Translations under genes and position numbers: made by a program | Source of the DNA: a bacterium | Lineage (GTDB): Bacteria; Campylobacterota; Campylobacteria; Campylobacterales; Sulfurimonadaceae | NCBI GenBank assembly: GCA_018822665.1 | Contig: JAHJJX010000033.1 | Location: forward strand, 1-56,724 | Direction of reading: 5' to 3' | Length of the DNA: 56,724 bases | Shown: positions 1 through 56,724 of the stretch, piece by piece | How the letters are laid out: every line of letters begins with the position of its first letter | Numbering within the stretch: the first letter of the stretch is position 1 | Notes under the pieces: generated by a model | Told to the model about the DNA's origin: nothing | The model's database searches: none | The model's input: only the letters and a program-made list of their open reading frames with translations

Positions 1-127
1 AAATATATTTAAATTAAAAAAAATATAACATACCTAAAATATAATTTTATCTTATTTGTCCAGAAAATTTAAACTGCTATTAATTAAATAGAAAGAATAC
101 TTATCTTAAAATTGAGGTAGCTAAAGC

Positions 128-625
128 GTGGAGTTGTGCATGTTTATTTCATCTTATAATACTTATGCAAGTTCGGGTACTTCTGATAAGGGCAGAAGAT
201 ATGACGCTGACAAGAGATTAGAGGATGTGTCTCTGTACTTTAAACGTACAGATAGTGCGGAGCGAAAGTCTGACAATAGTTTCAATCTGCCTGTAAATTA
301 TATTTTAAAAAGAAATTTTGATACCAAACTGGAGCCAGAATTTCAAAAACAGCAACTTCAAAATCCAAAAGAACAAGACAGTATCCACGATACAATAAAA
401 AAATTTACAAATTATCAAACTTTGCAAAATGCAAAAACCGCCTACGAAGAAAATTCTAAACTTTTTTCAATTTTTTCAAAAAAACCGCATCTAACACAAA
501 ATCAAACTCCAAATACAGATAAAAGACTCCCTAAAGATATTCAAGAAATAAAAGAAAAAAATATGCGCAACACTATGGTAAACACCTATCTAGCAAACGA
601 TAAGTATTACCAAATTACTGCCTAA
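128..625 (+). CDS. Hypothetical protein, hydrophilic
   Basis: A 165-residue protein I do not recognise. It is hydrophilic, rich in Lys, Asn and Gln, and has no signal peptide or membrane segment, so it is probably cytoplasmic. The GTG start at 128 lies 10 bases after a GAGG at 114-117. The next in-frame ATG (140, MFISSYNTYASS) would be 22 bases from that site, so GTG is preferred, though the N-terminus MFISSYN looks natural and cannot be excluded. The gene converges on the secreted-protein gene to its right, with only 3 bases between the two stops. No domain or motif suggests a function. Confidence 0.55.
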   Translation: MELCMFISSYNTYASSGTSDKGRRYDADKRLEDVSLYFKRTDSAERKSDNSFNLPVNYILKRNFDTKLEPEFQKQQLQNPKEQDSIHDTIKKFTNYQTLQNAKTAYEENSKLFSIFSKKPHLTQNQTPNTDKRLPKDIQEIKEKNMRNTMVNTYLANDKYYQITA

Positions 626-628
626 TTT

Positions 629-1417
629 CTACTCTTCGATAATATAAGGTTCAGCCTTAATAAATTGATTTTTAAAACCTCTTGTTTTTGGCGCTATAGT
701 GAATATGAATGTATTTGGTACCCAGCTTTCATTCGCTGCATTTACATCCCATGGACGCGCCATTAAAATATAAATTTTATAATCTACATATCTGTTTCCG
801 TCTTTGTCTTTTTTCACATTAACCAGAAAATAATCTGAGTTTTGTCTTGTTGTTGAATTATTATAATAAATCTCTTTTACCCAGCCATAATATGATGCAT
901 AATATTTTGCGCCCACATTTAAATAGACTTCATCCGTCGTTATACTTTCAGGCACAGCTATACTTCCGTGAATATATGCTTTGGTATCTGATTCTTTTAT
1001 TTTACTTACTGTGTCTGCAAACTGATTTGCATCAAATGAACCTCTGTTTGTATATTGGATATAATCGAGCATAGGGGCTTGGCTCTTTGTATGCACATCA
1101 AAAAATGCTTTGTTGTAAGTTCTACCCGCAACCGCTTTGCTTGGTTTTTCAACAGCCGATGCAGGAATCAATTCCGGAATTGCTTCCACTCCTCTCTCTT
1201 TATAGACAACTTTCTCAACTTCAACAGGAACTTCTTTAATTACTATTTTTTCTTGAATAATAACTTGCGGAGCAGGTACCTCTTTTTTACAATCTTCAAA
1301 CTCACAATCCAAACCTTTGAGACTTTCTTTTGCCGCAGAATTCGCCCGTATATAATCCGAAGCAGATACGTTCGAAAATAAAAGCACGGCGGTTAGAGAT
1401 AAAACAATTTTAAACAT
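629..1417 (-). CDS. Secreted/periplasmic protein of unknown function
   Basis: A 262-residue protein with a clear N-terminal signal peptide (Met-Phe-Lys, a hydrophobic core, cleavage probably after SNVSA). Residues about 50-75 form a Val/Glu/Lys-rich segment (IIQEKIVIKEVPVEVEKVVY) often seen as a stalk or linker in envelope proteins. The C-terminal 150 residues are rich in aromatic residues and probably form a beta-rich domain. I do not recognise the family. AAAGGA precedes the ATG at 1417 with good spacing. It faces away from the preceding small gene and lies downstream of the YmdB-type gene on the same strand, with a 64-base gap and its own possible -10 (TATAAAAT). Confidence 0.6.
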   Translation of the reverse strand: MFKIVLSLTAVLLFSNVSASDYIRANSAAKESLKGLDCEFEDCKKEVPAPQVIIQEKIVIKEVPVEVEKVVYKERGVEAIPELIPASAVEKPSKAVAGRTYNKAFFDVHTKSQAPMLDYIQYTNRGSFDANQFADTVSKIKESDTKAYIHGSIAVPESITTDEVYLNVGAKYYASYYGWVKEIYYNNSTTRQNSDYFLVNVKKDKDGNRYVDYKIYILMARPWDVNAANESWVPNTFIFTIAPKTRGFKNQFIKAEPYIIEE

Positions 1418-1481
1418 AAGTTTCCTTTATAATAATTCTTGTATTTTATAACACCGAATGTTAAATACAAATAAAATTTCC

Positions 1482-2291
1482 CTACTCTTCTCTCCAAGCA
1501 TCTGTTTGTATCACTCTTGCATCATCAAAATATTTTAATTTAAAAGCATGACTGCATACTCCATCACTCAAATCCATTATAGCGATTTGAAGTATTTTTT
1601 TACAAGACTTTGGAATATCAAAATGCCCCTTCATCCCTGTCAAAAATTGCTTTAAAGGTATTTTTTTATCCATGCCTATTACATTATCTCTACACCCGCT
1701 AAGACCGATATCTGAGAGATACGCTGTACCGTCTGAGATTTGAAAGTCATCCGTTCCGACATGAGTATGGGTGCCGATTATTCCGCTGACTTCTCCTTGA
1801 AGCAACATCATCATCGCTCTTTTTTCACTCGTTGCTTCTGCATGAAAATCTATAAAAATATTTTTAATTCCTTGTGCATGCAAGGCTTCAACCGTACTTT
1901 TTGCACACCTAAAAGCATTGTCCGTATAGGGCATAGAATAGTGTCCCATAAGGTTTAATACTGCTAATTTTTCACCTGCAACCTCATAAACTTTGCATCC
2001 TGTTCCAGGGACGCCTTGTGGATAATTATGAGGCCTTAGAATCTCATGAGAATCAAACAAAGCTTCAACTTCTTTTTTATCCCATGTATGATTTCCACCG
2101 CTCATGCAGTCAATTCCACATGCCAAGAGTTCATTGGCATTGTTTACAGTGAGTCCAAAACCATGCGAAGCATTTTCATAGTTTGCAATAATAAAATCTA
2201 TTGCGTACTCTTTTTTTATTTTTTGTAAATACGTTGAGCACATACTTCTTCCGGGCTTACCTACTATATCTCCAATAAAAGCAATTCTCAT
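1482..2291 (-). CDS. ymdB: YmdB-family metallophosphoesterase (TIGR00282)
   Basis: A 269-residue calcineurin-like phosphoesterase. Metal-binding motifs are visible in family order: GDIVGKPGR at the N-terminus, NYENA, GGNHTWD near residue 68, DFHAEATSEK in the middle and GTHTHVGTDD near residue 175. Family members hydrolyse 2',3'-cyclic nucleotides, and the Bacillus protein affects biofilm and motility genes; the role in this phylum is not known to me. The length is normal. It starts 3 bases after the mfd stop and is presumably cotranscribed with it. Confidence 0.85.
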   Translation of the reverse strand: MRIAFIGDIVGKPGRSMCSTYLQKIKKEYAIDFIIANYENASHGFGLTVNNANELLACGIDCMSGGNHTWDKKEVEALFDSHEILRPHNYPQGVPGTGCKVYEVAGEKLAVLNLMGHYSMPYTDNAFRCAKSTVEALHAQGIKNIFIDFHAEATSEKRAMMMLLQGEVSGIIGTHTHVGTDDFQISDGTAYLSDIGLSGCRDNVIGMDKKIPLKQFLTGMKGHFDIPKSCKKILQIAIMDLSDGVCSHAFKLKYFDDARVIQTDAWREE

Positions 2292-2294
2292 GAT

Positions 2295-5285
2295 TTATAA
2301 TACCTTTGGTTTGTTGTTTCTAAGATAATAAAGTGTTGCTTTTATGATGTCATCGTCATCTTTGCTATTTGATTTTATTGTCTCTTTTGAATCATTTATA
2401 TAGGTTAGGGTTATATTTTGCCCATAATTTGAAACAGATTTTATCTTCTTCTCTAAACTTAAAAGTTTTATAATCATAAGTTCAAAGAACTGTTTTGTAG
2501 GAGTGTCAAGTTCACCGAATCTATCTATAACTTCCTCTTCTATCTCATAAATTTCCACCGCATTTTCACAGGCTGAAAGCCTTCTGTAGATATCTAATCG
2601 AAGTCTGTCTTCTTTAACGGTAGTATCTGAAATATACGCAGAAATTGTAAGTTTTATGTCTACTTTTGCACGTGCGACTTCCATAGTGTTGCTGAGCTCT
2701 TTTATAGCATCTTCCAACATTCTAAGATAAAGGGAATATCCGATATTTTTTATGTGTCCGCTTTGCGCATCACCGACAAGATTTCCTCCGCCTCGTATCT
2801 CTAAATCGTGATATGCCAAAACGGAACCGCTTCCCAAAAATGAGTTAGATTCCAAGGCTAAAAGTCTTTTTTTTGCTTCATCCGTCAAGTTTTCTTTATT
2901 TTCTACTATAAAATAGGCAAAGCCCTCAAATTTTCCGCGACCGACACGACCGCGAAGCTGATGTAAGTCTGCTATGCCGAATCTATCTGCACCATCCACT
3001 ATAATGGTATTGACTCTTGGCATGTGGATTCCGGATTCAATAATAGAAGTTGCTAACATCAAATCATATTCTCTCGCTTCAAACTTTAACAACTCTTTTT
3101 CTGTTTGAGATGCGGAGATTTGCGAGTGAAGCATCACAACTCGCAAGTCCGGTAAAAGCGCCTTAAGCTCTCCTAATTTCATAGGCATATGTTCTATTGA
3201 ATTATGCACGTAAAATACCTGTCCGCCACGGCGAAGCTCTCTTAAAATCACCTCTTTAATCAGTTTTTCTTCATACTCTTTTACAAATGTGCGAACCGGC
3301 TGTCTCTCACTCGGAGGGGTAAGAAGCTGAGACATCGTTTTTATTGAGCTCAGGGCTTGATTGAGTGAGCGGGGAATCGGTGTTGCGCTCATGGAAAGAA
3401 GGTGAACATTGTGATACGTTTCTTTAATTTTCTCTTTTTGCTTCACACCGAATTTGTGTTCTTCATCGATGATTACCACACCTAAATTTTTAAACTCCAA
3501 CCCAAATAAGGAGTGTGTTCCAACAACTGCATCCAAATCTCCACATGCCAAGGCCTTGACAATCTTTGTGCTCTCTTTTGTACTTACAAATCTATCAAGC
3601 TTTGCCACTTTAATGCCTAAATTGTCAAAGCGCTCTGCAAGAGAGCGGTAATGTTGCGCTGAAAGGAGTGTTGTGGGAACTATTAAAGCTGATTGAAAAC
3701 CGGATTTATTTGCTGCAAAAATAGTATTCATGGCAACTTCTGTTTTTCCAAAACCGACATCTCCGCTTAAGAGCCTATCCATAATATGCCCGGATTCCAT
3801 TTGCGTAATAATCTCATTGACGGATTGTTCTTGGTCCTGCGTATATTCAAAGCCAGATAATTTTTGAAACTCTTTTAACTCTTTTTTGTCTACTTTAAAT
3901 AAAGGCGCTTTTATGAGCGCCCTTGCTGCTGCCGTATTTACGATTGCCCCTGCGATTTCAAAAAGCCGTTTTTTCACTTTCTCTTTTAACTTGCCAAAAT
4001 TCCCTTTGCCAAGTCTATCAAGGACAGGAACAGAACCGCCGGATGCAATGTAGCGGTCAATAAAATCAAGATTCTCTACAGGAAGTAAAATTTTATCATC
4101 ACCTACATACTTAATGACAACAAAATCTTTTATTCCCCCTAGTATCTCTGCTTGCTCAATTGACTCAAAAATTCCCACACCGTAATCTTCATGAACTACA
4201 TAATCCCCCGTCTTTAAATCATCCAGTAAAATTGAAGTTTTTCTGCGGCGGCGCTTTTTATCGGGTTTATTGAGTGAAATAACCAAGATCTCTTTAGAGA
4301 TAATATTTAAGATATACGGAGCATACACCTCTGTGATATTTTCAAGATTATGAAGTCCGGCTTGCTTCATTACTGCTTTGTTTGAGGCAATAATTGTAAT
4401 TTTTTTCGCTTTATGTACTTTTAAAAGCATATGAACATCTGCTACTAGCAAATCTTTGTAATCATCCGATTTTGGCAGTATTTCCAAGTTAAAACATTCT
4501 CTGGATATGCTCGGATTATTTATTCCGTATGCATCTTTTAACAGGTTATTTAACTCTCTTGCCAATCTGACATTTTTTCCCTCTAAAAAGTTCATTGCAC
4601 TCTCTTGAAGATACCAAAATCCAAGTGAAGCCACATCTTTCATCAAAGAATCAAATTCTGATTTTTCCACTCTTTTGTTGAGTGCATTAAACTCTTCTTC
4701 ATTTAAAGAATAAAAAGCGCTCGTAACCTCAAAACTATCAAGCTCATCCGGCAATGTTCGCTGAGATTCTAATTCAAAAAATTTTATCTGCTCTATCTCA
4801 TCATCAAACAAAGAGATGCGGATGGGGTTTTCGCCAGAAGGGGTAAAGATATCTATTATGTCTCCGCGAAAAGAGATTTCACCCTCCACTTGAATAATAT
4901 CAACAAAGGTATATCCCCAAAAGAGCATTTGTTCTTTAAAAGATTTAAGATTTATTTTTCCGCCAAACTCTAAAGTAATGGATTGTAAGAGTTCAGCTTT
5001 TGGCAGAGGGAAAAGTAAAGTTTTCAGAGGAGATATGACTAGCGGCTTTTTTTTGGATGTATAATAAACTCTTAACTTGGAAAAAAGTTGATGCAATTCC
5101 TCTTTATAAGAGCGTAAATCATCCCCAAAACTAGGACGAAAATCAGGAAAAACCAAAACATCTTTTTTAAAAAATCTAGCTACACTTTCGAGCTCATAAG
5201 CCTCTTTTGAGTCTTCACAAATCAAAACTTCCATATTTTTATTTTTACTATCGTTAAAATATTCAAACAATTGACTTTGAGACAT
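2295..5285 (-). CDS. mfd: Transcription-repair coupling factor Mfd
   Basis: A 996-residue Mfd. It releases RNA polymerase stalled at DNA lesions and recruits UvrA. Domains in order: a UvrB-homology module (about 1-330), the RNA-polymerase-interacting CarD/RID domain around residue 360 (GDYVVHEDYGVGIFESIE), a RecG-like helicase with Walker A near residue 508 (GDVGFGKTE) and DEEH near 607, then the C-terminal TRCF domain. It is shorter than the roughly 1150 residues of E. coli Mfd, a size I associate with this phylum. It follows ccmA after a 92-base gap and precedes ymdB by 3 bases. Confidence 0.96.
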   Translation of the reverse strand: MSQSQLFEYFNDSKNKNMEVLICEDSKEAYELESVARFFKKDVLVFPDFRPSFGDDLRSYKEELHQLFSKLRVYYTSKKKPLVISPLKTLLFPLPKAELLQSITLEFGGKINLKSFKEQMLFWGYTFVDIIQVEGEISFRGDIIDIFTPSGENPIRISLFDDEIEQIKFFELESQRTLPDELDSFEVTSAFYSLNEEEFNALNKRVEKSEFDSLMKDVASLGFWYLQESAMNFLEGKNVRLARELNNLLKDAYGINNPSISRECFNLEILPKSDDYKDLLVADVHMLLKVHKAKKITIIASNKAVMKQAGLHNLENITEVYAPYILNIISKEILVISLNKPDKKRRRRKTSILLDDLKTGDYVVHEDYGVGIFESIEQAEILGGIKDFVVIKYVGDDKILLPVENLDFIDRYIASGGSVPVLDRLGKGNFGKLKEKVKKRLFEIAGAIVNTAAARALIKAPLFKVDKKELKEFQKLSGFEYTQDQEQSVNEIITQMESGHIMDRLLSGDVGFGKTEVAMNTIFAANKSGFQSALIVPTTLLSAQHYRSLAERFDNLGIKVAKLDRFVSTKESTKIVKALACGDLDAVVGTHSLFGLEFKNLGVVIIDEEHKFGVKQKEKIKETYHNVHLLSMSATPIPRSLNQALSSIKTMSQLLTPPSERQPVRTFVKEYEEKLIKEVILRELRRGGQVFYVHNSIEHMPMKLGELKALLPDLRVVMLHSQISASQTEKELLKFEAREYDLMLATSIIESGIHMPRVNTIIVDGADRFGIADLHQLRGRVGRGKFEGFAYFIVENKENLTDEAKKRLLALESNSFLGSGSVLAYHDLEIRGGGNLVGDAQSGHIKNIGYSLYLRMLEDAIKELSNTMEVARAKVDIKLTISAYISDTTVKEDRLRLDIYRRLSACENAVEIYEIEEEVIDRFGELDTPTKQFFELMIIKLLSLEKKIKSVSNYGQNITLTYINDSKETIKSNSKDDDDIIKATLYYLRNNKPKVL

Positions 5286-5377
5286 ATTTTTCCTAATTAA
5301 TTAATGCGTGGTATTTTAGCGAAGAAAGTTAAAATACAAATGAGAGCCTCTCTCAAGCAAAAGCAATAACTTTTACT

Positions 5378-5803
5378 TTAAGATTTTTTTATTTCTTCTT
5401 TTTTTGAAATGAGTGCCTTTGGTGGGGTTACTTCTTTAACAACACTGTTTCCTTCAAAAATTCCTTTTGCTTCTATAACAAGTTCAGCTGACTCTATACT
5501 GCCGCGAACTCTTCCTTGTGCTTTAATTTCAACTCTTTGAGCATTAATGCTTCCTTCCATATAGCCTTGGACAATCAGCCTCTCAGTCACGATGTCACCC
5601 ATGATATGTCCGTTTTTACCGATATTTATATCTTTTTGGGAATGAATCATCCCCTCAAACTCACCATCTACATATAAACTGCAAGAGAGGTTCATCTCCC
5701 CTTTTATTTTTGATCCTGCTGTGATAATAGTAGTGTTTGTGTCGGACTTTGTGTCGGATTTGGTACTTTGATGTGCGCTGTTGCTGTTATTAAAGATTGC
5801 CAT
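5378..5803 (-). CDS. ccmA: Bactofilin CcmA (cell-shape cytoskeletal protein)
   Basis: A 141-residue bactofilin (polymer-forming cytoskeletal family). The central 90 residues carry the regular hydrophobic/Gly pattern of a right-handed beta-helix (GSKIKGEMNLSCSLYVDGEF, then repeats with IVTERLIVQGYMEGSI), flanked by Ser/Thr-rich and Lys-rich tails. In Helicobacter the homologue CcmA acts with the peptidase Csd1 in shaping peptidoglycan. The first 100 bases lie inside the 3' end of the upstream peptidase gene in another frame, the same overlap I recall for H. pylori csd1/ccmA. The ribosome site is weak (AAGG 13 bases upstream), so translation may be coupled to the upstream gene. Confidence 0.9.
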   Translation of the reverse strand: MAIFNNSNSAHQSTKSDTKSDTNTTIITAGSKIKGEMNLSCSLYVDGEFEGMIHSQKDINIGKNGHIMGDIVTERLIVQGYMEGSINAQRVEIKAQGRVRGSIESAELVIEAKGIFEGNSVVKEVTPPKALISKKEEIKKS

Positions 5804-6660
5804 GGTATACTTTTTTCCTTTTCAAATATTTCTTTATAATTTTTTACATCCCAATGAACGAACCAATATGGATTAACCGCTCTTTGAACAAATCTTATTT
5901 CATAGTGGAGATGCGGGCCGCTGCTCATACCTGAGTTGCCTGTATAAGCAATTAAATCACCTTTTTTTACAAATTGACCCGATTCTATCACAATTTTGTT
6001 TAAATGGCCAAAATAAGCCCTGAATCCATAGTTGTGTTGCAGTATGATAAGATTCCCGAATCCACTTTTTTGATGATATCCGGAATATTCAACTATGCCG
6101 TCTGCCGTTGCATACACAGGAGTTTTCATGACTGCTTTCATATCGAGTCCGCGATGAAACTCTTTTCTGTTTAAAGTGGGATGAATTCTGTATCCGAATT
6201 TACTTGTAATTCCGCTGTATTCCAATGGTGAGCCGCTGGGAATAAATTGTAAAAGTGTTGCCATATGCTCTGAATTTAACTTCGTCTCACTTACTCTTTC
6301 TTGCAATGATTTATCTGCAACGGGAGCCAAACCTATGAGTGTTTCTATCTCAGATAAAGAATCAGATACTTCGCTAAGCTCTTGCTTTTTCAATCCAAGT
6401 GCTATTTGTGTACTTGCCATCTCTTGCTTTAAGTAATTATTTCTGCGTTCTAATTCTAAATAAGCATTTTTCATCTCTAATCGTTTAAGTTCTATTTTAT
6501 CCACTGAAGAATCCAGATATAAAATTGTACCTATTGCCAAAAGAGCAATAAATCCTAAAAAGACAACTGCATAAAAAATAGCTCTTTTTACCAACTTGTG
6601 TATGTTAAACTGCTTTACACCATGTTCATCATTTATGGTAACCGTAAAGTGATTATTCAT
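5704..6660 (-). CDS. csd1: M23-family peptidoglycan endopeptidase, Csd1-like
   Basis: A 318-residue membrane-anchored LytM peptidase. One transmembrane segment (about residues 27-50) is followed by a coiled coil (55-110) and the M23 catalytic domain, with zinc ligands in HRGLD (near 170) and GPHLHYE (near 248). In Helicobacter, Csd1 trims cross-links in peptidoglycan and works with CcmA. The last 33 codons overlap the start of ccmA, giving a Thr/Ser/Gln-rich tail that need not be conserved. Its start overlaps the folC stop by 8 bases, so folC, csd1 and ccmA form one transcription unit. Confidence 0.88.
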   Translation of the reverse strand: MNNHFTVTINDEHGVKQFNIHKLVKRAIFYAVVFLGFIALLAIGTILYLDSSVDKIELKRLEMKNAYLELERRNNYLKQEMASTQIALGLKKQELSEVSDSLSEIETLIGLAPVADKSLQERVSETKLNSEHMATLLQFIPSGSPLEYSGITSKFGYRIHPTLNRKEFHRGLDMKAVMKTPVYATADGIVEYSGYHQKSGFGNLIILQHNYGFRAYFGHLNKIVIESGQFVKKGDLIAYTGNSGMSSGPHLHYEIRFVQRAVNPYWFVHWDVKNYKEIFEKEKSIPWQSLITATAHIKVPNPTQSPTQTLLLSQQDQK

Positions 6661-7798
6661 AATACTCTCTTAAAAAAGCTTCTACAACACTAAAAGAGCC
6701 GAAAACCAAATACAAAAAACGAGGGTCTCTCTCTTTATAGTCTTTGTATTTTATCTCTAAATCAGTTAAAACTTTTTGAAGCGTTTGTTTAGATTCTATT
6801 CTGTTGTCGGTTACATCAATAATTTCCACATGCCTAATAATAGGCTTTAATATTCGCAGTATCTCTTGATAGTTTTTATCTTTGTAGCTGTTGTAAATTA
6901 AAATGTATTTTTCTCCCTCTAAGGCATTGAGTAAAGATGCAGCCGCCAAAGGGTTGTGTCCAACATCTATAAATACATTTTCATCTATTTTGCTTAAGCG
7001 TCCAAATAATTTTGCATTCTTTAAATGTGTTTCGTTGTAATGCATTCCTAAAAACTTTAAAGCGCTCACACTGAGTTTTAAATTATCTTGCAGATACGGG
7101 GCAAGCTTTAATGTTTGAGAAATTTTTTGAATGTTTGCAGTATCATTTTCATCTAAAAGTTCATCCATACTGTGTAAAGATGCAATTTTTTTCAAACATA
7201 TTTCAGCTGCAATTTTTTGCACTTCTTCAAATTTTTGTGAAGCTAATATAGCATTTTTTTGTATAGCATTTAATTTTGTCGTTGCTATTTCTTTAATGGT
7301 ATTTCCCAAAAATGCTTCATGGTCTATATCGATTGGAGTCACGAGAGTGAGTTCATTGCTAAAGACGGCAGTGGCATCATGTTCACCGCCAAGACCGGCT
7401 TCCAAAACAACAAAATCACACCCGATAAAGAGCATCATTGCCAAAAATGTTGTGTATTCAAAATAACTAAGAGAATTTACATCTTCTAAACTTAAAAGGC
7501 TTAAGAGCTTTTGATGCGCTTCGTCAAGCTGTTCATTGGAAACATTATTTCCGCTCAGCCATATTCTTTCATTAAACTCTAAAATATGCGGAGATGTGTA
7601 ATGTCCCGTCTTCCATCCAAGGGAGTGTAAAGCCGTAGCCAAAAAACGCCCCGTTGTTCCCTTGCCGTTTGTTCCGATTATATGAATTGTTTTTGATGTG
7701 CAAAGATGAGATTTAATTTTTTCATACACTCTTGGCATACGGGTATAGTCAATCTCATTGTAAAATAAGGGTTTGTCTTCTAAAAACTTTTTCAGCAC
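6653..7798 (-). CDS. folC: Folylpolyglutamate synthase / dihydrofolate synthase
   Basis: A 381-residue Mur-ligase-family enzyme that adds glutamate to dihydropteroate or folate in the cytoplasm. The ATP-binding loop IGTNGKGTTGRF is near residue 42, followed by the folate-loop region HYTSPHILEFNERI and the DIDHEAFLG metal-site region, with the C-terminal ligase domain carrying FIDVGHNP. The length is slightly short for the family. It overlaps the GGDEF gene by one base at its start and csd1 by 8 bases at its end, so translation is probably coupled. Confidence 0.92.
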   Translation of the reverse strand: MLKKFLEDKPLFYNEIDYTRMPRVYEKIKSHLCTSKTIHIIGTNGKGTTGRFLATALHSLGWKTGHYTSPHILEFNERIWLSGNNVSNEQLDEAHQKLLSLLSLEDVNSLSYFEYTTFLAMMLFIGCDFVVLEAGLGGEHDATAVFSNELTLVTPIDIDHEAFLGNTIKEIATTKLNAIQKNAILASQKFEEVQKIAAEICLKKIASLHSMDELLDENDTANIQKISQTLKLAPYLQDNLKLSVSALKFLGMHYNETHLKNAKLFGRLSKIDENVFIDVGHNPLAAASLLNALEGEKYILIYNSYKDKNYQEILRILKPIIRHVEIIDVTDNRIESKQTLQKVLTDLEIKYKDYKERDPRFLYLVFGSFSVVEAFLREYYE

Positions 7799-9351
7799 TA
7801 TTGTTTCTTATGTGCTACTTGATTTCTGCCGTCTTTTTTTGCTTTGTATAAATATTCATCAGCAGAATTAATAGCATTTTGAAGTGAAGCGTGTGCCTTT
7901 CGTTCAGAAACACCACAGCTCACAGTTACTTGTATTCTGTTTCCCTTATACATAAAACGGGCTTTTTCCACATTTGCTCTTACTTTTTCTGCAAAAACAG
8001 CACCGCCTGCGGTATCTGTTTCACTTAAAAGTGCCATAAATTCTTCTCCGCCAAACCTGCCTATAATATCAACACTGCGCGCTTCATTTTTAAGTATTTT
8101 TGCAAAAGCCGATAACACTGCATCACCCGCTTCGTGTCCAAAAGTATCATTTATAACTTTGAAATGGTCCAAATCCAACATTACCACAGAAAAATTACGT
8201 CCATATCGCTCAAATTCTGCTTCTTTAATCATTAAATATTCGTCTAATGCTCTTTTGTTATACAGCTTGGTTAAAAAATCCTCTTTTGAAGCCTGTTTTG
8301 CTTCTTCGAGTTGATATTCTAATTGACGGACTTTTTCACTTAAAATAGCAACTTCATCGCTGTGTCCTTGTAAATCTCTACTGAGTATTTGTGTGTTTTC
8401 TTCCAAGGCAATAGCGATAGTAAATAATTTTTTATGTGCTTTTTTAAAGTTTGTGCTGGATTCTTCATTATAAGATGCTAATTCAGTTTTAATAGCTTGA
8501 ATCTCAACAGTGGAACTATTTGACCTCTCAATCATCTCAATCAGCCTCAGAGATAATTTGTCAAGAACTCCGTCTAAAGATTCCACCATCTCTTTGACAC
8601 TATTTTTATCAAGGGCTATTCTCAGTAAAATCGCTGATTTTATCTCTTTTTCAATGCTTACGCTCTCAAGAAGAGAAGGATTATTTTTAATTTTTTCACT
8701 TAAACTTGCTATTTGATTATTTACACTCGATGCAATAGAAGGGACAAAAGAAGCTATTAAAAGAGAGGATATTCTCCTAAGTTCCGTCTCGTTGATTGAT
8801 TTATCCGAAGATAAAAGAGAAACATTAAGATTTTCCACAGTTTTTCTCAAATCTGTGTTGTCTATATTGCCCAAACTTTTTAATTTATTTAAAAAAGTAT
8901 CATCATACGTGGTAATAAAATTTATCCATAATTGTCTAAACTGGTCTATTTGAGAGGCACTTGGTTGAGTATTTAATAACTCTATGCTCTTTCTGGCCAA
9001 TTCGCTTGCTTCTTTATTGTGTAAAACTTCTATAACCTGCAAAATTCGTTTAGTGAAAACACTCTGAGATTCAAGTGTTTCCGTGCATTGTGTGGAATTT
9101 GTTCTATTGAGTTTTGAGATTAAAAATCTTGTTAATTCGGCCATAGTTTTGATTCTATATTGAGTCAACTCTTTTTGAAGGTCTTTGTTTAATGTTTGAG
9201 TAAATTTATTTACATGATTACAGTCTTCACTCAGCATACCTACTTTTTGTGCTTCCATACAAAAAGCCTCTGCGTAAAAATCAGGAGTTAAGAGCTTTCC
9301 CTCCAACTCTAGTCTTTTGAGAGCTTTTCTTATAATGCTTTGAATAGTCAT
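7798..9351 (-). CDS. Diguanylate cyclase with long N-terminal region
   Basis: A 517-residue protein. The C-terminal GGDEF domain has an intact active site GGEEF near residue 434, preceded by RSVD five residues earlier, the expected inhibitory I-site (RxxD) for c-di-GMP feedback. Residues 1-310 are helical with no membrane segment, so the enzyme is probably soluble; residues about 310-355 look like a coiled coil joining this region to the cyclase. I do not recognise the N-terminal domain. The gene sits between lptE and folC in a tight operon, which gives no clear hint of its signal. Confidence 0.9.
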   Translation of the reverse strand: MTIQSIIRKALKRLELEGKLLTPDFYAEAFCMEAQKVGMLSEDCNHVNKFTQTLNKDLQKELTQYRIKTMAELTRFLISKLNRTNSTQCTETLESQSVFTKRILQVIEVLHNKEASELARKSIELLNTQPSASQIDQFRQLWINFITTYDDTFLNKLKSLGNIDNTDLRKTVENLNVSLLSSDKSINETELRRISSLLIASFVPSIASSVNNQIASLSEKIKNNPSLLESVSIEKEIKSAILLRIALDKNSVKEMVESLDGVLDKLSLRLIEMIERSNSSTVEIQAIKTELASYNEESSTNFKKAHKKLFTIAIALEENTQILSRDLQGHSDEVAILSEKVRQLEYQLEEAKQASKEDFLTKLYNKRALDEYLMIKEAEFERYGRNFSVVMLDLDHFKVINDTFGHEAGDAVLSAFAKILKNEARSVDIIGRFGGEEFMALLSETDTAGGAVFAEKVRANVEKARFMYKGNRIQVTVSCGVSERKAHASLQNAINSADEYLYKAKKDGRNQVAHKKQ

Positions 9352-9369
9352 AACAACACTCCTTCTACT

Positions 9370-9927
9370 TTATTCTTTTGCTCTGGCACCCTCGGCAGAC
9401 ACTTTGGCAATAAATGACGCGATAGCTTTTGTAGCACTCAATCTTATTGCTTCAAATCTCTCCTGATCCGTTACAACAGCATTGGCTTGAACGGCAAAAT
9501 CATAAAAACCTTTTGCAATATATTTTTTACTTAGTCCATTATGATACCTAGTTATATTTAAAACTATGCTCATTCTATACCCTATGACATAACCGTTCAC
9601 ATCGTATTGAATCGGCAGGTAGCTAGGATTAGATAGGCTCAGTTCCAAATGCGTTTGGGAATTGGCCCTGTCCGTTAAAGAAGCGTGAAATACCTCTATA
9701 ATTGCACTGTCCACAGCATCTTTAATAGTAACCGTGTTTTCAGGGTCATGCGAGGAGATAATCACACTCGTGCTTATTCTTTCTCCGACAACATCACGCG
9801 CAAACTGAGAGCTTGGTTTATATCCACATGCCGTAAACAAAAAAGATATTGTAAGGAGTATAATAATTTTTTTGGCACCCAGAAAGTATTTTTTGTTTTG
9901 TTTAAACGGTTTCTGGATACTTTTCAA
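9370..9927 (-). CDS. lptE: LPS-assembly lipoprotein LptE-like
   Basis: A 185-residue lipoprotein. The signal peptide after a basic N-terminus ends in the lipobox FLFTAC, so Cys34 would be lipidated. The rest resembles the LptE/RlpB family, which plugs the LptD outer-membrane channel for lipopolysaccharide. Sequence similarity in this family is low, so the call leans on the lipobox, the size and the position: lptE directly follows leuS, as in E. coli. The gap to leuS is one base. A CCACATGCC tag (9824-9832) falls on the codons for the lipobox Cys-Gly. Confidence 0.75.
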   Translation of the reverse strand: MKSIQKPFKQNKKYFLGAKKIIILLTISFLFTACGYKPSSQFARDVVGERISTSVIISSHDPENTVTIKDAVDSAIIEVFHASLTDRANSQTHLELSLSNPSYLPIQYDVNGYVIGYRMSIVLNITRYHNGLSKKYIAKGFYDFAVQANAVVTDQERFEAIRLSATKAIASFIAKVSAEGARAKE

Positions 9928-9928
9928 A

Positions 9929-12379
9929 TTAACCCTTTATCACTATGTTGACTAATTTTTTAGGAACAACTATCTCTTTGATTATAGTTTGACCTTCGAG
10001 CCATTTAAATACACTCTCTTTAGCCAGAGCAATGATATTTTCATTTGTTTCATCCTGAGAAACTTCTATCTCGGCTCTTCTTTTTCCGTTTATAGAAACA
10101 CCCAGCGTCATACTATCTTCAACAAAAACTTCCTCTATCACTTTTTGAGGACTTAAATTTTTCAAACCGAAATATTCACTACTTATCTGCCAGCAAATAT
10201 GCGGAATAACCGGCTCCATAATAGAAGTCAGTATCCAGTAGCCTTCGCTCCATACATCTGAATTTGTTTGAACATTCAAAGCATTCATCGCTTCCATAAC
10301 ACCGGCAATCATCGTATTGAATGTGTATCTTTCATTATAAACATCATTCGCACGCGCAAGAGCCTCGTACACTTTCTTTCTTGCAAGTTTTTCTTCTTTG
10401 CTCAAGGACGCATGCACAATCGAAGGTATAAAATCTGATTTTATACAATTGCTTGAACGGTCGTAAAATCTTTTGATAAACTTATAGGCACCCTCGACCG
10501 CACTGTCATTCCATTCAAGCTCTTGTGTCGGAGGCGCTGCAAAAAGTATAAAAAGTCTCGCCGTATCTGCACCGTATTTTTCTATAATTGCATCAGGGTC
10601 GACCGTATTGCCTTTTGACTTACTCATTTTAGCACCGTCTTTAAGTACCATTCCCTGCGTAAGAAGTTTATCAAACGGTTCATCGAACTCGATATAACCT
10701 AAATCGCGAAAAACTTTTGTAAAAAATCTTGCATACAAAAGGTGAAGTATCGCGTGTTCAATTCCGCCTATATAATGGTCAACACCCATCCAGTATTTTA
10801 TCTGCTCTGCGGAGAAGGCTTCTTTTTCCCAATTTTGAGGCGATGCACAAAATCTTAAAAAATACCATGAAGACTCCACAAAAGTATCCATAGTATCCGT
10901 TTCGCGCACAGCGTCCCCTCCACATGCCGGACATTTACAGTATTTCCAAGTTGGATGTTTCTCCAGCGGATTCCCTTCCCCCGTAATCTCGATATCATCC
11001 GGAAGCGCAATAGGAAGATTTTCTTTTTTTTCCATCACCAGACCGCAAGAATCACAGTGAATAAACGGAAGAGGCGCACCCCAATATCTTTGTCTTGAAA
11101 CACCCCAATCTTTTAACTTGTAATTTGTTGTTTTTTTGCCAATATTTTGAGACTCAAAATGCTCTATAATTTTTGCTTGTGCTTCTTTAGAATTAAATCC
11201 GTTAAAACTCTCTGAATTGAAAAGTTCCCCTATTTCCGTAAATGCAGAAGTTTCGCTTAATTCACCTTCGTAAGGTTTAATCACCGATTTTATTTCTAAA
11301 GAGTATTTTTTTGCAAAATCAAAATCTCTCTCATCATGGGCCGGAACAGCCATCACGGCACCGCTGCCGTAATCCATCAGTACAAAGTTCGCTATCCAAA
11401 CGGGAATAGTTTTGCCTGTTAAAGGGTGCAGAACATTCAATCCAAGAGGCACACCGGATTTTTCTTTTTGCCTCTCTATAGATGAAGTATTTTTCATTTT
11501 CACAATTTGTGAAACAACTTCGTCCGATAAAAGAGAATTTTCAAGCATATAAGTGACTATCTCGTGCTCAGGAGCCAAAGCGGTATAGCTCACTCCATAA
11601 ACGGTGTCGGGTCTTGTTGTAAAAACATCAAAACTTTTAAAAGCAGAACTTAGTTTTTCAAGAGATACATCATCAAAAAAAAGATTAAAAGCAAGACCGT
11701 TTGATTTACCTATCCAGTTCTCCTGCATCGTAAGAACTTGTTTTGGCCAACCGCCCTCAAGCCCTTTTAAATCTTCTAAAAGCTCATCACCGTACTGAGT
11801 AATTTTAAAGTAGTACTGATTCATATCTTTTTTGACAATAGGAGTATCACATCTCCAACAGCATCCATCCACGACCTGCTCATTTGCAAGAACGGTTAAG
11901 TCATGCGGGCACCAATTCAAGAGACCTTTTTTACGGTATAAAAGCCCTTTTTCATACATATCGATTATAAAGGATTGTTCAAACTTTGTGTACAGTTCAT
12001 CACTCGTTGCTAGTTCTCTCTCTCGTGAGAATGAAAAACCAAGAGAATAAAACTCATTTTTCATATAATCAATATTGTCGTATGTCCATTTTTTAGGGTG
12101 AGAGCCGTTTTTAATCGCAGCATTCTCGGCAGGCATTCCAAAACTGTCAAATCCTATGGGATGAAGTACATTAAAACCCTGTTGACGATAATAGCGGGCA
12201 AAAGCATCACTAAGAGTATAGTTTCTTACATGCCCCATATGCAGTCTTCCGCTTGGAAACGGAAACATACTTAAAATATATTTTTTTTCTTTTGTAAAAT
12301 CTTCGCTTGGCTCAAAACTTTTATTTTCTTTCCAAAATTCTTGCCATTTTTTTTCTACTAATTGAGAACTGTATTCCAA
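9929..12379 (-). CDS. leuS: Leucyl-tRNA synthetase
   Basis: An 816-residue class Ia synthetase charging tRNA-Leu. The HIGH-type motif HMGH lies near residue 47 ([14 protein letters not shown]), the zinc-binding region with CDSCG and CKCPACGGD in the middle, the WVES-type segment [10 protein letters not shown], and the KMSKS motif near residue 585 ([10 protein letters not shown]). The editing (CP1) domain is present, with the TTRPDT element. Length is normal. It is followed after one base by lptE and preceded after 10 bases by a small membrane-protein gene. Confidence 0.97.
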
Positions 12380-12389
12380 AAAAACTCTC

Positions 12390-12728
12390 CTAATACTCTT
12401 CGTGAGTTTTTGAACTCTCTATATAAACCAATCCCATTGAAAAAACATTTGCTATCAATGCACCAATAGTTAAAGCAATTGCCCACTGTAAATTTCCAAC
12501 AACTTCTAAATACACAAATGCTGGAATCAAGTGTAAATCTGCCACCAGTGAAGAAGCCAAAAGTTCAGCAGAAAGTAAGTTTCTAACACCGATTTTTAAA
12601 AATGTAGAAACCAAATTTAAACTCGCAGCTACAAAAAGCGCAACGGCACTGTGCTCATACAAAAAACCCGCGATTGATGTTAAACTCATCAACGAAAAAA
12701 ATACGTATATTACTTTACCCCAATCCAT
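12390..12728 (-). CDS. Small integral membrane protein, unknown function
   Basis: A 112-residue protein, almost entirely hydrophobic, with about four predicted membrane helices (starting near residues 5, 27, 62 and 85). It may belong to the DUF6394 family of small membrane proteins found in this phylum, but I cannot confirm that. It lies 21 bases after secF and 10 bases before leuS in the same operon. Whether it works with SecDF or is just carried along is unknown. Confidence 0.7.
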
Positions 12729-12749
12729 CTGCTACTCCATTCTTAAATT

Positions 12750-13721
12750 TTATACAACACCAGACTCATACTGAGCGCGCATTTTTGCTTTTTCTGCTTC
12801 TCTTTTTGCTTTTGCAGCAAGTTTCGCATGATAGTTTTTCACATCAAAACCGAACCATAAAAGTATTGGTGAAGCAACAAAAATGGATGAATACGTCCCC
12901 ACTACTATACCGACCAAAAGAGTAAAAGCAAAAGAATGAATAATTTCACCGCCAAACATAAACAGAGTAAATACCACAAACAAAGTTGTAAGTGAAGTTA
13001 AAGTTGTTCTCGCTAATGTTTTAGTAATGGATTCATCAATAGTTTCATCCAGCTCTAAGTTTTTACTCTCGGTAACGCCTTCACGAATACGGTCAAAAAC
13101 TATAATCGTGTCATTAAGTGAATAACCGAGTATAGTCAGAAGTGCCGCTAAAACATCTAAATTTACATCAAGCCCGACAAGGGTTATAGCGCCTAGAGCG
13201 ATTGAAACATCATGCACAAGTGCCACGATAGAGGCAACGGCAAATCTCCACTCAAATCGAAAAGCTACGTAAATTAAGATTCCCATAATGGCTAAAAGCA
13301 AGGACATAATCCCTTTTTCTCTCAGCTCATTTCCAACTTTAGGACCGACTATATCTACACGGCGGATTTCGTAATTGCCTGTTTCTTTTAAAGCTTCCCT
13401 TGTTACATCACCTATATCTACGGTGACATCGCCGCTCGTAGTTTTCATACGGATAACCACTTCATCAGGTGAACCAAACTCTGTGATTGAAGCTCCGTTA
13501 AAAATAGAATTTGATTTTAATTTTTCTCTCATCTCATCTATAGGTGCAGTTTTGTCATACTTCACTTGAATGATTGTTCCCCCGGCAAAGTCTACACCAT
13601 AATTTAGCCCTTTTATCGCCAAAAGAGCTAAAGAAGATAAAACTAAAACCACAGATAACACAAGCGCAAATTTGGATTTTCCCATAAAACTAAAGGTTCT
13701 TGTATATTTAAAAAATTCCAT
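12750..13721 (-). CDS. secF: Protein translocase subunit SecF
   Basis: A 323-residue inner-membrane protein of the SecDF-YajC accessory complex, which uses the proton gradient to pull secreted proteins across the membrane. Visible features: the first membrane helix after FKYTRTFSFMGKSK, the signature LNYGVDFAGGTIIQVKYD, a periplasmic domain to about residue 130, then five helices with GYSLNDTIIVFDRIRE in the conserved TM4-5 loop. The start overlaps the secD stop by one base. Confidence 0.96.
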   Translation of the reverse strand: MEFFKYTRTFSFMGKSKFALVLSVVLVLSSLALLAIKGLNYGVDFAGGTIIQVKYDKTAPIDEMREKLKSNSIFNGASITEFGSPDEVVIRMKTTSGDVTVDIGDVTREALKETGNYEIRRVDIVGPKVGNELREKGIMSLLLAIMGILIYVAFRFEWRFAVASIVALVHDVSIALGAITLVGLDVNLDVLAALLTILGYSLNDTIIVFDRIREGVTESKNLELDETIDESITKTLARTTLTSLTTLFVVFTLFMFGGEIIHSFAFTLLVGIVVGTYSSIFVASPILLWFGFDVKNYHAKLAAKAKREAEKAKMRAQYESGVV

Positions 13722-15295
13722 TATTTACCCTTAATCCCAAACCAAAAACGGTTATTTTTACTTTTTTGTATCTTCGTTTCTAACATCTGGTAAATACCGT
13801 GTGTACCTAAAATCGCAGTAAGCATGGATGCTAAAATTCCTATACTTATAGTAATTGCAAATCCTTTTATTGCTCCTGTTCCATAAACATAAAGGACAAC
13901 CGCAGCAATCAAAGTAGTTATATTTGCATCCAAAATAGCGCTCATTGCATTGGAATAACCGTCTTCTATGGCTTTATGGATTGAAACTCCCTGATGAATC
14001 AACTCTCGTATTCTCTCGGAGATAATCACATTCGCATCCACCGCCATACCGACGGTTAAAACAATACCTGCCATACCCGGAAGAGTAAGCGTTGCCCCAA
14101 ACAAGGACATCACTGCCAAAATAATAAATAAATTGGCAATTAACGCGATATTTGCAATCACACCGGCTGCTCTATAATAAGTAACCATGAAAAATATAAC
14201 CAAAATAAATCCGCCTATAAGCGCAATCATGCTGGCTTGAATACTCTCAGCCCCTAAACTTGGTCCAACAGAACGCTTTTCCATAAGATAAATTGGAGCC
14301 AAAAGTGCTCCTGAACGAAGAGCAATAGCTAAGTCTTTTGCTTCCATAACAGTATAATCACCCGAAATTTGACCACTGCCCCCGCCAATACGTTCATTGA
14401 TATTTGGAGCAGAATAGACTTTGCCGTCCAAAACGATAGCAAGTCTTTTTCCAACGCTTCTGCCCGTAAAATCTCCAAAGATTTCAGCACCTTCGGCATT
14501 TAATGAAAAGTTAATGATTGGACGATTATTTTGGTCAAAACCTACAGAAGCATTTGTAAGCATCCCTCCGTCAATAATCGGTATTTCACGAACAAGATAT
14601 TTTATCTGGGAGTTTTTTGCATCTTCTAAAATAACATCGCCGTAACTTGCTGCATCTGCATGACTCATGCCGTGAACACGGGCTATTCTGTCTTCATCCA
14701 CTGCCATAAGCTCAAGCTTTGCGGCGCGAGATATCAATTCTCTTGCTCTTTGCTCTTCTTCTTGAGTTTTAATACCCGCAAGCTGAACAAGTATCTTCTC
14801 CTCACCTTGGCGCGCGACAACAGGTTCAGCCAATCCAAACTGGTCTAATCTGTTTCTAATGGTTTCTATTGCTTGGTCAATGGCTTGTTTTTTGGTTTTT
14901 TCTATCTCTTCTTGACTAAGACTAAGAGAGATATTTTCTCCATTTATAACAATGGCGGCACCTTCAATCTTATCTAAAAACTCTTTTATGTGCTTCGTGT
15001 CGTCACTATCTAAAAGATTAAAAGACACTCCCGATTCATCAAAGATAAGGTTATCCACCAAAATATCTTTTCTTTGGCTAAAGTGCTTAATACTCGAAGT
15101 AATCGATTTGATGCGTGATAAAGTTGCTTCTTCTGTTTTTACACCCAGAAGCATATGCAAACCGCCTTGTAAATCAAGGCCTAAAGTTACTTTTTTCCCG
15201 TTTTCTGTTTGGAGAAGTGAGGGAATTGAAAAAAATAAACCAAAGATTATAGCCAATAAAAAAACAACTATGCGATAATTAAGCTTCATCCTCAT
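13721..15295 (-). CDS. secD: Protein translocase subunit SecD
   Basis: A 524-residue partner of SecF with six membrane helices and a large first periplasmic domain. Signature stretches: LGLDLQGGLHMLLGV near residue 38, RNRLDQFGLAEPVVARQGEE in the P1 base, and VGMAVDANVIISERIREL in the TM4 region, with the conserved Asp for proton flow. Length is at the shorter end for the family. Two starts are possible (Met1, or Met3 of MRMKLNYRIV). Both overlap the yajC stop. Confidence 0.96.
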   Translation of the reverse strand: MRMKLNYRIVVFLLAIIFGLFFSIPSLLQTENGKKVTLGLDLQGGLHMLLGVKTEEATLSRIKSITSSIKHFSQRKDILVDNLIFDESGVSFNLLDSDDTKHIKEFLDKIEGAAIVINGENISLSLSQEEIEKTKKQAIDQAIETIRNRLDQFGLAEPVVARQGEEKILVQLAGIKTQEEEQRARELISRAAKLELMAVDEDRIARVHGMSHADAASYGDVILEDAKNSQIKYLVREIPIIDGGMLTNASVGFDQNNRPIINFSLNAEGAEIFGDFTGRSVGKRLAIVLDGKVYSAPNINERIGGGSGQISGDYTVMEAKDLAIALRSGALLAPIYLMEKRSVGPSLGAESIQASMIALIGGFILVIFFMVTYYRAAGVIANIALIANLFIILAVMSLFGATLTLPGMAGIVLTVGMAVDANVIISERIRELIHQGVSIHKAIEDGYSNAMSAILDANITTLIAAVVLYVYGTGAIKGFAITISIGILASMLTAILGTHGIYQMLETKIQKSKNNRFWFGIKGK

Positions 15296-15545
15296 ACTTT
15301 CTAGCGATAGAATCTTTTACAATTTTAACAACAACATCCTCGTTCATTTTTACGCTAAGAAATGCTTCTTCGACTTTATATATAGTTACTATAATACCGC
15401 CGTTTGTGACTACTTTATCACCTTTTTTCAGTGCTTCTATCATTGCTTGGCGTTTTTTAGCCTCTTGTTGTTGCGGGCGAATAATCACAAAATACATAAT
15501 TGCGATTAAAAATACAAACGGTAATAATTGAGTTAACATTTCCAT
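15279..15545 (-). CDS. yajC: Preprotein translocase subunit YajC
   Basis: An 88-residue single-span membrane protein with a helix at residues 7-22, the family signature FVIIRPQQQEAKKRQAMIEA and the beta-rich tail GDKVVTNGGIIVTIYKVEE. It is the first gene of the yajC-secD-secF run. AAAGGATAC precedes the ATG, and a TATAAT (- strand) at 15580-15585 fits a promoter with a leader of about 28 bases. It is transcribed divergently from lnt. Confidence 0.93.
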   Translation of the reverse strand: MEMLTQLLPFVFLIAIMYFVIIRPQQQEAKKRQAMIEALKKGDKVVTNGGIIVTIYKVEEAFLSVKMNEDVVVKIVKDSIARKYEDEA

Positions 15546-15579
15546 AAGAAAGTATCCTTTTTTTAATTAAATTGCGGCG

Positions 15580-15585
15580 ATTATA
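15580..15585 (-). promoter_or_regulatory. -10 box of the yajC operon promoter
   Basis: A perfect TATAAT on the minus strand with the upstream context TTCTTG. The predicted start near 15573 gives a 28-base leader before yajC. It probably drives the run of genes down to ccmA. Promoters in this phylum rely mainly on the -10 box, so no good -35 is expected. Confidence 0.6.
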
Positions 15586-15618
15586 CAAGAAGTATCTTAA
15601 TAAGCGACTGAAAATGTG

Positions 15619-15624
15619 TATAAT
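15619..15624 (+). promoter_or_regulatory. -10 box directly in front of lnt
   Basis: TATAAT preceded by TGTG. Only five bases separate it from the lnt ATG at 15630, so transcription would start at or next to the A of the ATG. That predicts a leaderless lnt message, unless lnt really starts downstream. No ribosome-binding site is visible upstream of the ATG. Confidence 0.5.
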
Positions 15625-15629
15625 TTCGG

Positions 15630-16868
15630 ATGATTAAAAAACTGCAAAATCTAAAAAAATCAACTTCCCCTTTAGTATTTAATATGGCATGTGGAATTAT
15701 TACGGCTATATTATTCAGCGCATTTATTTATTTGGAACATTTCGGAATTACTCTCAAGTTTTTCAATACGATTTTTGCCGTAGCCTCTTTGGCTTTGCTT
15801 TTGTATATTCCGAAAAAAGCTGTTCTTGTTGCCGGTTTTTTCATAGGACTTTTATGGTTTTACTGGATAGGATATAGTTTTAAATACAACGGTGTAGGAT
15901 TTCTCACTCCCTTTGTTACTTTTGGGTTTGCGCTGATTTATATGCTTTTTTTTGGCATTTTAAGTCTCACAAATAAAGTTTATTTAAGAGCTATTTTTCT
16001 TTTTGGACTTAGTTTTTTCGAGCCATTTGACTTCAACTGGCTTCAGATTGAACTTATTTTTATTGATAGTTATCTAGGTATTTTCAAATATCAGTTTGCC
16101 ATGGTTTTATTTGCCTTAACGCTTCCCTATTATATAAAAAATAAATTCAAATATACTCCGCTTTTATTGATTCTTTTGTCTTTCAATTTCCACATGCCGC
16201 AGATTCAGGAAGCTCCGCTAAAGATTAAACTCATCGCTACGGATTTAAAACAAGAGAGAAAATGGGTAAATGCCTTTAAAAATGATATTATTGCGGAAAA
16301 TCTATTCCAGATTCAAAAAGCTATAAACGAGGGTTACGATTTAGTTGTTTTGCCTGAATCATGCTTTCCTCTTTTTATGAATACGCACCCTCTTTTGCAA
16401 GCAAAACTAGAAGAGTTATCTTATGAAATCTCCATAGTCGCAGGTGCTTTGCTCTATGAAGATGAAAAAAATTACAATGTAACTTACTTTTTTGAAAACG
16501 GAAACTTTGAGATAGCAAAAAAATTGGTACTGGTGCCGTTTGGGGAGTATATTCCCCTCCCTCAATTTGCCCAAAAAATAATAAACGATTATTTTTTTGC
16601 AGGTCAGGCAGATTTTAGCATCGCCAAAGAACCGACTGACTTTATAATCAAAGGTATCAAATTCAGAAATGCTATCTGCTACGAAGCCACATGCCAAGAA
16701 ATTTATGAGGGTGATGTTCATTTTATCATTGCAACAAGCAACAATGCCTGGTTCGCACCATCGATAGAACCCACTTTGCAAAAACTGCTTATGAAATACT
16801 ATGCAAGAAAAAACCGTGTTACACTCTACCATGCTGCAAACTGGCAGGGAAGCGGTGTTATAAAATAA
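15630..16868 (+). CDS. lnt: Apolipoprotein N-acyltransferase
   Basis: A 412-residue inner-membrane enzyme that adds the third acyl chain to lipoproteins. About six N-terminal helices are followed by a periplasmic nitrilase-type domain with the catalytic Glu in VVLPESCFPLF and the catalytic Cys in NAICYEATC. It is shorter than the E. coli enzyme (512), mainly in the tail. The start is uncertain: the ATG at 15630 lies just after a -10 box, and the next in-frame Met (15684) has no ribosome site either. Three CCACATGCC-type tags fall inside the gene. Confidence 0.9.
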   Translation: MIKKLQNLKKSTSPLVFNMACGIITAILFSAFIYLEHFGITLKFFNTIFAVASLALLLYIPKKAVLVAGFFIGLLWFYWIGYSFKYNGVGFLTPFVTFGFALIYMLFFGILSLTNKVYLRAIFLFGLSFFEPFDFNWLQIELIFIDSYLGIFKYQFAMVLFALTLPYYIKNKFKYTPLLLILLSFNFHMPQIQEAPLKIKLIATDLKQERKWVNAFKNDIIAENLFQIQKAINEGYDLVVLPESCFPLFMNTHPLLQAKLEELSYEISIVAGALLYEDEKNYNVTYFFENGNFEIAKKLVLVPFGEYIPLPQFAQKIINDYFFAGQADFSIAKEPTDFIIKGIKFRNAICYEATCQEIYEGDVHFIIATSNNAWFAPSIEPTLQKLLMKYYARKNRVTLYHAANWQGSGVIK

Positions 16869-16883
16869 TTTAATACATTTAGA

Positions 16884-16889
16884 TATAAT
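16884..16889 (+). promoter_or_regulatory. -10 box of ppk
   Basis: TATAAT in the short lnt-ppk gap, 25 bases before the ppk ATG. CGGGGA lies about 7 bases before the ATG as a possible ribosome site. It suggests that ppk can be transcribed separately from lnt. Confidence 0.45.
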
Positions 16890-16914
16890 AAGAAAAAATA
16901 CTCGGGGACGCTTA

Positions 16915-19011
16915 ATGATAAATCTTAGAAATCCAAACCTTTATAACAATAGAGAAGTTTCTTGGCTTCAATTTAATACCAGAGTGCTCAAACAAGCGCA
17001 AGACGAGTCTCTTCCTTTGCTTGAACGTTTAAAGTTTTTAGCTATCTACGGAACAAACTTAGATGAGTTTTATATGATTCGGGTGGCCGGCCTTAAAAAA
17101 CTTTTCTCTGCCGGAATTATTGTTTCGGGTGCAGATAAACTCACGCCGCTTCAGCAACTCAGAGAAATTAGAAAATATTTGCATCAAGAACAGCAGGTTA
17201 TCGAGCACTGCATGAGCGAAATTTTAAAGAAGTTGGAGCCGGAGGGAATATACGTAAAAACCTACGATACCGTTACACAAAATGAAAAACATAAATTAAA
17301 CAAATATTTTAAAGAAAATATCTACCCTGTCATCATCCCTATTGCCGTGGATGCCACCCACCCTTTTCCACATTTAAACAACCTCAGTTTCGGGCTTATC
17401 GTAAAGCTAAGCGACAGCGATGACGCTTCAATAGAACGCTTTGGAATTATTCGAGTTCCCAGAGTATTAAGCAGATTCGTCGAACTTGGCAACGGAACTT
17501 ACATACCCATAGGAAGCCTTGTAGCACAACATGTTTCAGAACTTTTTCCGGGTTACACGCTTATAAAGTATGCTTCATTCAGAGTCACCAGAAATGCGGA
17601 CATTGCCATAGAGGAAGAAGAAGCCGATGACTTCATGGAAATACTCGAAGAGGGATTAAAACTTCGCCGTAAAGGGGAGATGGTACGACTGGAAATCGGA
17701 AGCAGCAGCGATGAAGAAATTATAAACTTTTTTAACCGTCATACGAATGTTTACAAAGATGATATTTACAGATTTCATACTTTTATTAATTTATCCAGTC
17801 TTTGGCAGATTGTCGGGAACAAAGATTTTGCTCATCTTTTAGCAGCACCTTTTAATCCAAAAAACTTGCCTCCTTTTGATAATAACGAAGATATTTTTGC
17901 AACACTTGAAAAAGAAGATGTCCTTTTATACCATCCTTATGAAAGTTTTGAGCCTGTCATCAGATTTATTCAGAACGCTTCTAAGGACCCTAATGTTGTT
18001 TCTATTAAAATGACACTTTACCGCTCAGGGACAAATTCGCCGATAGTTCAGGCGCTTATGAATGCTTCTGAATCCGGAAAGCAGGTTACGGTAATGGTTG
18101 AACTCAAGGCAAGATTTGATGAAGAGAACAATCTTATCTGGGCAAAAGCGCTCGAAAAAGCCGGAGCTCACGTTATTTATGGGATTAGAGGATTTAAAGT
18201 TCACGCAAAAGCCACTTTGGTAACCCGCAGAAAAAATGGAAAACTCAAACAGTACGCACATTTAGGAACAGGGAACTATAATCCTTCCACTGCAAAAATA
18301 TATACGGATTTAAGCTATTTTACAAGCAAAGATATTGTAACAAATGACTTGACGAGATTTTTTCACTTTTTAACCGGATTTAGTAAAAAAGGGAAGTTGG
18401 ATGAACTTTATATGGCGCCTTCTCAAATCAAACCTAAACTGCTTTCTCTGATTCAAAACGAGATGAGAAAAGGAAGCGAGGGGCAAATAATTGCAAAAGT
18501 GAACTCTCTTGTAGATGATGACATCATTCGTGCGCTTTACAAGGCAAGCCAAGCCGGAGCAAAAATAGACCTTATTGTTCGAGGAATCTGTTGTTTAAAA
18601 CCGGGGATTACAGGTGTAAGCGAAAATATCAGGGTTATTTCTATTTTAGGAAAATATTTGGAACATCCTAGAAGTTTTTACTTTAAAAATGATTCGACGC
18701 AAGTATACATTTCAAGCGCCGACTTAATGCCAAGAAACCTTATGAGAAGAATAGAACTCCTGACGGGGATAAAAGATGAAGCTGCAAAAGACAAGATTGT
18801 TCAAATATTGAAACTTCAATGTTCTGACAATTCGCTCACGCATGAGTTGCAGAAGGACGGTTCCTATAAAAAAATCAAATCTGACCACGATAAAACTATT
18901 AATAATCATAAATTATTGGAAGATTATGTCAATCGTATAGCAAAAGCAAGAAAAAAAGAAAATGCAAGCGGTGTCGTGCAAACAGCATCCCGACTTTTTA
19001 TAGAGGATTAA
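16915..19011 (+). CDS. ppk: Polyphosphate kinase 1
   Basis: A 698-residue PPK1 that reversibly polymerises the gamma-phosphate of ATP into polyphosphate. The four family domains are recognisable: an N-terminal helical domain (NREVSWLQFN near residue 12), the head domain, and two phospholipase-D-like catalytic domains. The phosphorylated His is in GFKVHAKATLV near residue 428, with GTGNYNPSTA following. Length and motifs are complete. In this phylum polyphosphate supports stress survival and energy storage. The carbonic-anhydrase-like gene follows after 2 bases. Confidence 0.96.
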   Translation: MINLRNPNLYNNREVSWLQFNTRVLKQAQDESLPLLERLKFLAIYGTNLDEFYMIRVAGLKKLFSAGIIVSGADKLTPLQQLREIRKYLHQEQQVIEHCMSEILKKLEPEGIYVKTYDTVTQNEKHKLNKYFKENIYPVIIPIAVDATHPFPHLNNLSFGLIVKLSDSDDASIERFGIIRVPRVLSRFVELGNGTYIPIGSLVAQHVSELFPGYTLIKYASFRVTRNADIAIEEEEADDFMEILEEGLKLRRKGEMVRLEIGSSSDEEIINFFNRHTNVYKDDIYRFHTFINLSSLWQIVGNKDFAHLLAAPFNPKNLPPFDNNEDIFATLEKEDVLLYHPYESFEPVIRFIQNASKDPNVVSIKMTLYRSGTNSPIVQALMNASESGKQVTVMVELKARFDEENNLIWAKALEKAGAHVIYGIRGFKVHAKATLVTRRKNGKLKQYAHLGTGNYNPSTAKIYTDLSYFTSKDIVTNDLTRFFHFLTGFSKKGKLDELYMAPSQIKPKLLSLIQNEMRKGSEGQIIAKVNSLVDDDIIRALYKASQAGAKIDLIVRGICCLKPGITGVSENIRVISILGKYLEHPRSFYFKNDSTQVYISSADLMPRNLMRRIELLTGIKDEAAKDKIVQILKLQCSDNSLTHELQKDGSYKKIKSDHDKTINNHKLLEDYVNRIAKARKKENASGVVQTASRLFIED

Positions 19012-19013
19012 AA

Positions 19014-19541
19014 GTGTTACATTCATTTAAAAAACATTCACCGAAGCTAGGCGCTGAAACATGGGTGGCTCCATCCGCCGACGTTGTAGGCAATGTGACT
19101 TGCGGTGATGATTGCTCCATCTGGTTTGGCTGCGTTGTAAGAGGTGATGTCCATTACATAAAAATTGGAAATCGCGTGAATATTCAAGACTTAACGATGA
19201 TTCATGTGACACATTATAAAAAAGCTGACATGAGTGACGGAAATCCGACGATAATCGGGGATGACGTAACCATAGGACACAGAGTAATGCTTCACGGATG
19301 CACCATTGAAGATGCCTGCCTGATAGGGATGAGCGCTACTATACTTGATGGTGCCGTTATAGGAAAAGAGTCTATCGTTGGAGCCGGTTCTCTTGTAACC
19401 AAAGGGAAAGTTTTTCCTCCGCGTTCACTCATCATGGGTTCTCCCGCAAAGCTTATAAGAGAATTAAATGATGATGAAATCAAAGAGTTATATGCATCTG
19501 CATCAAGATATGTAGAGTTTAAAAAAGATTATCAAGACTAA
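19014..19541 (+). CDS. Gamma-carbonic-anhydrase-like hexapeptide protein
   Basis: A 175-residue left-handed beta-helix protein of the gamma-CA/YrdA/PaaY family. Hexapeptide repeats run from about residue 15 to 140. The three histidines that bind zinc in the family appear in MIHVTH and IGHRVMLHG, so CO2 hydration is possible, although many members have no proven activity. The GTG start is chosen because AGAGGA lies five bases upstream, just after the ppk stop. Linkage to ppk suggests cotranscription only. Confidence 0.85.
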   Translation: MLHSFKKHSPKLGAETWVAPSADVVGNVTCGDDCSIWFGCVVRGDVHYIKIGNRVNIQDLTMIHVTHYKKADMSDGNPTIIGDDVTIGHRVMLHGCTIEDACLIGMSATILDGAVIGKESIVGAGSLVTKGKVFPPRSLIMGSPAKLIRELNDDEIKELYASASRYVEFKKDYQD

Positions 19542-19547
19542 TTCCAC

Positions 19548-20159
19548 ATGCCGGAATATTTTATTTACGCCGACATTATCGGAATCGTTGCTTTTAGTAT
19601 CAGTGGATTTTTAATCGCTATAAAAAATGATTTAGATATTCTTGGAATTCTTATTGCATCCACCCTCACCGCTCTTGGCGGCGGGGTAATACGAGATGCG
19701 ATTTTAAGCACAAGCCCTTTTGCTTTTATCTATATATACCCGGCTTTAACTCTTTTTATAACGCTTTTTATCGTGTATCTGTTTAAAATATATAAAAAAC
19801 CGTCCATTGAGAGAAAATGGATATTTGTTATCAGTGATACGATAGGACTTGTTGCTTTTAGTATTACAGGTGCTATCCTTGCTATCAACGCAGAGTATAA
19901 TTTTTTTGGAATTATAATCATCAGCTTTATCACGGCTATGGGCGGCGGTGTTACAAGAGATATTCTTATAAACCAAGTCCCAAGTGTACTTATCAGCGAT
20001 TTTTACGGCTCCATTGCCGTTATTGTTGCAATTCTCATAGCTTCACTGCATTTACTTGATTTTTTAAACGAGCTCACAATTATAGTAGTGGCAATATTGT
20101 GTATTGTATTAAGATTAGTGGCTTTTAAGAGAGAGTGGAATTTGCCGAAACTGACCTAG
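19548..20159 (+). CDS. TRIC/UPF0126 (YicG-like) membrane protein
   Basis: A 203-residue protein with seven predicted helices arranged as two similar halves, each with the family signature (ALGGGVIRD near residue 42, AMGGGVTRD near 128). It belongs to the trimeric intracellular cation channel-like family (UPF0126); bacterial members are proposed to move K+ or other cations. The ATG lies inside a CCACATGCC tag (19544-19552), so the tag fixes the first residues Met-Pro. No strong ribosome site is present. A tag-built hairpin follows the stop by 12 bases. Confidence 0.88.
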   Translation: MPEYFIYADIIGIVAFSISGFLIAIKNDLDILGILIASTLTALGGGVIRDAILSTSPFAFIYIYPALTLFITLFIVYLFKIYKKPSIERKWIFVISDTIGLVAFSITGAILAINAEYNFFGIIIISFITAMGGGVTRDILINQVPSVLISDFYGSIAVIVAILIASLHLLDFLNELTIIVVAILCIVLRLVAFKREWNLPKLT

Positions 20160-20171
20160 GTTTAAAAATTC

Positions 20172-20200
20172 CCTGGCATGTGGAATTTCCACATGCCAGG
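20172..20200. terminator. Tag-pair hairpin after the TRIC gene
   Basis: A perfect inverted repeat with 14-base arms and a one-base centre (CCTGGCATGTGGAA, T, TTCCACATGCCAGG). It is built from two facing copies of the CCACATGCC tag and begins 12 bases after the stop of the TRIC gene. No strong T run follows, so terminator function is inferred from position and stability. Paired uptake sequences in Neisseria and Haemophilus often sit in this way. Confidence 0.6.
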
Positions 20201-20206
20201 ACAATT

Positions 20207-20232
20207 ATTGTCATTTCTAAGAACTAATGTTA
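20207..20232 (+). repeat. Left 26-bp inverted repeat of the hicAB cassette
   Basis: It matches 25 of 26 bases with the reverse complement of 21199-21224. The pair brackets the cassette holding a small ORF, hicA and hicB. Confidence 0.7.
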
Positions 20233-20369
20233 CCAAAATTTAGCGTAAAGACCCTCGCTTCAGCCATGGGGATATAAGCGTACATTATTCCACCAAACGA
20301 TACTACAGCAATACTTATTAGTGTGAAGTATGTAGTATCTCTTTTTGTAGTGTTTTTTGAATAAAAGCA
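20217..20369 (-). pseudogene. Possible gene 3' remnant downstream of hicB
   Basis: On the minus strand an open frame of 50 codons without a usable start overlaps the end of hicB and ends at 20217. Its tail looks like natural protein: a hydrophobic segment (FTLISIAVVSFGGIMYAYIP) followed by MAEARVFTLNFGN. That is consistent with the end of a membrane protein carried in or cut by the cassette. The stop codon lies in the left inverted repeat. I cannot name a family, and chance is possible. Confidence 0.25.
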
Positions 20370-20662
20370 TTAAGAGACATTCCAGCTTTTAATGCTTCTT
20401 GATAAACTTTTTTGTGAAGCTCAGGTTCAATTCTTATGTTAAATACACCTTTGTAAACTTTCTGTGGCTCTCTATTTAATTCACGGCAAGTTTGAATATA
20501 CTCATCAACAGCTTGATGAAAATTATCTTCTAGTTCTTCTGCTGATACTGCTTCAAAAGTTATCAAATCATCAATCATTTCTAATTTTCCAAAGAAACAT
20601 TTGTCCTCTGATGAATATTCAATACTTCCTATATATCCGTTGTACTCGATTGTATTAGCCAT
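20318..20662 (-). CDS. hicB: HicB-family antitoxin
   Basis: A 114-residue antitoxin: an N-terminal partially degraded RNase-H-like fold (YIGSIEYSSEDKCFFGKLEM, then FEAVSAEELEDNFHQAVDEY) and a C-terminal ribbon-helix-helix DNA-binding domain (FNIRIEPELHKKVYQEALKA, then MSLNAFIQKTL). It should bind the HicA mRNA interferase and repress the operon. GAGGTG lies five bases before the ATG at 20662. Its start overlaps the hicA stop by 8 bases, the usual toxin-first HicAB order. Confidence 0.9.
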   Translation of the reverse strand: MANTIEYNGYIGSIEYSSEDKCFFGKLEMIDDLITFEAVSAEELEDNFHQAVDEYIQTCRELNREPQKVYKGVFNIRIEPELHKKVYQEALKAGMSLNAFIQKTLQKEILHTSH

Positions 20663-20909
20663 TACACACCTCTTTAATCTTGATTTGAATCTGCTTTACT
20701 AGATACACTTTTAAAATGGGAGATGGATGTGGTTTATGAAGATTTATTAATACATCTCTTTCTTTATTATAAAACTTTACAGCCGAACCAGCACCATCTA
20801 TCTTAGAAAAGCCGCACGACAAAAGAAGAGTCTCTAGCTCATTAAAAGTCAAATCTTTTTTTGGTGGCACTTCTAAAAACTTTTTTAATAACTTATCTTT
20901 TTTACTCAT
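20655..20909 (-). CDS. hicA: HicA-family mRNA interferase toxin
   Basis: An 84-residue double-stranded-RNA-binding-fold toxin that cleaves mRNA. The family pattern is visible: LTFNELETLLLSCGF, then GAGSAVKFYN and the catalytic-His region LINLHKPHPS, followed by the C-terminal helix. I chose MSKKDK at 20909; an in-frame ATG five codons upstream (20924) is also open, and neither has a strong ribosome site. The family usually has a Ser/Gly-rich stretch before the His, as here. Confidence 0.85.
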   Translation of the reverse strand: MSKKDKLLKKFLEVPPKKDLTFNELETLLLSCGFSKIDGAGSAVKFYNKERDVLINLHKPHPSPILKVYLVKQIQIKIKEVCNG

Positions 20910-20967
20910 ACAATATGATACCATATTTCAGTTACATAATAAAATGTTTTTCAAATTTGTTTCTTCT

Positions 20968-21162
20968 TTATAGCAGATATAATTGGATAGTAGCATGGTT
21001 TAATGGAAGGGACAACAGATTACCAGTTTTTATATTTCTGAAGATTGCTTTGTAGTAGTTGGGATGTTCTGTGATATTTATGTCTGTAACTGTGACAAAT
21101 TCAAACGGTTGGTTGGAAAATTTTGAGAAGAAATTGAGGATTGCTGAATTGTTTTGTGACAA
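20968..21162 (-). CDS. Small ORF upstream of hicAB
   Basis: A 64-residue ORF with a TTG start at 21162 placed eight bases after a strong GGAGGG (21171-21176), which supports real translation. The peptide (MSQNNSAILNFFSKF..., then TDINITEHPNYYKAIF) has no family I recognise. It lies 43 bases before hicA on the same strand inside the inverted repeats. It could be a third cassette gene or a leader peptide. Confidence 0.45.
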   Translation of the reverse strand: MSQNNSAILNFFSKFSNQPFEFVTVTDINITEHPNYYKAIFRNIKTGNLLSLPLNHATIQLYLL

Positions 21163-21198
21163 ATTTTAAACCCTCCATTAACATTAGTTCTTATCGAA

Positions 21199-21224
21199 TA
21201 ACATTTGTTCTTAGAAATGACAAT
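21199..21224 (-). repeat. Right 26-bp inverted repeat of the hicAB cassette
   Basis: The mate of 20207-20232 with one mismatch. Its last base is the first base (on the + strand) of the argJ stop codon, so the cassette abuts argJ. A partial second copy of the first 14 bases (taacattagttctt) begins about 20 bases earlier, near 21179. Confidence 0.7.
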
Positions 21225-22411
21225 TATGTTCTATAGTCCGCATTTATTTTGACGTACTCATAACCCAAGTCACAGCCATAAGCAGTAAAACTGCCCTCCG
21301 CTATGCCCAAGTCGCAAGAGATGCTAAATTTGGCAAGCTTCATGATGGCAGCGGCTTTCTCTTCCATAGCTTCATTAAAAAGCAACTCCCCTTTTTTGTA
21401 AACGCAAAGTTCATCAAAAGAGATACTTAAAGTTTCTTCATACGCTTCCACCCCGCTAGCTCCAACCGTTGAGGCGATTCTTCCCCAGTTTGGGTCTTCT
21501 CCAAAAAGGGCAGTTTTTACAAGAAGTGAATCCGAGAGTGCTTTTGCAACTATCTCCGCTTCTTTATCGTTTTTTGCGCCGCTTACATTATACGTAACAA
21601 GTTTTGTAGCGCCCTCTCCGTCTCTCACCATCTCAAGAGCCAAAAAGTGCATCACATTAAAGAGCGCCTCTTTAAAAGCTTCTTTATGAAATGTTCCACT
21701 TTTTGCGTTTGCTAAAAGCATAACCGTATCATTTGTAGAAGTATCCCCATCTACGCTTATCGCGTTAAAAGTATTCACCGTTACTTCATCTAAAATCTCT
21801 TGCATAACACTTTTGCCGACATCCGCATCTGTTGTGATAAAACAAAGCATTGTAGCCATGGCAGGGTTTATCATGCCTGCACCTTTTGCCATTGCGCCTA
21901 TGTTGAAGCTTCTGCCATCAGAGAGCTCAACTTTAAAAGCTATCTCTTTTGCAAATGTATCTGTTGTCATAATTGCTCTAGAAGCACTTTTTGGCTCTTT
22001 TTTGGAAAGATTAAATAGTATTATGCTCTCTTGAATCTTTTGTTTTGGAAGTCTTACGCCAATAACCCCCGTTGAACTCATAACCGGATTTTTAACTTCT
22101 TGGCATGTGGAACATAAAACTTCCAACACCTCGTGGATATCATCCACTCCCGCTTGACCTGTCATTGCGTTTGCATTTTTAGAATTAATTAACACAAAGT
22201 TCGTTTTAAATTCACCCTTTGCTCTAAAATGTTTAATAGGTGCCGCATACATTTTATTGGTCGTAAATGCAGATGCTATTTCACACTCTGCGTCACTATA
22301 AATAAATGCTATATCCGGTGCGTTGTTTTTTTTTAATCCGGCGCTCACGCCATCAGCAAAAAAACCATCGCTTAAACATACTCCGCCATCCATTTGAACT
22401 ATCTTATACAT
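21224..22411 (-). CDS. argJ: Bifunctional ornithine/glutamate N-acetyltransferase ArgJ
   Basis: A 395-residue enzyme that transfers the acetyl group from N-acetylornithine to glutamate in the cyclic arginine pathway. The self-cleavage site with its nucleophilic Thr is in MINPAMATMLCFITTDADV near residue 190. The oxyanion-hole region, MSSTGVIGVRLP, precedes it. The C-terminus EGSFTAYGCDLGYEYV is typical. Its start overlaps the kch stop by 8 bases, and its stop touches the hicAB cassette repeat, so the cassette entered without harming the gene. Confidence 0.95.
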   Translation of the reverse strand: MYKIVQMDGGVCLSDGFFADGVSAGLKKNNAPDIAFIYSDAECEIASAFTTNKMYAAPIKHFRAKGEFKTNFVLINSKNANAMTGQAGVDDIHEVLEVLCSTCQEVKNPVMSSTGVIGVRLPKQKIQESIILFNLSKKEPKSASRAIMTTDTFAKEIAFKVELSDGRSFNIGAMAKGAGMINPAMATMLCFITTDADVGKSVMQEILDEVTVNTFNAISVDGDTSTNDTVMLLANAKSGTFHKEAFKEALFNVMHFLALEMVRDGEGATKLVTYNVSGAKNDKEAEIVAKALSDSLLVKTALFGEDPNWGRIASTVGASGVEAYEETLSISFDELCVYKKGELLFNEAMEEKAAAIMKLAKFSISCDLGIAEGSFTAYGCDLGYEYVKINADYRT

Positions 22412-23534
22412 ATTTAAGCTCCTTTGGCTTATCTCTTCTTCTTAACAAATCTTTTGTTATATTAATACCCTTTTGAGTTCCGATAATAAGCAGTTTACAC
22501 TCACTTGTGACCAAAACATCCCCTTTAGGCATTGCTGTGAATTTTCCATCTTTTTTTGTAATGCCCACAATGGAGCAATTTGTAATTTCACGAATATGTG
22601 TTTCTCTTAATTTTTTAAGAACAACCCAGCTGTATTTTGGAACAACCAGCTCTTCCATGTCAAGAGGGTTATCGCTTTTATATAAAAATTCTTCAAGAAG
22701 ATTTTCCATATCGGGTCTTGCCGCCATTGCACTGATTCTTTGCGCTGTTAGTTTCGTAGGTGAAACAACGGTATCCGCACCCAGTTTTTTTAGCTTTTCC
22801 ACATCACTCATACTTTCAGCTGAAGCAATCACATAATAAGGTCGAGGCAAAAAATGCTCTTTTTCAAAAAGTCTGACCGAAGCGATAAGAGCTATGTTGT
22901 CCGCAATTGAAGAGGACAAGGTTATCAAACCTTTTGCAGACCCCAAATGCGCTTTAAGCATAGCCAATTCGGCATGTGGTTCTGCTTGCAAATAGGTTGG
23001 ATACTTACACTCTTTTGCCCATTCATGTATCTCTTTTCGCGGGTCAATAACAATAAAAGGGATATGATTTTTCCGTAACTGCTTTGTTACTTCAATAGTG
23101 TAATCATTATGATAACAGACAACAAAATGTTTTTTTAAACGTGCTATCTTATATAACATTCTTCTTTCCTTTAAAATTGCAACTATATGACCTCTATTTA
23201 ACTCTGCTATTAAGATACCTATTGCACTGGAAAAGACTGCAAATCCCGCAATAATCAGGGTGATAGTAAAAATTCTGCCAGATTTTGAAATAGGTGCTAT
23301 TTCTCCAAATCCGACTGTGGTAAATGTTACCCCTGTTTGATATATAGCATCCATTAATGAAAAACCGTCAATAATGACATATCCTATGGTTCCTATAAGC
23401 ATTGTGATAACAGTTAAGATAAGAGGAAGACGAAAAGGTTTGAGATGGGAGTAAACTTCAGGGAGAAGCTTTACATCAGGTTTGGGAGCGGACTCCCAGT
23501 GCAGAATTTTACGAACCTTGTATAAAAGATTCAA
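22404..23534 (-). CDS. kch: Potassium channel with RCK/TrkA-N domain
   Basis: A 376-residue two-helix K+ channel. Helix 1 is at about residues 36-55, then the pore loop with selectivity filter TTVGFGE (near 90), then helix 2. From about 130 a TrkA-N Rossmann domain (FVVCYHNDYTIEV, IPFIVIDP) and a TrkA-C domain follow. It resembles the Helicobacter channel HpKchA, also next to rpmB. It should gate K+ flow in response to a cytoplasmic ligand. It follows rpmB by 16 bases on the same strand. Confidence 0.9.
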   Translation of the reverse strand: MNLLYKVRKILHWESAPKPDVKLLPEVYSHLKPFRLPLILTVITMLIGTIGYVIIDGFSLMDAIYQTGVTFTTVGFGEIAPISKSGRIFTITLIIAGFAVFSSAIGILIAELNRGHIVAILKERRMLYKIARLKKHFVVCYHNDYTIEVTKQLRKNHIPFIVIDPRKEIHEWAKECKYPTYLQAEPHAELAMLKAHLGSAKGLITLSSSIADNIALIASVRLFEKEHFLPRPYYVIASAESMSDVEKLKKLGADTVVSPTKLTAQRISAMAARPDMENLLEEFLYKSDNPLDMEELVVPKYSWVVLKKLRETHIREITNCSIVGITKKDGKFTAMPKGDVLVTSECKLLIIGTQKGINITKDLLRRRDKPKELKYV

Positions 23535-23550
23535 TCTAATTTCCGGCTAA

Positions 23551-23739
23551 CTACGCAGCTTTCTTAAGTGTGCGTAATTCTCTAGCAGAAATTTTGATTT
23601 TTTGTGTAGTACCATCTTCTAGTGTAATACGAACTGTTCTTAAATTAAGTAAGAAACGACGCTTTGTTTTATTTTTTGCATGTGAAACATTGTGCCCGCT
23701 CATTGGGCCCTTGCCACTTATAGCACATTTTCTTGCCAT
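23551..23739 (-). CDS. rpmB: 50S ribosomal protein L28
   Basis: A 62-residue L28 with the family start [21 protein letters not shown] and the motif [17 protein letters not shown] precedes the ATG. A TATAAT on the minus strand at 23773-23778 gives a leader of about 27 bases. The order rpmB-kch is the one I recall from Helicobacter. Confidence 0.96.
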
Positions 23740-23772
23740 ATCAGCTTCCTTGTTTAGGTTTTAAAGTTGCGA

Positions 23773-23778
23773 ATTATA
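23773..23778 (-). promoter_or_regulatory. -10 box of rpmB
   Basis: TATAAT on the minus strand (context GGTATAATTCGC), with start predicted near 23766. It is the likely promoter for rpmB-kch-argJ. Confidence 0.6.
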
Positions 23779-24088
23779 CCTAGCCGAAGCAAAACTTCAA
23801 CTTAAGCTAATTAAAAATTATATTTTTTTAGACTTTGTGAAAAAAATTGGTAGCCAAAAAACTATAGGCGAATATATACTGTTGATATTTAAAAACTAAT
23901 TAATTTTTAACAACTTGCCAAAAACTAATAAGATATTGACATAGAAGTAACATCTAGCCCATGGTACCCCATAGAATGTAACTGTTTTATTTGCAATAAT
24001 CTAAATAATGGTGAATTTATATCTATTTTATACGCTTATAGGATAGAATTAACGTACAAACGATACTCAATAAAAGTGCGGTGCAAAA
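23779..24088. other. Intergenic region between divergent rpmB and HDOD genes
   Basis: About 310 AT-rich bases with no convincing ORF. Apart from the rpmB promoter at its left edge I see a possible -10 (GATAGAAT near 24043) for the rightward HDOD gene and a TTGACA near 23936 with no matching -10 at the right distance. No strong hairpin, tag copy or repeat was found. Confidence 0.5.
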
Positions 24089-24886
24089 GTGATTTCAAAA
24101 AACACAGTAGATAGTTATATAGATAAAATCCCCCCTTCGCCGCAGGCATTAAAAGAAACTCTTCGACTGCTTGACACCGGGGAGCTTATAAAAGCCGCGA
24201 AAGTAGCCCAAACAGATTTGGCACTTAAGGCCTATCTCAAAAGTTTGGTTAACAGACCTGTTTATGGGTTCGCAAAAGAGGTAAGTGATGTCTCGCAAAT
24301 ATTTGGTATTTTAGGAGTATCCGGCTCCCAACAGGCGGTTTACAACTATTTACTCACCTTGTTGTCTCCGAAAAAATGGCTTCTTTTTAAACTCAATTCT
24401 TCTAGCTTTTATGAACTTCAAGCCAGACTTTCTAGAAGATGGAAAGATATACTGGAACATCTCAAAATCAATGATAAAAATATAGAAAGTGCAATTACTT
24501 TACTACCGGCAAGTATTATTGTATCTGAAGCGCTGTTTTGTGAAAAAATCACCGATGTAAATCTTTTGCGAAGTGTAAAAAATCTTGATTTAAACACAAT
24601 TTTATTCAGACTCTGCCGTGTTGACCTCTTTGATATATGTGAGCTAATAGCCGCCAAATGGGAAATGCCCGAAAAAGTATCTAAAATAGTAAATTGTGCT
24701 TCGGGAATTAAACCATCGGATGATGAATCTATAAATTTATTAGGAAAATGGATGCATCTTTTATTGTTTTATGAATTATCACAACCAATGTTCGTTGAAG
24801 CAGGCTTGAATGATTTTGTAGATTTTCAAGTGGATTATGTTTCTGATATTTATGAAGAATTTTCTAGTGTGGCGGGTCTTTCATGA
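24089..24886 (+). CDS. HDOD-domain protein
   Basis: A 265-residue protein whose N-terminal 200 residues follow the HDOD pattern (PPSPQALKETLRLLDTGELI, then DLALKAYLKSLVNRPVYGF), a catalytically dead HD-phosphohydrolase relative used in signalling. No effector domain is attached. The start is GTG at 24089. Its stop overlaps the next gene in ATGA, so the two are translationally coupled and may form a signalling pair. The family often acts in c-di-GMP or chemotaxis-linked regulation. Confidence 0.75.
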   Translation: MISKNTVDSYIDKIPPSPQALKETLRLLDTGELIKAAKVAQTDLALKAYLKSLVNRPVYGFAKEVSDVSQIFGILGVSGSQQAVYNYLLTLLSPKKWLLFKLNSSSFYELQARLSRRWKDILEHLKINDKNIESAITLLPASIIVSEALFCEKITDVNLLRSVKNLDLNTILFRLCRVDLFDICELIAAKWEMPEKVSKIVNCASGIKPSDDESINLLGKWMHLLLFYELSQPMFVEAGLNDFVDFQVDYVSDIYEEFSSVAGLS

Positions 24887-26277
24887 GAGCTTCCATTAAA
24901 GACGGCATAGGAATATTCTCACCACAAGGTTTTCTCGATGGAAACGGCACTGAAGCCTTTTTAACCATAGAAGATATCCAGGCAACTACAAAACTCAAAG
25001 TAGATATGGTTTTAGTATCGCTTAAGAAAGTTATATTTTTTAATCGCAACGGTCTCGATGTTTTTGTAAAAATGCTTTCAAAAGTTCGTCTAGCCAACCA
25101 TTCAATCGTTGGTTTTTGTGACTATGATAAAAAAAAATACGATGCAATAATAAAATTTTATAAAGATGAGCTTAACTTTTCTCTTTTTGCAACGCAAGAG
25201 ATAGCTTCCCTCTTCTCTTGCAGTTTTAAAAATACAAATAAAAATATTCTGCTCTACAGTGAAGACAAATCTCAGCGCGCAGCAATGGCAATAGAATTGC
25301 ACGATAACGGGCATAATCCGATTATTGCACAAAGCAAAGAAATTTTCTTAGAAAAATGCTCAAAAGAAGATGCTTACGATGTAATCATTAAAGACACCTA
25401 TTTAGGCCAAATGGGACAAAAAATTGCGGCTCGAATAACAGGCAATGCTATTATATATACAGTTTCATCCTTTTTAGATGCAGAAATCGGGAATACGTTT
25501 AATATTGCATATCACAACAATTCATTAAATGTTGGCTTTAGGCTTTTTATATTTGATGCTTACAAAGTAATCTCAATGAATGTTCATGCGCTTAACTTTT
25601 TTTCAAAACTCTCAAGTTCTGCAGCCGAATACAATGCAACAATATGTTTTGTCGGAATGACTTTTGAAAAAACTCCAAAAACTTTTAAAGATAACATGGA
25701 AGATGCCGGAATACTGTTTTTTGAACAGATGGACGATATTTTAAAAGATAAAAAATTATTGGATGAGCTAGGCGCCAGCAGTGCGGCAACCGTAAAAAAT
25801 AAAAGAGCTCTTAATAAATTGATTGTCACGGAGCTGCCAAGCTTTATTCAGGCTGCCGTATCAACAATTGAGATGATGACAAATGCGAAAGCCATTAAAG
25901 AAGCCGCTGAGATAAACAAAATCACTATCGATGACAAAAAAGATAAAATTGCCAGTTCCATCGGTTTTTTTGGTGATATCGATGGGATGGTCATCTTGGT
26001 TTTCCCAATACAAATTGCCAAAAAAGCATGCGAACTTCTTATCGGGGAAGAAACGGATGATACAGAACTCATACTGGATTCTTTAGCAGAATTGGCAAAT
26101 ATTATTGGCGGAAAATTAAAAACTTTGCTGTTGGATAATAAAATAAGAGTGGACATAACTCTCCCGAGAACCTATCATGATCTTGAGAGTTTGCTTGAAA
26201 TAACACAAGACAGAAAAGGTGTTCAAGTGGATTTGGCATTCGATAATGATAAATTTTTATTTTTCTTAACCAGATAA
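24883..26277 (+). CDS. STAS / receiver-like / CheX-type multidomain protein
   Basis: A 464-residue soluble protein. Residues 1-95 have a STAS-like pattern (KVDMVLVSLKKVIFFNRNGL). About 118-180 resembles a receiver domain (NILLYSEDKSQRA, then YDVIIKDTYLG), with Asp as a possible phosphoacceptor. About 205-300 looks like a second STAS-like unit. The C-terminal 160 residues match CheX phosphatases, including the catalytic Glu-x-x-Asn in AELANIIGG. CheX dephosphorylates CheY-P in other bacteria. It overlaps the HDOD gene by 4 bases. Confidence 0.65.
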   Translation: MRASIKDGIGIFSPQGFLDGNGTEAFLTIEDIQATTKLKVDMVLVSLKKVIFFNRNGLDVFVKMLSKVRLANHSIVGFCDYDKKKYDAIIKFYKDELNFSLFATQEIASLFSCSFKNTNKNILLYSEDKSQRAAMAIELHDNGHNPIIAQSKEIFLEKCSKEDAYDVIIKDTYLGQMGQKIAARITGNAIIYTVSSFLDAEIGNTFNIAYHNNSLNVGFRLFIFDAYKVISMNVHALNFFSKLSSSAAEYNATICFVGMTFEKTPKTFKDNMEDAGILFFEQMDDILKDKKLLDELGASSAATVKNKRALNKLIVTELPSFIQAAVSTIEMMTNAKAIKEAAEINKITIDDKKDKIASSIGFFGDIDGMVILVFPIQIAKKACELLIGEETDDTELILDSLAELANIIGGKLKTLLLDNKIRVDITLPRTYHDLESLLEITQDRKGVQVDLAFDNDKFLFFLTR

Positions 26278-26372
26278 TTGGATAAAATGTCGAAAAAAGT
26301 TTTCCGGCCATAATGTATATATTGAATATTTTACAAATTATAAAAGAATTCTAATTCATAAAAAGGTGTGTT

Positions 26373-27014
26373 ATGCTTATAGCTCCTAGTGTTTTATCAG
26401 CTGATTTTGGCAACTTACAAAGAGATGTAGAGGCTATCTGTGCAGCCGGCTGCGACTTAGTTCATGTCGATGTAATGGATGGACATTTTGTTCCTAATCT
26501 TACCATTGGGCCGGTTGTGGTCCAAGCCATTGCCGCTTGTGCTACAAAACCGCTTGATATTCATCTTATGGTTGAAAACAACACTTTTTTTGTTGAACTT
26601 TTTGCTCCGCTCAAACCTGAATATATCTCTTTTCACATAGAAGAGGAGAAACATCCTCACAGGTTGATACAAAAAATTCGCTCTTACGGTATAAAACCGG
26701 CGATTGTTTTAAACCCCCATACACCGCCAGAGAGCATAGAGTTTTTACTTAAAGATTTAGATATGGTGCTTTTAATGAGTGTCAATCCTGGTTTTGGAGG
26801 GCAAAGTTTTATTGAGAGCGTTATTACAAAAGCTGCAAGACTTAATGAAATGAGAAACAAAATCAATCCTCTTTGCCGCATTGAGGTAGACGGCGGAGTA
26901 AGCGATAAAAATATTCACTTACTCAAAGATGCCGGAGTAGATATTGTCGTAGCCGGAAGCTATGTGTTTAAGCACAGAAGCTTTAAAGAGGCGATAGATA
27001 GTCTTAAGGTATGA
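26373..27014 (+). CDS. rpe: Ribulose-phosphate 3-epimerase
   Basis: A 213-residue TIM-barrel enzyme interconverting ribulose-5-P and xylulose-5-P, used in the pentose phosphate pathway. Metal and catalytic motifs: HVDVMDGHFVPNLTIGP near residue 31, DIHLMVE, MSVNPGFGGQSF near 137 and VDGGVS near 173. AAAGGTG precedes the ATG. It overlaps trpF by ATGA, and dnaQ-like follows, an rpe-dnaQ neighbourhood like that of Campylobacter. Confidence 0.96.
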   Translation: MLIAPSVLSADFGNLQRDVEAICAAGCDLVHVDVMDGHFVPNLTIGPVVVQAIAACATKPLDIHLMVENNTFFVELFAPLKPEYISFHIEEEKHPHRLIQKIRSYGIKPAIVLNPHTPPESIEFLLKDLDMVLLMSVNPGFGGQSFIESVITKAARLNEMRNKINPLCRIEVDGGVSDKNIHLLKDAGVDIVVAGSYVFKHRSFKEAIDSLKV

Positions 27015-27595
27015 GAACAAAAATTTGCGGTATAACATCTTATGAAGATGCAATAAATGCTATACATGCGGGTGCTGATGCGCTCGGTTTTGTCTTTTAT
27101 GAAAAATCCCCCAGATATATTACAGTTCCACATGCCAAAGAGATTATAAAACAACTTCCCCCTTTTGTAGAAAAAGTTGCGCTTTTTGTTAACGTAGATG
27201 CAGCCTTCATCAATTCCACATGCCAAGAAATCGGAGCCACTTTAGCGCAACTTCATTTTGACGTGCCGCAAGACTTATATACAAAATTAAAAGTACCCTC
27301 TATTAAAGTTGTAAGGGCGCAGACAAGCAGTGATATAGCAACTTTTAGTGACGAGTACAGGTTGGTGGATGCTTACTGTGAGACTTACGGCGGAGCAGGA
27401 AAAAGATTAAATATAGAATGGTTTAATAATGTAGACTGCTCTAAAATAATATTAGCGGGCGGACTGAATCCAAAGAATGTTGCTTCGCTCAAAGCGTACG
27501 GATTTTACGGTGTTGATGTAAGCAGCGGTGTTGAACTCTCTCATGGAAAAAAAGATTATCAAAAAGTAAAAGAGTTTATAGCTAATGCTAAGTAA
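27011..27595 (+). CDS. trpF: Phosphoribosylanthranilate isomerase
   Basis: A 194-residue TIM-barrel enzyme of tryptophan synthesis (Amadori rearrangement of PRA to CdRP). Catalytic Cys in TKICGITSYEDA at the N-terminus, GFVFYEKSPRYI near residue 29, and the phosphate-binding LAGGLNPKNV and GVDVSSGVE at the end. It overlaps rpe by 4 bases and the exonuclease gene by 11 bases. Two CCACATGCC tags lie 88 bases apart in the gene. Confidence 0.95.
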   Translation: MRTKICGITSYEDAINAIHAGADALGFVFYEKSPRYITVPHAKEIIKQLPPFVEKVALFVNVDAAFINSTCQEIGATLAQLHFDVPQDLYTKLKVPSIKVVRAQTSSDIATFSDEYRLVDAYCETYGGAGKRLNIEWFNNVDCSKIILAGGLNPKNVASLKAYGFYGVDVSSGVELSHGKKDYQKVKEFIANAK

Positions 27596-28409
27596 CGATT
27601 TACATTTGGATGCAAAAAGTATTGCAAAACTTTCTTCAAAAGGTTTATGTTTAGAATCTCTTAGAAAACAGATTCGTGAAGATTTGGATTTTACTTTTGA
27701 ACTTTGGTTGTCTCAGGGACTTCACATAGTAAAACAGCAAGGTTCTTTTTTCTTTAATACAAAATTTATTCCCCTTGAAGATGCAACATTTTGTATAGTA
27801 GACATAGAAACAAACGGTTCAAAGGTAGACAAACACCAAATAATAGAAATTGGCGCGATAAAAGTGAAAAATGGCATAATTACTGATAGATTTGAGTCAC
27901 TTGTCCGATGCAGCGAAATAAATAAGCATATAACCATGATAACAGGTATTACGGTTGAAGATACATTAAATGCACCAAAACTTAAAGATGTTTTGTATGA
28001 ATTTAAAACTTTTTTAGGAGATGCTGTCTTTGTAGCACATGATGTAAAATTTGACTATAAATTCATTTCTGCAAGTTTGCAAAAGATAGGCTTAGAAACA
28101 CTTCTAAACAGGAGCGTATGTTCTTTGGCCCTTGCGGAGAGAACTTTGGAATCTTATCGATATGCTCTATTTTATTTAAACGATTTTTTCCACCTCAATC
28201 CACATGCCACGCATCATAGAGCAATGTCGGATGTTATGACAACGTATGAACTTTTTAAACTCTCTTTAAAAAATATTGACAAAAATGTTAAAACGGTAGA
28301 AGATCTTATAAAGTTTTCAAAAGAGGCCAAAAGATTAAAAAGACCGAAATTCGATCCTTTAATTGTTAAAGAAGATACAGAAGATGATACACAAATAAAA
28401 GAAAGCTAA
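27585..28409 (+). CDS. dnaQ: DnaQ-like 3'-5' exonuclease
   Basis: A 274-residue DEDDh exonuclease related to the polymerase III epsilon subunit. Exo I motif VDIETNGS near residue 70, Exo II AHDVKFDYKF near 150 and Exo III HHRAMSDVMT near 205 are all intact. About 60 residues precede the exonuclease domain and a Lys-rich tail follows. It may serve as the proofreading subunit or a separate exonuclease. It ends 2 bases from the accA stop (convergent). Confidence 0.82.
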   Translation: MLSNDLHLDAKSIAKLSSKGLCLESLRKQIREDLDFTFELWLSQGLHIVKQQGSFFFNTKFIPLEDATFCIVDIETNGSKVDKHQIIEIGAIKVKNGIITDRFESLVRCSEINKHITMITGITVEDTLNAPKLKDVLYEFKTFLGDAVFVAHDVKFDYKFISASLQKIGLETLLNRSVCSLALAERTLESYRYALFYLNDFFHLNPHATHHRAMSDVMTTYELFKLSLKNIDKNVKTVEDLIKFSKEAKRLKRPKFDPLIVKEDTEDDTQIKES

Positions 28410-28411
28410 GC

Positions 28412-29347
28412 CTACTCTGAATAGGCACCAATTCCAACCAATCGCTCATATCGAGCATTCATTCGCTCTTCACTGTTCATATCACGAAGTTTTTGCAGTT
28501 CTGATAAAAAATAATCTGCTATAGCCTTCGCTCCGCCATCTTTATCTCTATGCGCACCAATCAACGGCTCATCAATCACATCATTGATAAGATTTAATTC
28601 TTTTAAATCTTCACTTGTAATCTTCATCGCATTTGTTGCCGCTTCCGCCTTGGTAGGATCATTCCACAAAATAGCTGAACATCCTTCGGGTGAAATAACA
28701 CTAAAAACAGAATATCGCATCATGGCCAATCTATCAGCGACACCAATGGCTAAGGCACCGCCACTTCCGCCTTCTCCAATAACTATTGAAATCGTTTCTG
28801 TATCAAGTTCTGATAATTCTAGCAGGTTTCTTGCTATTGCTTCACTTTGATTTCTCTCTTCGGCACCGAGTCCAGGATATGCGCCCGGAGTATCTATAAG
28901 CATTAAAAGAGGTATTTTAAATTTTTCAGCCATTTTAGCGGCACGAAGAGCTTTTCTATAACCCTCCGGATGCGGCATACCAAAGTTTCTCTTTAGCTTA
29001 TTTTTAGTACCTCGACCTTTTTGCTCTCCGATTACCATCACTTTTTCTTCACCGATATAACCAAGGTAACAAATAATAGCGGCATCATCGCTGAAATGTC
29101 TATCCCCGTGAATTTCATATTTATCACGCATAATTAAATTTATATAGTCAAGGGAATAAGGTCTGTCTTGATGACGAGCAAGTTGCAATTTTTGATATGG
29201 AGATAAATTCTTATATGTTTTTGATACTTCTTTATCCAAAGATTTTTGAAGTATCTCCACCGCATGACCATCATGACGAATCTGTGCAGAAACAATGTCC
29301 TCTTGAATATTCTTTATTTTTTGTTCAAAGTCTAAATATGTAGCCAA
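28412..29347 (-). CDS. accA: Acetyl-CoA carboxylase carboxyltransferase alpha subunit
   Basis: A 311-residue subunit that with AccD moves the carboxyl group from biotin to acetyl-CoA, the first step of fatty acid synthesis. Recognisable stretches: [40 protein letters not shown] and [20 protein letters not shown], with [12 protein letters not shown] following. Length is normal. It lies 15 bases after fabF, continuing the acpP-fabF-accA order I recall from Campylobacter. Confidence 0.96.
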
Positions 29348-29362
29348 CGTAAATCCTTAAAC

Positions 29363-30580
29363 TTAGATTTTTTTAAAGATAAGTACGCCGTTTGTTCCAC
29401 CAAAACCAAAAGAGTTACTCATTACTACATTTAAATCGGCTTTTCTAGCTTCATTAGGAACTATATCTAAATCACAATTTTCATCTGGTGTTTCATAATT
29501 AATCGTAGGAGGAATAATTCCATCTCTCATAGCCATTAAGCATGTAACAGCTTCTATACCGCCTGCAGCACCGAGACAGTGTCCAATTTGACCTTTTATA
29601 GAACTCATCGGAGGACAATTTTCTTTTCCTCCCAACAACTCTTTAACAGCTGCCGTTTCATTTTTATCATTAATCGGGGTACTTGTTCCATGTGCGTTTA
29701 CATAATCAATTTTTGGATAACCAGCCATCTTATGCGCAGCTTTCATAGCGCGAGCCGGACCATCAAGACTTGGTGTCGTAATATGATTTGCATCACCGCT
29801 TTCGCCAAATCCTATTATTTCACCATAAATATTTGCCCCGCGGGCAAGAGCATCTTCATAAACTTCTAAAACAAGAGCAGCAGCACCCTCTCCCATAACA
29901 AAGCCGTCTCTATTAGCATCAAACGGACGAGAAGCTTTTTTAGGCTCTTCATTTCTTGTAGACAAAGCTTTCATGGAGGCGAATCCACCTACACCGGCAC
30001 CCGTAACCGCTGACTCAGCAGAAACTACTAACATCTTATCGGCACCACCGCACATAATTGTTTTACACGCTTCAGAAATAGCATGCGTACCTGCAGCACA
30101 AGCTGTTACACTTGAAAGATTTGGGCCTTTCGTTCCATGTTCGATTGACACAAATCCGCCAAGCATATTTACAAGTGCGGAGGGAATAAAAAATGGAGAA
30201 ATTCTACGAGGACCTTTCGTTTCTATAATAATTGAGTTTTTTTCAATTGCCGGAAGACCACCGATTCCAGAACCTGCACTAATGCCAAATCTTTCCATAT
30301 CTGTATCTTCTTGTAAATGCGCATCCGCCATCGCTTCTTGCGCGGCTTTAAGTCCTAAGTGGATAAATCTATCCGCTTTTTTGACTTCTTTAGCATCCAT
30401 AACGGTTACCGGGTCAAAACCTTTTACCTCACCAGCAATTCTCACGCTATAATTCGTTGGATCAAAAATTGTTATTATATCTATACCGCAGACACCGTCA
30501 CATATAGCTTTAAAAGAAGTTTCTTTATCATGTCCAACTGCATTAATCATGCCCATACCCGTAACTACTATTCTTCTCAT
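29363..30580 (-). CDS. fabF: Beta-ketoacyl-ACP synthase II
   Basis: A 405-residue condensing enzyme for fatty acid elongation. Catalytic Cys in VTACAAGTHAI near residue 160, His in YVNAHGTSTP and His in IKGQIGHCLGAAG. The start was set at 30580 (MRRIVVTGMG), because GGGAGA lies seven bases upstream and the 13 in-frame residues above it are not part of the family. Confidence 0.96.
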   Translation of the reverse strand: MRRIVVTGMGMINAVGHDKETSFKAICDGVCGIDIITIFDPTNYSVRIAGEVKGFDPVTVMDAKEVKKADRFIHLGLKAAQEAMADAHLQEDTDMERFGISAGSGIGGLPAIEKNSIIIETKGPRRISPFFIPSALVNMLGGFVSIEHGTKGPNLSSVTACAAGTHAISEACKTIMCGGADKMLVVSAESAVTGAGVGGFASMKALSTRNEEPKKASRPFDANRDGFVMGEGAAALVLEVYEDALARGANIYGEIIGFGESGDANHITTPSLDGPARAMKAAHKMAGYPKIDYVNAHGTSTPINDKNETAAVKELLGGKENCPPMSSIKGQIGHCLGAAGGIEAVTCLMAMRDGIIPPTINYETPDENCDLDIVPNEARKADLNVVMSNSFGFGGTNGVLIFKKI

Positions 30581-30644
30581 TAAATATTCTCCCAAAAAAA
30601 TATAAAATACTTTTAACAACCAACTGCCATTACTGACTATTAAA

Positions 30645-30676
30645 AATATTTTACTACCCGAGGGTGCCCTCGGTAG
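30645..30676 (-). terminator. Hairpin between acpP and fabF
   Basis: On the minus strand a stem CTACCGAGGG / CCCTCGGGTAG (one unpaired base) is followed by TAAAATATTTTTAA. It starts 13 bases after the acpP stop and ends about 65 bases before fabF. It could terminate most acpP transcripts, allowing far more acpP than fabF message, as needed for an abundant carrier protein. Confidence 0.6.
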
Positions 30677-30688
30677 CTTATAAAGTTA

Positions 30689-30916
30689 TTATTTACTTTC
30701 TATATAAGTAACAACATCTCTAACAGTTTGAATTTTTTCTGCTTCATCATCAGGAATTTCAATATCAAACTTCTCTTCAAGAGCCATTACTAATTCAACA
30801 ACATCAAGGCTATCTGCACCTAAATCTTCAACGAACTTCGCATCTTCTTTTACTTCATCAGGGTTAACGCTTAACTGCTCAACCACTACCTCTTTAATAT
30901 CATCTATAAGTGCCAT
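30689..30916 (-). CDS. acpP: Acyl carrier protein
   Basis: A 75-residue acidic ACP that carries fatty acyl intermediates on a phosphopantetheine arm. The modified serine is in the invariant [22 protein letters not shown] precedes the ATG. The 127-base gap to fabG holds a likely minus-strand promoter (TACAAT near 30950). Confidence 0.97.
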
Positions 30917-31043
30917 TATAGCTCCTGTATTTAAGTATAAAATCTCGTAATTGTAGCATAATTAACTTAAGTAATTTAAAAACACAAGCATAACCATTTG
31001 ATATTTATACAAATTAACGTCTCGTTACATAAGAGAAAATCCC

Positions 31044-31790
31044 TTATGCCATATTCATCCCACCGTTTACTTTTAGCGTCTCGCCTGTAATGTAACTTGA
31101 ATGGTCTGACAATAAAAAAGCTGTTGCTTCTGCAACCTCTTTGGCATTGCCAAATCGTTTCATTGGAATCTTTGAAGTGAAAGATTCTTTCACTTCATCA
31201 CTCAGTATATCGGTCATCTCCGTAGCAATAAAACCCGGGGTAACTGTATTGTAACGAATGCCGCTTGTCGCGGCCTCGATTGCAAAACTTTTACTCATTG
31301 CAATCACTCCACCCTTGCTCGCTGCATAATTTGTTTGTCCGCCATTTCCTGTTTCACCGACGATAGAAGCAATATTTACAACTGAACCAAACTTTTTCTT
31401 TCTCATTACTTTCATAGCTTCCCTGCAACCGATAAAACACGAAGTCAAGTTTGCATTGATTACCGACATAAAATCTTCTGTTTTCATACGAAGCGCTAAT
31501 TTATCGTTTGTAATGCCCGCATTGTTTACAAGATATGAAAGTTCACCGTCACTGTCTACTATGATTTTAATTGCATCTATAAAAGCGTTCTCATCACTCA
31601 CATCAAATCCAATTACGGCAGCACTTCCGCCACTCGCTTCAATCGCTTCCTTGATAGCATCCGCTTCTTTTGCTCCGCTTCTATAGTTTATCCAAACTTT
31701 TAAACCAAATCCAGCCAATGTTTTTGCTATTTCAGCTCCTATTCCACGACTTGAGCCTGTTACTAAAACATTTTTGCCACTAAATTTCAT
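31044..31790 (-). CDS. fabG: 3-oxoacyl-ACP reductase
   Basis: A 248-residue short-chain dehydrogenase that reduces ketoacyl-ACP with NADPH. Cofactor motif VTGSSRGIGAEIA near residue 10, NNAGITND near 88, catalytic Ser near 139 and YAASKGG (Tyr/Lys) near 155. The final residues ETLKVNGGMNMA are typical. AAGAGGTATTTAT leads to the ATG. Confidence 0.96.
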   Translation of the reverse strand: MKFSGKNVLVTGSSRGIGAEIAKTLAGFGLKVWINYRSGAKEADAIKEAIEASGGSAAVIGFDVSDENAFIDAIKIIVDSDGELSYLVNNAGITNDKLALRMKTEDFMSVINANLTSCFIGCREAMKVMRKKKFGSVVNIASIVGETGNGGQTNYAASKGGVIAMSKSFAIEAATSGIRYNTVTPGFIATEMTDILSDEVKESFTSKIPMKRFGNAKEVAEATAFLLSDHSSYITGETLKVNGGMNMA

Positions 31791-32054
31791 ATAAATACCT
31801 CTTCTTAATAAATATAACTACACACACAGCCGAATCTTTCAAGAACAATACCAAATAGAAGCTTTAATTTAAAGAAAACTTTAAAAATAAACAAGAGTTA
31901 TCGGTCTCTTTTTCATACATATTAAAATTAAAATATTTACTTTCAAAGGCGAGGCTTAAAAGCCTCTACGCTTTTTATCAAGGGCGCATTTCAGGACTCA
32001 AGGTTTTCGCGAGGATTTACAAAGAGAAGAGTGGCGCAAGGTTGAGCAAATCTC
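31791..32054. other. Intergenic region between gpmI and fabG
   Basis: 264 bases on the 3' side of gpmI and 5' of fabG. It holds a 7-bp stem with a two-base loop at 31951-31966 (GAGGCTTAAAAGCCTC), possibly an end signal for gpmI. From about 31945 a plus-strand frame stays open into the gpmI 3' end with Lys/Arg/Leu-rich, protein-like content (SLYAFYQGRISGLKVFARIY), but no start codon or ribosome site is seen, so it is not called a gene. Confidence 0.4.
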
Positions 32055-33530
32055 TTAGACTAAACTTCGGTCCATCTCTTTTGGAATCTCAATATTCATA
32101 AGTTTTAAAATTGTAGGCGCTATATTGTTCAGTCCGCCAGATTCAACTTTGCTCACATTTTTTGCCATTACAAAACACCAGACTTTGCCGACAGTGTGAT
32201 TTGTTAAAATATTTCCATTATCATCTCGCATCTCTTCACAATTTCCATGATCCGAGGTAATAACCAAGGCATAGTCATTCTCTTTTGCTTTGGCGATTAT
32301 ACGTCCTAACTCCGTATCAACAGCCGTCACGGCTTTTTTTGCTGCTTCAAAATCTCCTGTATGTCCAACCATATCGCCGTTTGCAAAGTTTACAACGACA
32401 AAGTCATACGCATCATCCATAGCTTTAAGAACAGCTTCACCAACTTCCGCCGCACTCATTTCCGGTTTTTCATCATACGTTTTTACATTTGGAGAGGGGA
32501 TTAAAACTCTTGTTTCATTCTCATAAGGCTCATCTATTCCTCCATTTAAGAAAAAGGTAACATGAGCGTATTTTTCAGTTTCGGCTGTATGGAATTGTCT
32601 TAGTCCACATGCCGAAATAACTTCAGCTAAAGTATTTTTCGGTGCATCTTTCCTAAACAAAACCGGGTATGTAAAACTCTTATCGTACTCAGTTATCGTG
32701 GCAAGGTTGACCTTAATATGTTCTTTGGCAAATCCGCTGAAATTATTATCGCCAAGGGCAGAAACTATCTCCCTCATTCTATCGCTTCTAAAGTTTATAG
32801 TAAGAACGGCATCCCCGTTTTTAAAGCCCTCGTATCCTTCAAATGCTGCAGGTTCGACAAATTCATCTGTTTCGCCCAAGGCATACGATGCGCCTATATA
32901 TCCGGCAGGTTCAAACTCTGTTTTGGGAGTTGCATTTACAATGGCTTCATACGCTCTTTGAACTCTTTGCCAGCGGTTATCTCTATCCATTGCATAAAAA
33001 CGCCCGGAGATTGTCGCTATCTTAATTTTATCATTCAAATGATTTTCAATCTGCTCTATATACTTTCCTGCGGAGGTTGGAGAGACATCCCTTCCATCCG
33101 TGATAAGATGCAAGAAAACCTCTTTGTCGTTTCTTGCTGCAATCTCCGCAATTCCAATAAAATGGTCTATATGAGAGTGAACTCCGCCATCGCTCATCAG
33201 CCCTATAAGATGGAGTCTCTCTGAAGTTTTAAAAAGATTTTGCAAGGCTTCGTTATGCTCTAAAGTGTTCTCTGAAAGGGCTAAAGAAATTTTAACCAAA
33301 TCCTGATATAAAATTCTGCCGCTTCCTATACTCATGTGCCCAACTTCCGAATTACCCATTTGACCCTCAGGAAGCCCGACACTTAGTCCAAAAGTATCTA
33401 TTAAAGAGTGGGGAACCTCTCTAAAGAGCGTATTGTAAGTTGGTTTTGATGCGTTATAAAATGCGTTATACTCAGTTTTTGCGCAATAACCTATACCATC
33501 TGTAATAACTAAAATTGCTTTTTTCGTCAA
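32055..33530 (-). CDS. gpmI: 2,3-bisphosphoglycerate-independent phosphoglycerate mutase
   Basis: A 491-residue alkaline-phosphatase-superfamily enzyme interconverting 3-PG and 2-PG with metal ions. The phosphorylated Ser is in MGNSEVGHMSIGSGR near residue 61. Metal sites are in ITDGIGY at the start, NFANGDMVGHTGDFEAA near 400 and TSDHGNCEEM near 440. AAAGGAATAG precedes the ATG. It is transcribed divergently from mraY. Confidence 0.96.
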   Translation of the reverse strand: MTKKAILVITDGIGYCAKTEYNAFYNASKPTYNTLFREVPHSLIDTFGLSVGLPEGQMGNSEVGHMSIGSGRILYQDLVKISLALSENTLEHNEALQNLFKTSERLHLIGLMSDGGVHSHIDHFIGIAEIAARNDKEVFLHLITDGRDVSPTSAGKYIEQIENHLNDKIKIATISGRFYAMDRDNRWQRVQRAYEAIVNATPKTEFEPAGYIGASYALGETDEFVEPAAFEGYEGFKNGDAVLTINFRSDRMREIVSALGDNNFSGFAKEHIKVNLATITEYDKSFTYPVLFRKDAPKNTLAEVISACGLRQFHTAETEKYAHVTFFLNGGIDEPYENETRVLIPSPNVKTYDEKPEMSAAEVGEAVLKAMDDAYDFVVVNFANGDMVGHTGDFEAAKKAVTAVDTELGRIIAKAKENDYALVITSDHGNCEEMRDDNGNILTNHTVGKVWCFVMAKNVSKVESGGLNNIAPTILKLMNIEIPKEMDRSLV

Positions 33531-33560
33531 TTCTATTCCTTTAAACTAAAGATTTATGTG

Positions 33561-33566
33561 ATTATA
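33561..33566 (-). promoter_or_regulatory. -10 box of gpmI
   Basis: TATAAT on the minus strand, start predicted near 33554, giving a 24-base leader. It nearly abuts the mraY -10 on the other strand, so the two divergent promoters should compete for polymerase. Confidence 0.55.
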
Positions 33567-33567
33567 C

Positions 33568-33573
33568 TATAAT
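33568..33573 (+). promoter_or_regulatory. -10 box of mraY-murD
   Basis: TATAAT on the plus strand. Transcription would begin near 33580, which is downstream of the ATG at 33572; this argues against that ATG as the mraY start. Confidence 0.5.
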
Positions 33574-33619
33574 GTCGCTTTTAAAAAAACATGCCTTTAA
33601 TGAGGCTATAGGACAAATA

Positions 33620-34681
33620 TTGCTTTATTTGATACACGAATTATATGGAATCAATCTACTCGGATACATCACTATTAGAGCTGGAGTATCGTTTTTTCTC
33701 GCGCTGTTATTTACACTTTTTGTAATGCCTCGATTTATCAAATGGGCACAAAAAACTTCCAGTGTCCAGCCTATCAATAATTATGCTCCCGAAAGACATA
33801 AAACAAAAGCAAAGACTCCGACTATGGGAGGAATTGTTTTTATAGGCGCAACAGTTTTCGCATCTCTTTTAACGATAAAATTTTCAAATTTTTACGCAGT
33901 GGGCGCGATATTGACTCTTATTTTATTTGCACTTATCGGATTCAAAGACGACTATGCAAAAATCAAAAAAAATGAGAATTTGGCAGGCTTAAAAGCAAGA
34001 ACAAAACTCTTGCTTCAAGTTTTATCTGCACTCGCCATTGCGTGTTTTTTATATATATTTGCAGATTTCAACACGGAACTTTATCTTCCTTTTATCAAAA
34101 AACCTGTAATTGACATGGGTATATATGCACTTGTGCTCTGGTGTCTTGTCATCATTTCTACTTCAAATGCGGTAAATCTAACCGATGGGCTTGACGGTTT
34201 GGCAACCGTCCCTTCTATTGCAGCATTGGCATCTTTTAGTATTATTCTCTACATAACGGGTAATGTTACGATTAGCTCTTATCTTCTAATGCCCCATTTT
34301 GACGTAGGTGAAGTCGCGGTCGTTTCTAGTGCGCTTATGGGGGCATTAACCGGATTTTTATGGCACAACTGCCATCCGGCAGAAGTTTTTATGGGAGACA
34401 GCGGTTCTCTTACCATAGGCGCTTTTTTAGGCTATCTCGCCATCATCGGCAAAAGTGAGATTTTACTCCTTCTGATAGGCTCTATCTTTGTCATAGAAAC
34501 TCTTTCCGTAATTTTGCAGGTTGGAAGCTTTAAACTTCGCAAAAAAAGAGTCTTTTTAATGGCGCCGATTCATCATCATTTTGAGATGAAAAATTGGTCG
34601 GAAAATAAGATAATCGTAAGATTTTGGATTATTTCAATCTTATCCAACCTTATTGCCCTCATCACTCTAAAGATAAGATAA
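33620..34681 (+). CDS. mraY: Phospho-N-acetylmuramoyl-pentapeptide transferase
   Basis: An integral membrane enzyme making lipid I from UDP-MurNAc-pentapeptide and undecaprenyl phosphate. Ten helices; motifs KTPTMGG near residue 60, KARTKLLLQ, NAVNLTDGLDGLA near 190 and the MAPIHHHFEMKNWSE signature near 310. I place the start at TTG 33620 (protein MLYLIHELYGINLLGY, 353 residues): AGGA lies about 6 bases upstream and the length fits the family. The ATG at 33572 adds 16 atypical residues and lies inside the -10 box. The stop overlaps the murD ATG (TAATG). Confidence 0.93.
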   Translation: MLYLIHELYGINLLGYITIRAGVSFFLALLFTLFVMPRFIKWAQKTSSVQPINNYAPERHKTKAKTPTMGGIVFIGATVFASLLTIKFSNFYAVGAILTLILFALIGFKDDYAKIKKNENLAGLKARTKLLLQVLSALAIACFLYIFADFNTELYLPFIKKPVIDMGIYALVLWCLVIISTSNAVNLTDGLDGLATVPSIAALASFSIILYITGNVTISSYLLMPHFDVGEVAVVSSALMGALTGFLWHNCHPAEVFMGDSGSLTIGAFLGYLAIIGKSEILLLLIGSIFVIETLSVILQVGSFKLRKKRVFLMAPIHHHFEMKNWSENKIIVRFWIISILSNLIALITLKIR

Positions 34682-35883
34682 TGCAAAAAGTCTCCCTTTT
34701 CGGATATGGAAAAACAACAAAAGCTTTGGCAAAAATATTTCCACATGCCACGTTTTATGATGATAAAGTAAGCAAACCATTTAGAGATGAAAACGGTTAT
34801 ACGGTGAAACCTTCAAGCGATTTCAATCCAAAATATTCACAATTGGAGATACCCTCTCCAGGAATTGCTCCCTCCAACCCGCTGATACAAAAAGCACAGC
34901 ACCTTCTGAGTGAGTATGACTGTTTTGCAGACACGATGCCTCTAAGTATCTGGATAAGCGGAACAAACGGGAAAACAACCACAACACAAATGATGCAATA
35001 TCTCCTCAAAGACAAAGGGAGCCAAGAGGGTGGAAATATCGGAACCCCTTTGGGTGATTTAAATCCACATGCCTCTTTATGGATTTTAGAAACAAGTTCT
35101 TTTACCATGCACTACACAAAAATTGCAAGACCAAATATCTATGTGCTTCTGCCTATTACACCCGACCACATAAGCTGGCACGGAAGCATGGAATCCTACA
35201 TAGACGCAAAACTCAAACCTCTTGCGTCTATGAAAGAGGGGGAAGTTGCAATCATCCCACATGCCTACAAAGATGTCAAAACAAAGGCACATCTTATCAC
35301 CTACACAAATGAAAATGATTTGGCAGAGTATTTTGGCATAGACATAATGCAAATCAAATTTAAAGGCGCTTTTTTGCTGGATGCTCTTTTGGCAATGGCT
35401 GTGGATAAAATTCTTTTTGACACAATACGCTATGAAAATATCAACAGTTTCACCATTGAGGCTCATCGACAAGAAGAATTAAGAGACAGTAAAAATCGCC
35501 TGTGGGTCAATGATACGAAAGCAACAAATCTTGATGCAACGATTGCCGCACTTCAAAGATACAAAACTTCTTTTGTTCATCTTATCTTGGGCGGTGACGA
35601 CAAAGGTGTGGAACTCGATGCGTTGTTTGCTTTTTTGCAAACAATACAGGTAAAAATCTACAACATAGGTTCCAATAAAGACAAACTCTCTCTTCTCGCT
35701 AAAAAATATAAAATAAATTACCATACATGTAAAAATTTAAATGATTCCATCCGGCAAATAGACCTCCATCTAAAAGAAAATGAGGTTGCCCTGCTCTCCC
35801 CCGCGGCGGCAAGTCTTGACGAATTTAGTTCTTATGTACAAAGAGGAGATGAATTCAAGGAAGCCGTGGCAAACATAAGCTAA
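34681..35883 (+). CDS. murD: UDP-N-acetylmuramoylalanine-D-glutamate ligase
   Basis: A 400-residue Mur ligase adding D-Glu to UDP-MurNAc-Ala. N-terminal Rossmann segment KVSLFGYGKTTKALAKIF, ATP loop WISGTNGKTTTTQM near residue 98, LPITPDHISWHGSM in the central domain and VNDTKATNLDATIAAL in the C-terminal domain. The start at 34681 is chosen because it overlaps the mraY stop; 19 upstream in-frame residues are mraY sequence in another frame. It is shorter than the E. coli enzyme (438). Three CCACATGCC tags are in the gene. Confidence 0.95.
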   Translation: MQKVSLFGYGKTTKALAKIFPHATFYDDKVSKPFRDENGYTVKPSSDFNPKYSQLEIPSPGIAPSNPLIQKAQHLLSEYDCFADTMPLSIWISGTNGKTTTTQMMQYLLKDKGSQEGGNIGTPLGDLNPHASLWILETSSFTMHYTKIARPNIYVLLPITPDHISWHGSMESYIDAKLKPLASMKEGEVAIIPHAYKDVKTKAHLITYTNENDLAEYFGIDIMQIKFKGAFLLDALLAMAVDKILFDTIRYENINSFTIEAHRQEELRDSKNRLWVNDTKATNLDATIAALQRYKTSFVHLILGGDDKGVELDALFAFLQTIQVKIYNIGSNKDKLSLLAKKYKINYHTCKNLNDSIRQIDLHLKENEVALLSPAAASLDEFSSYVQRGDEFKEAVANIS

Positions 35884-35901
35884 CTTTCAGCGCGCAAGGG
35901 C

Positions 35902-35907
35902 TATAAT
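35902..35907 (+). promoter_or_regulatory. -10 box of the tRNA-Phe pair
   Basis: TATAAT followed by TGCGCTC. The GC-rich stretch between -10 and the predicted start near 35914 is typical of stringently controlled stable-RNA promoters. Confidence 0.55.
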
Positions 35908-35923
35908 TGCGCTCTTTAAAAGT

Positions 35924-35999
35924 GGCCAATTAGCTCAGTCGGTAGAGCAAGTGACTGAAAATCACTGTGTCCTTGGTTCGATTCCGAGATTGGCCACCA
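35924..35999 (+). tRNA. tRNA-Phe (GAA), first copy
   Basis: 76 bases including encoded CCA. Acceptor stem GGCCAAT / ATTGGCC, D-loop TTAGCTCAGTCGGTAGAGCA, anticodon loop CTGAAAA with anticodon GAA, T-loop GGTTCGATTCC. All arms pair. Confidence 0.95.
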
Positions 36000-36029
36000 C
36001 CTCTTTTAAAGACTTCCAAATTTTATTAT

Positions 36030-36105
36030 GGCCAATTAGCTCAGTCGGTAGAGCAAGTGACTGAAAATCACTGTGTCCTTGGTTCGATTCCGAGATTGGC
36101 CACCA
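36030..36105 (+). tRNA. tRNA-Phe (GAA), second copy
   Basis: Identical to the first copy over all 76 bases, 30 bases downstream and presumably on the same transcript. The IS30-type remnant starts 28 bases after its 3' end. Confidence 0.95.
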
Positions 36106-36133
36106 CTTTTAAACTATCAACTTTATAACTTTC

Positions 36134-36583
36134 CGCCAATTCAAATAGTAACTACAACACCTGTTAAACCGCTGCATAAGATTTCGTAATTGTATCGAAA
36201 AATACTTCCGCAGGCGTTTTGTATCCAAGTGTCTTTCTCGGTCTTGTTTTTAATCTATTATTCTGTACATCAACAATTTGTTCATCTGTAATATTTTTAA
36301 ACTCTGTCATTTTTGGAAAATATTCTCTAATTAATCCATTGGTATACTCGTTAAGAACTCTTTGTGCCGTTGTCGCTAGTGATTGTAAGTGTTTTGGCTT
36401 GAGTAAATGGATAATCGCATCTGTTACGACTCTTGCCTGTTTTGCTTCCACTTTCTTCATCAGAGTGAACTTTGAATTTCTATCAACTAAAGTAACGCTG
36501 GCTTGATGATGATTTTTGCCAATTATAGTGTCTGCTTCCCAATCACCAACTCTAGATTTATCTTCTACGACAGATGGTCTCAT
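36134..36583 (-). mobile_element. IS30-family element remnant
   Basis: Contains a terminal-repeat-like end at 36134-36162 (cgccaattcaaat, six bases, tacaacacct) directly after a broken transposase gene. The other end is not recognisable: similarity stops at about 36580, where the EAL gene begins. A related solo end occurs at 54275-54303. Confidence 0.65.
36164..36583 (-). pseudogene. IS30-type transposase fragment
   Basis: 139 codons remain of an enzyme of about 300 or more. The frame starts at RPSVVEDKSRVGDWEADTII, which includes the first catalytic Asp, and ends with the family tail RLKTRPRKTLGYKTPAEVFF. The N-terminal DNA-binding half is missing. In the middle the text jumps from LLKPKHLQSLATT to AQRVLNEYTNGLIREYF, so the segment with the second catalytic Asp is deleted while the catalytic Glu remains. 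It cannot be active. Confidence 0.8.
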
Positions 36584-38378
36584 GGCTTATTTTGAAGATA
36601 TTATGTATGTGGTAGAATCCCTAGAGAGCGAACTGCTAAATCTAGTAGAGCATAAAATAATTATTATAGAGATAAAGTTTGTAACAAAGCGTTTTGAACT
36701 TATAAAGCAGAGTATCGGAAGAAGTTACTTTACTCTTATTATGCAGGATATTGTTTCGTTTTTTGATTCAAACAAAGGCGATGAAAAACATGTATCTTCT
36801 TTTGGAGTTCATAGAACATGGTTTGAGGGTTTTGCTCTGTTTATACAAGATACAAAAGAGACAAAAGCGCCTTCGCTGGATCATCTTACATGTACTCTTG
36901 CTCTTTGGCTGGGCAGTATGGAGTTTGATTTGTATGCATACAGCATGCATGAGCACCAAAACGACATGTATGCCAAAATATTTTTAACCCATAGAGAACT
37001 GCACTCCGAGGCTTTATATATTATTACGATGATTGCAAGAGGCGAATATACCATAGCCGTTTCACACTTAAATAAAATGTTTAGCGCTTCGCTTACTTTA
37101 GAGCAGTATATAAGCACCCTGCAGATAAACTATACAAAAAACAAGAGTGCAAATTTTTTTAATTATATAGAGTATAAATCAAAATATGAGGATGAACTAT
37201 ACTACTTTACTTCTATCGTATTTAGCGACACCACGATAAAAGTGGTAAAAGAGTTTTTATATAAAAATGGCTACGAGATAGAAGGTACTTTAAAAAATAT
37301 AATTATAAAAACTAATTTTGACGGGATTGTTTTTGTAAATGAGCACACAGTAAGCCTGCTTCTAAAAGAGAAAAAAAATAACGACGGTATGGAAGTTATG
37401 GAGTTTATTAACAACCATATCTATAAAAAAATGGCGGCAATGGCGGCAAAATATGATATAAAAGTTAAAATATTAGGCGTTAAAATAGATGATATCTACC
37501 GCATAAGCAAAAGTGTAGTTCCTATTTTACATCTTCTTAAAGTGCATAAGCAAGAAGAGAGTGTGGGTCTGTTAAACAGCTCGGATATAAATACTATCTA
37601 TGGCAAAGTCGTAGAGAATGATAAGATAAAAGCGGAGATTAATAGAGCATTTAAAGAAAACCTATTTGAGATATTTTTTCAGCCTATCGTAAAAAGTGCT
37701 GCAAAATCAAAAAATCTTTTTGTAGAAGCTTTGATTCGGCTCCCGTATAACGGAGAATTTCTAGAGGGCGAAAATTTTATTAAGCTCATTGAAGAGCAAA
37801 ACAGAATGAACGAGCTGGATGTTTATGTGCTGAAAAATCTGCATAAGCACATTGCTAAGCTCTCCGAAGTCGCTAAAACGGTAGCAGTAAATATATATCC
37901 GACTTCTTTTGAATATCAAGAGGTAATGGATGAAATAGTAAAAGTATCCAAAGCTTTGAAAAAAGCGGGTATTGAGTTTATAGTGGAGATAACCGAGCAG
38001 ATGCTGTTGTTGTCTAAAACAAATATTTTGATGCTTGCAAAAGAGCACGGTATAAATTTTGCCATCGATGATTTTGGAAGCGGCTACTCAAGCTTTACGC
38101 AGCTTATAGAACTTGCTGAGATGGGTGTAATAAAGATTATAAAAATTGACGGAACTATAGTAAAAGGTTCGGAAGAGAACCCTACAAAGTACAATATTTT
38201 AAAAACTTTGGCAGATATGACGATTAGTTTAAATATTAAACCCCTGATATTTGAATTTGTAGAAAATGAAAAACTCTACAACAAACTAAAAAATTTAAAA
38301 GGGGATATACTCTATCAAGGCTACTATTTTGACAAGGCACTGCCCATTGATGAACTTGTAACTAAATATAAAATATAG
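36582..38378 (+). CDS. CZB-domain c-di-GMP phosphodiesterase (EAL), N-terminus uncertain
   Basis: A soluble protein of about 598 residues from ATG 36582. Residues about 70-145 fit a CZB zinc-binding domain: His in FGVHRTWFEGF, Cys in DHLTCTLALWLG and two His in THRELHSEA. A middle region of unclear fold follows, then an EAL domain from about 350 with intact EALIR, NIYP, VEITE, IDDFGSGYSS and KIDG motifs, so c-di-GMP hydrolysis is likely. CZB domains sense zinc or oxidants in other proteins. The 5' end abuts the IS30 remnant, the frame runs on into it (to 36516) and no ribosome site is seen, so the original start may be lost. Confidence 0.75.
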   Translation: MAYFEDIMYVVESLESELLNLVEHKIIIIEIKFVTKRFELIKQSIGRSYFTLIMQDIVSFFDSNKGDEKHVSSFGVHRTWFEGFALFIQDTKETKAPSLDHLTCTLALWLGSMEFDLYAYSMHEHQNDMYAKIFLTHRELHSEALYIITMIARGEYTIAVSHLNKMFSASLTLEQYISTLQINYTKNKSANFFNYIEYKSKYEDELYYFTSIVFSDTTIKVVKEFLYKNGYEIEGTLKNIIIKTNFDGIVFVNEHTVSLLLKEKKNNDGMEVMEFINNHIYKKMAAMAAKYDIKVKILGVKIDDIYRISKSVVPILHLLKVHKQEESVGLLNSSDINTIYGKVVENDKIKAEINRAFKENLFEIFFQPIVKSAAKSKNLFVEALIRLPYNGEFLEGENFIKLIEEQNRMNELDVYVLKNLHKHIAKLSEVAKTVAVNIYPTSFEYQEVMDEIVKVSKALKKAGIEFIVEITEQMLLLSKTNILMLAKEHGINFAIDDFGSGYSSFTQLIELAEMGVIKIIKIDGTIVKGSEENPTKYNILKTLADMTISLNIKPLIFEFVENEKLYNKLKNLKGDILYQGYYFDKALPIDELVTKYKI

Positions 38379-38439
38379 TTCCAAATTTGTAACCTCTCGT
38401 TAGTACTCTCATATTTTTTTGTTGAATCAGAAGGGCGCA

Positions 38440-38772
38440 TCATGCGCCCATCTCACTCGCCATACACCCAAAGCAAGTTTCTTTATCATCACAATTTCCA
38501 CATGCCGGAGCAACACCGCCGATAGAGTCATATAAAAACTTTTTCCATAATTTATCTTTTGGTTTTTGCATTGCAAGTTTAGGAAAATTTTTCATCATAA
38601 AACGTCCCATCTCTGCTCTGCTTTTAAAGCCTAAATCTTCATACATATGATTCATTTCCAAAGATACTCGTGCCACATGCGGAGCTAAAATATATTTGAC
38701 ATATCCGTTGAGCGCATACAAGCCAAGAAGAGCATTTATATTCTCATACAATTTTTTATGTTCGCGGTTCAT
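38440..38772 (-). CDS. nifQ: NifQ-like molybdenum-donor protein
   Basis: A 110-residue protein matching the C-terminal part of NifQ: GFKSRAEMGRFMMKNFPKLA, then DKLWKKFLYDSIG and the Cys cluster ACGNCDDKETCFGC. NifQ carries a Mo-Fe-S cluster and donates molybdenum for FeMo-co on NifEN. It is shorter than typical NifQ (about 165-190), lacking much of the N-terminal half, which may be normal in this phylum. It is the last gene of the leftward nif run and converges on the EAL gene. A CCACATGCC tag encodes the Ala-Cys-Gly of the cluster. Confidence 0.8.
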   Translation of the reverse strand: MNREHKKLYENINALLGLYALNGYVKYILAPHVARVSLEMNHMYEDLGFKSRAEMGRFMMKNFPKLAMQKPKDKLWKKFLYDSIGGVAPACGNCDDKETCFGCMASEMGA

Positions 38773-39069
38773 ATTTCCATCTCCACTATTTTTCCCATAG
38801 TTATCTCAGCTATCTCGATGCCAAAAACATCACCGCTCAAAAGAATCTTTTCTTCATGCAGATACGAGCTCAAGTCGTCTGAAAAAATCATCCGCAAACT
38901 CTTTTTTTACGGTATCCATAATGCAGACACCTTCGCTGCCGCGAACGATATAGCTGTTATAAGAACTGCCGTTGGCTGTCTTCATGATAATATCGAAGGT
39001 ACGTATTTTAGGATCAAACGCACCTATAAAATGAACACTTTGCGAAACTTGAGCGATACTGCTAATCAT
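38769..39069 (-). pseudogene. Flavodiiron (FprA-type) protein remnant
   Basis: The frame starting at 39069 (AAGGA five bases upstream) has 71 codons matching the N-terminus of A-type flavoproteins: VHFIGAFDPKIRTFDIIM, then SSYNSYIVRGSEGVCIMDTV. After EFADDFF it shifts frame; a second frame continues with SSYLHEEKILLSGDVFGIEI and ends at the nifQ ATG. Most of the metallo-beta-lactamase domain and the flavodoxin domain are missing. Family members reduce O2 or NO, which would suit protecting nitrogenase. The second frame is less certain than the first. Confidence 0.6.
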
Positions 39070-39134
39070 AAAAATCCTTCTTATTCATAAAGATGAATGC
39101 ATTTTTTATACTAGAAAACAAAAAATACTCATTA

Positions 39135-40637
39135 TTAAATAAAATAGTGGTAAATGCTTAGGTGAGTTTTATTGAATCCGCGTCTATTGTAAAATTGTTG
39201 GGCGTTTTGATTATTCACATCGGCTGCGAGTTGAATGCGCTTGTATCCATGCTCATGTGCCAAATTTCTCATCTTGTTGATAAGACGGCTTCCTACACCC
39301 ATTTTTCTATATTGTTCATACACAACCAAATCTTCGATTTGACCGACATAATCACCTTCTGCACTAGAGATGAGTCTTTGCATAGTAAGCATTCCAACCA
39401 CTTTATTTTCATATTTCGCAACAAGCAAATCACTGCTTTCGTGCTCAAACAAACGTTTAATTCCCGCGTACTGTTTTTTATAATCAATCATAAAATCTGT
39501 CTCAATTGCAAAAAGTACACTCAAAAGTTCTGCCATTTGAGACAAATCTTCCTCTTTTGCCTGCTCTATGCTAATGCCTGTTTTCATATTCAAATCACAA
39601 ATCTCCGGGTCTAAAATCATAATTATTTTTTTCGCCTCTTCACTCAAAGGATTCCCTTTTACATACAAGGTTTCTAAAGAAGGCAGATTTGCCAAGGTGT
39701 CAGGTAACTCCGCAATTTGATTTCCCTCTATGTCCAATTGTTTTAGTTGTGCATATTTTTCAATCTCACGGGGGATTTCACTTATCTCATTTGAAGAGAA
39801 ACAGATATTTTCCACATGCACCGACGGCGGCAATAAAAACTTTTTCAAAGAACAGCTCTCACAAGAGAATTCTTTAAGATGGGGTGCAAAATTCTCTTTG
39901 AGAGTGAGTTGCTCAAAACTGTTTTCATCCAAAGTGATACTTTCCAAAGAGTGCAATGACTTTAAATGTAAAATCTTCAATCTGTTTGCTGTCAAATTTA
40001 AACTCTCTAGGTCTAATTCAAAAAAAGAATCAGCAAGCGTCTCCAAATGATTATCGCTTATCTCAAGCTCTTTCAAGGAGCGCATTTTTGAGATGCAAGA
40101 AGGTATTTTCATAATTAAATTCGTATTGAGATTTAATCTTTGCAGATGAATGAGAGATGGGAAAAAATCACTCATCTCCCGTAAAAAATTATTGGAGAGG
40201 TTTAAACTTCTCATATTGTTGGCATGTGGAAGTACAAGGTTAATCTCTTTTATGAGATTATTGCTTAAATCTAAAACCCTCAGCGCATCACACTCTTTTA
40301 AAATCGCAATATCCGATATTTGATTTGAACTTATGTTTAACGATTTTAAAGATAATGCACCCAAAACACTTGGCAGTTCTTGAAAACGATTGCGTCTTAA
40401 ATCTAGGTTGCTGAGATTTGAGAGTTTTGCAAAACTTTTAGGTAAAGATTCCAGTTTATTATTGGAAAGATTCAAAACAATAAGATTGGATAAAATGGCA
40501 ATATTTTCAGGGATGCTTTTGAGAGAATGTCCGCTCAAGTCAAGTCGTACTATATCTTGCGCAGATTCTATATCGCCCTGCATTGCACCGTATTGCTCAA
40601 GCCATGTGCGGAGTCTGTCCCATTCATAGTTGTACAT
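39135..40637 (-). CDS. Leucine-rich-repeat protein fused to a GNAT acetyltransferase
   Basis: A 500-residue soluble protein. About eleven leucine-rich repeats of the bacterial LxxLxxLxLSxNxL type fill residues 25-330 (e.g. IAILSNLIVLNLSNNKLESL). From about 350 a GNAT domain follows, with the acetyl-CoA loop EQYRKMGVGSRLI near residue 450 and the tail NNQNAQQFYNRRGF. It could bind a partner protein and acetylate it, but no substrate is known to me. It lies 2 bases after the Cys-rich gene within the nif run, so a nitrogenase-related role is suggested by position only. Confidence 0.85.
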   Translation of the reverse strand: MYNYEWDRLRTWLEQYGAMQGDIESAQDIVRLDLSGHSLKSIPENIAILSNLIVLNLSNNKLESLPKSFAKLSNLSNLDLRRNRFQELPSVLGALSLKSLNISSNQISDIAILKECDALRVLDLSNNLIKEINLVLPHANNMRSLNLSNNFLREMSDFFPSLIHLQRLNLNTNLIMKIPSCISKMRSLKELEISDNHLETLADSFFELDLESLNLTANRLKILHLKSLHSLESITLDENSFEQLTLKENFAPHLKEFSCESCSLKKFLLPPSVHVENICFSSNEISEIPREIEKYAQLKQLDIEGNQIAELPDTLANLPSLETLYVKGNPLSEEAKKIIMILDPEICDLNMKTGISIEQAKEEDLSQMAELLSVLFAIETDFMIDYKKQYAGIKRLFEHESSDLLVAKYENKVVGMLTMQRLISSAEGDYVGQIEDLVVYEQYRKMGVGSRLINKMRNLAHEHGYKRIQLAADVNNQNAQQFYNRRGFNKTHLSIYHYFI

Positions 40638-40639
40638 AG

Positions 40640-40906
40640 CTATTCCCCTTCTCCCAGTCGTTTTAGTCTCTCAAGCCTTTGCTCGATAAGATATGCAATC
40701 TCTTCATAATCAAAACGGCCAAACTGATTCATGTCATAAAGCTTGAGCAAAGCCCCGCGACAGCAGCTCTTATTGCATTGTGTGACCAATTTTTTTGCTT
40801 TTTTAAATGGCAAAGAAGTATCTTGAAAAATTTCTATAGCCTGTGCGATATTTTTTTCTCCGCACTCGCAAATCTCCATCTGAAGTATCTCTTCTTTAGT
40901 TTTCAT
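40640..40906 (-). CDS. Cys-rich small nif-associated protein
   Basis: An 88-residue protein with ICECGE near the N-terminus and CNKSCCRGALL in the middle: five cysteines that could hold a metal or Fe-S cluster, followed by a charged helical tail. I do not recognise the family. The start at 40906 (MKTKEEILQM) is preferred; 26 in-frame residues above it overlap the DUF683 gene. Position between DUF683 and the LRR gene suggests a nif accessory role. Confidence 0.6.
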   Translation of the reverse strand: MKTKEEILQMEICECGEKNIAQAIEIFQDTSLPFKKAKKLVTQCNKSCCRGALLKLYDMNQFGRFDYEEIAYLIEQRLERLKRLGEGE

Positions 40907-40943
40907 CCTATTTCCTGCCAATAGCCTCAAAAACCATTGAAGA

Positions 40944-41138
40944 TTACAAACCGTGTGTTTCTTTAAAACTGTTTGCTTCTTCAACCGCTACTTTTAATTT
41001 TTGGCTCAAACCAATCATTTTTTCATAATCCGTCCACAATGTATCTTCGACAATATCATGAATCTCCGACGCAATCTCTACCGCCATTCTCTTAAGCTTT
41101 GCCAACTCTCTTTTGTTTTCTTTTTGTTCCCCTGTCAT
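40944..41138 (-). CDS. Nif-associated DUF683 (Rop-like) protein
   Basis: A 64-residue helical-hairpin protein with the family pattern LAKLKRMAVEIASEIHDIVE, then LWTDYEKMIGLSQ. DUF683 proteins are small dimeric four-helix bundles found almost only in nif clusters; their exact role is unsettled. AAGGAGAAAG precedes the ATG. It follows nifV by 67 bases. Confidence 0.8.
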   Translation of the reverse strand: MTGEQKENKRELAKLKRMAVEIASEIHDIVEDTLWTDYEKMIGLSQKLKVAVEEANSFKETHGL

Positions 41139-41205
41139 TTCTTTCTCCTTTGAATTAAATTCAATTTACAATGAAAATGCATAAATATTTTCAAAACGAA
41201 CATCA

Positions 41206-42339
41206 CTATTTTTTCCCAAAGCCATATAAACATAAATTCTCCCTGTATAAAGTAACAAGTTCAACATCATTCAATACCCTTTTTCGAGATGTCACTATCT
41301 CGCGAATCCGAGGCAAAAGATGTTGAAGCGTATGTTTTTCGGCGCTGATTCCAAGCTGCTTGAGATGATATAAAATCGTTCCTGTGCCAGAATGTTTCCC
41401 GATTGGAAAATTTCTGCAACCCCCAACTTCAAGTGCATCAAAAGGCTCATAAGAACTGCTGTTTTTCATCATCCCATCCGCATGAATTCCGCTCTCATGG
41501 GAAAAAATATGTTCACCGACTATGGGCGCATGAGGCGATAAAGAGATGCCCGCCGCACCTGCAACGCCAAGTGCCAGCTGACGCATTTGGAGCGGGTCTA
41601 CATGGCGTTTTTGTCCATAAAGATGTTTCAATGCCATCGATATCTGCTCAAAAGAAGCATTCCCCGCTCTTTCTCCAAGCCCGATTACAGTCGTATTTAT
41701 ACTTACCGCTCCCGCGTCTAAACCGCTAAGCGCATTTGCATTTGCTAAACCAAAATCATTATGTGTATGCATCTCAATAGGGAGAATATCTAAGGATGTC
41801 AAGGCTTTTACATTATTGTAAATGTGTGTAGGTGTCATAATCCCCACAGTATCACAATAGCGAAAACGGTCGGCTCCAAGCTCTTTAGCCATAGTCATCA
41901 CTTCTTTTATAAATTCTATGGAACCTCTCGAGCTGTCTTCACCGCCAATACATACATAAAGCCCCTCTTTTTTGGCCAACAATATTGTAGCTTCGAGCTC
42001 ACGCAGCATCTTGCTTTTATTGCCTGCAAATTTTATGTCGATTAAAATATCTGAAATAGGAATGGATAAATCCACTGCTTTGACACCACACTTTAAGGAA
42101 GCTTCCAAGTCGCTCATTTTTGCACGGTTCCATGTCATCATACGTGCATTTAGTCCCAAACCAAGCAACTCTTTTATGTCTTCTTGCTCTTTAACACCCA
42201 TGGCGGCAATACCAATTTCAAGCTCATCCGCACCGCAGGCCGCAAGCCCCTGTGCGATAGAGAGTTTTTCTTTAGTATTGAACGCGACGTAGGGGGCCTG
42301 TTCGCCATCACGAAGTGTAGTGTCATTAATCAGGGCCAA
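41206..42339 (-). CDS. nifV: Homocitrate synthase NifV
   Basis: A 377-residue enzyme condensing acetyl-CoA with 2-oxoglutarate to homocitrate, the organic ligand of FeMo-co. Active-site stretch NDTTLRDGEQAPYVAF at the N-terminus, metal ligands in EMHTHNDFGLANANAL near residue 195 and HESGIHADGMMKN near 285. Its place after nifB supports NifV rather than 2-isopropylmalate synthase. AAAGGAGTAG precedes the ATG. Confidence 0.92.
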   Translation of the reverse strand: MALINDTTLRDGEQAPYVAFNTKEKLSIAQGLAACGADELEIGIAAMGVKEQEDIKELLGLGLNARMMTWNRAKMSDLEASLKCGVKAVDLSIPISDILIDIKFAGNKSKMLRELEATILLAKKEGLYVCIGGEDSSRGSIEFIKEVMTMAKELGADRFRYCDTVGIMTPTHIYNNVKALTSLDILPIEMHTHNDFGLANANALSGLDAGAVSINTTVIGLGERAGNASFEQISMALKHLYGQKRHVDPLQMRQLALGVAGAAGISLSPHAPIVGEHIFSHESGIHADGMMKNSSSYEPFDALEVGGCRNFPIGKHSGTGTILYHLKQLGISAEKHTLQHLLPRIREIVTSRKRVLNDVELVTLYRENLCLYGFGKK

Positions 42340-42366
42340 TTTCTACTCCTTTGTTTTGTCTGCTTT

Positions 42367-42409
42367 CTTGGCATGTGGAAACTTCCACATGCCATTGCAC
42401 ATGCCAAGA
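42367..42409. terminator. Three-tag hairpin region between nifB and nifV
   Basis: Starts immediately past the nifB stop. GGCATGTGGAA (42370-42380) pairs with TTCCACATGCC (42383-42393) across two bases. Alternatively TCTTGGCATGTG (42366-42377) pairs with CACATGCCAAGA (42398-42409), a third tag copy with one changed base. The two stems exclude each other. It could end part of the nifB transcript or protect its 3' end before nifV. Confidence 0.55.
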
Positions 42410-43828
42410 CTAATTTATTTCCATCTCTTCGCTAAGATTGAAATATTTGCGAGTTGCTTTTAAAACGGAAGCCTCTATCGGCTGGTATGCATAACTTTGG
42501 TCTGCAATAAGTCCCGCAGTTTTGAGGTCATCTTGCGGACATCCACCGATTTTTGCAGTTAAAATCAACTTGCAATCTTTGAGTTTTTCTAAAATCGGTT
42601 CCATCGGATTTGCACCCTCAGGTCCTGCACAGTATTCATAATCGAGTTTGCGGTGATGGATAAATCGTATCCCTTTATCGCCCGCTTCATAAATCAAAAA
42701 TTCTCTCACGGAACCGAAATGCTGATTAATCATCCCCTCGCCTGCCGTTGTAACTGCAACAAGAATTGTTTGACCCTCACTGCTGAGATTATCTTTTTCC
42801 TGTCTTACTCTCTCATTTGCTTTATCAAGAAAAAATCTAAACTCTTCGATTTTTGCCTGAGACTCTTGACGCGCTTTAATGTTGTAATGCTCTTCAAGTG
42901 CATCAAAACTCATAGAGCTAAAGACATCTTTTGTAAACTCCTGACCTCTGTCTTCGCCGATAAGACCGACAGCGTCTGCGCGACACTGACGGCAGTGCTG
43001 CATCAGTTTCATATCCATTCCACATGCCTCTTGTACTTCCATCTGCTGTTGGTCGGTTGCACTCGGCACGCCGCCGAGTCCAAATGCAGTCCCATGCTCC
43101 GGCTCTGAAATAATCGGCATAATGTTATGTAAAAATACGCCAATCTCTTTGAGCTTTTTAGAGACTTCAACAAGGTGTTTGTCATTGATACCCGGGATTA
43201 AAACAGAGTTTGCTTTGATTAAAATCCCGTTTTTAACGCACTTTTTCATACCCTCAAGCTGGCGTGCCAAAAGTATTTGCGATGCCTCTTTTGCGTAGAT
43301 GCGTTTGTTGTTGTAAAAAATCCATGGGTAGATTTTTGAACCGATTTCCCCTGTTTCATCTACGCTGTTAATGGTTACGGTGATGTGGTCAATGTTATAT
43401 TTCACCATCTCATCCACAAATGCCGGCAATTCCAATCCATTGGTTGATAAACATAATTTTAAATCAGGTGCTTTTTCGCGAACCATTTTGAATGTATCGA
43501 ATGTTTTTTTAGGATTTGCAAGTGCATCTCCCGGACCTGCTATGCCAAGAACACTCAGGCGCTGAACTTCACCGCCCACATACATCACTTTTTTTGCAGA
43601 CTCTTCAGGTGTCAAACGCTCACTTGTCACACCCGGACGGCTCTCGTTGGAGCAGTCGTATTTACGGTTACAGTAGTTGCACTGAATATTGCAAGCAGGT
43701 GCAACAGCTACGTGAATACGTGCATAATGGTGGTGCGCACCCTCAGAATAACACGGGTGATTATGAATTTTTTCTTGAATATCTTGTGGCATAAAAGCTT
43801 CGGCAGGGTTACTTGAACTACAGCTCAT
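42410..43828 (-). CDS. nifB: FeMo-cofactor biosynthesis protein NifB
   Basis: A 472-residue radical-SAM enzyme that builds the 8Fe-9S-C precursor (NifB-co). The SAM cluster motif is CNIQCNYCNRKYDC near residue 48; further conserved parts are GPGDALANP and MQHCRQCRADAVG near 280. From about 355 a NifX-like domain is fused (TILVAVTTAGEGMINQHFGS), the long form of NifB. TAAGGAG lies before the ATG at 43828. A sigma-54-like promoter element is about 80 bases upstream. Confidence 0.97.
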   Translation of the reverse strand: MSCSSSNPAEAFMPQDIQEKIHNHPCYSEGAHHHYARIHVAVAPACNIQCNYCNRKYDCSNESRPGVTSERLTPEESAKKVMYVGGEVQRLSVLGIAGPGDALANPKKTFDTFKMVREKAPDLKLCLSTNGLELPAFVDEMVKYNIDHITVTINSVDETGEIGSKIYPWIFYNNKRIYAKEASQILLARQLEGMKKCVKNGILIKANSVLIPGINDKHLVEVSKKLKEIGVFLHNIMPIISEPEHGTAFGLGGVPSATDQQQMEVQEACGMDMKLMQHCRQCRADAVGLIGEDRGQEFTKDVFSSMSFDALEEHYNIKARQESQAKIEEFRFFLDKANERVRQEKDNLSSEGQTILVAVTTAGEGMINQHFGSVREFLIYEAGDKGIRFIHHRKLDYEYCAGPEGANPMEPILEKLKDCKLILTAKIGGCPQDDLKTAGLIADQSYAYQPIEASVLKATRKYFNLSEEMEIN

Positions 43829-43908
43829 TTTAGCTCCTTATATAGGTTGTTTAGGAATTCAAATGATTTTGCTTCATGCAGCTACAATCATTTCATTAAA
43901 AGTGATTG

Positions 43909-43924
43909 TGCAATTGATGTTCTA
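43909..43924 (-). promoter_or_regulatory. Sigma-54-like promoter of nifB
   Basis: Minus strand TAGAACATCAATTGCA: an AG-N10-GC form of the -24/-12 element (this phylum usually shows GGAAC-N5-TTGC). The start would be near 43898, giving a leader of about 70 bases before nifB. Confidence 0.5.
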
Positions 43925-43955
43925 GGAGTATGTTTATATTGAATACAAAAGAGTG

Positions 43956-43965
43956 ACAATTTTGT
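43956..43965. promoter_or_regulatory. ACAA-N2-TTGT dyad upstream of the nifB promoter
   Basis: ACAATTTTGT inside the longer GACAA..TTGTC dyad, 31 bases beyond the promoter-like element. The same dyad occurs at the same distance before the rightward nif operon (49584-49593). Confidence 0.35.
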
Positions 43966-44013
43966 CTTTTTTTTGTTGCGGGGTTTGTTTTGCTAAATTT
44001 ATAAAAAATTATC

Positions 44014-44465
44014 TCACTCATTTTTCTCCGGTTTCGTCTGCTCTTTTTCTATGCTCTGCACGCTTTTCTCTGGGCTTGGCAAATCTTCTGGCATCTCTCC
44101 GCCTAGCTCTTTGATGGTTTGCCTTATGAGTTTTTCCTCAGCCTGTGTAGCACGAAAGAGGTTGGCAGCCAGTTCTGTACTTCCCATGTAATCTAAAATC
44201 TTTTGAGACAAAGATGGATAACTATTTTTTGCACCCTTTCCGTGCTCTATCTCCTCGTTGACTTCAACGATGTGTCAGCTACTTCAAAACCGCTATTTAC
44301 ACACGCTTCTTTTGCTTTGTCGATTACCTTTGTAAAGTTTCTAAAATCACTATATTCAAGCACTTTCGCAAGTGCTCTTGCGTACCAAAATTCTACACCG
44401 TTACTATCTATCTGTTTTATATCTTCAAATGTTTGATGGCTCTGATGAGATGCTAAAGTTTTCAT
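44014..44465 (-). pseudogene. dinD: dinD-like (DNA-damage-inducible protein D) remnant
   Basis: The 5' part (from 44465) encodes the DinD/BRO-type start: FEDIKQIDSNGVEFWYARAL, then EYSDFRNFTKVIDKAKEAC. It shifts frame near 44270, where the other frame continues HIVEVNEEIEHGKGAK. The 3' part keeps YMGSTELAANLFRATQ and IRQTIKELGGEMP, the usual C-terminus, but about half of the family length between them is gone, and a second small deletion sits after ATQAEEKL. The gene cannot make a normal product. Confidence 0.75.
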
Positions 44466-44537
44466 TTATGCTCCAATGACTTTTTTCTTGATACTAGCAT
44501 TTTAAAATCTGGCTGTTAAAAAATATCTGCTTAGGAT

Positions 44538-44565
44538 TTAATTACGGCAAATTCGCCATAATTAA
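44538..44565. repeat. Inverted repeat between tumA and dinD remnant
   Basis: TTAATTACGGC and GCCATAATTAA pair at 10 of 11 positions around a six-base centre. It starts 17 bases past the HTH antitoxin's stop in genome order and lies about 75 bases upstream of the dinD remnant, so it could be an operator or an end signal. Confidence 0.5.
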
Positions 44566-44582
44566 AATCACCATCTTTATAA

Positions 44583-44951
44583 CTATGCAGCTTCAAGCCC
44601 AAACTCCACATGAAAGTATGTGGCTTTCACCTCTGGAACTAAAGCATTATTCTCTTTATGTAACTCAACTATGCCATAGCGCTCTAAAGTTTTTAATGTC
44701 CTAGACAGATTGGACTTCGCACGACCTGTAAGCTCTTCAAGCTCTTTAAGTGACTTTGGATGATTTATCAATATCACTTTGAGTAACTCTTGATTTTCAC
44801 TTGAGAGAATCTGTGCCATAGATTTTACAGACTCAAACCACACCTTAGGCTCACCAGCTTTGACTTTATACTCACCTTTGGCAATGGCTATTGTTCTTTT
44901 TTTATATTCGCTCAGTGGCATAATGCCAACTCTTATAGTTTTCATTTTCAT
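44583..44951 (-). CDS. tumA: HTH antitoxin, TumA-like
   Basis: A 122-residue protein with a MarR-like winged helix in its C-terminal half (LLKVILINHPKSLKELEELT, then KSNLSRTLKTLERYGIVEL). The start at 44951 overlaps the toxin stop as ATGA; 12 further upstream codons lie in toxin sequence. In TumE/TumA pairs the toxin (DUF6516) is encoded first and the HTH antitoxin second, as here. The antitoxin would neutralise the toxin and repress the operon. Confidence 0.7.
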   Translation of the reverse strand: MKMKTIRVGIMPLSEYKKRTIAIAKGEYKVKAGEPKVWFESVKSMAQILSSENQELLKVILINHPKSLKELEELTGRAKSNLSRTLKTLERYGIVELHKENNALVPEVKATYFHVEFGLEAA

Positions 44952-45310
44952 GTGTTGTTCTCCATATAGTATTCTACACTTTTCCAAAAATCTTCCATCA
45001 GCTGTGCGGCAGACTCAAACTCATACGACACCACTTCCATCTTTTTATGGATATGATCATAAGTCTCTTTTTTAGCTCCATACTTTTGAGTAGGCTTGAA
45101 ACTGTGAGCATTGTCATACCCTATGATTCTATGATTTCGCTTATCATGAAGAGTCAAGGAGTATTTCACTCCATGTGGCACAGTTGCCGTTGCCTTGATT
45201 GCAATTGCTTCAAACTTAACCCAGTGACCGTTTTCCATAGGAAAAACCTCACCATGTAAATTAAACAAATTTTCCAAATCATTCACTTGGATTCCTTTTG
45301 TTATCATCAA
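44948..45310 (-). CDS. tumE: TumE-like toxin (DUF6516)
   Basis: A 120-residue protein with the family pattern KYSLTLHDKRNHRIIGYDNA, then YDHIHKKMEVVSYEFESAAQ and LMEDFW. Its His/Asp-rich core suggests a nuclease-like fold, but the activity is not something I can read from the sequence. It precedes the HTH antitoxin with a 4-base overlap. The 211 bases upstream (45311-45521) hold no gene and should contain the promoter. Confidence 0.7.
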   Translation of the reverse strand: MMITKGIQVNDLENLFNLHGEVFPMENGHWVKFEAIAIKATATVPHGVKYSLTLHDKRNHRIIGYDNAHSFKPTQKYGAKKETYDHIHKKMEVVSYEFESAAQLMEDFWKSVEYYMENNT

Positions 45311-45521
45311 ATGATAATCATAGTTAGATTAAAACTTCTTGAATCAGGTTTTTTAGCTTTGTTGAGAGGCCTCTCTTTAGCATCTTAGAAACCTTTTTGA
45401 TTTATAATAGCTTGTTATGTGAGATTGATAATTTTATTTGTCATTTTGTAATATATTTGAGCTGTCATAAAGTAGATGACTGCTTTCATCGCAGAATATT
45501 TTATAGTTCATTGGCTAGCCT

Positions 45522-46790
45522 CTATTTTCTTGTATCTTTTCTTACTGCTGTTAAAAATTGATAATATAAATAACCTAAAGATACTTTATTTAAAAAGAAT
45601 ATAAACGGTTTATCTTTTAATTTTTCTAAATTTGTAATATTTATATATTGCCAAAACTCATTCCAAATTTTACATATATATTCTATTTTAAAATGATATG
45701 GATGAAAAAATACATCTTTTACTATTTCAAGATGAACTAGAAAAATCGTCAAAAAACCCGTAAAAATAATCCACATTAAAGCTCTAAACCAACTGGTTGA
45801 ATGTTTAGAACTTATATCATGGATTTTAAAAACTAAATATTCCGAAAAATTTTGCCATTTATTTTTTTCAAGCTCTCTTTTTCTTTGATTAAGCTCTAGA
45901 GCATGATATTTGTTTGCTTCTATTTTATTTCCAAGTTTTTCAAATTGATTTTTTATTATTCTATATGTTTCTTGTGAGGTTGTTGAAGTATCTTCAATTT
46001 CTATGCCATAAAAATTTATCTCTTTTTGGACATTAGTATATTCTAAATCCAAGCCTTTATGAAGCTTTGCACTTTTAAAATGATTATATCCCTCAAAAGT
46101 CACATACTGAAAAATTAATTTTTCGAAAAATTCTGTATCTCCAAATAAAGCTAAACTTTTAAAATTCATAGATTTAAAATAAATTTCCTTTGTATTTAAA
46201 CCTTTATCAAATTTTGATTTATAAAAATCTGCATTTTTTTGAAAATCTGTATCTTTTAATTCTATTTCTTTCACCCTACAATTATGTAGTTTGAAATTAT
46301 TTTTAAATTCTGTATCTTTGATGATTAATTTATTTAAAATTATTTCACTGTTATGGTCATCGTCTTGTTTATTTATATAAAATTTACCATTAAATTCGCA
46401 AAAATCTACTGTAATACTTAAAATAGATTTAATACCAATAAAGCTAAATCCATTTGTTGCTTTTTCATTATCATGCTGTATATCTTTTAAAATAATATCA
46501 GTAAAACTACAATCATCAAATCTCACATATCTATTTAAAAGCCCATTAAATTCTAATTTACCTGAAAATGAGCAGTTTTTAAAATATAAATCATGACTAT
46601 CAAAAATACCTTTACCACCAATATTTTTACCATATTCTATTGTGTTTGTTGAAACTTTTATTTCATTATTATTGAATGTAATGTCAGGAAATTCAACATT
46701 TTCAAAAGTAATGATATTAGTTACTTCCAAACTGTTTCCATTTGAAAACAGTTTATCATCATTGATAATTATTTCTTCAAACCTAATCAT
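45522..46790 (-). CDS. Pentapeptide-like membrane protein linked to R-M gene
   Basis: A 422-residue protein. Residues about 20-270 show degenerate pentapeptide-type repeats with F or C every five residues (e.g. LYFKNCSFSGKLEFNG, YVRFDDCSFTDIIL). Then a charged helix, QETYRIIKNQFEKLGNKIEA, leads to two membrane segments near 336-356 and 394-413. The DNA is clearly more AT-rich than its neighbours, a sign of transfer. Its start overlaps the MmeI-like gene stop (ATGA), so both are expressed together. A role in phage defence is a guess from this coupling. Confidence 0.7.
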   Translation of the reverse strand: MIRFEEIIINDDKLFSNGNSLEVTNIITFENVEFPDITFNNNEIKVSTNTIEYGKNIGGKGIFDSHDLYFKNCSFSGKLEFNGLLNRYVRFDDCSFTDIILKDIQHDNEKATNGFSFIGIKSILSITVDFCEFNGKFYINKQDDDHNSEIILNKLIIKDTEFKNNFKLHNCRVKEIELKDTDFQKNADFYKSKFDKGLNTKEIYFKSMNFKSLALFGDTEFFEKLIFQYVTFEGYNHFKSAKLHKGLDLEYTNVQKEINFYGIEIEDTSTTSQETYRIIKNQFEKLGNKIEANKYHALELNQRKRELEKNKWQNFSEYLVFKIHDISSKHSTSWFRALMWIIFTGFLTIFLVHLEIVKDVFFHPYHFKIEYICKIWNEFWQYINITNLEKLKDKPFIFFLNKVSLGYLYYQFLTAVRKDTRK

Positions 46791-49489
46791 TGCAAATACT
46801 CCTCATACAACTCAAACAAAAATTCTATGCGTTCTTTGTCGTTTTTGAAGCTTTTGGTTGTGTAGCATTTATCTACTGCTTTGTCTAACTCTTGGTGGGC
46901 TTTTTTTAGGGTTGGGGGCATGGCTAGTGGGTCGTAGAGGTCGGCTAGTGAGCTCTCTTTGAAACTCTCTCTTACTTCTAAAACTTTTTGTGCTTTTTCT
47001 TCTACATGTAGTCTGTTTTTTTCGCTTACATTTTTTGGGAATGGGTAGTTGTTGTAAACTAACTCATTTGAATATCTGATTCGACTTTCAAGTCTTCCTG
47101 CTATATATTTAATCCATGACATGTGCATTAGTGAAGTCAAGATACCAAAATGAGCTAGAGAAGCAATCGGAATAACACTTGTAGAATTATTTGCTATAGA
47201 ATTTTCATTAAAAAAGCCAATTGGTATATATATTCTATTTTCTGACGAATGCAGTGGAATCAATACAAAATCACTTTTCGGTTGCCTATTTTCGCCAAAT
47301 AATGTTGGGTATTCCGCAAGTTTTTTCGTGGCTTCTCTTGTACTCTCTTCTCTTAGTTTTTTTACATTTTCAATGCGTTGCTTCACATGTGGCATTGATT
47401 TTAAATCATTTGGTTCTAAATCTTCAAGCCATAAGCACCATCTGTTTTTTCCATGTAAGAATTCTTTTGCACTGAGTAATGGTTTGATATATTTCTCTGC
47501 CATTGGCTCATGTAGTAAAAGTTCTGCTTTTTCTTCATCGGTAAGCAAAAAGTTTCCGCCGTCATTTGGCATACTTCCAAAAGAAATATTTGGAACATCG
47601 CAAATTGGTTTTCTTCTTTTTTCTATGACAAAATCATCGCCCTCAACCAAATATGGATTGATATTTTTCACACTCTTGGCATGTGGTTCTGCTTTTATAT
47701 CTTCGTATTCAAAAATAGTTTTAGTTTCAGTGTCAAAATTTGCAAATCCAATTATCACGACATGTACGGCTGCGTTTGCTTTTGCTTCGTTGCTCCAGTT
47801 AAAGGTTTGATGTGCAAAGTGAATTTTGATTTTGTAGTTGTCAAACAGTTCTTTCCAAAGTATGCCGACCTGTTCGCCCTGAGCGATGGAGTTTGTGGAG
47901 ACAAAAGCGGCTTTTATATTTGTGTTTTGGATGTATCGTGCGGCTTTGAGATACCAAGCCGTAACATAGTCTAAAACTCCCGCCCCTTGAACTTTGCCAA
48001 AGATTTTTTTCATATCTTCTTTTTGTTCTTTACCTTGTAATTGCTTACCTATAAACGGCGGATTCCCAAGAATAAAAGAGAGTTTATCTTTTGCTATCAC
48101 ATCTTCCCAGTCAATAGCAAGTGAATTTCCATGCACGATATTTGCCGATTTTTTGAGTGGAAGCCTTGCGAAATACTGCCCAAAATACTCACTTATCATC
48201 ATGTTCATTTGATGGTCTATGAGCCACATGGCTACTCTTGCGATTTGTGCGGCAAACTCTTCGACCTCTATGCCGTGAAACTGGTCAACATCACACCAAA
48301 CTATGGCATCAATGTCAAGTACATTTTCTTTGTGAAGGAGTTTGAGTATTTCAAACTCCAGTTTTCGTAGCTCTCTGTAGGAGAGAATAAGAAAGTTTCC
48401 ACTTCCACATGCCGGGTCAAAAAAGTTAAGTGTGGAAAGCTCTTTGTGAAACTCTTGAAGCTTCGTTTTGTTTTTCTTTACCTTTTCAAATTTTTCATAA
48501 AGCTCATCCAAAAACAGAGGTTTTATGAGCTTTAAGATGTTGCCCTCGCTTGTGTAATGCGCACCTAGATTTCGTCTGTGGGCTTTGTCCATGATGGACT
48601 GAAAAAGTGAGCCGAATATGGCAGGAGATATTTTGCTCCAGTCAAGATAACAACACTCCAAAAGTGCCTCTCTCATTTGAGTATTAAAAGCAACTATGGG
48701 TAAAAACTCTTCAAAAAGTCTTCCGTTTACATAAGGAAATGCGTTTACGCTCTCATCAAGATTTTTTAGTCTCTTGTTTTGCGGTGTGTTTAACACTTGA
48801 TAAAGTTCGGCTAACTTACTCCCGACATCACTTCCGTCTTCATGTGTCTTGTTTTCTATGAACTCCGTAAAAAGTCTTTTTTCAAAGATGGCTGTATCTT
48901 CTGCAAAAAGCAAAAAGAGAAGTCGCACCAAAAAATGCTCCAACGGATGTCCGTCATAACCTGTCTCTTTGAGCGCGTCATGAAGTTTGCCCATAAGCAA
49001 TGCGGCTTTTATGTTTATGGGGTCTTCTGCTACGACTTTGTGCTTTGTATATCCTGCGATAAAACCAAAAAGATTGACATTTTTGTAGAGTTCGCTTATG
49101 CTAAATTCGTGTGTAGTGTCTTCTTCCAAATCATGAAGTCTAAAAATTTCAAAGTCGGAGATAAGAATGTACTTTGGAAGTTCCACTTCTTTTAGTCCTG
49201 GAAAATAATCAAGTGCTTGAGTGTAAGCTTTGTCTAAATCTTTACCTTTTGATTTGTGCTCAACAAGCAAAACACCTTTCCAAAAAAGGTCAATCCGCCC
49301 TCTTTTTTCACCAAGTTTTTTAACAGGCTCTTCAAAGGAAGCTACACGTTTACGGCTAATACCGAAAATATTAAAAAATTCATTCCAAAAACTCTGTGAT
49401 TCTGCATGTTCTCGCTCTTCACTTTCCCACTCTTTGGAAAAATTGATTGCTCTATTTTTTATCTCGTTCCAGCTTAGTGCCATTTGCAA
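46787..49489 (-). CDS. MmeI-like (Type IIL) restriction-modification enzyme
   Basis: A 900-residue single-chain enzyme. The nuclease site near the N-terminus is Asp67-x9-Glu77-x-Lys79 (RIDLFWKGVLLVEHK), the spacing I recall for MmeI. The gamma-class N6-adenine methyltransferase has motif I DPACGSGNFL near 356 and motif IV NPPF near 475. The C-terminal 300 residues should hold the target-recognition domain and helical tail. Such enzymes methylate one strand for self-protection and cut at a fixed distance. No separate methylase is present or needed. It looks intact. Confidence 0.9.
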   Translation of the reverse strand: MQMALSWNEIKNRAINFSKEWESEEREHAESQSFWNEFFNIFGISRKRVASFEEPVKKLGEKRGRIDLFWKGVLLVEHKSKGKDLDKAYTQALDYFPGLKEVELPKYILISDFEIFRLHDLEEDTTHEFSISELYKNVNLFGFIAGYTKHKVVAEDPINIKAALLMGKLHDALKETGYDGHPLEHFLVRLLFLLFAEDTAIFEKRLFTEFIENKTHEDGSDVGSKLAELYQVLNTPQNKRLKNLDESVNAFPYVNGRLFEEFLPIVAFNTQMREALLECCYLDWSKISPAIFGSLFQSIMDKAHRRNLGAHYTSEGNILKLIKPLFLDELYEKFEKVKKNKTKLQEFHKELSTLNFFDPACGSGNFLILSYRELRKLEFEILKLLHKENVLDIDAIVWCDVDQFHGIEVEEFAAQIARVAMWLIDHQMNMMISEYFGQYFARLPLKKSANIVHGNSLAIDWEDVIAKDKLSFILGNPPFIGKQLQGKEQKEDMKKIFGKVQGAGVLDYVTAWYLKAARYIQNTNIKAAFVSTNSIAQGEQVGILWKELFDNYKIKIHFAHQTFNWSNEAKANAAVHVVIIGFANFDTETKTIFEYEDIKAEPHAKSVKNINPYLVEGDDFVIEKRRKPICDVPNISFGSMPNDGGNFLLTDEEKAELLLHEPMAEKYIKPLLSAKEFLHGKNRWCLWLEDLEPNDLKSMPHVKQRIENVKKLREESTREATKKLAEYPTLFGENRQPKSDFVLIPLHSSENRIYIPIGFFNENSIANNSTSVIPIASLAHFGILTSLMHMSWIKYIAGRLESRIRYSNELVYNNYPFPKNVSEKNRLHVEEKAQKVLEVRESFKESSLADLYDPLAMPPTLKKAHQELDKAVDKCYTTKSFKNDKERIEFLFELYEEYLQ

Positions 49490-49583
49490 ACCTGAATATA
49501 TTAATTTTTAACGGATATTGTATCTCTATTGATTTTTTTAGTCAAACGTATTGAACTATTTTTACTCCCTCTTTATCTTCATA

Positions 49584-49593
49584 ACAATTTTGT
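49584..49593. promoter_or_regulatory. ACAA-N2-TTGT dyad upstream of rightward nif operon
   Basis: ACAATTTTGT, 31 bases before the sigma-54-like element at 49625, matching the arrangement at nifB. Possible activator or repressor site. Confidence 0.35.
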
Positions 49594-49624
49594 ACCGCTA
49601 TGTAATCTTTAAGTTTATTCCACC

Positions 49625-49640
49625 TAGAACACAAAATGCA
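49625..49640 (+). promoter_or_regulatory. Sigma-54-like promoter of the rightward nif operon
   Basis: TAGAACACAAAATGCA, matching the nifB element in the AG-N10-GC frame. The start would be near 49652, with the first start codon at 49672. Confidence 0.5.
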
Positions 49641-49671
49641 AAATAACTATAAATATATGAAAGGTCAACGA

Positions 49672-49949
49672 ATGACGATAGCGGTTCCACTCGATAATGC
49701 GCTCATGCTTTATCATGACAACCCATTTACAGCGCCAAAGTTTGCTATCTACTTTATAAACGGCGATAAAACAAATGTCAGCTTTAAGAGGACAGATATT
49801 GCGAAAACACCTCCCATACGCTCAAAAACGGTGGAATATCGGTCTTTAAAATTCCAACAATCATCAACGACATAGAGATGGCAATTAAAAATTTTCTTAT
49901 AGGAGCTTCTTATGCAAATAAAATACAAAACATCCACAATGCATCTTGA
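49672..49949 (+). pseudogene. NifX/FeMo-co-binding-like protein remnant
   Basis: Starts with MTIAVPLDNALMLYHDNPFT, typical of the dinitrogenase Fe-Mo-cofactor family, with AAAGG 8 bases upstream. The frame drifts after SFKRTDIAKTPPIRS and stops at 49875. The C-terminus is found in another frame: LKNGGISVFKIPTIINDIEM, then KNFLIGASYANKIQN, ending at 49949. The middle of the family is missing. It is the first coding unit behind the promoter and its end overlaps the next gene's start, which has its own AGGAG. Confidence 0.6.
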
Positions 49950-50430
49950 GGATATGCCGCTTGATGTGGGCTACGCCTCTGAAGTTGTGAAGCTCAAGGG
50001 CACAGACGGCAAGTTGCATACGCTTGGCGGACAAAACGGCAAAACACAGCTTTTTATTACTGCGCCATTTATAGATAAGGAGTTTTTAGAAGAGCTCACT
50101 CTTCTAAATGAGATGCTTCCACATGGTGGTGCGTATGAAGTGAATACGGCGCTTGTCGTTGCCGACACTCCACATGCCAATCCAAATTTGCAAAGGATAG
50201 ATTTTTTTATAGACAGTGAGAATGAGTTTGGTGATTTCTACGGCACAAGATTACAAGGTGCGCCTTATGGCTCTGAACTTACAAAATCACTGATTCTTGT
50301 CTCAAAAGACGGAGCAATATTTCACGATGAATTTATGAAAGATTTAAGCGACAAATTCAACCTCGACACCCTGCTTCGCAAAATCAGCGCAGCGCAAATC
50401 TGCTACACCGGTAAAGGATGCCACTCATGA
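49912..50430 (+). CDS. Peroxiredoxin/thioredoxin-fold protein without peroxidatic Cys
   Basis: A 172-residue protein resembling Tpx-type peroxiredoxins (VVKLKGTDGKLHTLGGQNGK, then KTQLFITAPFIDKEFLEEL). Where the family has a catalytic Cys after the third strand, this protein has APFID with no Cys. Its only cysteines are at the C-terminus, ICYTGKGCHS. It is therefore unlikely to be a normal peroxidase and might be a chaperone, a redox adapter or a metal-binding protein. AGGAG precedes the ATG by seven bases. The stop overlaps the SIR2-like start. Confidence 0.65.
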   Translation: MQIKYKTSTMHLEDMPLDVGYASEVVKLKGTDGKLHTLGGQNGKTQLFITAPFIDKEFLEELTLLNEMLPHGGAYEVNTALVVADTPHANPNLQRIDFFIDSENEFGDFYGTRLQGAPYGSELTKSLILVSKDGAIFHDEFMKDLSDKFNLDTLLRKISAAQICYTGKGCHS

Positions 50431-51257
50431 ACGAGATAATTGAAACGATAAAAAAAGAGCTGAGAAATCAGACGACCGTGCCCTACTTTGGATTAGGAAT
50501 ATTTGAAAATACAAAAACAAAAGAGGGTGAGCAGATGCCCTTTGATTCGGATTCTATGATTCTTATGTTAAACAATGGCAGACCAATGAGTCAGCGTCTG
50601 ATGTTTGAGTATTCCCGTGCGGCGATGCACCTTGAAGAACGTCGTGGAGTAAGCTATCTTACACAACTTGTAAATCATATTTATACAAAAAGTTTTGACC
50701 CGACACCTTTGCAAAAAGCGATTGTTGATATGTCGCCCCGATATATTGTAGATACAAACCGTGATAGTAAAATTCAAGAATTATTAGCCTATGAGCCTCA
50801 CTGCTTAATCCTTGGAAAATCCAGAATCATGGCGGATAAAAACCGTTATGAGACCTATGAATATGATGTTCAAAACAAAAAATATTTTTTGGTAAAAGAT
50901 GAAGTTTTGGACAGTGCAAAAAAGATTCTTTTTAAACCGATGGGTTCACCTTTGCCTGAACCGACTTTTGTAATGTCGGATGCCGATTATGTCGATTGGC
51001 TCACCGAAGCAATGGGCGGATTTGCGGTTCCTCCGATACTAAAAACATACAGAAAAGCAAAAAAATATCTCTTTTTGGGAACGTCTTTCGACCGCGATAC
51101 GGACAGAATGGTTGCAAACGAGCTTAGCTTTGATTTGGAAGGCGGCTATATTATTACGGACCAAGAGTTAAGCAAAAAAGAGAAAAAGTTTGTTGAAAAG
51201 CACAATCTTATTGTTCTGAATATGTCATTAGAAGAGTTTACAAAAGAATTTATTTAA
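50427..51257 (+). CDS. SIR2-like protein in the nif operon
   Basis: A 276-residue protein of the divergent SIR2-like type. Seen: PYFGLGIF at the N-terminus, SPRYIVDTNRDSKIQELL, LFKPMGSPLPEPTFVMSDAD and YLFLGTSFDRDTDRM, which follow the order of bacterial SIR2-domain proteins that bind NAD+. Deacylase or NAD-consuming activity is possible. The start at 50427 is preferred over 50418 because AAAGG lies at a usable distance and ATGA overlaps the preceding stop. Position between a redox-fold protein and clpP suggests a nitrogenase maintenance role. Confidence 0.65.
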   Translation: MNEIIETIKKELRNQTTVPYFGLGIFENTKTKEGEQMPFDSDSMILMLNNGRPMSQRLMFEYSRAAMHLEERRGVSYLTQLVNHIYTKSFDPTPLQKAIVDMSPRYIVDTNRDSKIQELLAYEPHCLILGKSRIMADKNRYETYEYDVQNKKYFLVKDEVLDSAKKILFKPMGSPLPEPTFVMSDADYVDWLTEAMGGFAVPPILKTYRKAKKYLFLGTSFDRDTDRMVANELSFDLEGGYIITDQELSKKEKKFVEKHNLIVLNMSLEEFTKEFI

Positions 51258-51275
51258 TTACAAAAGGATTTCCAC

Positions 51276-51872
51276 ATGCCAATCATCCCAACAGTTAAAG
51301 ACAGATCGCCAAGAGGAGAAAGATACTTTGACCTCTTCTCAAAACTTTTAAATGACCGCGTCATTATGATTACAGAACCCGTTGATGACTATATGATGGG
51401 AATTATTGTTGCACAGCTTCTTTATTTGGAAGCAGAAGATTCTCAAGAACCTATCCATATGTACATAAGCTCACCGGGAGGTTCTGTGATGGCGGGACTT
51501 GCCATACTCGACACAATGGAACTGATTTCTGCCCCTGTTTATACCTACGCTATGGGAATGGTGGCTTCCATGGCTGCCGTACTTTTTGCATGCGGCGAAA
51601 AAGGGCATAGGTACATTATGCCAAATGCGGAGGTGATGATTCATCAACCCCTAGGCGGAACATCGGGACAAGCGAGCGATATTGAGATTCAGGCAAACCA
51701 TATTATAAAGCTTAAAAAAAGACTTTATAAAATTCTTGCAAAGGCGACAGCAAAACATGTTAAGACTATTGAAAAAGAGAGTGACCGCGACAACTATTTT
51801 GAAGCACCTCAAGCAATTGCATTTGGATTGGCCGACACAATACTAAGCAGTATCTCCAAAAAGGATATATAA
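51276..51872 (+). CDS. clpP: ATP-dependent protease subunit ClpP
   Basis: A 198-residue serine peptidase. The catalytic Ser is in YAMGMVASMAAVLFACGE near residue 98, the His in EVMIHQPLGGTSGQ near 123, and the Asp near 172 (SDRDNYFEA region). It forms the ring that digests proteins fed by ClpX. The ATG lies inside a CCACATGCC tag (51272-51280); AAAGGA is 7 bases upstream. As it sits in a nif operon it is probably a second, nif-dedicated copy. Confidence 0.93.
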   Translation: MPIIPTVKDRSPRGERYFDLFSKLLNDRVIMITEPVDDYMMGIIVAQLLYLEAEDSQEPIHMYISSPGGSVMAGLAILDTMELISAPVYTYAMGMVASMAAVLFACGEKGHRYIMPNAEVMIHQPLGGTSGQASDIEIQANHIIKLKKRLYKILAKATAKHVKTIEKESDRDNYFEAPQAIAFGLADTILSSISKKDI

Positions 51873-51873
51873 A

Positions 51874-54263
<2,390 letters not shown>

Positions 54264-54274
54264 CTTTTAAGTTA

Positions 54275-54303
54275 CGCCAATTCAAATTTAAAGTACAACA
54301 CCT
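54275..54303 (+). repeat. Solo IS30-type end
   Basis: Shares cgccaattcaaat and tacaacacct with the end of the IS30 remnant at 36134-36162, with the same six-base gap (23 of 29 bases identical or more). It lies 11 bases past nifS, with no transposase nearby. Confidence 0.5.
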
Positions 54304-54345
54304 TTAAAATTTAATAGGCGGGTAAACCGGAGAGTTTAGAATTTT

Positions 54346-54738
54346 TTAAACCTTTTCTATCGGTTCCACCTGAACCTCTTTTTTCACACCGCGCATCTTT
54401 AACGGAATATCTTCACGATATTTTCTCTCTTTAAAGGCGGGAGATTTTATTGTTCCCTCTTTAGTGCTTGCAAGTTTATAAAGCCCTTCATTTGAAAAAT
54501 GATTGTCAAACTCTTTGCTAAAGGGCATATCCCAAGTTATACACCCTATACTTGGGCAGATGGAAGCACACTGGGGGTCATCGTAAATGCCTACGCACTC
54601 TACACATTTTTCCGGTTGAACATAATAACGATTCGCTCCGGTTGGATTATTAGAATCATCTACAATAGCTTCAACCGGGCAGTTTTGCAAACAGGCATCA
54701 CAGGTGATACAGCTTTCATCGATTATAACAGACATCAT
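54346..54738 (-). CDS. 2[4Fe-4S] ferredoxin, nif-associated (copy 1)
   Basis: A 130-residue ferredoxin with two clusters: CITCDACLQNCP at the N-terminus and CVECVGIYDDPQCASICP near residue 41. A C-terminal extension of about 65 residues follows. It should pass electrons to NifB, nitrogenase or another nif enzyme. The start may be either of two adjacent ATGs; AAGGAAAT precedes both. It is last in the leftward operon and converges on nifS. Confidence 0.88.
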   Translation of the reverse strand: MMSVIIDESCITCDACLQNCPVEAIVDDSNNPTGANRYYVQPEKCVECVGIYDDPQCASICPSIGCITWDMPFSKEFDNHFSNEGLYKLASTKEGTIKSPAFKERKYREDIPLKMRGVKKEVQVEPIEKV

Positions 54739-54747
54739 ATTTCCTTT

Positions 54748-55137
54748 TTAATTATAGAGTTTCAATGTCTCACCGACACCGATACGGGACGCTCGCACAT
54801 CTTGCGAAATACTATCTCGAAAAGGTCTCGGTGCCACAAGCGGGGACAAGAGACCATGCTTTTTGTGTACACGAATCACATAATCATCACTCAAAACAAA
54901 GTAATCATTATATTCTTCCGTATAAGGCATATCCCAAACAATGCACCCCTCAGTCGGACATACATCCGCACATTTTGGAACTGCGGCATCCACACACTCG
55001 ATGCACTTCTCAGGTTTTACATACGTAAACTCGGCATGTGGAAGCGGAGATTCATCTGCACTCACTATTGCAGTTGCCGGGCATTCATCTATACAGGCAT
55101 CGCAATTTATACATGTCTCAGTAATAAACACTGCCAT
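54748..55137 (-). CDS. 2[4Fe-4S] ferredoxin, nif-associated (copy 2)
   Basis: A 129-residue paralogue of the downstream ferredoxin: CINCDACIDECP, then CIECVDAAVPKCADVCP, WDMPYTEEYNDYFVLSDD and a basic tail. It shares the long C-terminal extension of copies 1 and 3 (IVWDMP conserved in all). Its ATG overlaps the NifX-like stop by one base. Confidence 0.88.
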   Translation of the reverse strand: MAVFITETCINCDACIDECPATAIVSADESPLPHAEFTYVKPEKCIECVDAAVPKCADVCPTEGCIVWDMPYTEEYNDYFVLSDDYVIRVHKKHGLLSPLVAPRPFRDSISQDVRASRIGVGETLKLYN

Positions 55138-55514
55138 TATGCACTTCTCATTTGCGCTTTATGAAAAATTCTCAACAGCCATAAAGGGGGATTGTCATTT
55201 AACATTGCTTGGAGTTTTGCAGCTGCTTCAGATATAGCTTCACCCTCACTCACACGAACGGGATGTATTCCTGAAGCTTGAACCATTTTTGAGGCAGTCG
55301 GACCGATTTGGGTGCAATAGATAATATCTGCTTCATTAATCGTTGCAATTTTATAATCTAACTTCTCTTTTTCCTCCTCAGGTTCTTTCGAGCTGTCAAT
55401 GAGATCGATAAATTCAACCCGATTTTTATCTACCTTATAAAGGTAAAAAATTTTTGACCGGCCAAAATGCTGGTCAATTTTTTCACCGTTTGATGATGCA
55501 AAAGCGATATTCAT
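55137..55514 (-). CDS. NifX-type FeMo-co-binding protein
   Basis: A 125-residue NifX/NifB-C-terminal-like domain: MNIAFASSNGEKIDQHFGRS, then KIATINEADIIYCTQIGPTA and a C-terminal helix ending IFHKAQMRSA. Such proteins bind NifB-co or FeMo-co and shuttle it between NifB, NifEN and NifDK. It sits between two ferredoxin genes in one operon. I do not assign nifX firmly because several paralogues exist in nif clusters. Confidence 0.82.
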   Translation of the reverse strand: MNIAFASSNGEKIDQHFGRSKIFYLYKVDKNRVEFIDLIDSSKEPEEEKEKLDYKIATINEADIIYCTQIGPTASKMVQASGIHPVRVSEGEAISEAAAKLQAMLNDNPPLWLLRIFHKAQMRSA

Positions 55515-55539
55515 ATCTTTCTCCCTTTTGAGCTAATTT

Positions 55540-55932
55540 TTAAAAAGAATCCATCACATTTACGTGAGAAGTACGAGCGTCTATCGATATCTCCGCCATA
55601 AAAGCCTGTTCTTTCATCTCAGGAAGCATTAAACCTTTTTTCTTGTGTTCACGAATTTGATAAACCCCTTTTTCATGTCCTGAGGCATAGTAATCATTGA
55701 ACTCAACAGTAAATGGCATATCCCATACGATTGAGCCCTCAGTAGGACAAGCTTCCGCACAACGAGGCGTGTCTGCGTGACTGACGCACTCTACGCAACT
55801 CTCAGGTCTTACATAAAATTTCACACCTTCATAAGGGTTTTTCTCATTGTCATCAGACAATATTGCCGCTACCGGGCACTCAGGCGCACACGCATCACAG
55901 TTTATACACGCATCAGTTATCATTACAGCCAT
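55540..55932 (-). CDS. 2[4Fe-4S] ferredoxin, nif-associated (copy 3)
   Basis: A 130-residue ferredoxin: CINCDACAPECP, then CVECVSHADTPRCAEACP and the extension with IVWDMPFTVEFNDYYASG. The start at 55932 (MAVMITDACIN) is chosen because GAGGAG lies seven bases upstream; 13 in-frame residues above it are leader. A sigma-54-like element lies 34 bases before the ATG. First gene of the ferredoxin-NifX-ferredoxin-ferredoxin operon. Confidence 0.88.
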   Translation of the reverse strand: MAVMITDACINCDACAPECPVAAILSDDNEKNPYEGVKFYVRPESCVECVSHADTPRCAEACPTEGSIVWDMPFTVEFNDYYASGHEKGVYQIREHKKKGLMLPEMKEQAFMAEISIDARTSHVNVMDSF

Positions 55933-55966
55933 TGTTTTCTCCTCTTTATATTTATAATCTTTATTA

Positions 55967-55982
55967 TGCAAGTTTTGTTCTG
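55967..55982 (-). promoter_or_regulatory. Sigma-54-like promoter of the ferredoxin operon
   Basis: Minus strand CAGAACAAAACTTGCA, the same AG-N10-GC pattern with a full TTGCA. The predicted start near 55957 leaves a leader of about 25 bases that contains GAGGAG. Confidence 0.55.
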
Positions 55983-56050
55983 AATTAAAAACTGCTCACT
56001 TTCATAGGGGCGATTATCGGCTCCAGACTTGGACATTATTTATTTATCGC

Positions 56051-56512
56051 CTACATAAGATAAAGTATGACATTTTTGTCAATCATTGTCTGAAAATGGT
56101 CCAGAAGCATGTCTGCGGTTGAAGTTGAACCAAGATGGCACCCCGAACATGCGCCTAAGTAACTTAACCATATTTGCGGTGTTTTTCCGGGTACGTAATT
56201 TATCAGCTTGATACCGCCCCCGTCGCTTGCTAGAGTAGGCTGTATTTTTGTTTCAATCAAATGAACGACTAAGGCTCTTTGACGCTGGGCATCCAAAGAA
56301 TGAAAGGCTGTATTTTCTACACAACCGATTTCGCTGTTGCTCACATAGGTAATAATGGATTGGGCTTGGGCATTATTATTATGTGCAGCAGCAATAAGAT
56401 ATCGCATTGCCTCGGCAAGGTCTCCGTTTTGTCTGTAAAACATTCCTGCTTTAAGCTGGGCATCTGCATGAGCACCGTACGCTTGAACTGCTCTGTCAAA
56501 AACTTCAATCAT
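56051..56512 (-). CDS. Sel1/TPR-like repeat fused to a NifU C-terminal (Nfu) domain
   Basis: A 153-residue protein. Residues 1-55 look like one or two helical repeats (VQAYGAHADAQLKAGMFYRQ, then GDLAEAMRYLIAAA). Residues 85-153 are an Nfu domain with LASDGGGIKLINYV and the cluster-binding CSGC in YLGACSGCHLGS. Nfu domains carry a [4Fe-4S] cluster for transfer to target proteins; the repeat may dock a partner. It lacks the NifU scaffold domains. It is followed after 118 bases by ferredoxin copy 3. Confidence 0.8.
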   Translation of the reverse strand: MIEVFDRAVQAYGAHADAQLKAGMFYRQNGDLAEAMRYLIAAAHNNNAQAQSIITYVSNSEIGCVENTAFHSLDAQRQRALVVHLIETKIQPTLASDGGGIKLINYVPGKTPQIWLSYLGACSGCHLGSTSTADMLLDHFQTMIDKNVILYLM

Positions 56513-56545
56513 ATTAGTATCCTTAGCGTCTTTATTTTAATTCTT

Positions 56546-56581
56546 ACATGCATGAATTATTCTAGAACTGATTATGCATGT
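56546..56581. promoter_or_regulatory. Dyad with divergent sigma-54-like elements
   Basis: ACATGCAT (56546-56553) and ATGCATGT (56574-56581) flank the central TTCTAGAA. The minus strand reads TAGAATAATTCATGCA (56549-56564), aimed at the Nfu fusion gene 37 bases away. The plus strand reads TAGAACTGATTATGCA (56563-56578), aimed out of the window. The rest of the right end (to 56724) shows no gene. Confidence 0.45.
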
Positions 56582-56724
56582 ATCTAGGAGTCTGTCGGTC
56601 TCCCAAAGTAGAAAGTCTGTAAAACTTACTTTTAGTGCTTCAAAAATATCTGTTTAATATTAATTTGAGTGTAATTAACACCTCCATCTTTAGTGCATTC
56701 GCAGTTTTACTTGATTTTATCCTC

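Follow-up and report, generated by a model that had tools for sequence, protein, structure and literature searches.

Some bacteria related to Sulfurimonas carry hundreds of copies of a short DNA tag that resembles a label for recognising their own DNA, and facing pairs of this tag form hairpins just behind genes; such labels were so far known from two other bacterial families. The starting point was a hairpin in a 56,724-nucleotide stretch of a Sulfurimonadaceae genome (assembly GCA_018822665.1, contig JAHJJX010000033.1, positions 1 to 56,724; hereafter the window), for which an earlier note had described a perfect 14-bp hairpin of two facing tags 12 bases after the stop of a TRIC gene, and had likened it to the paired uptake sequences that serve as terminators in Neisseria and Haemophilus. 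The hairpin that the note described is real, and the tag from which it is built is a genome-wide motif. The interpretation is only partly supported: the pairs are in strong excess and sit right after stop codons, but as a class they do not have the form of canonical Rho-independent terminators.

Results

A facing tag pair and its surroundings

The hairpin consists of CCTGGCATGTGGAA, a single T, and TTCCACATGCCAGG, which is a perfect 14-nt inverted repeat; as RNA the predicted fold is 13 bp with a 3-nt loop, at -23.6 kcal/mol. The product of the upstream gene matches Pfam Gly_transporter, which is the TRIC-type family. On the + strand the hairpin is followed by ACAATTATTG, whereas on the - strand there is a T5 run 3 nt behind the stem, which would serve transcripts from the hicAB side. 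A Pfam scan of seven other window genes gave nothing that bears on the hairpin, although it identified a single-gene MmeI-type restriction-modification protein (46787-49489) that contains two tags. At two places, 19544-19552 and 51272-51280, the tag overlaps the start of the next gene, such that the ATG inside CCACATGCC is the called start codon of 19548-20159 and of 51276-51872, respectively.

Coordinates of the hairpin and neighbouring features within the window
Position	Strand	Feature	Remarks
20172-20200	.	Inverted pair of tags	Perfect 14-nt arms around one T
20175-20183	-	Left tag copy	Core 9-mer
20189-20197	+	Right tag copy	Core 9-mer
20164-20168	-	A5 on the + strand	T5 for transcripts leaving the hairpin on the - strand
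19548-20159	+	TRIC-type membrane protein gene (Pfam Gly_transporter)	Upstream of the hairpin; ends 12 nt before it
16915-19011	+	Polyphosphate kinase gene	First of the gene row that the hairpin follows
19014-19541	+	Hexapeptide-repeat protein gene	Same row
20318-20662	-	hicB gene	Faces the hairpin; stop 117 nt from the hairpin edge
20655-20909	-	hicA gene	
42370-42393	.	Second facing tag pair of the window	16 nt beyond the stop of the - strand gene 42410-43828

The tag and its distribution

The 9-mer CCACATGCC is the strongest 9-mer signal of the window, with 32 copies against 0.18 expected. In the whole genome (2,507,095 bases, 44 contigs) TTCCACATGCCA occurs 404 times with no hit of the reversed control, TTCCACATGCC 662 times with 1, and TCCACATGCC 859 times with 2; the last is used alike on both strands, with 437 and 422 copies. 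The preferred flanks are A at -4 and TT before the core, and A or G, then A, then G or A after it. The core is very sharp, in that single-mismatch variants at positions 4-11 of TTCCACATGCCA total 1 in a 789-kb sample, against 143 exact copies. Tags inside genes favour one frame, read as Pro-His-Ala. Of 328 tags in the fetched sequence 113 are non-coding (110 intergenic and 3 at gene edges), but this share is inflated because stretches were chosen for pairs; in the seven stretches not so chosen plus the window, 11 of 71 are non-coding, with 7.9% non-coding sequence, and 60 of 71 lie inside genes. Tandem arrays of the tag in direct repeat with an 18-19 nt period are found at two places in the same genome (contigs designated C20, 449079-449160, and C32, 13358-13420).

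Among 398 genomes drawn from the order (compared genomes are given G numbers here), TCCACATGCC is abundant in the genome of the window (859), G413 (1302) and G307 (887), and raised in G360 (71); all others have at most 11. Among 135 genomes of the genus, 17 including that of the window have 33 to 946 copies of the 11-mer TTCCACATGCC, and the others have at most 15. An apparent strand bias in G307 and G441 was rejected, as the counts are even and the stretches taken from these genomes have both strands.

Facing pairs are in excess and follow stop codons

With a gap of 0-20 nt, the whole genome has 26 pairs of the form GGCATGTGG..CCACATGCC and 21 of the form CCACATGCC..GGCATGTGG (22 matches, one nested in another), against 13 direct matches at 8 places, two of which are the tandem arrays; from the 10-mer counts we estimate that about 1.5 inverted pairs per orientation would be expected by chance. 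A shuffle test gave a mean of 2.8 inverted pairs and at most 9 in 1000 shuffles, against the observed 47, although it was run on the sample chosen to hold the pairs; the whole-genome counts do not have this bias. A genome-wide excess of inverted pairs after stop codons had been named beforehand as a condition of the note's reading, and it is satisfied.

All 47 pairs were set against automatic gene calls, and 19 lie between convergent genes, 17 between tandem genes, 2 in divergent regions, 1 at a locus edge, and 8 were called intragenic. Of these eight, one lies 7 nt before a stop, four lie within 2 to 52 nt of a called ORF start that may be wrong, one is in an ORF of very low coding score, and two look truly internal, so that pairs are also in some excess inside genes. 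Of the 39 called non-coding, 36 have their centre within 60 nt downstream of a stop. Convergent regions make up 6,257 of the 789,155 sampled bases, but because the sample was chosen to hold the pairs, densities per base are inflated.

Pairs in other genomes behave alike. Of at least 105 stretches returned by a scan, 80 were considered, and ten of these, from unrelated bacteria (10 pairs), were left out; in the remaining 70, from eight MAGs (three of which correspond to G307, G413 and G441), 76 distinct GG..CC pairs fall as 31 convergent, 32 tandem, 3 divergent, 4 intragenic and 6 at edges. Of the 68 with an adjacent stop, 61 lie within 40 nt of it, with a median of 14; a further 4 pairs have no adjacent stop. 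These stretches were found by their pairs, and thus speak on place but not on frequency.

As a class the pairs show no T-tail enrichment or preferred orientation

We considered whether the pairs are canonical Rho-independent terminators built from paired uptake sequences, as described for Neisseria and Haemophilus. The stems are strong, with a median of -20 kcal/mol, and the share between convergent genes (19 of 47, pairs within 20 nt) resembles that in N. meningitidis (94 of 231, pairs within 10 nt; Kingsford 2007, PMC1852404). However, in the 8 nt after the stem, in the direction leaving the adjacent gene, the mean number of T is 2.76 (n=29) and 2.48 (n=25) for the two pair types, against a background downstream of stops of 2.71 (n=1250), and it is 2.42 (n=89) in the other MAGs. 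With A-T pairs at the stem base trimmed it is 2.82 for convergent pairs (n=38). Non-tag hairpins of the same genome reach 3.70 (n=20), and E. coli hairpins 3.19 (n=32) against a background of 1.92; this control, of 16 hairpins, several perhaps REP-like, and with a gene table entered in part by hand, shows only that the measure responds. Hairpins in convergent regions of ten relatives numbered 0 to 4 each, too few for a baseline. Six of 19 convergent tag hairpins have at least 5 T on one side, close to the 4 to 5 that we calculate from the background rate. There is also no preferred pair orientation (26 to 21), whereas a strong orientation bias and conserved A- and T-tails are reported for Neisseria (PMC1852404). 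As a class these are therefore not U-tailed terminators, though single ones may be, and we regard the canonical terminator reading as unlikely, notwithstanding the match to the Neisseria pattern in position after stops and the T5 run on the - strand exit of the window pair.

The same gene-row end in relatives

The row polyphosphate kinase - hexapeptide protein - (TRIC) directly faces argJ in 7 of the 24 loci looked at. Of these, tag-rich G459 and G441 have an exact tag pair in the gap (local folds -23.9 and -19.5), tag-poor G378 and G032 have unrelated, non-tag hairpins (-9.4 and -9.8), tag-poor G111 (14 nt) and G429 (4 nt) have none, and in G011 the genes abut or overlap. Elsewhere, tag-rich G413 has an exact pair after an insert, tag-rich G451 has a non-tag hairpin (-12.4), and G460 has one exact tag before its contig ends. 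In the window hicAB (20318-20909) stands between the hairpin and argJ, and is a likely insertion beside the hairpin. A hairpin slot thus exists but is not essential, and tag pairs often fill it in tag-rich species, although this is one locus.

Related motifs in tag-poor species

Other species of the genus carry other over-represented motifs that share ACATG with the window's tag and look like dialects. In tag-poor G032 and G429 the motif is CTACATGTAG-like (weaker in G429), in G011 and G160 it is TTACATGTAA, and in G366 there is a weaker TTACATGTAA beside a separate repeat around GTGCCTGACACCC, with 11 copies in 100 kb. G378, G349, G395 and G012 showed none at 100-200 kb each, and G462 has the window's tag weakly. 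In the 114 genus genomes at 80% completeness or more, 19 have 99 to 551 sites of YTACATGTAR and at most 15 copies of TTCCACATGCC, while the 13 with at least 33 copies of that tag have 4 to 25 YTACATGTAR sites; zero overlap against about 2 expected is weak evidence alone, and many species of the genus show neither of the motifs counted. The palindromic sites lie mostly inside genes, 57 of 63 in five genomes. A tree of polyphosphate kinase groups G032 with G429 and G011 with G160, but in this one-gene tree tag-rich species are scattered among tag-poor ones and several forks are open.

Competence genes and transposases

ComEC is found in 108 of 114 genus genomes, including that of the window, which also has 7 prepilin matches, and prepilins are found in 18 of 18 genomes searched. 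These allow the idea of an uptake role but do not mark tag-rich species, since both ComEC and prepilins also occur in tag-poor relatives, and among the 13 tag-bearing genomes G504 (104 tags, 99% complete) shows no ComEC match; ComEC and prepilin number were accordingly rejected as markers. Prepilin genes of the window's genome include two clusters, on contigs designated C26 and C24; no receptor for the tag was identified from a list of the prepilins alone.

We also considered REP/BIME-like mobile palindromes moved by a Y1 (RAYT) transposase, as these too are short inverted repeats after stop codons, and the genome of the window has one Y1 transposase match. However, G459 and G451, with 595 and 535 tags, have no Y1 match, most tags lie singly inside genes, there are nearly no core variants, and single tags are not palindromic; this reading is very unlikely and already largely refuted.

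Discussion

The analysis shows that the hairpin is an inverted pair of a genome-wide, lineage-specific 9-12 bp tag, and that facing pairs of this tag lie after stop codons; that the tag promotes DNA uptake, and that the pairs function at mRNA 3' ends, is inferred from sequence. With moderate confidence, we favour the explanation that the tag is most likely a DNA uptake sequence of a Sulfurimonas lineage, and that facing pairs were recruited, or are kept, as stem-loops at the 3' ends of mRNAs. In this view they most likely act as 3'-end structures that block 3' exonucleases and bound transcripts ended by Rho or by weak pausing, and only the minority with a T-run would be true intrinsic terminators. 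PNPase is blocked by 3' double-stranded RNA (PMC10319736). The inverted arrangement is reported not to change transformation efficacy (Treangen 2008, PMC2397512), so pairs need another reason, which in our reading is a 3'-end role.

An alternative is that the tag is not an uptake sequence but the binding site of a chromosome-organising or regulatory protein, with facing pairs binding a dimer or two copies. The very sharp core is consistent with this, as are the palindromic motifs of other species, since sites of dimers are often palindromic. Against it are the even strand use, the location of only 2 of 47 pairs in divergent, promoter-bearing regions, and the large share of tags inside genes; moreover, a binding role would not by itself place pairs after stop codons. 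We consider it unlikely.

The closest described systems are the facing DUS/USS pairs that act as terminators in Neisseria and Pasteurellaceae (PMC1852404, PMC2397512), with which the pairs described here share an abundant tag, an excess of facing pairs, location after stops and between convergent genes, and scarcity inside genes or in divergent regions. They differ in having an unrelated tag sequence, in another phylum, in using both pair orientations about equally, and in lacking A/T tails. The core, CACATGCC, is neither the CTG of Neisseriaceae nor the GCGG of Pasteurellaceae, and the tag would thus be at most an independent third kind of uptake sequence. Eight DUS dialects are described in Neisseriaceae, where related species carry different tags sharing the short core CTG and inverted pairs are common in all dialects (Frye 2013, PMC3630211); here the shared core is ACATG, and two motifs of the genus are palindromes. 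REP/BIME elements share inverted short repeats after stop codons, but here most tags lie singly inside genes, the core is nearly invariant, and a transposase is not required. A 2025 paper names only Neisseriaceae and Pasteurellaceae as families known to discriminate by such tags (PMC12616744). Our literature search, which did not cover most subscription papers and bioRxiv preprints, found no paper with both Sulfurimonas and uptake sequence and no title on such tags in this group.

The evidence does not exclude, and we consider slightly more likely than not, a third, independently evolved uptake-tag system, in Campylobacterota, with species-specific dialects built on ACATG (TTCCACATGCCA, CTACATGTAG, TTACATGTAA), in which facing tags became 3'-end mRNA stem-loops without a U-tract: the same recruitment as in Neisseria, by another route. 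A third lineage in another phylum, with its own dialects and its own recruitment of facing tags behind genes, would show that both the tags and their second use arise repeatedly, and would provide environmental bacteria in which uptake specificity and its receptor can be studied.
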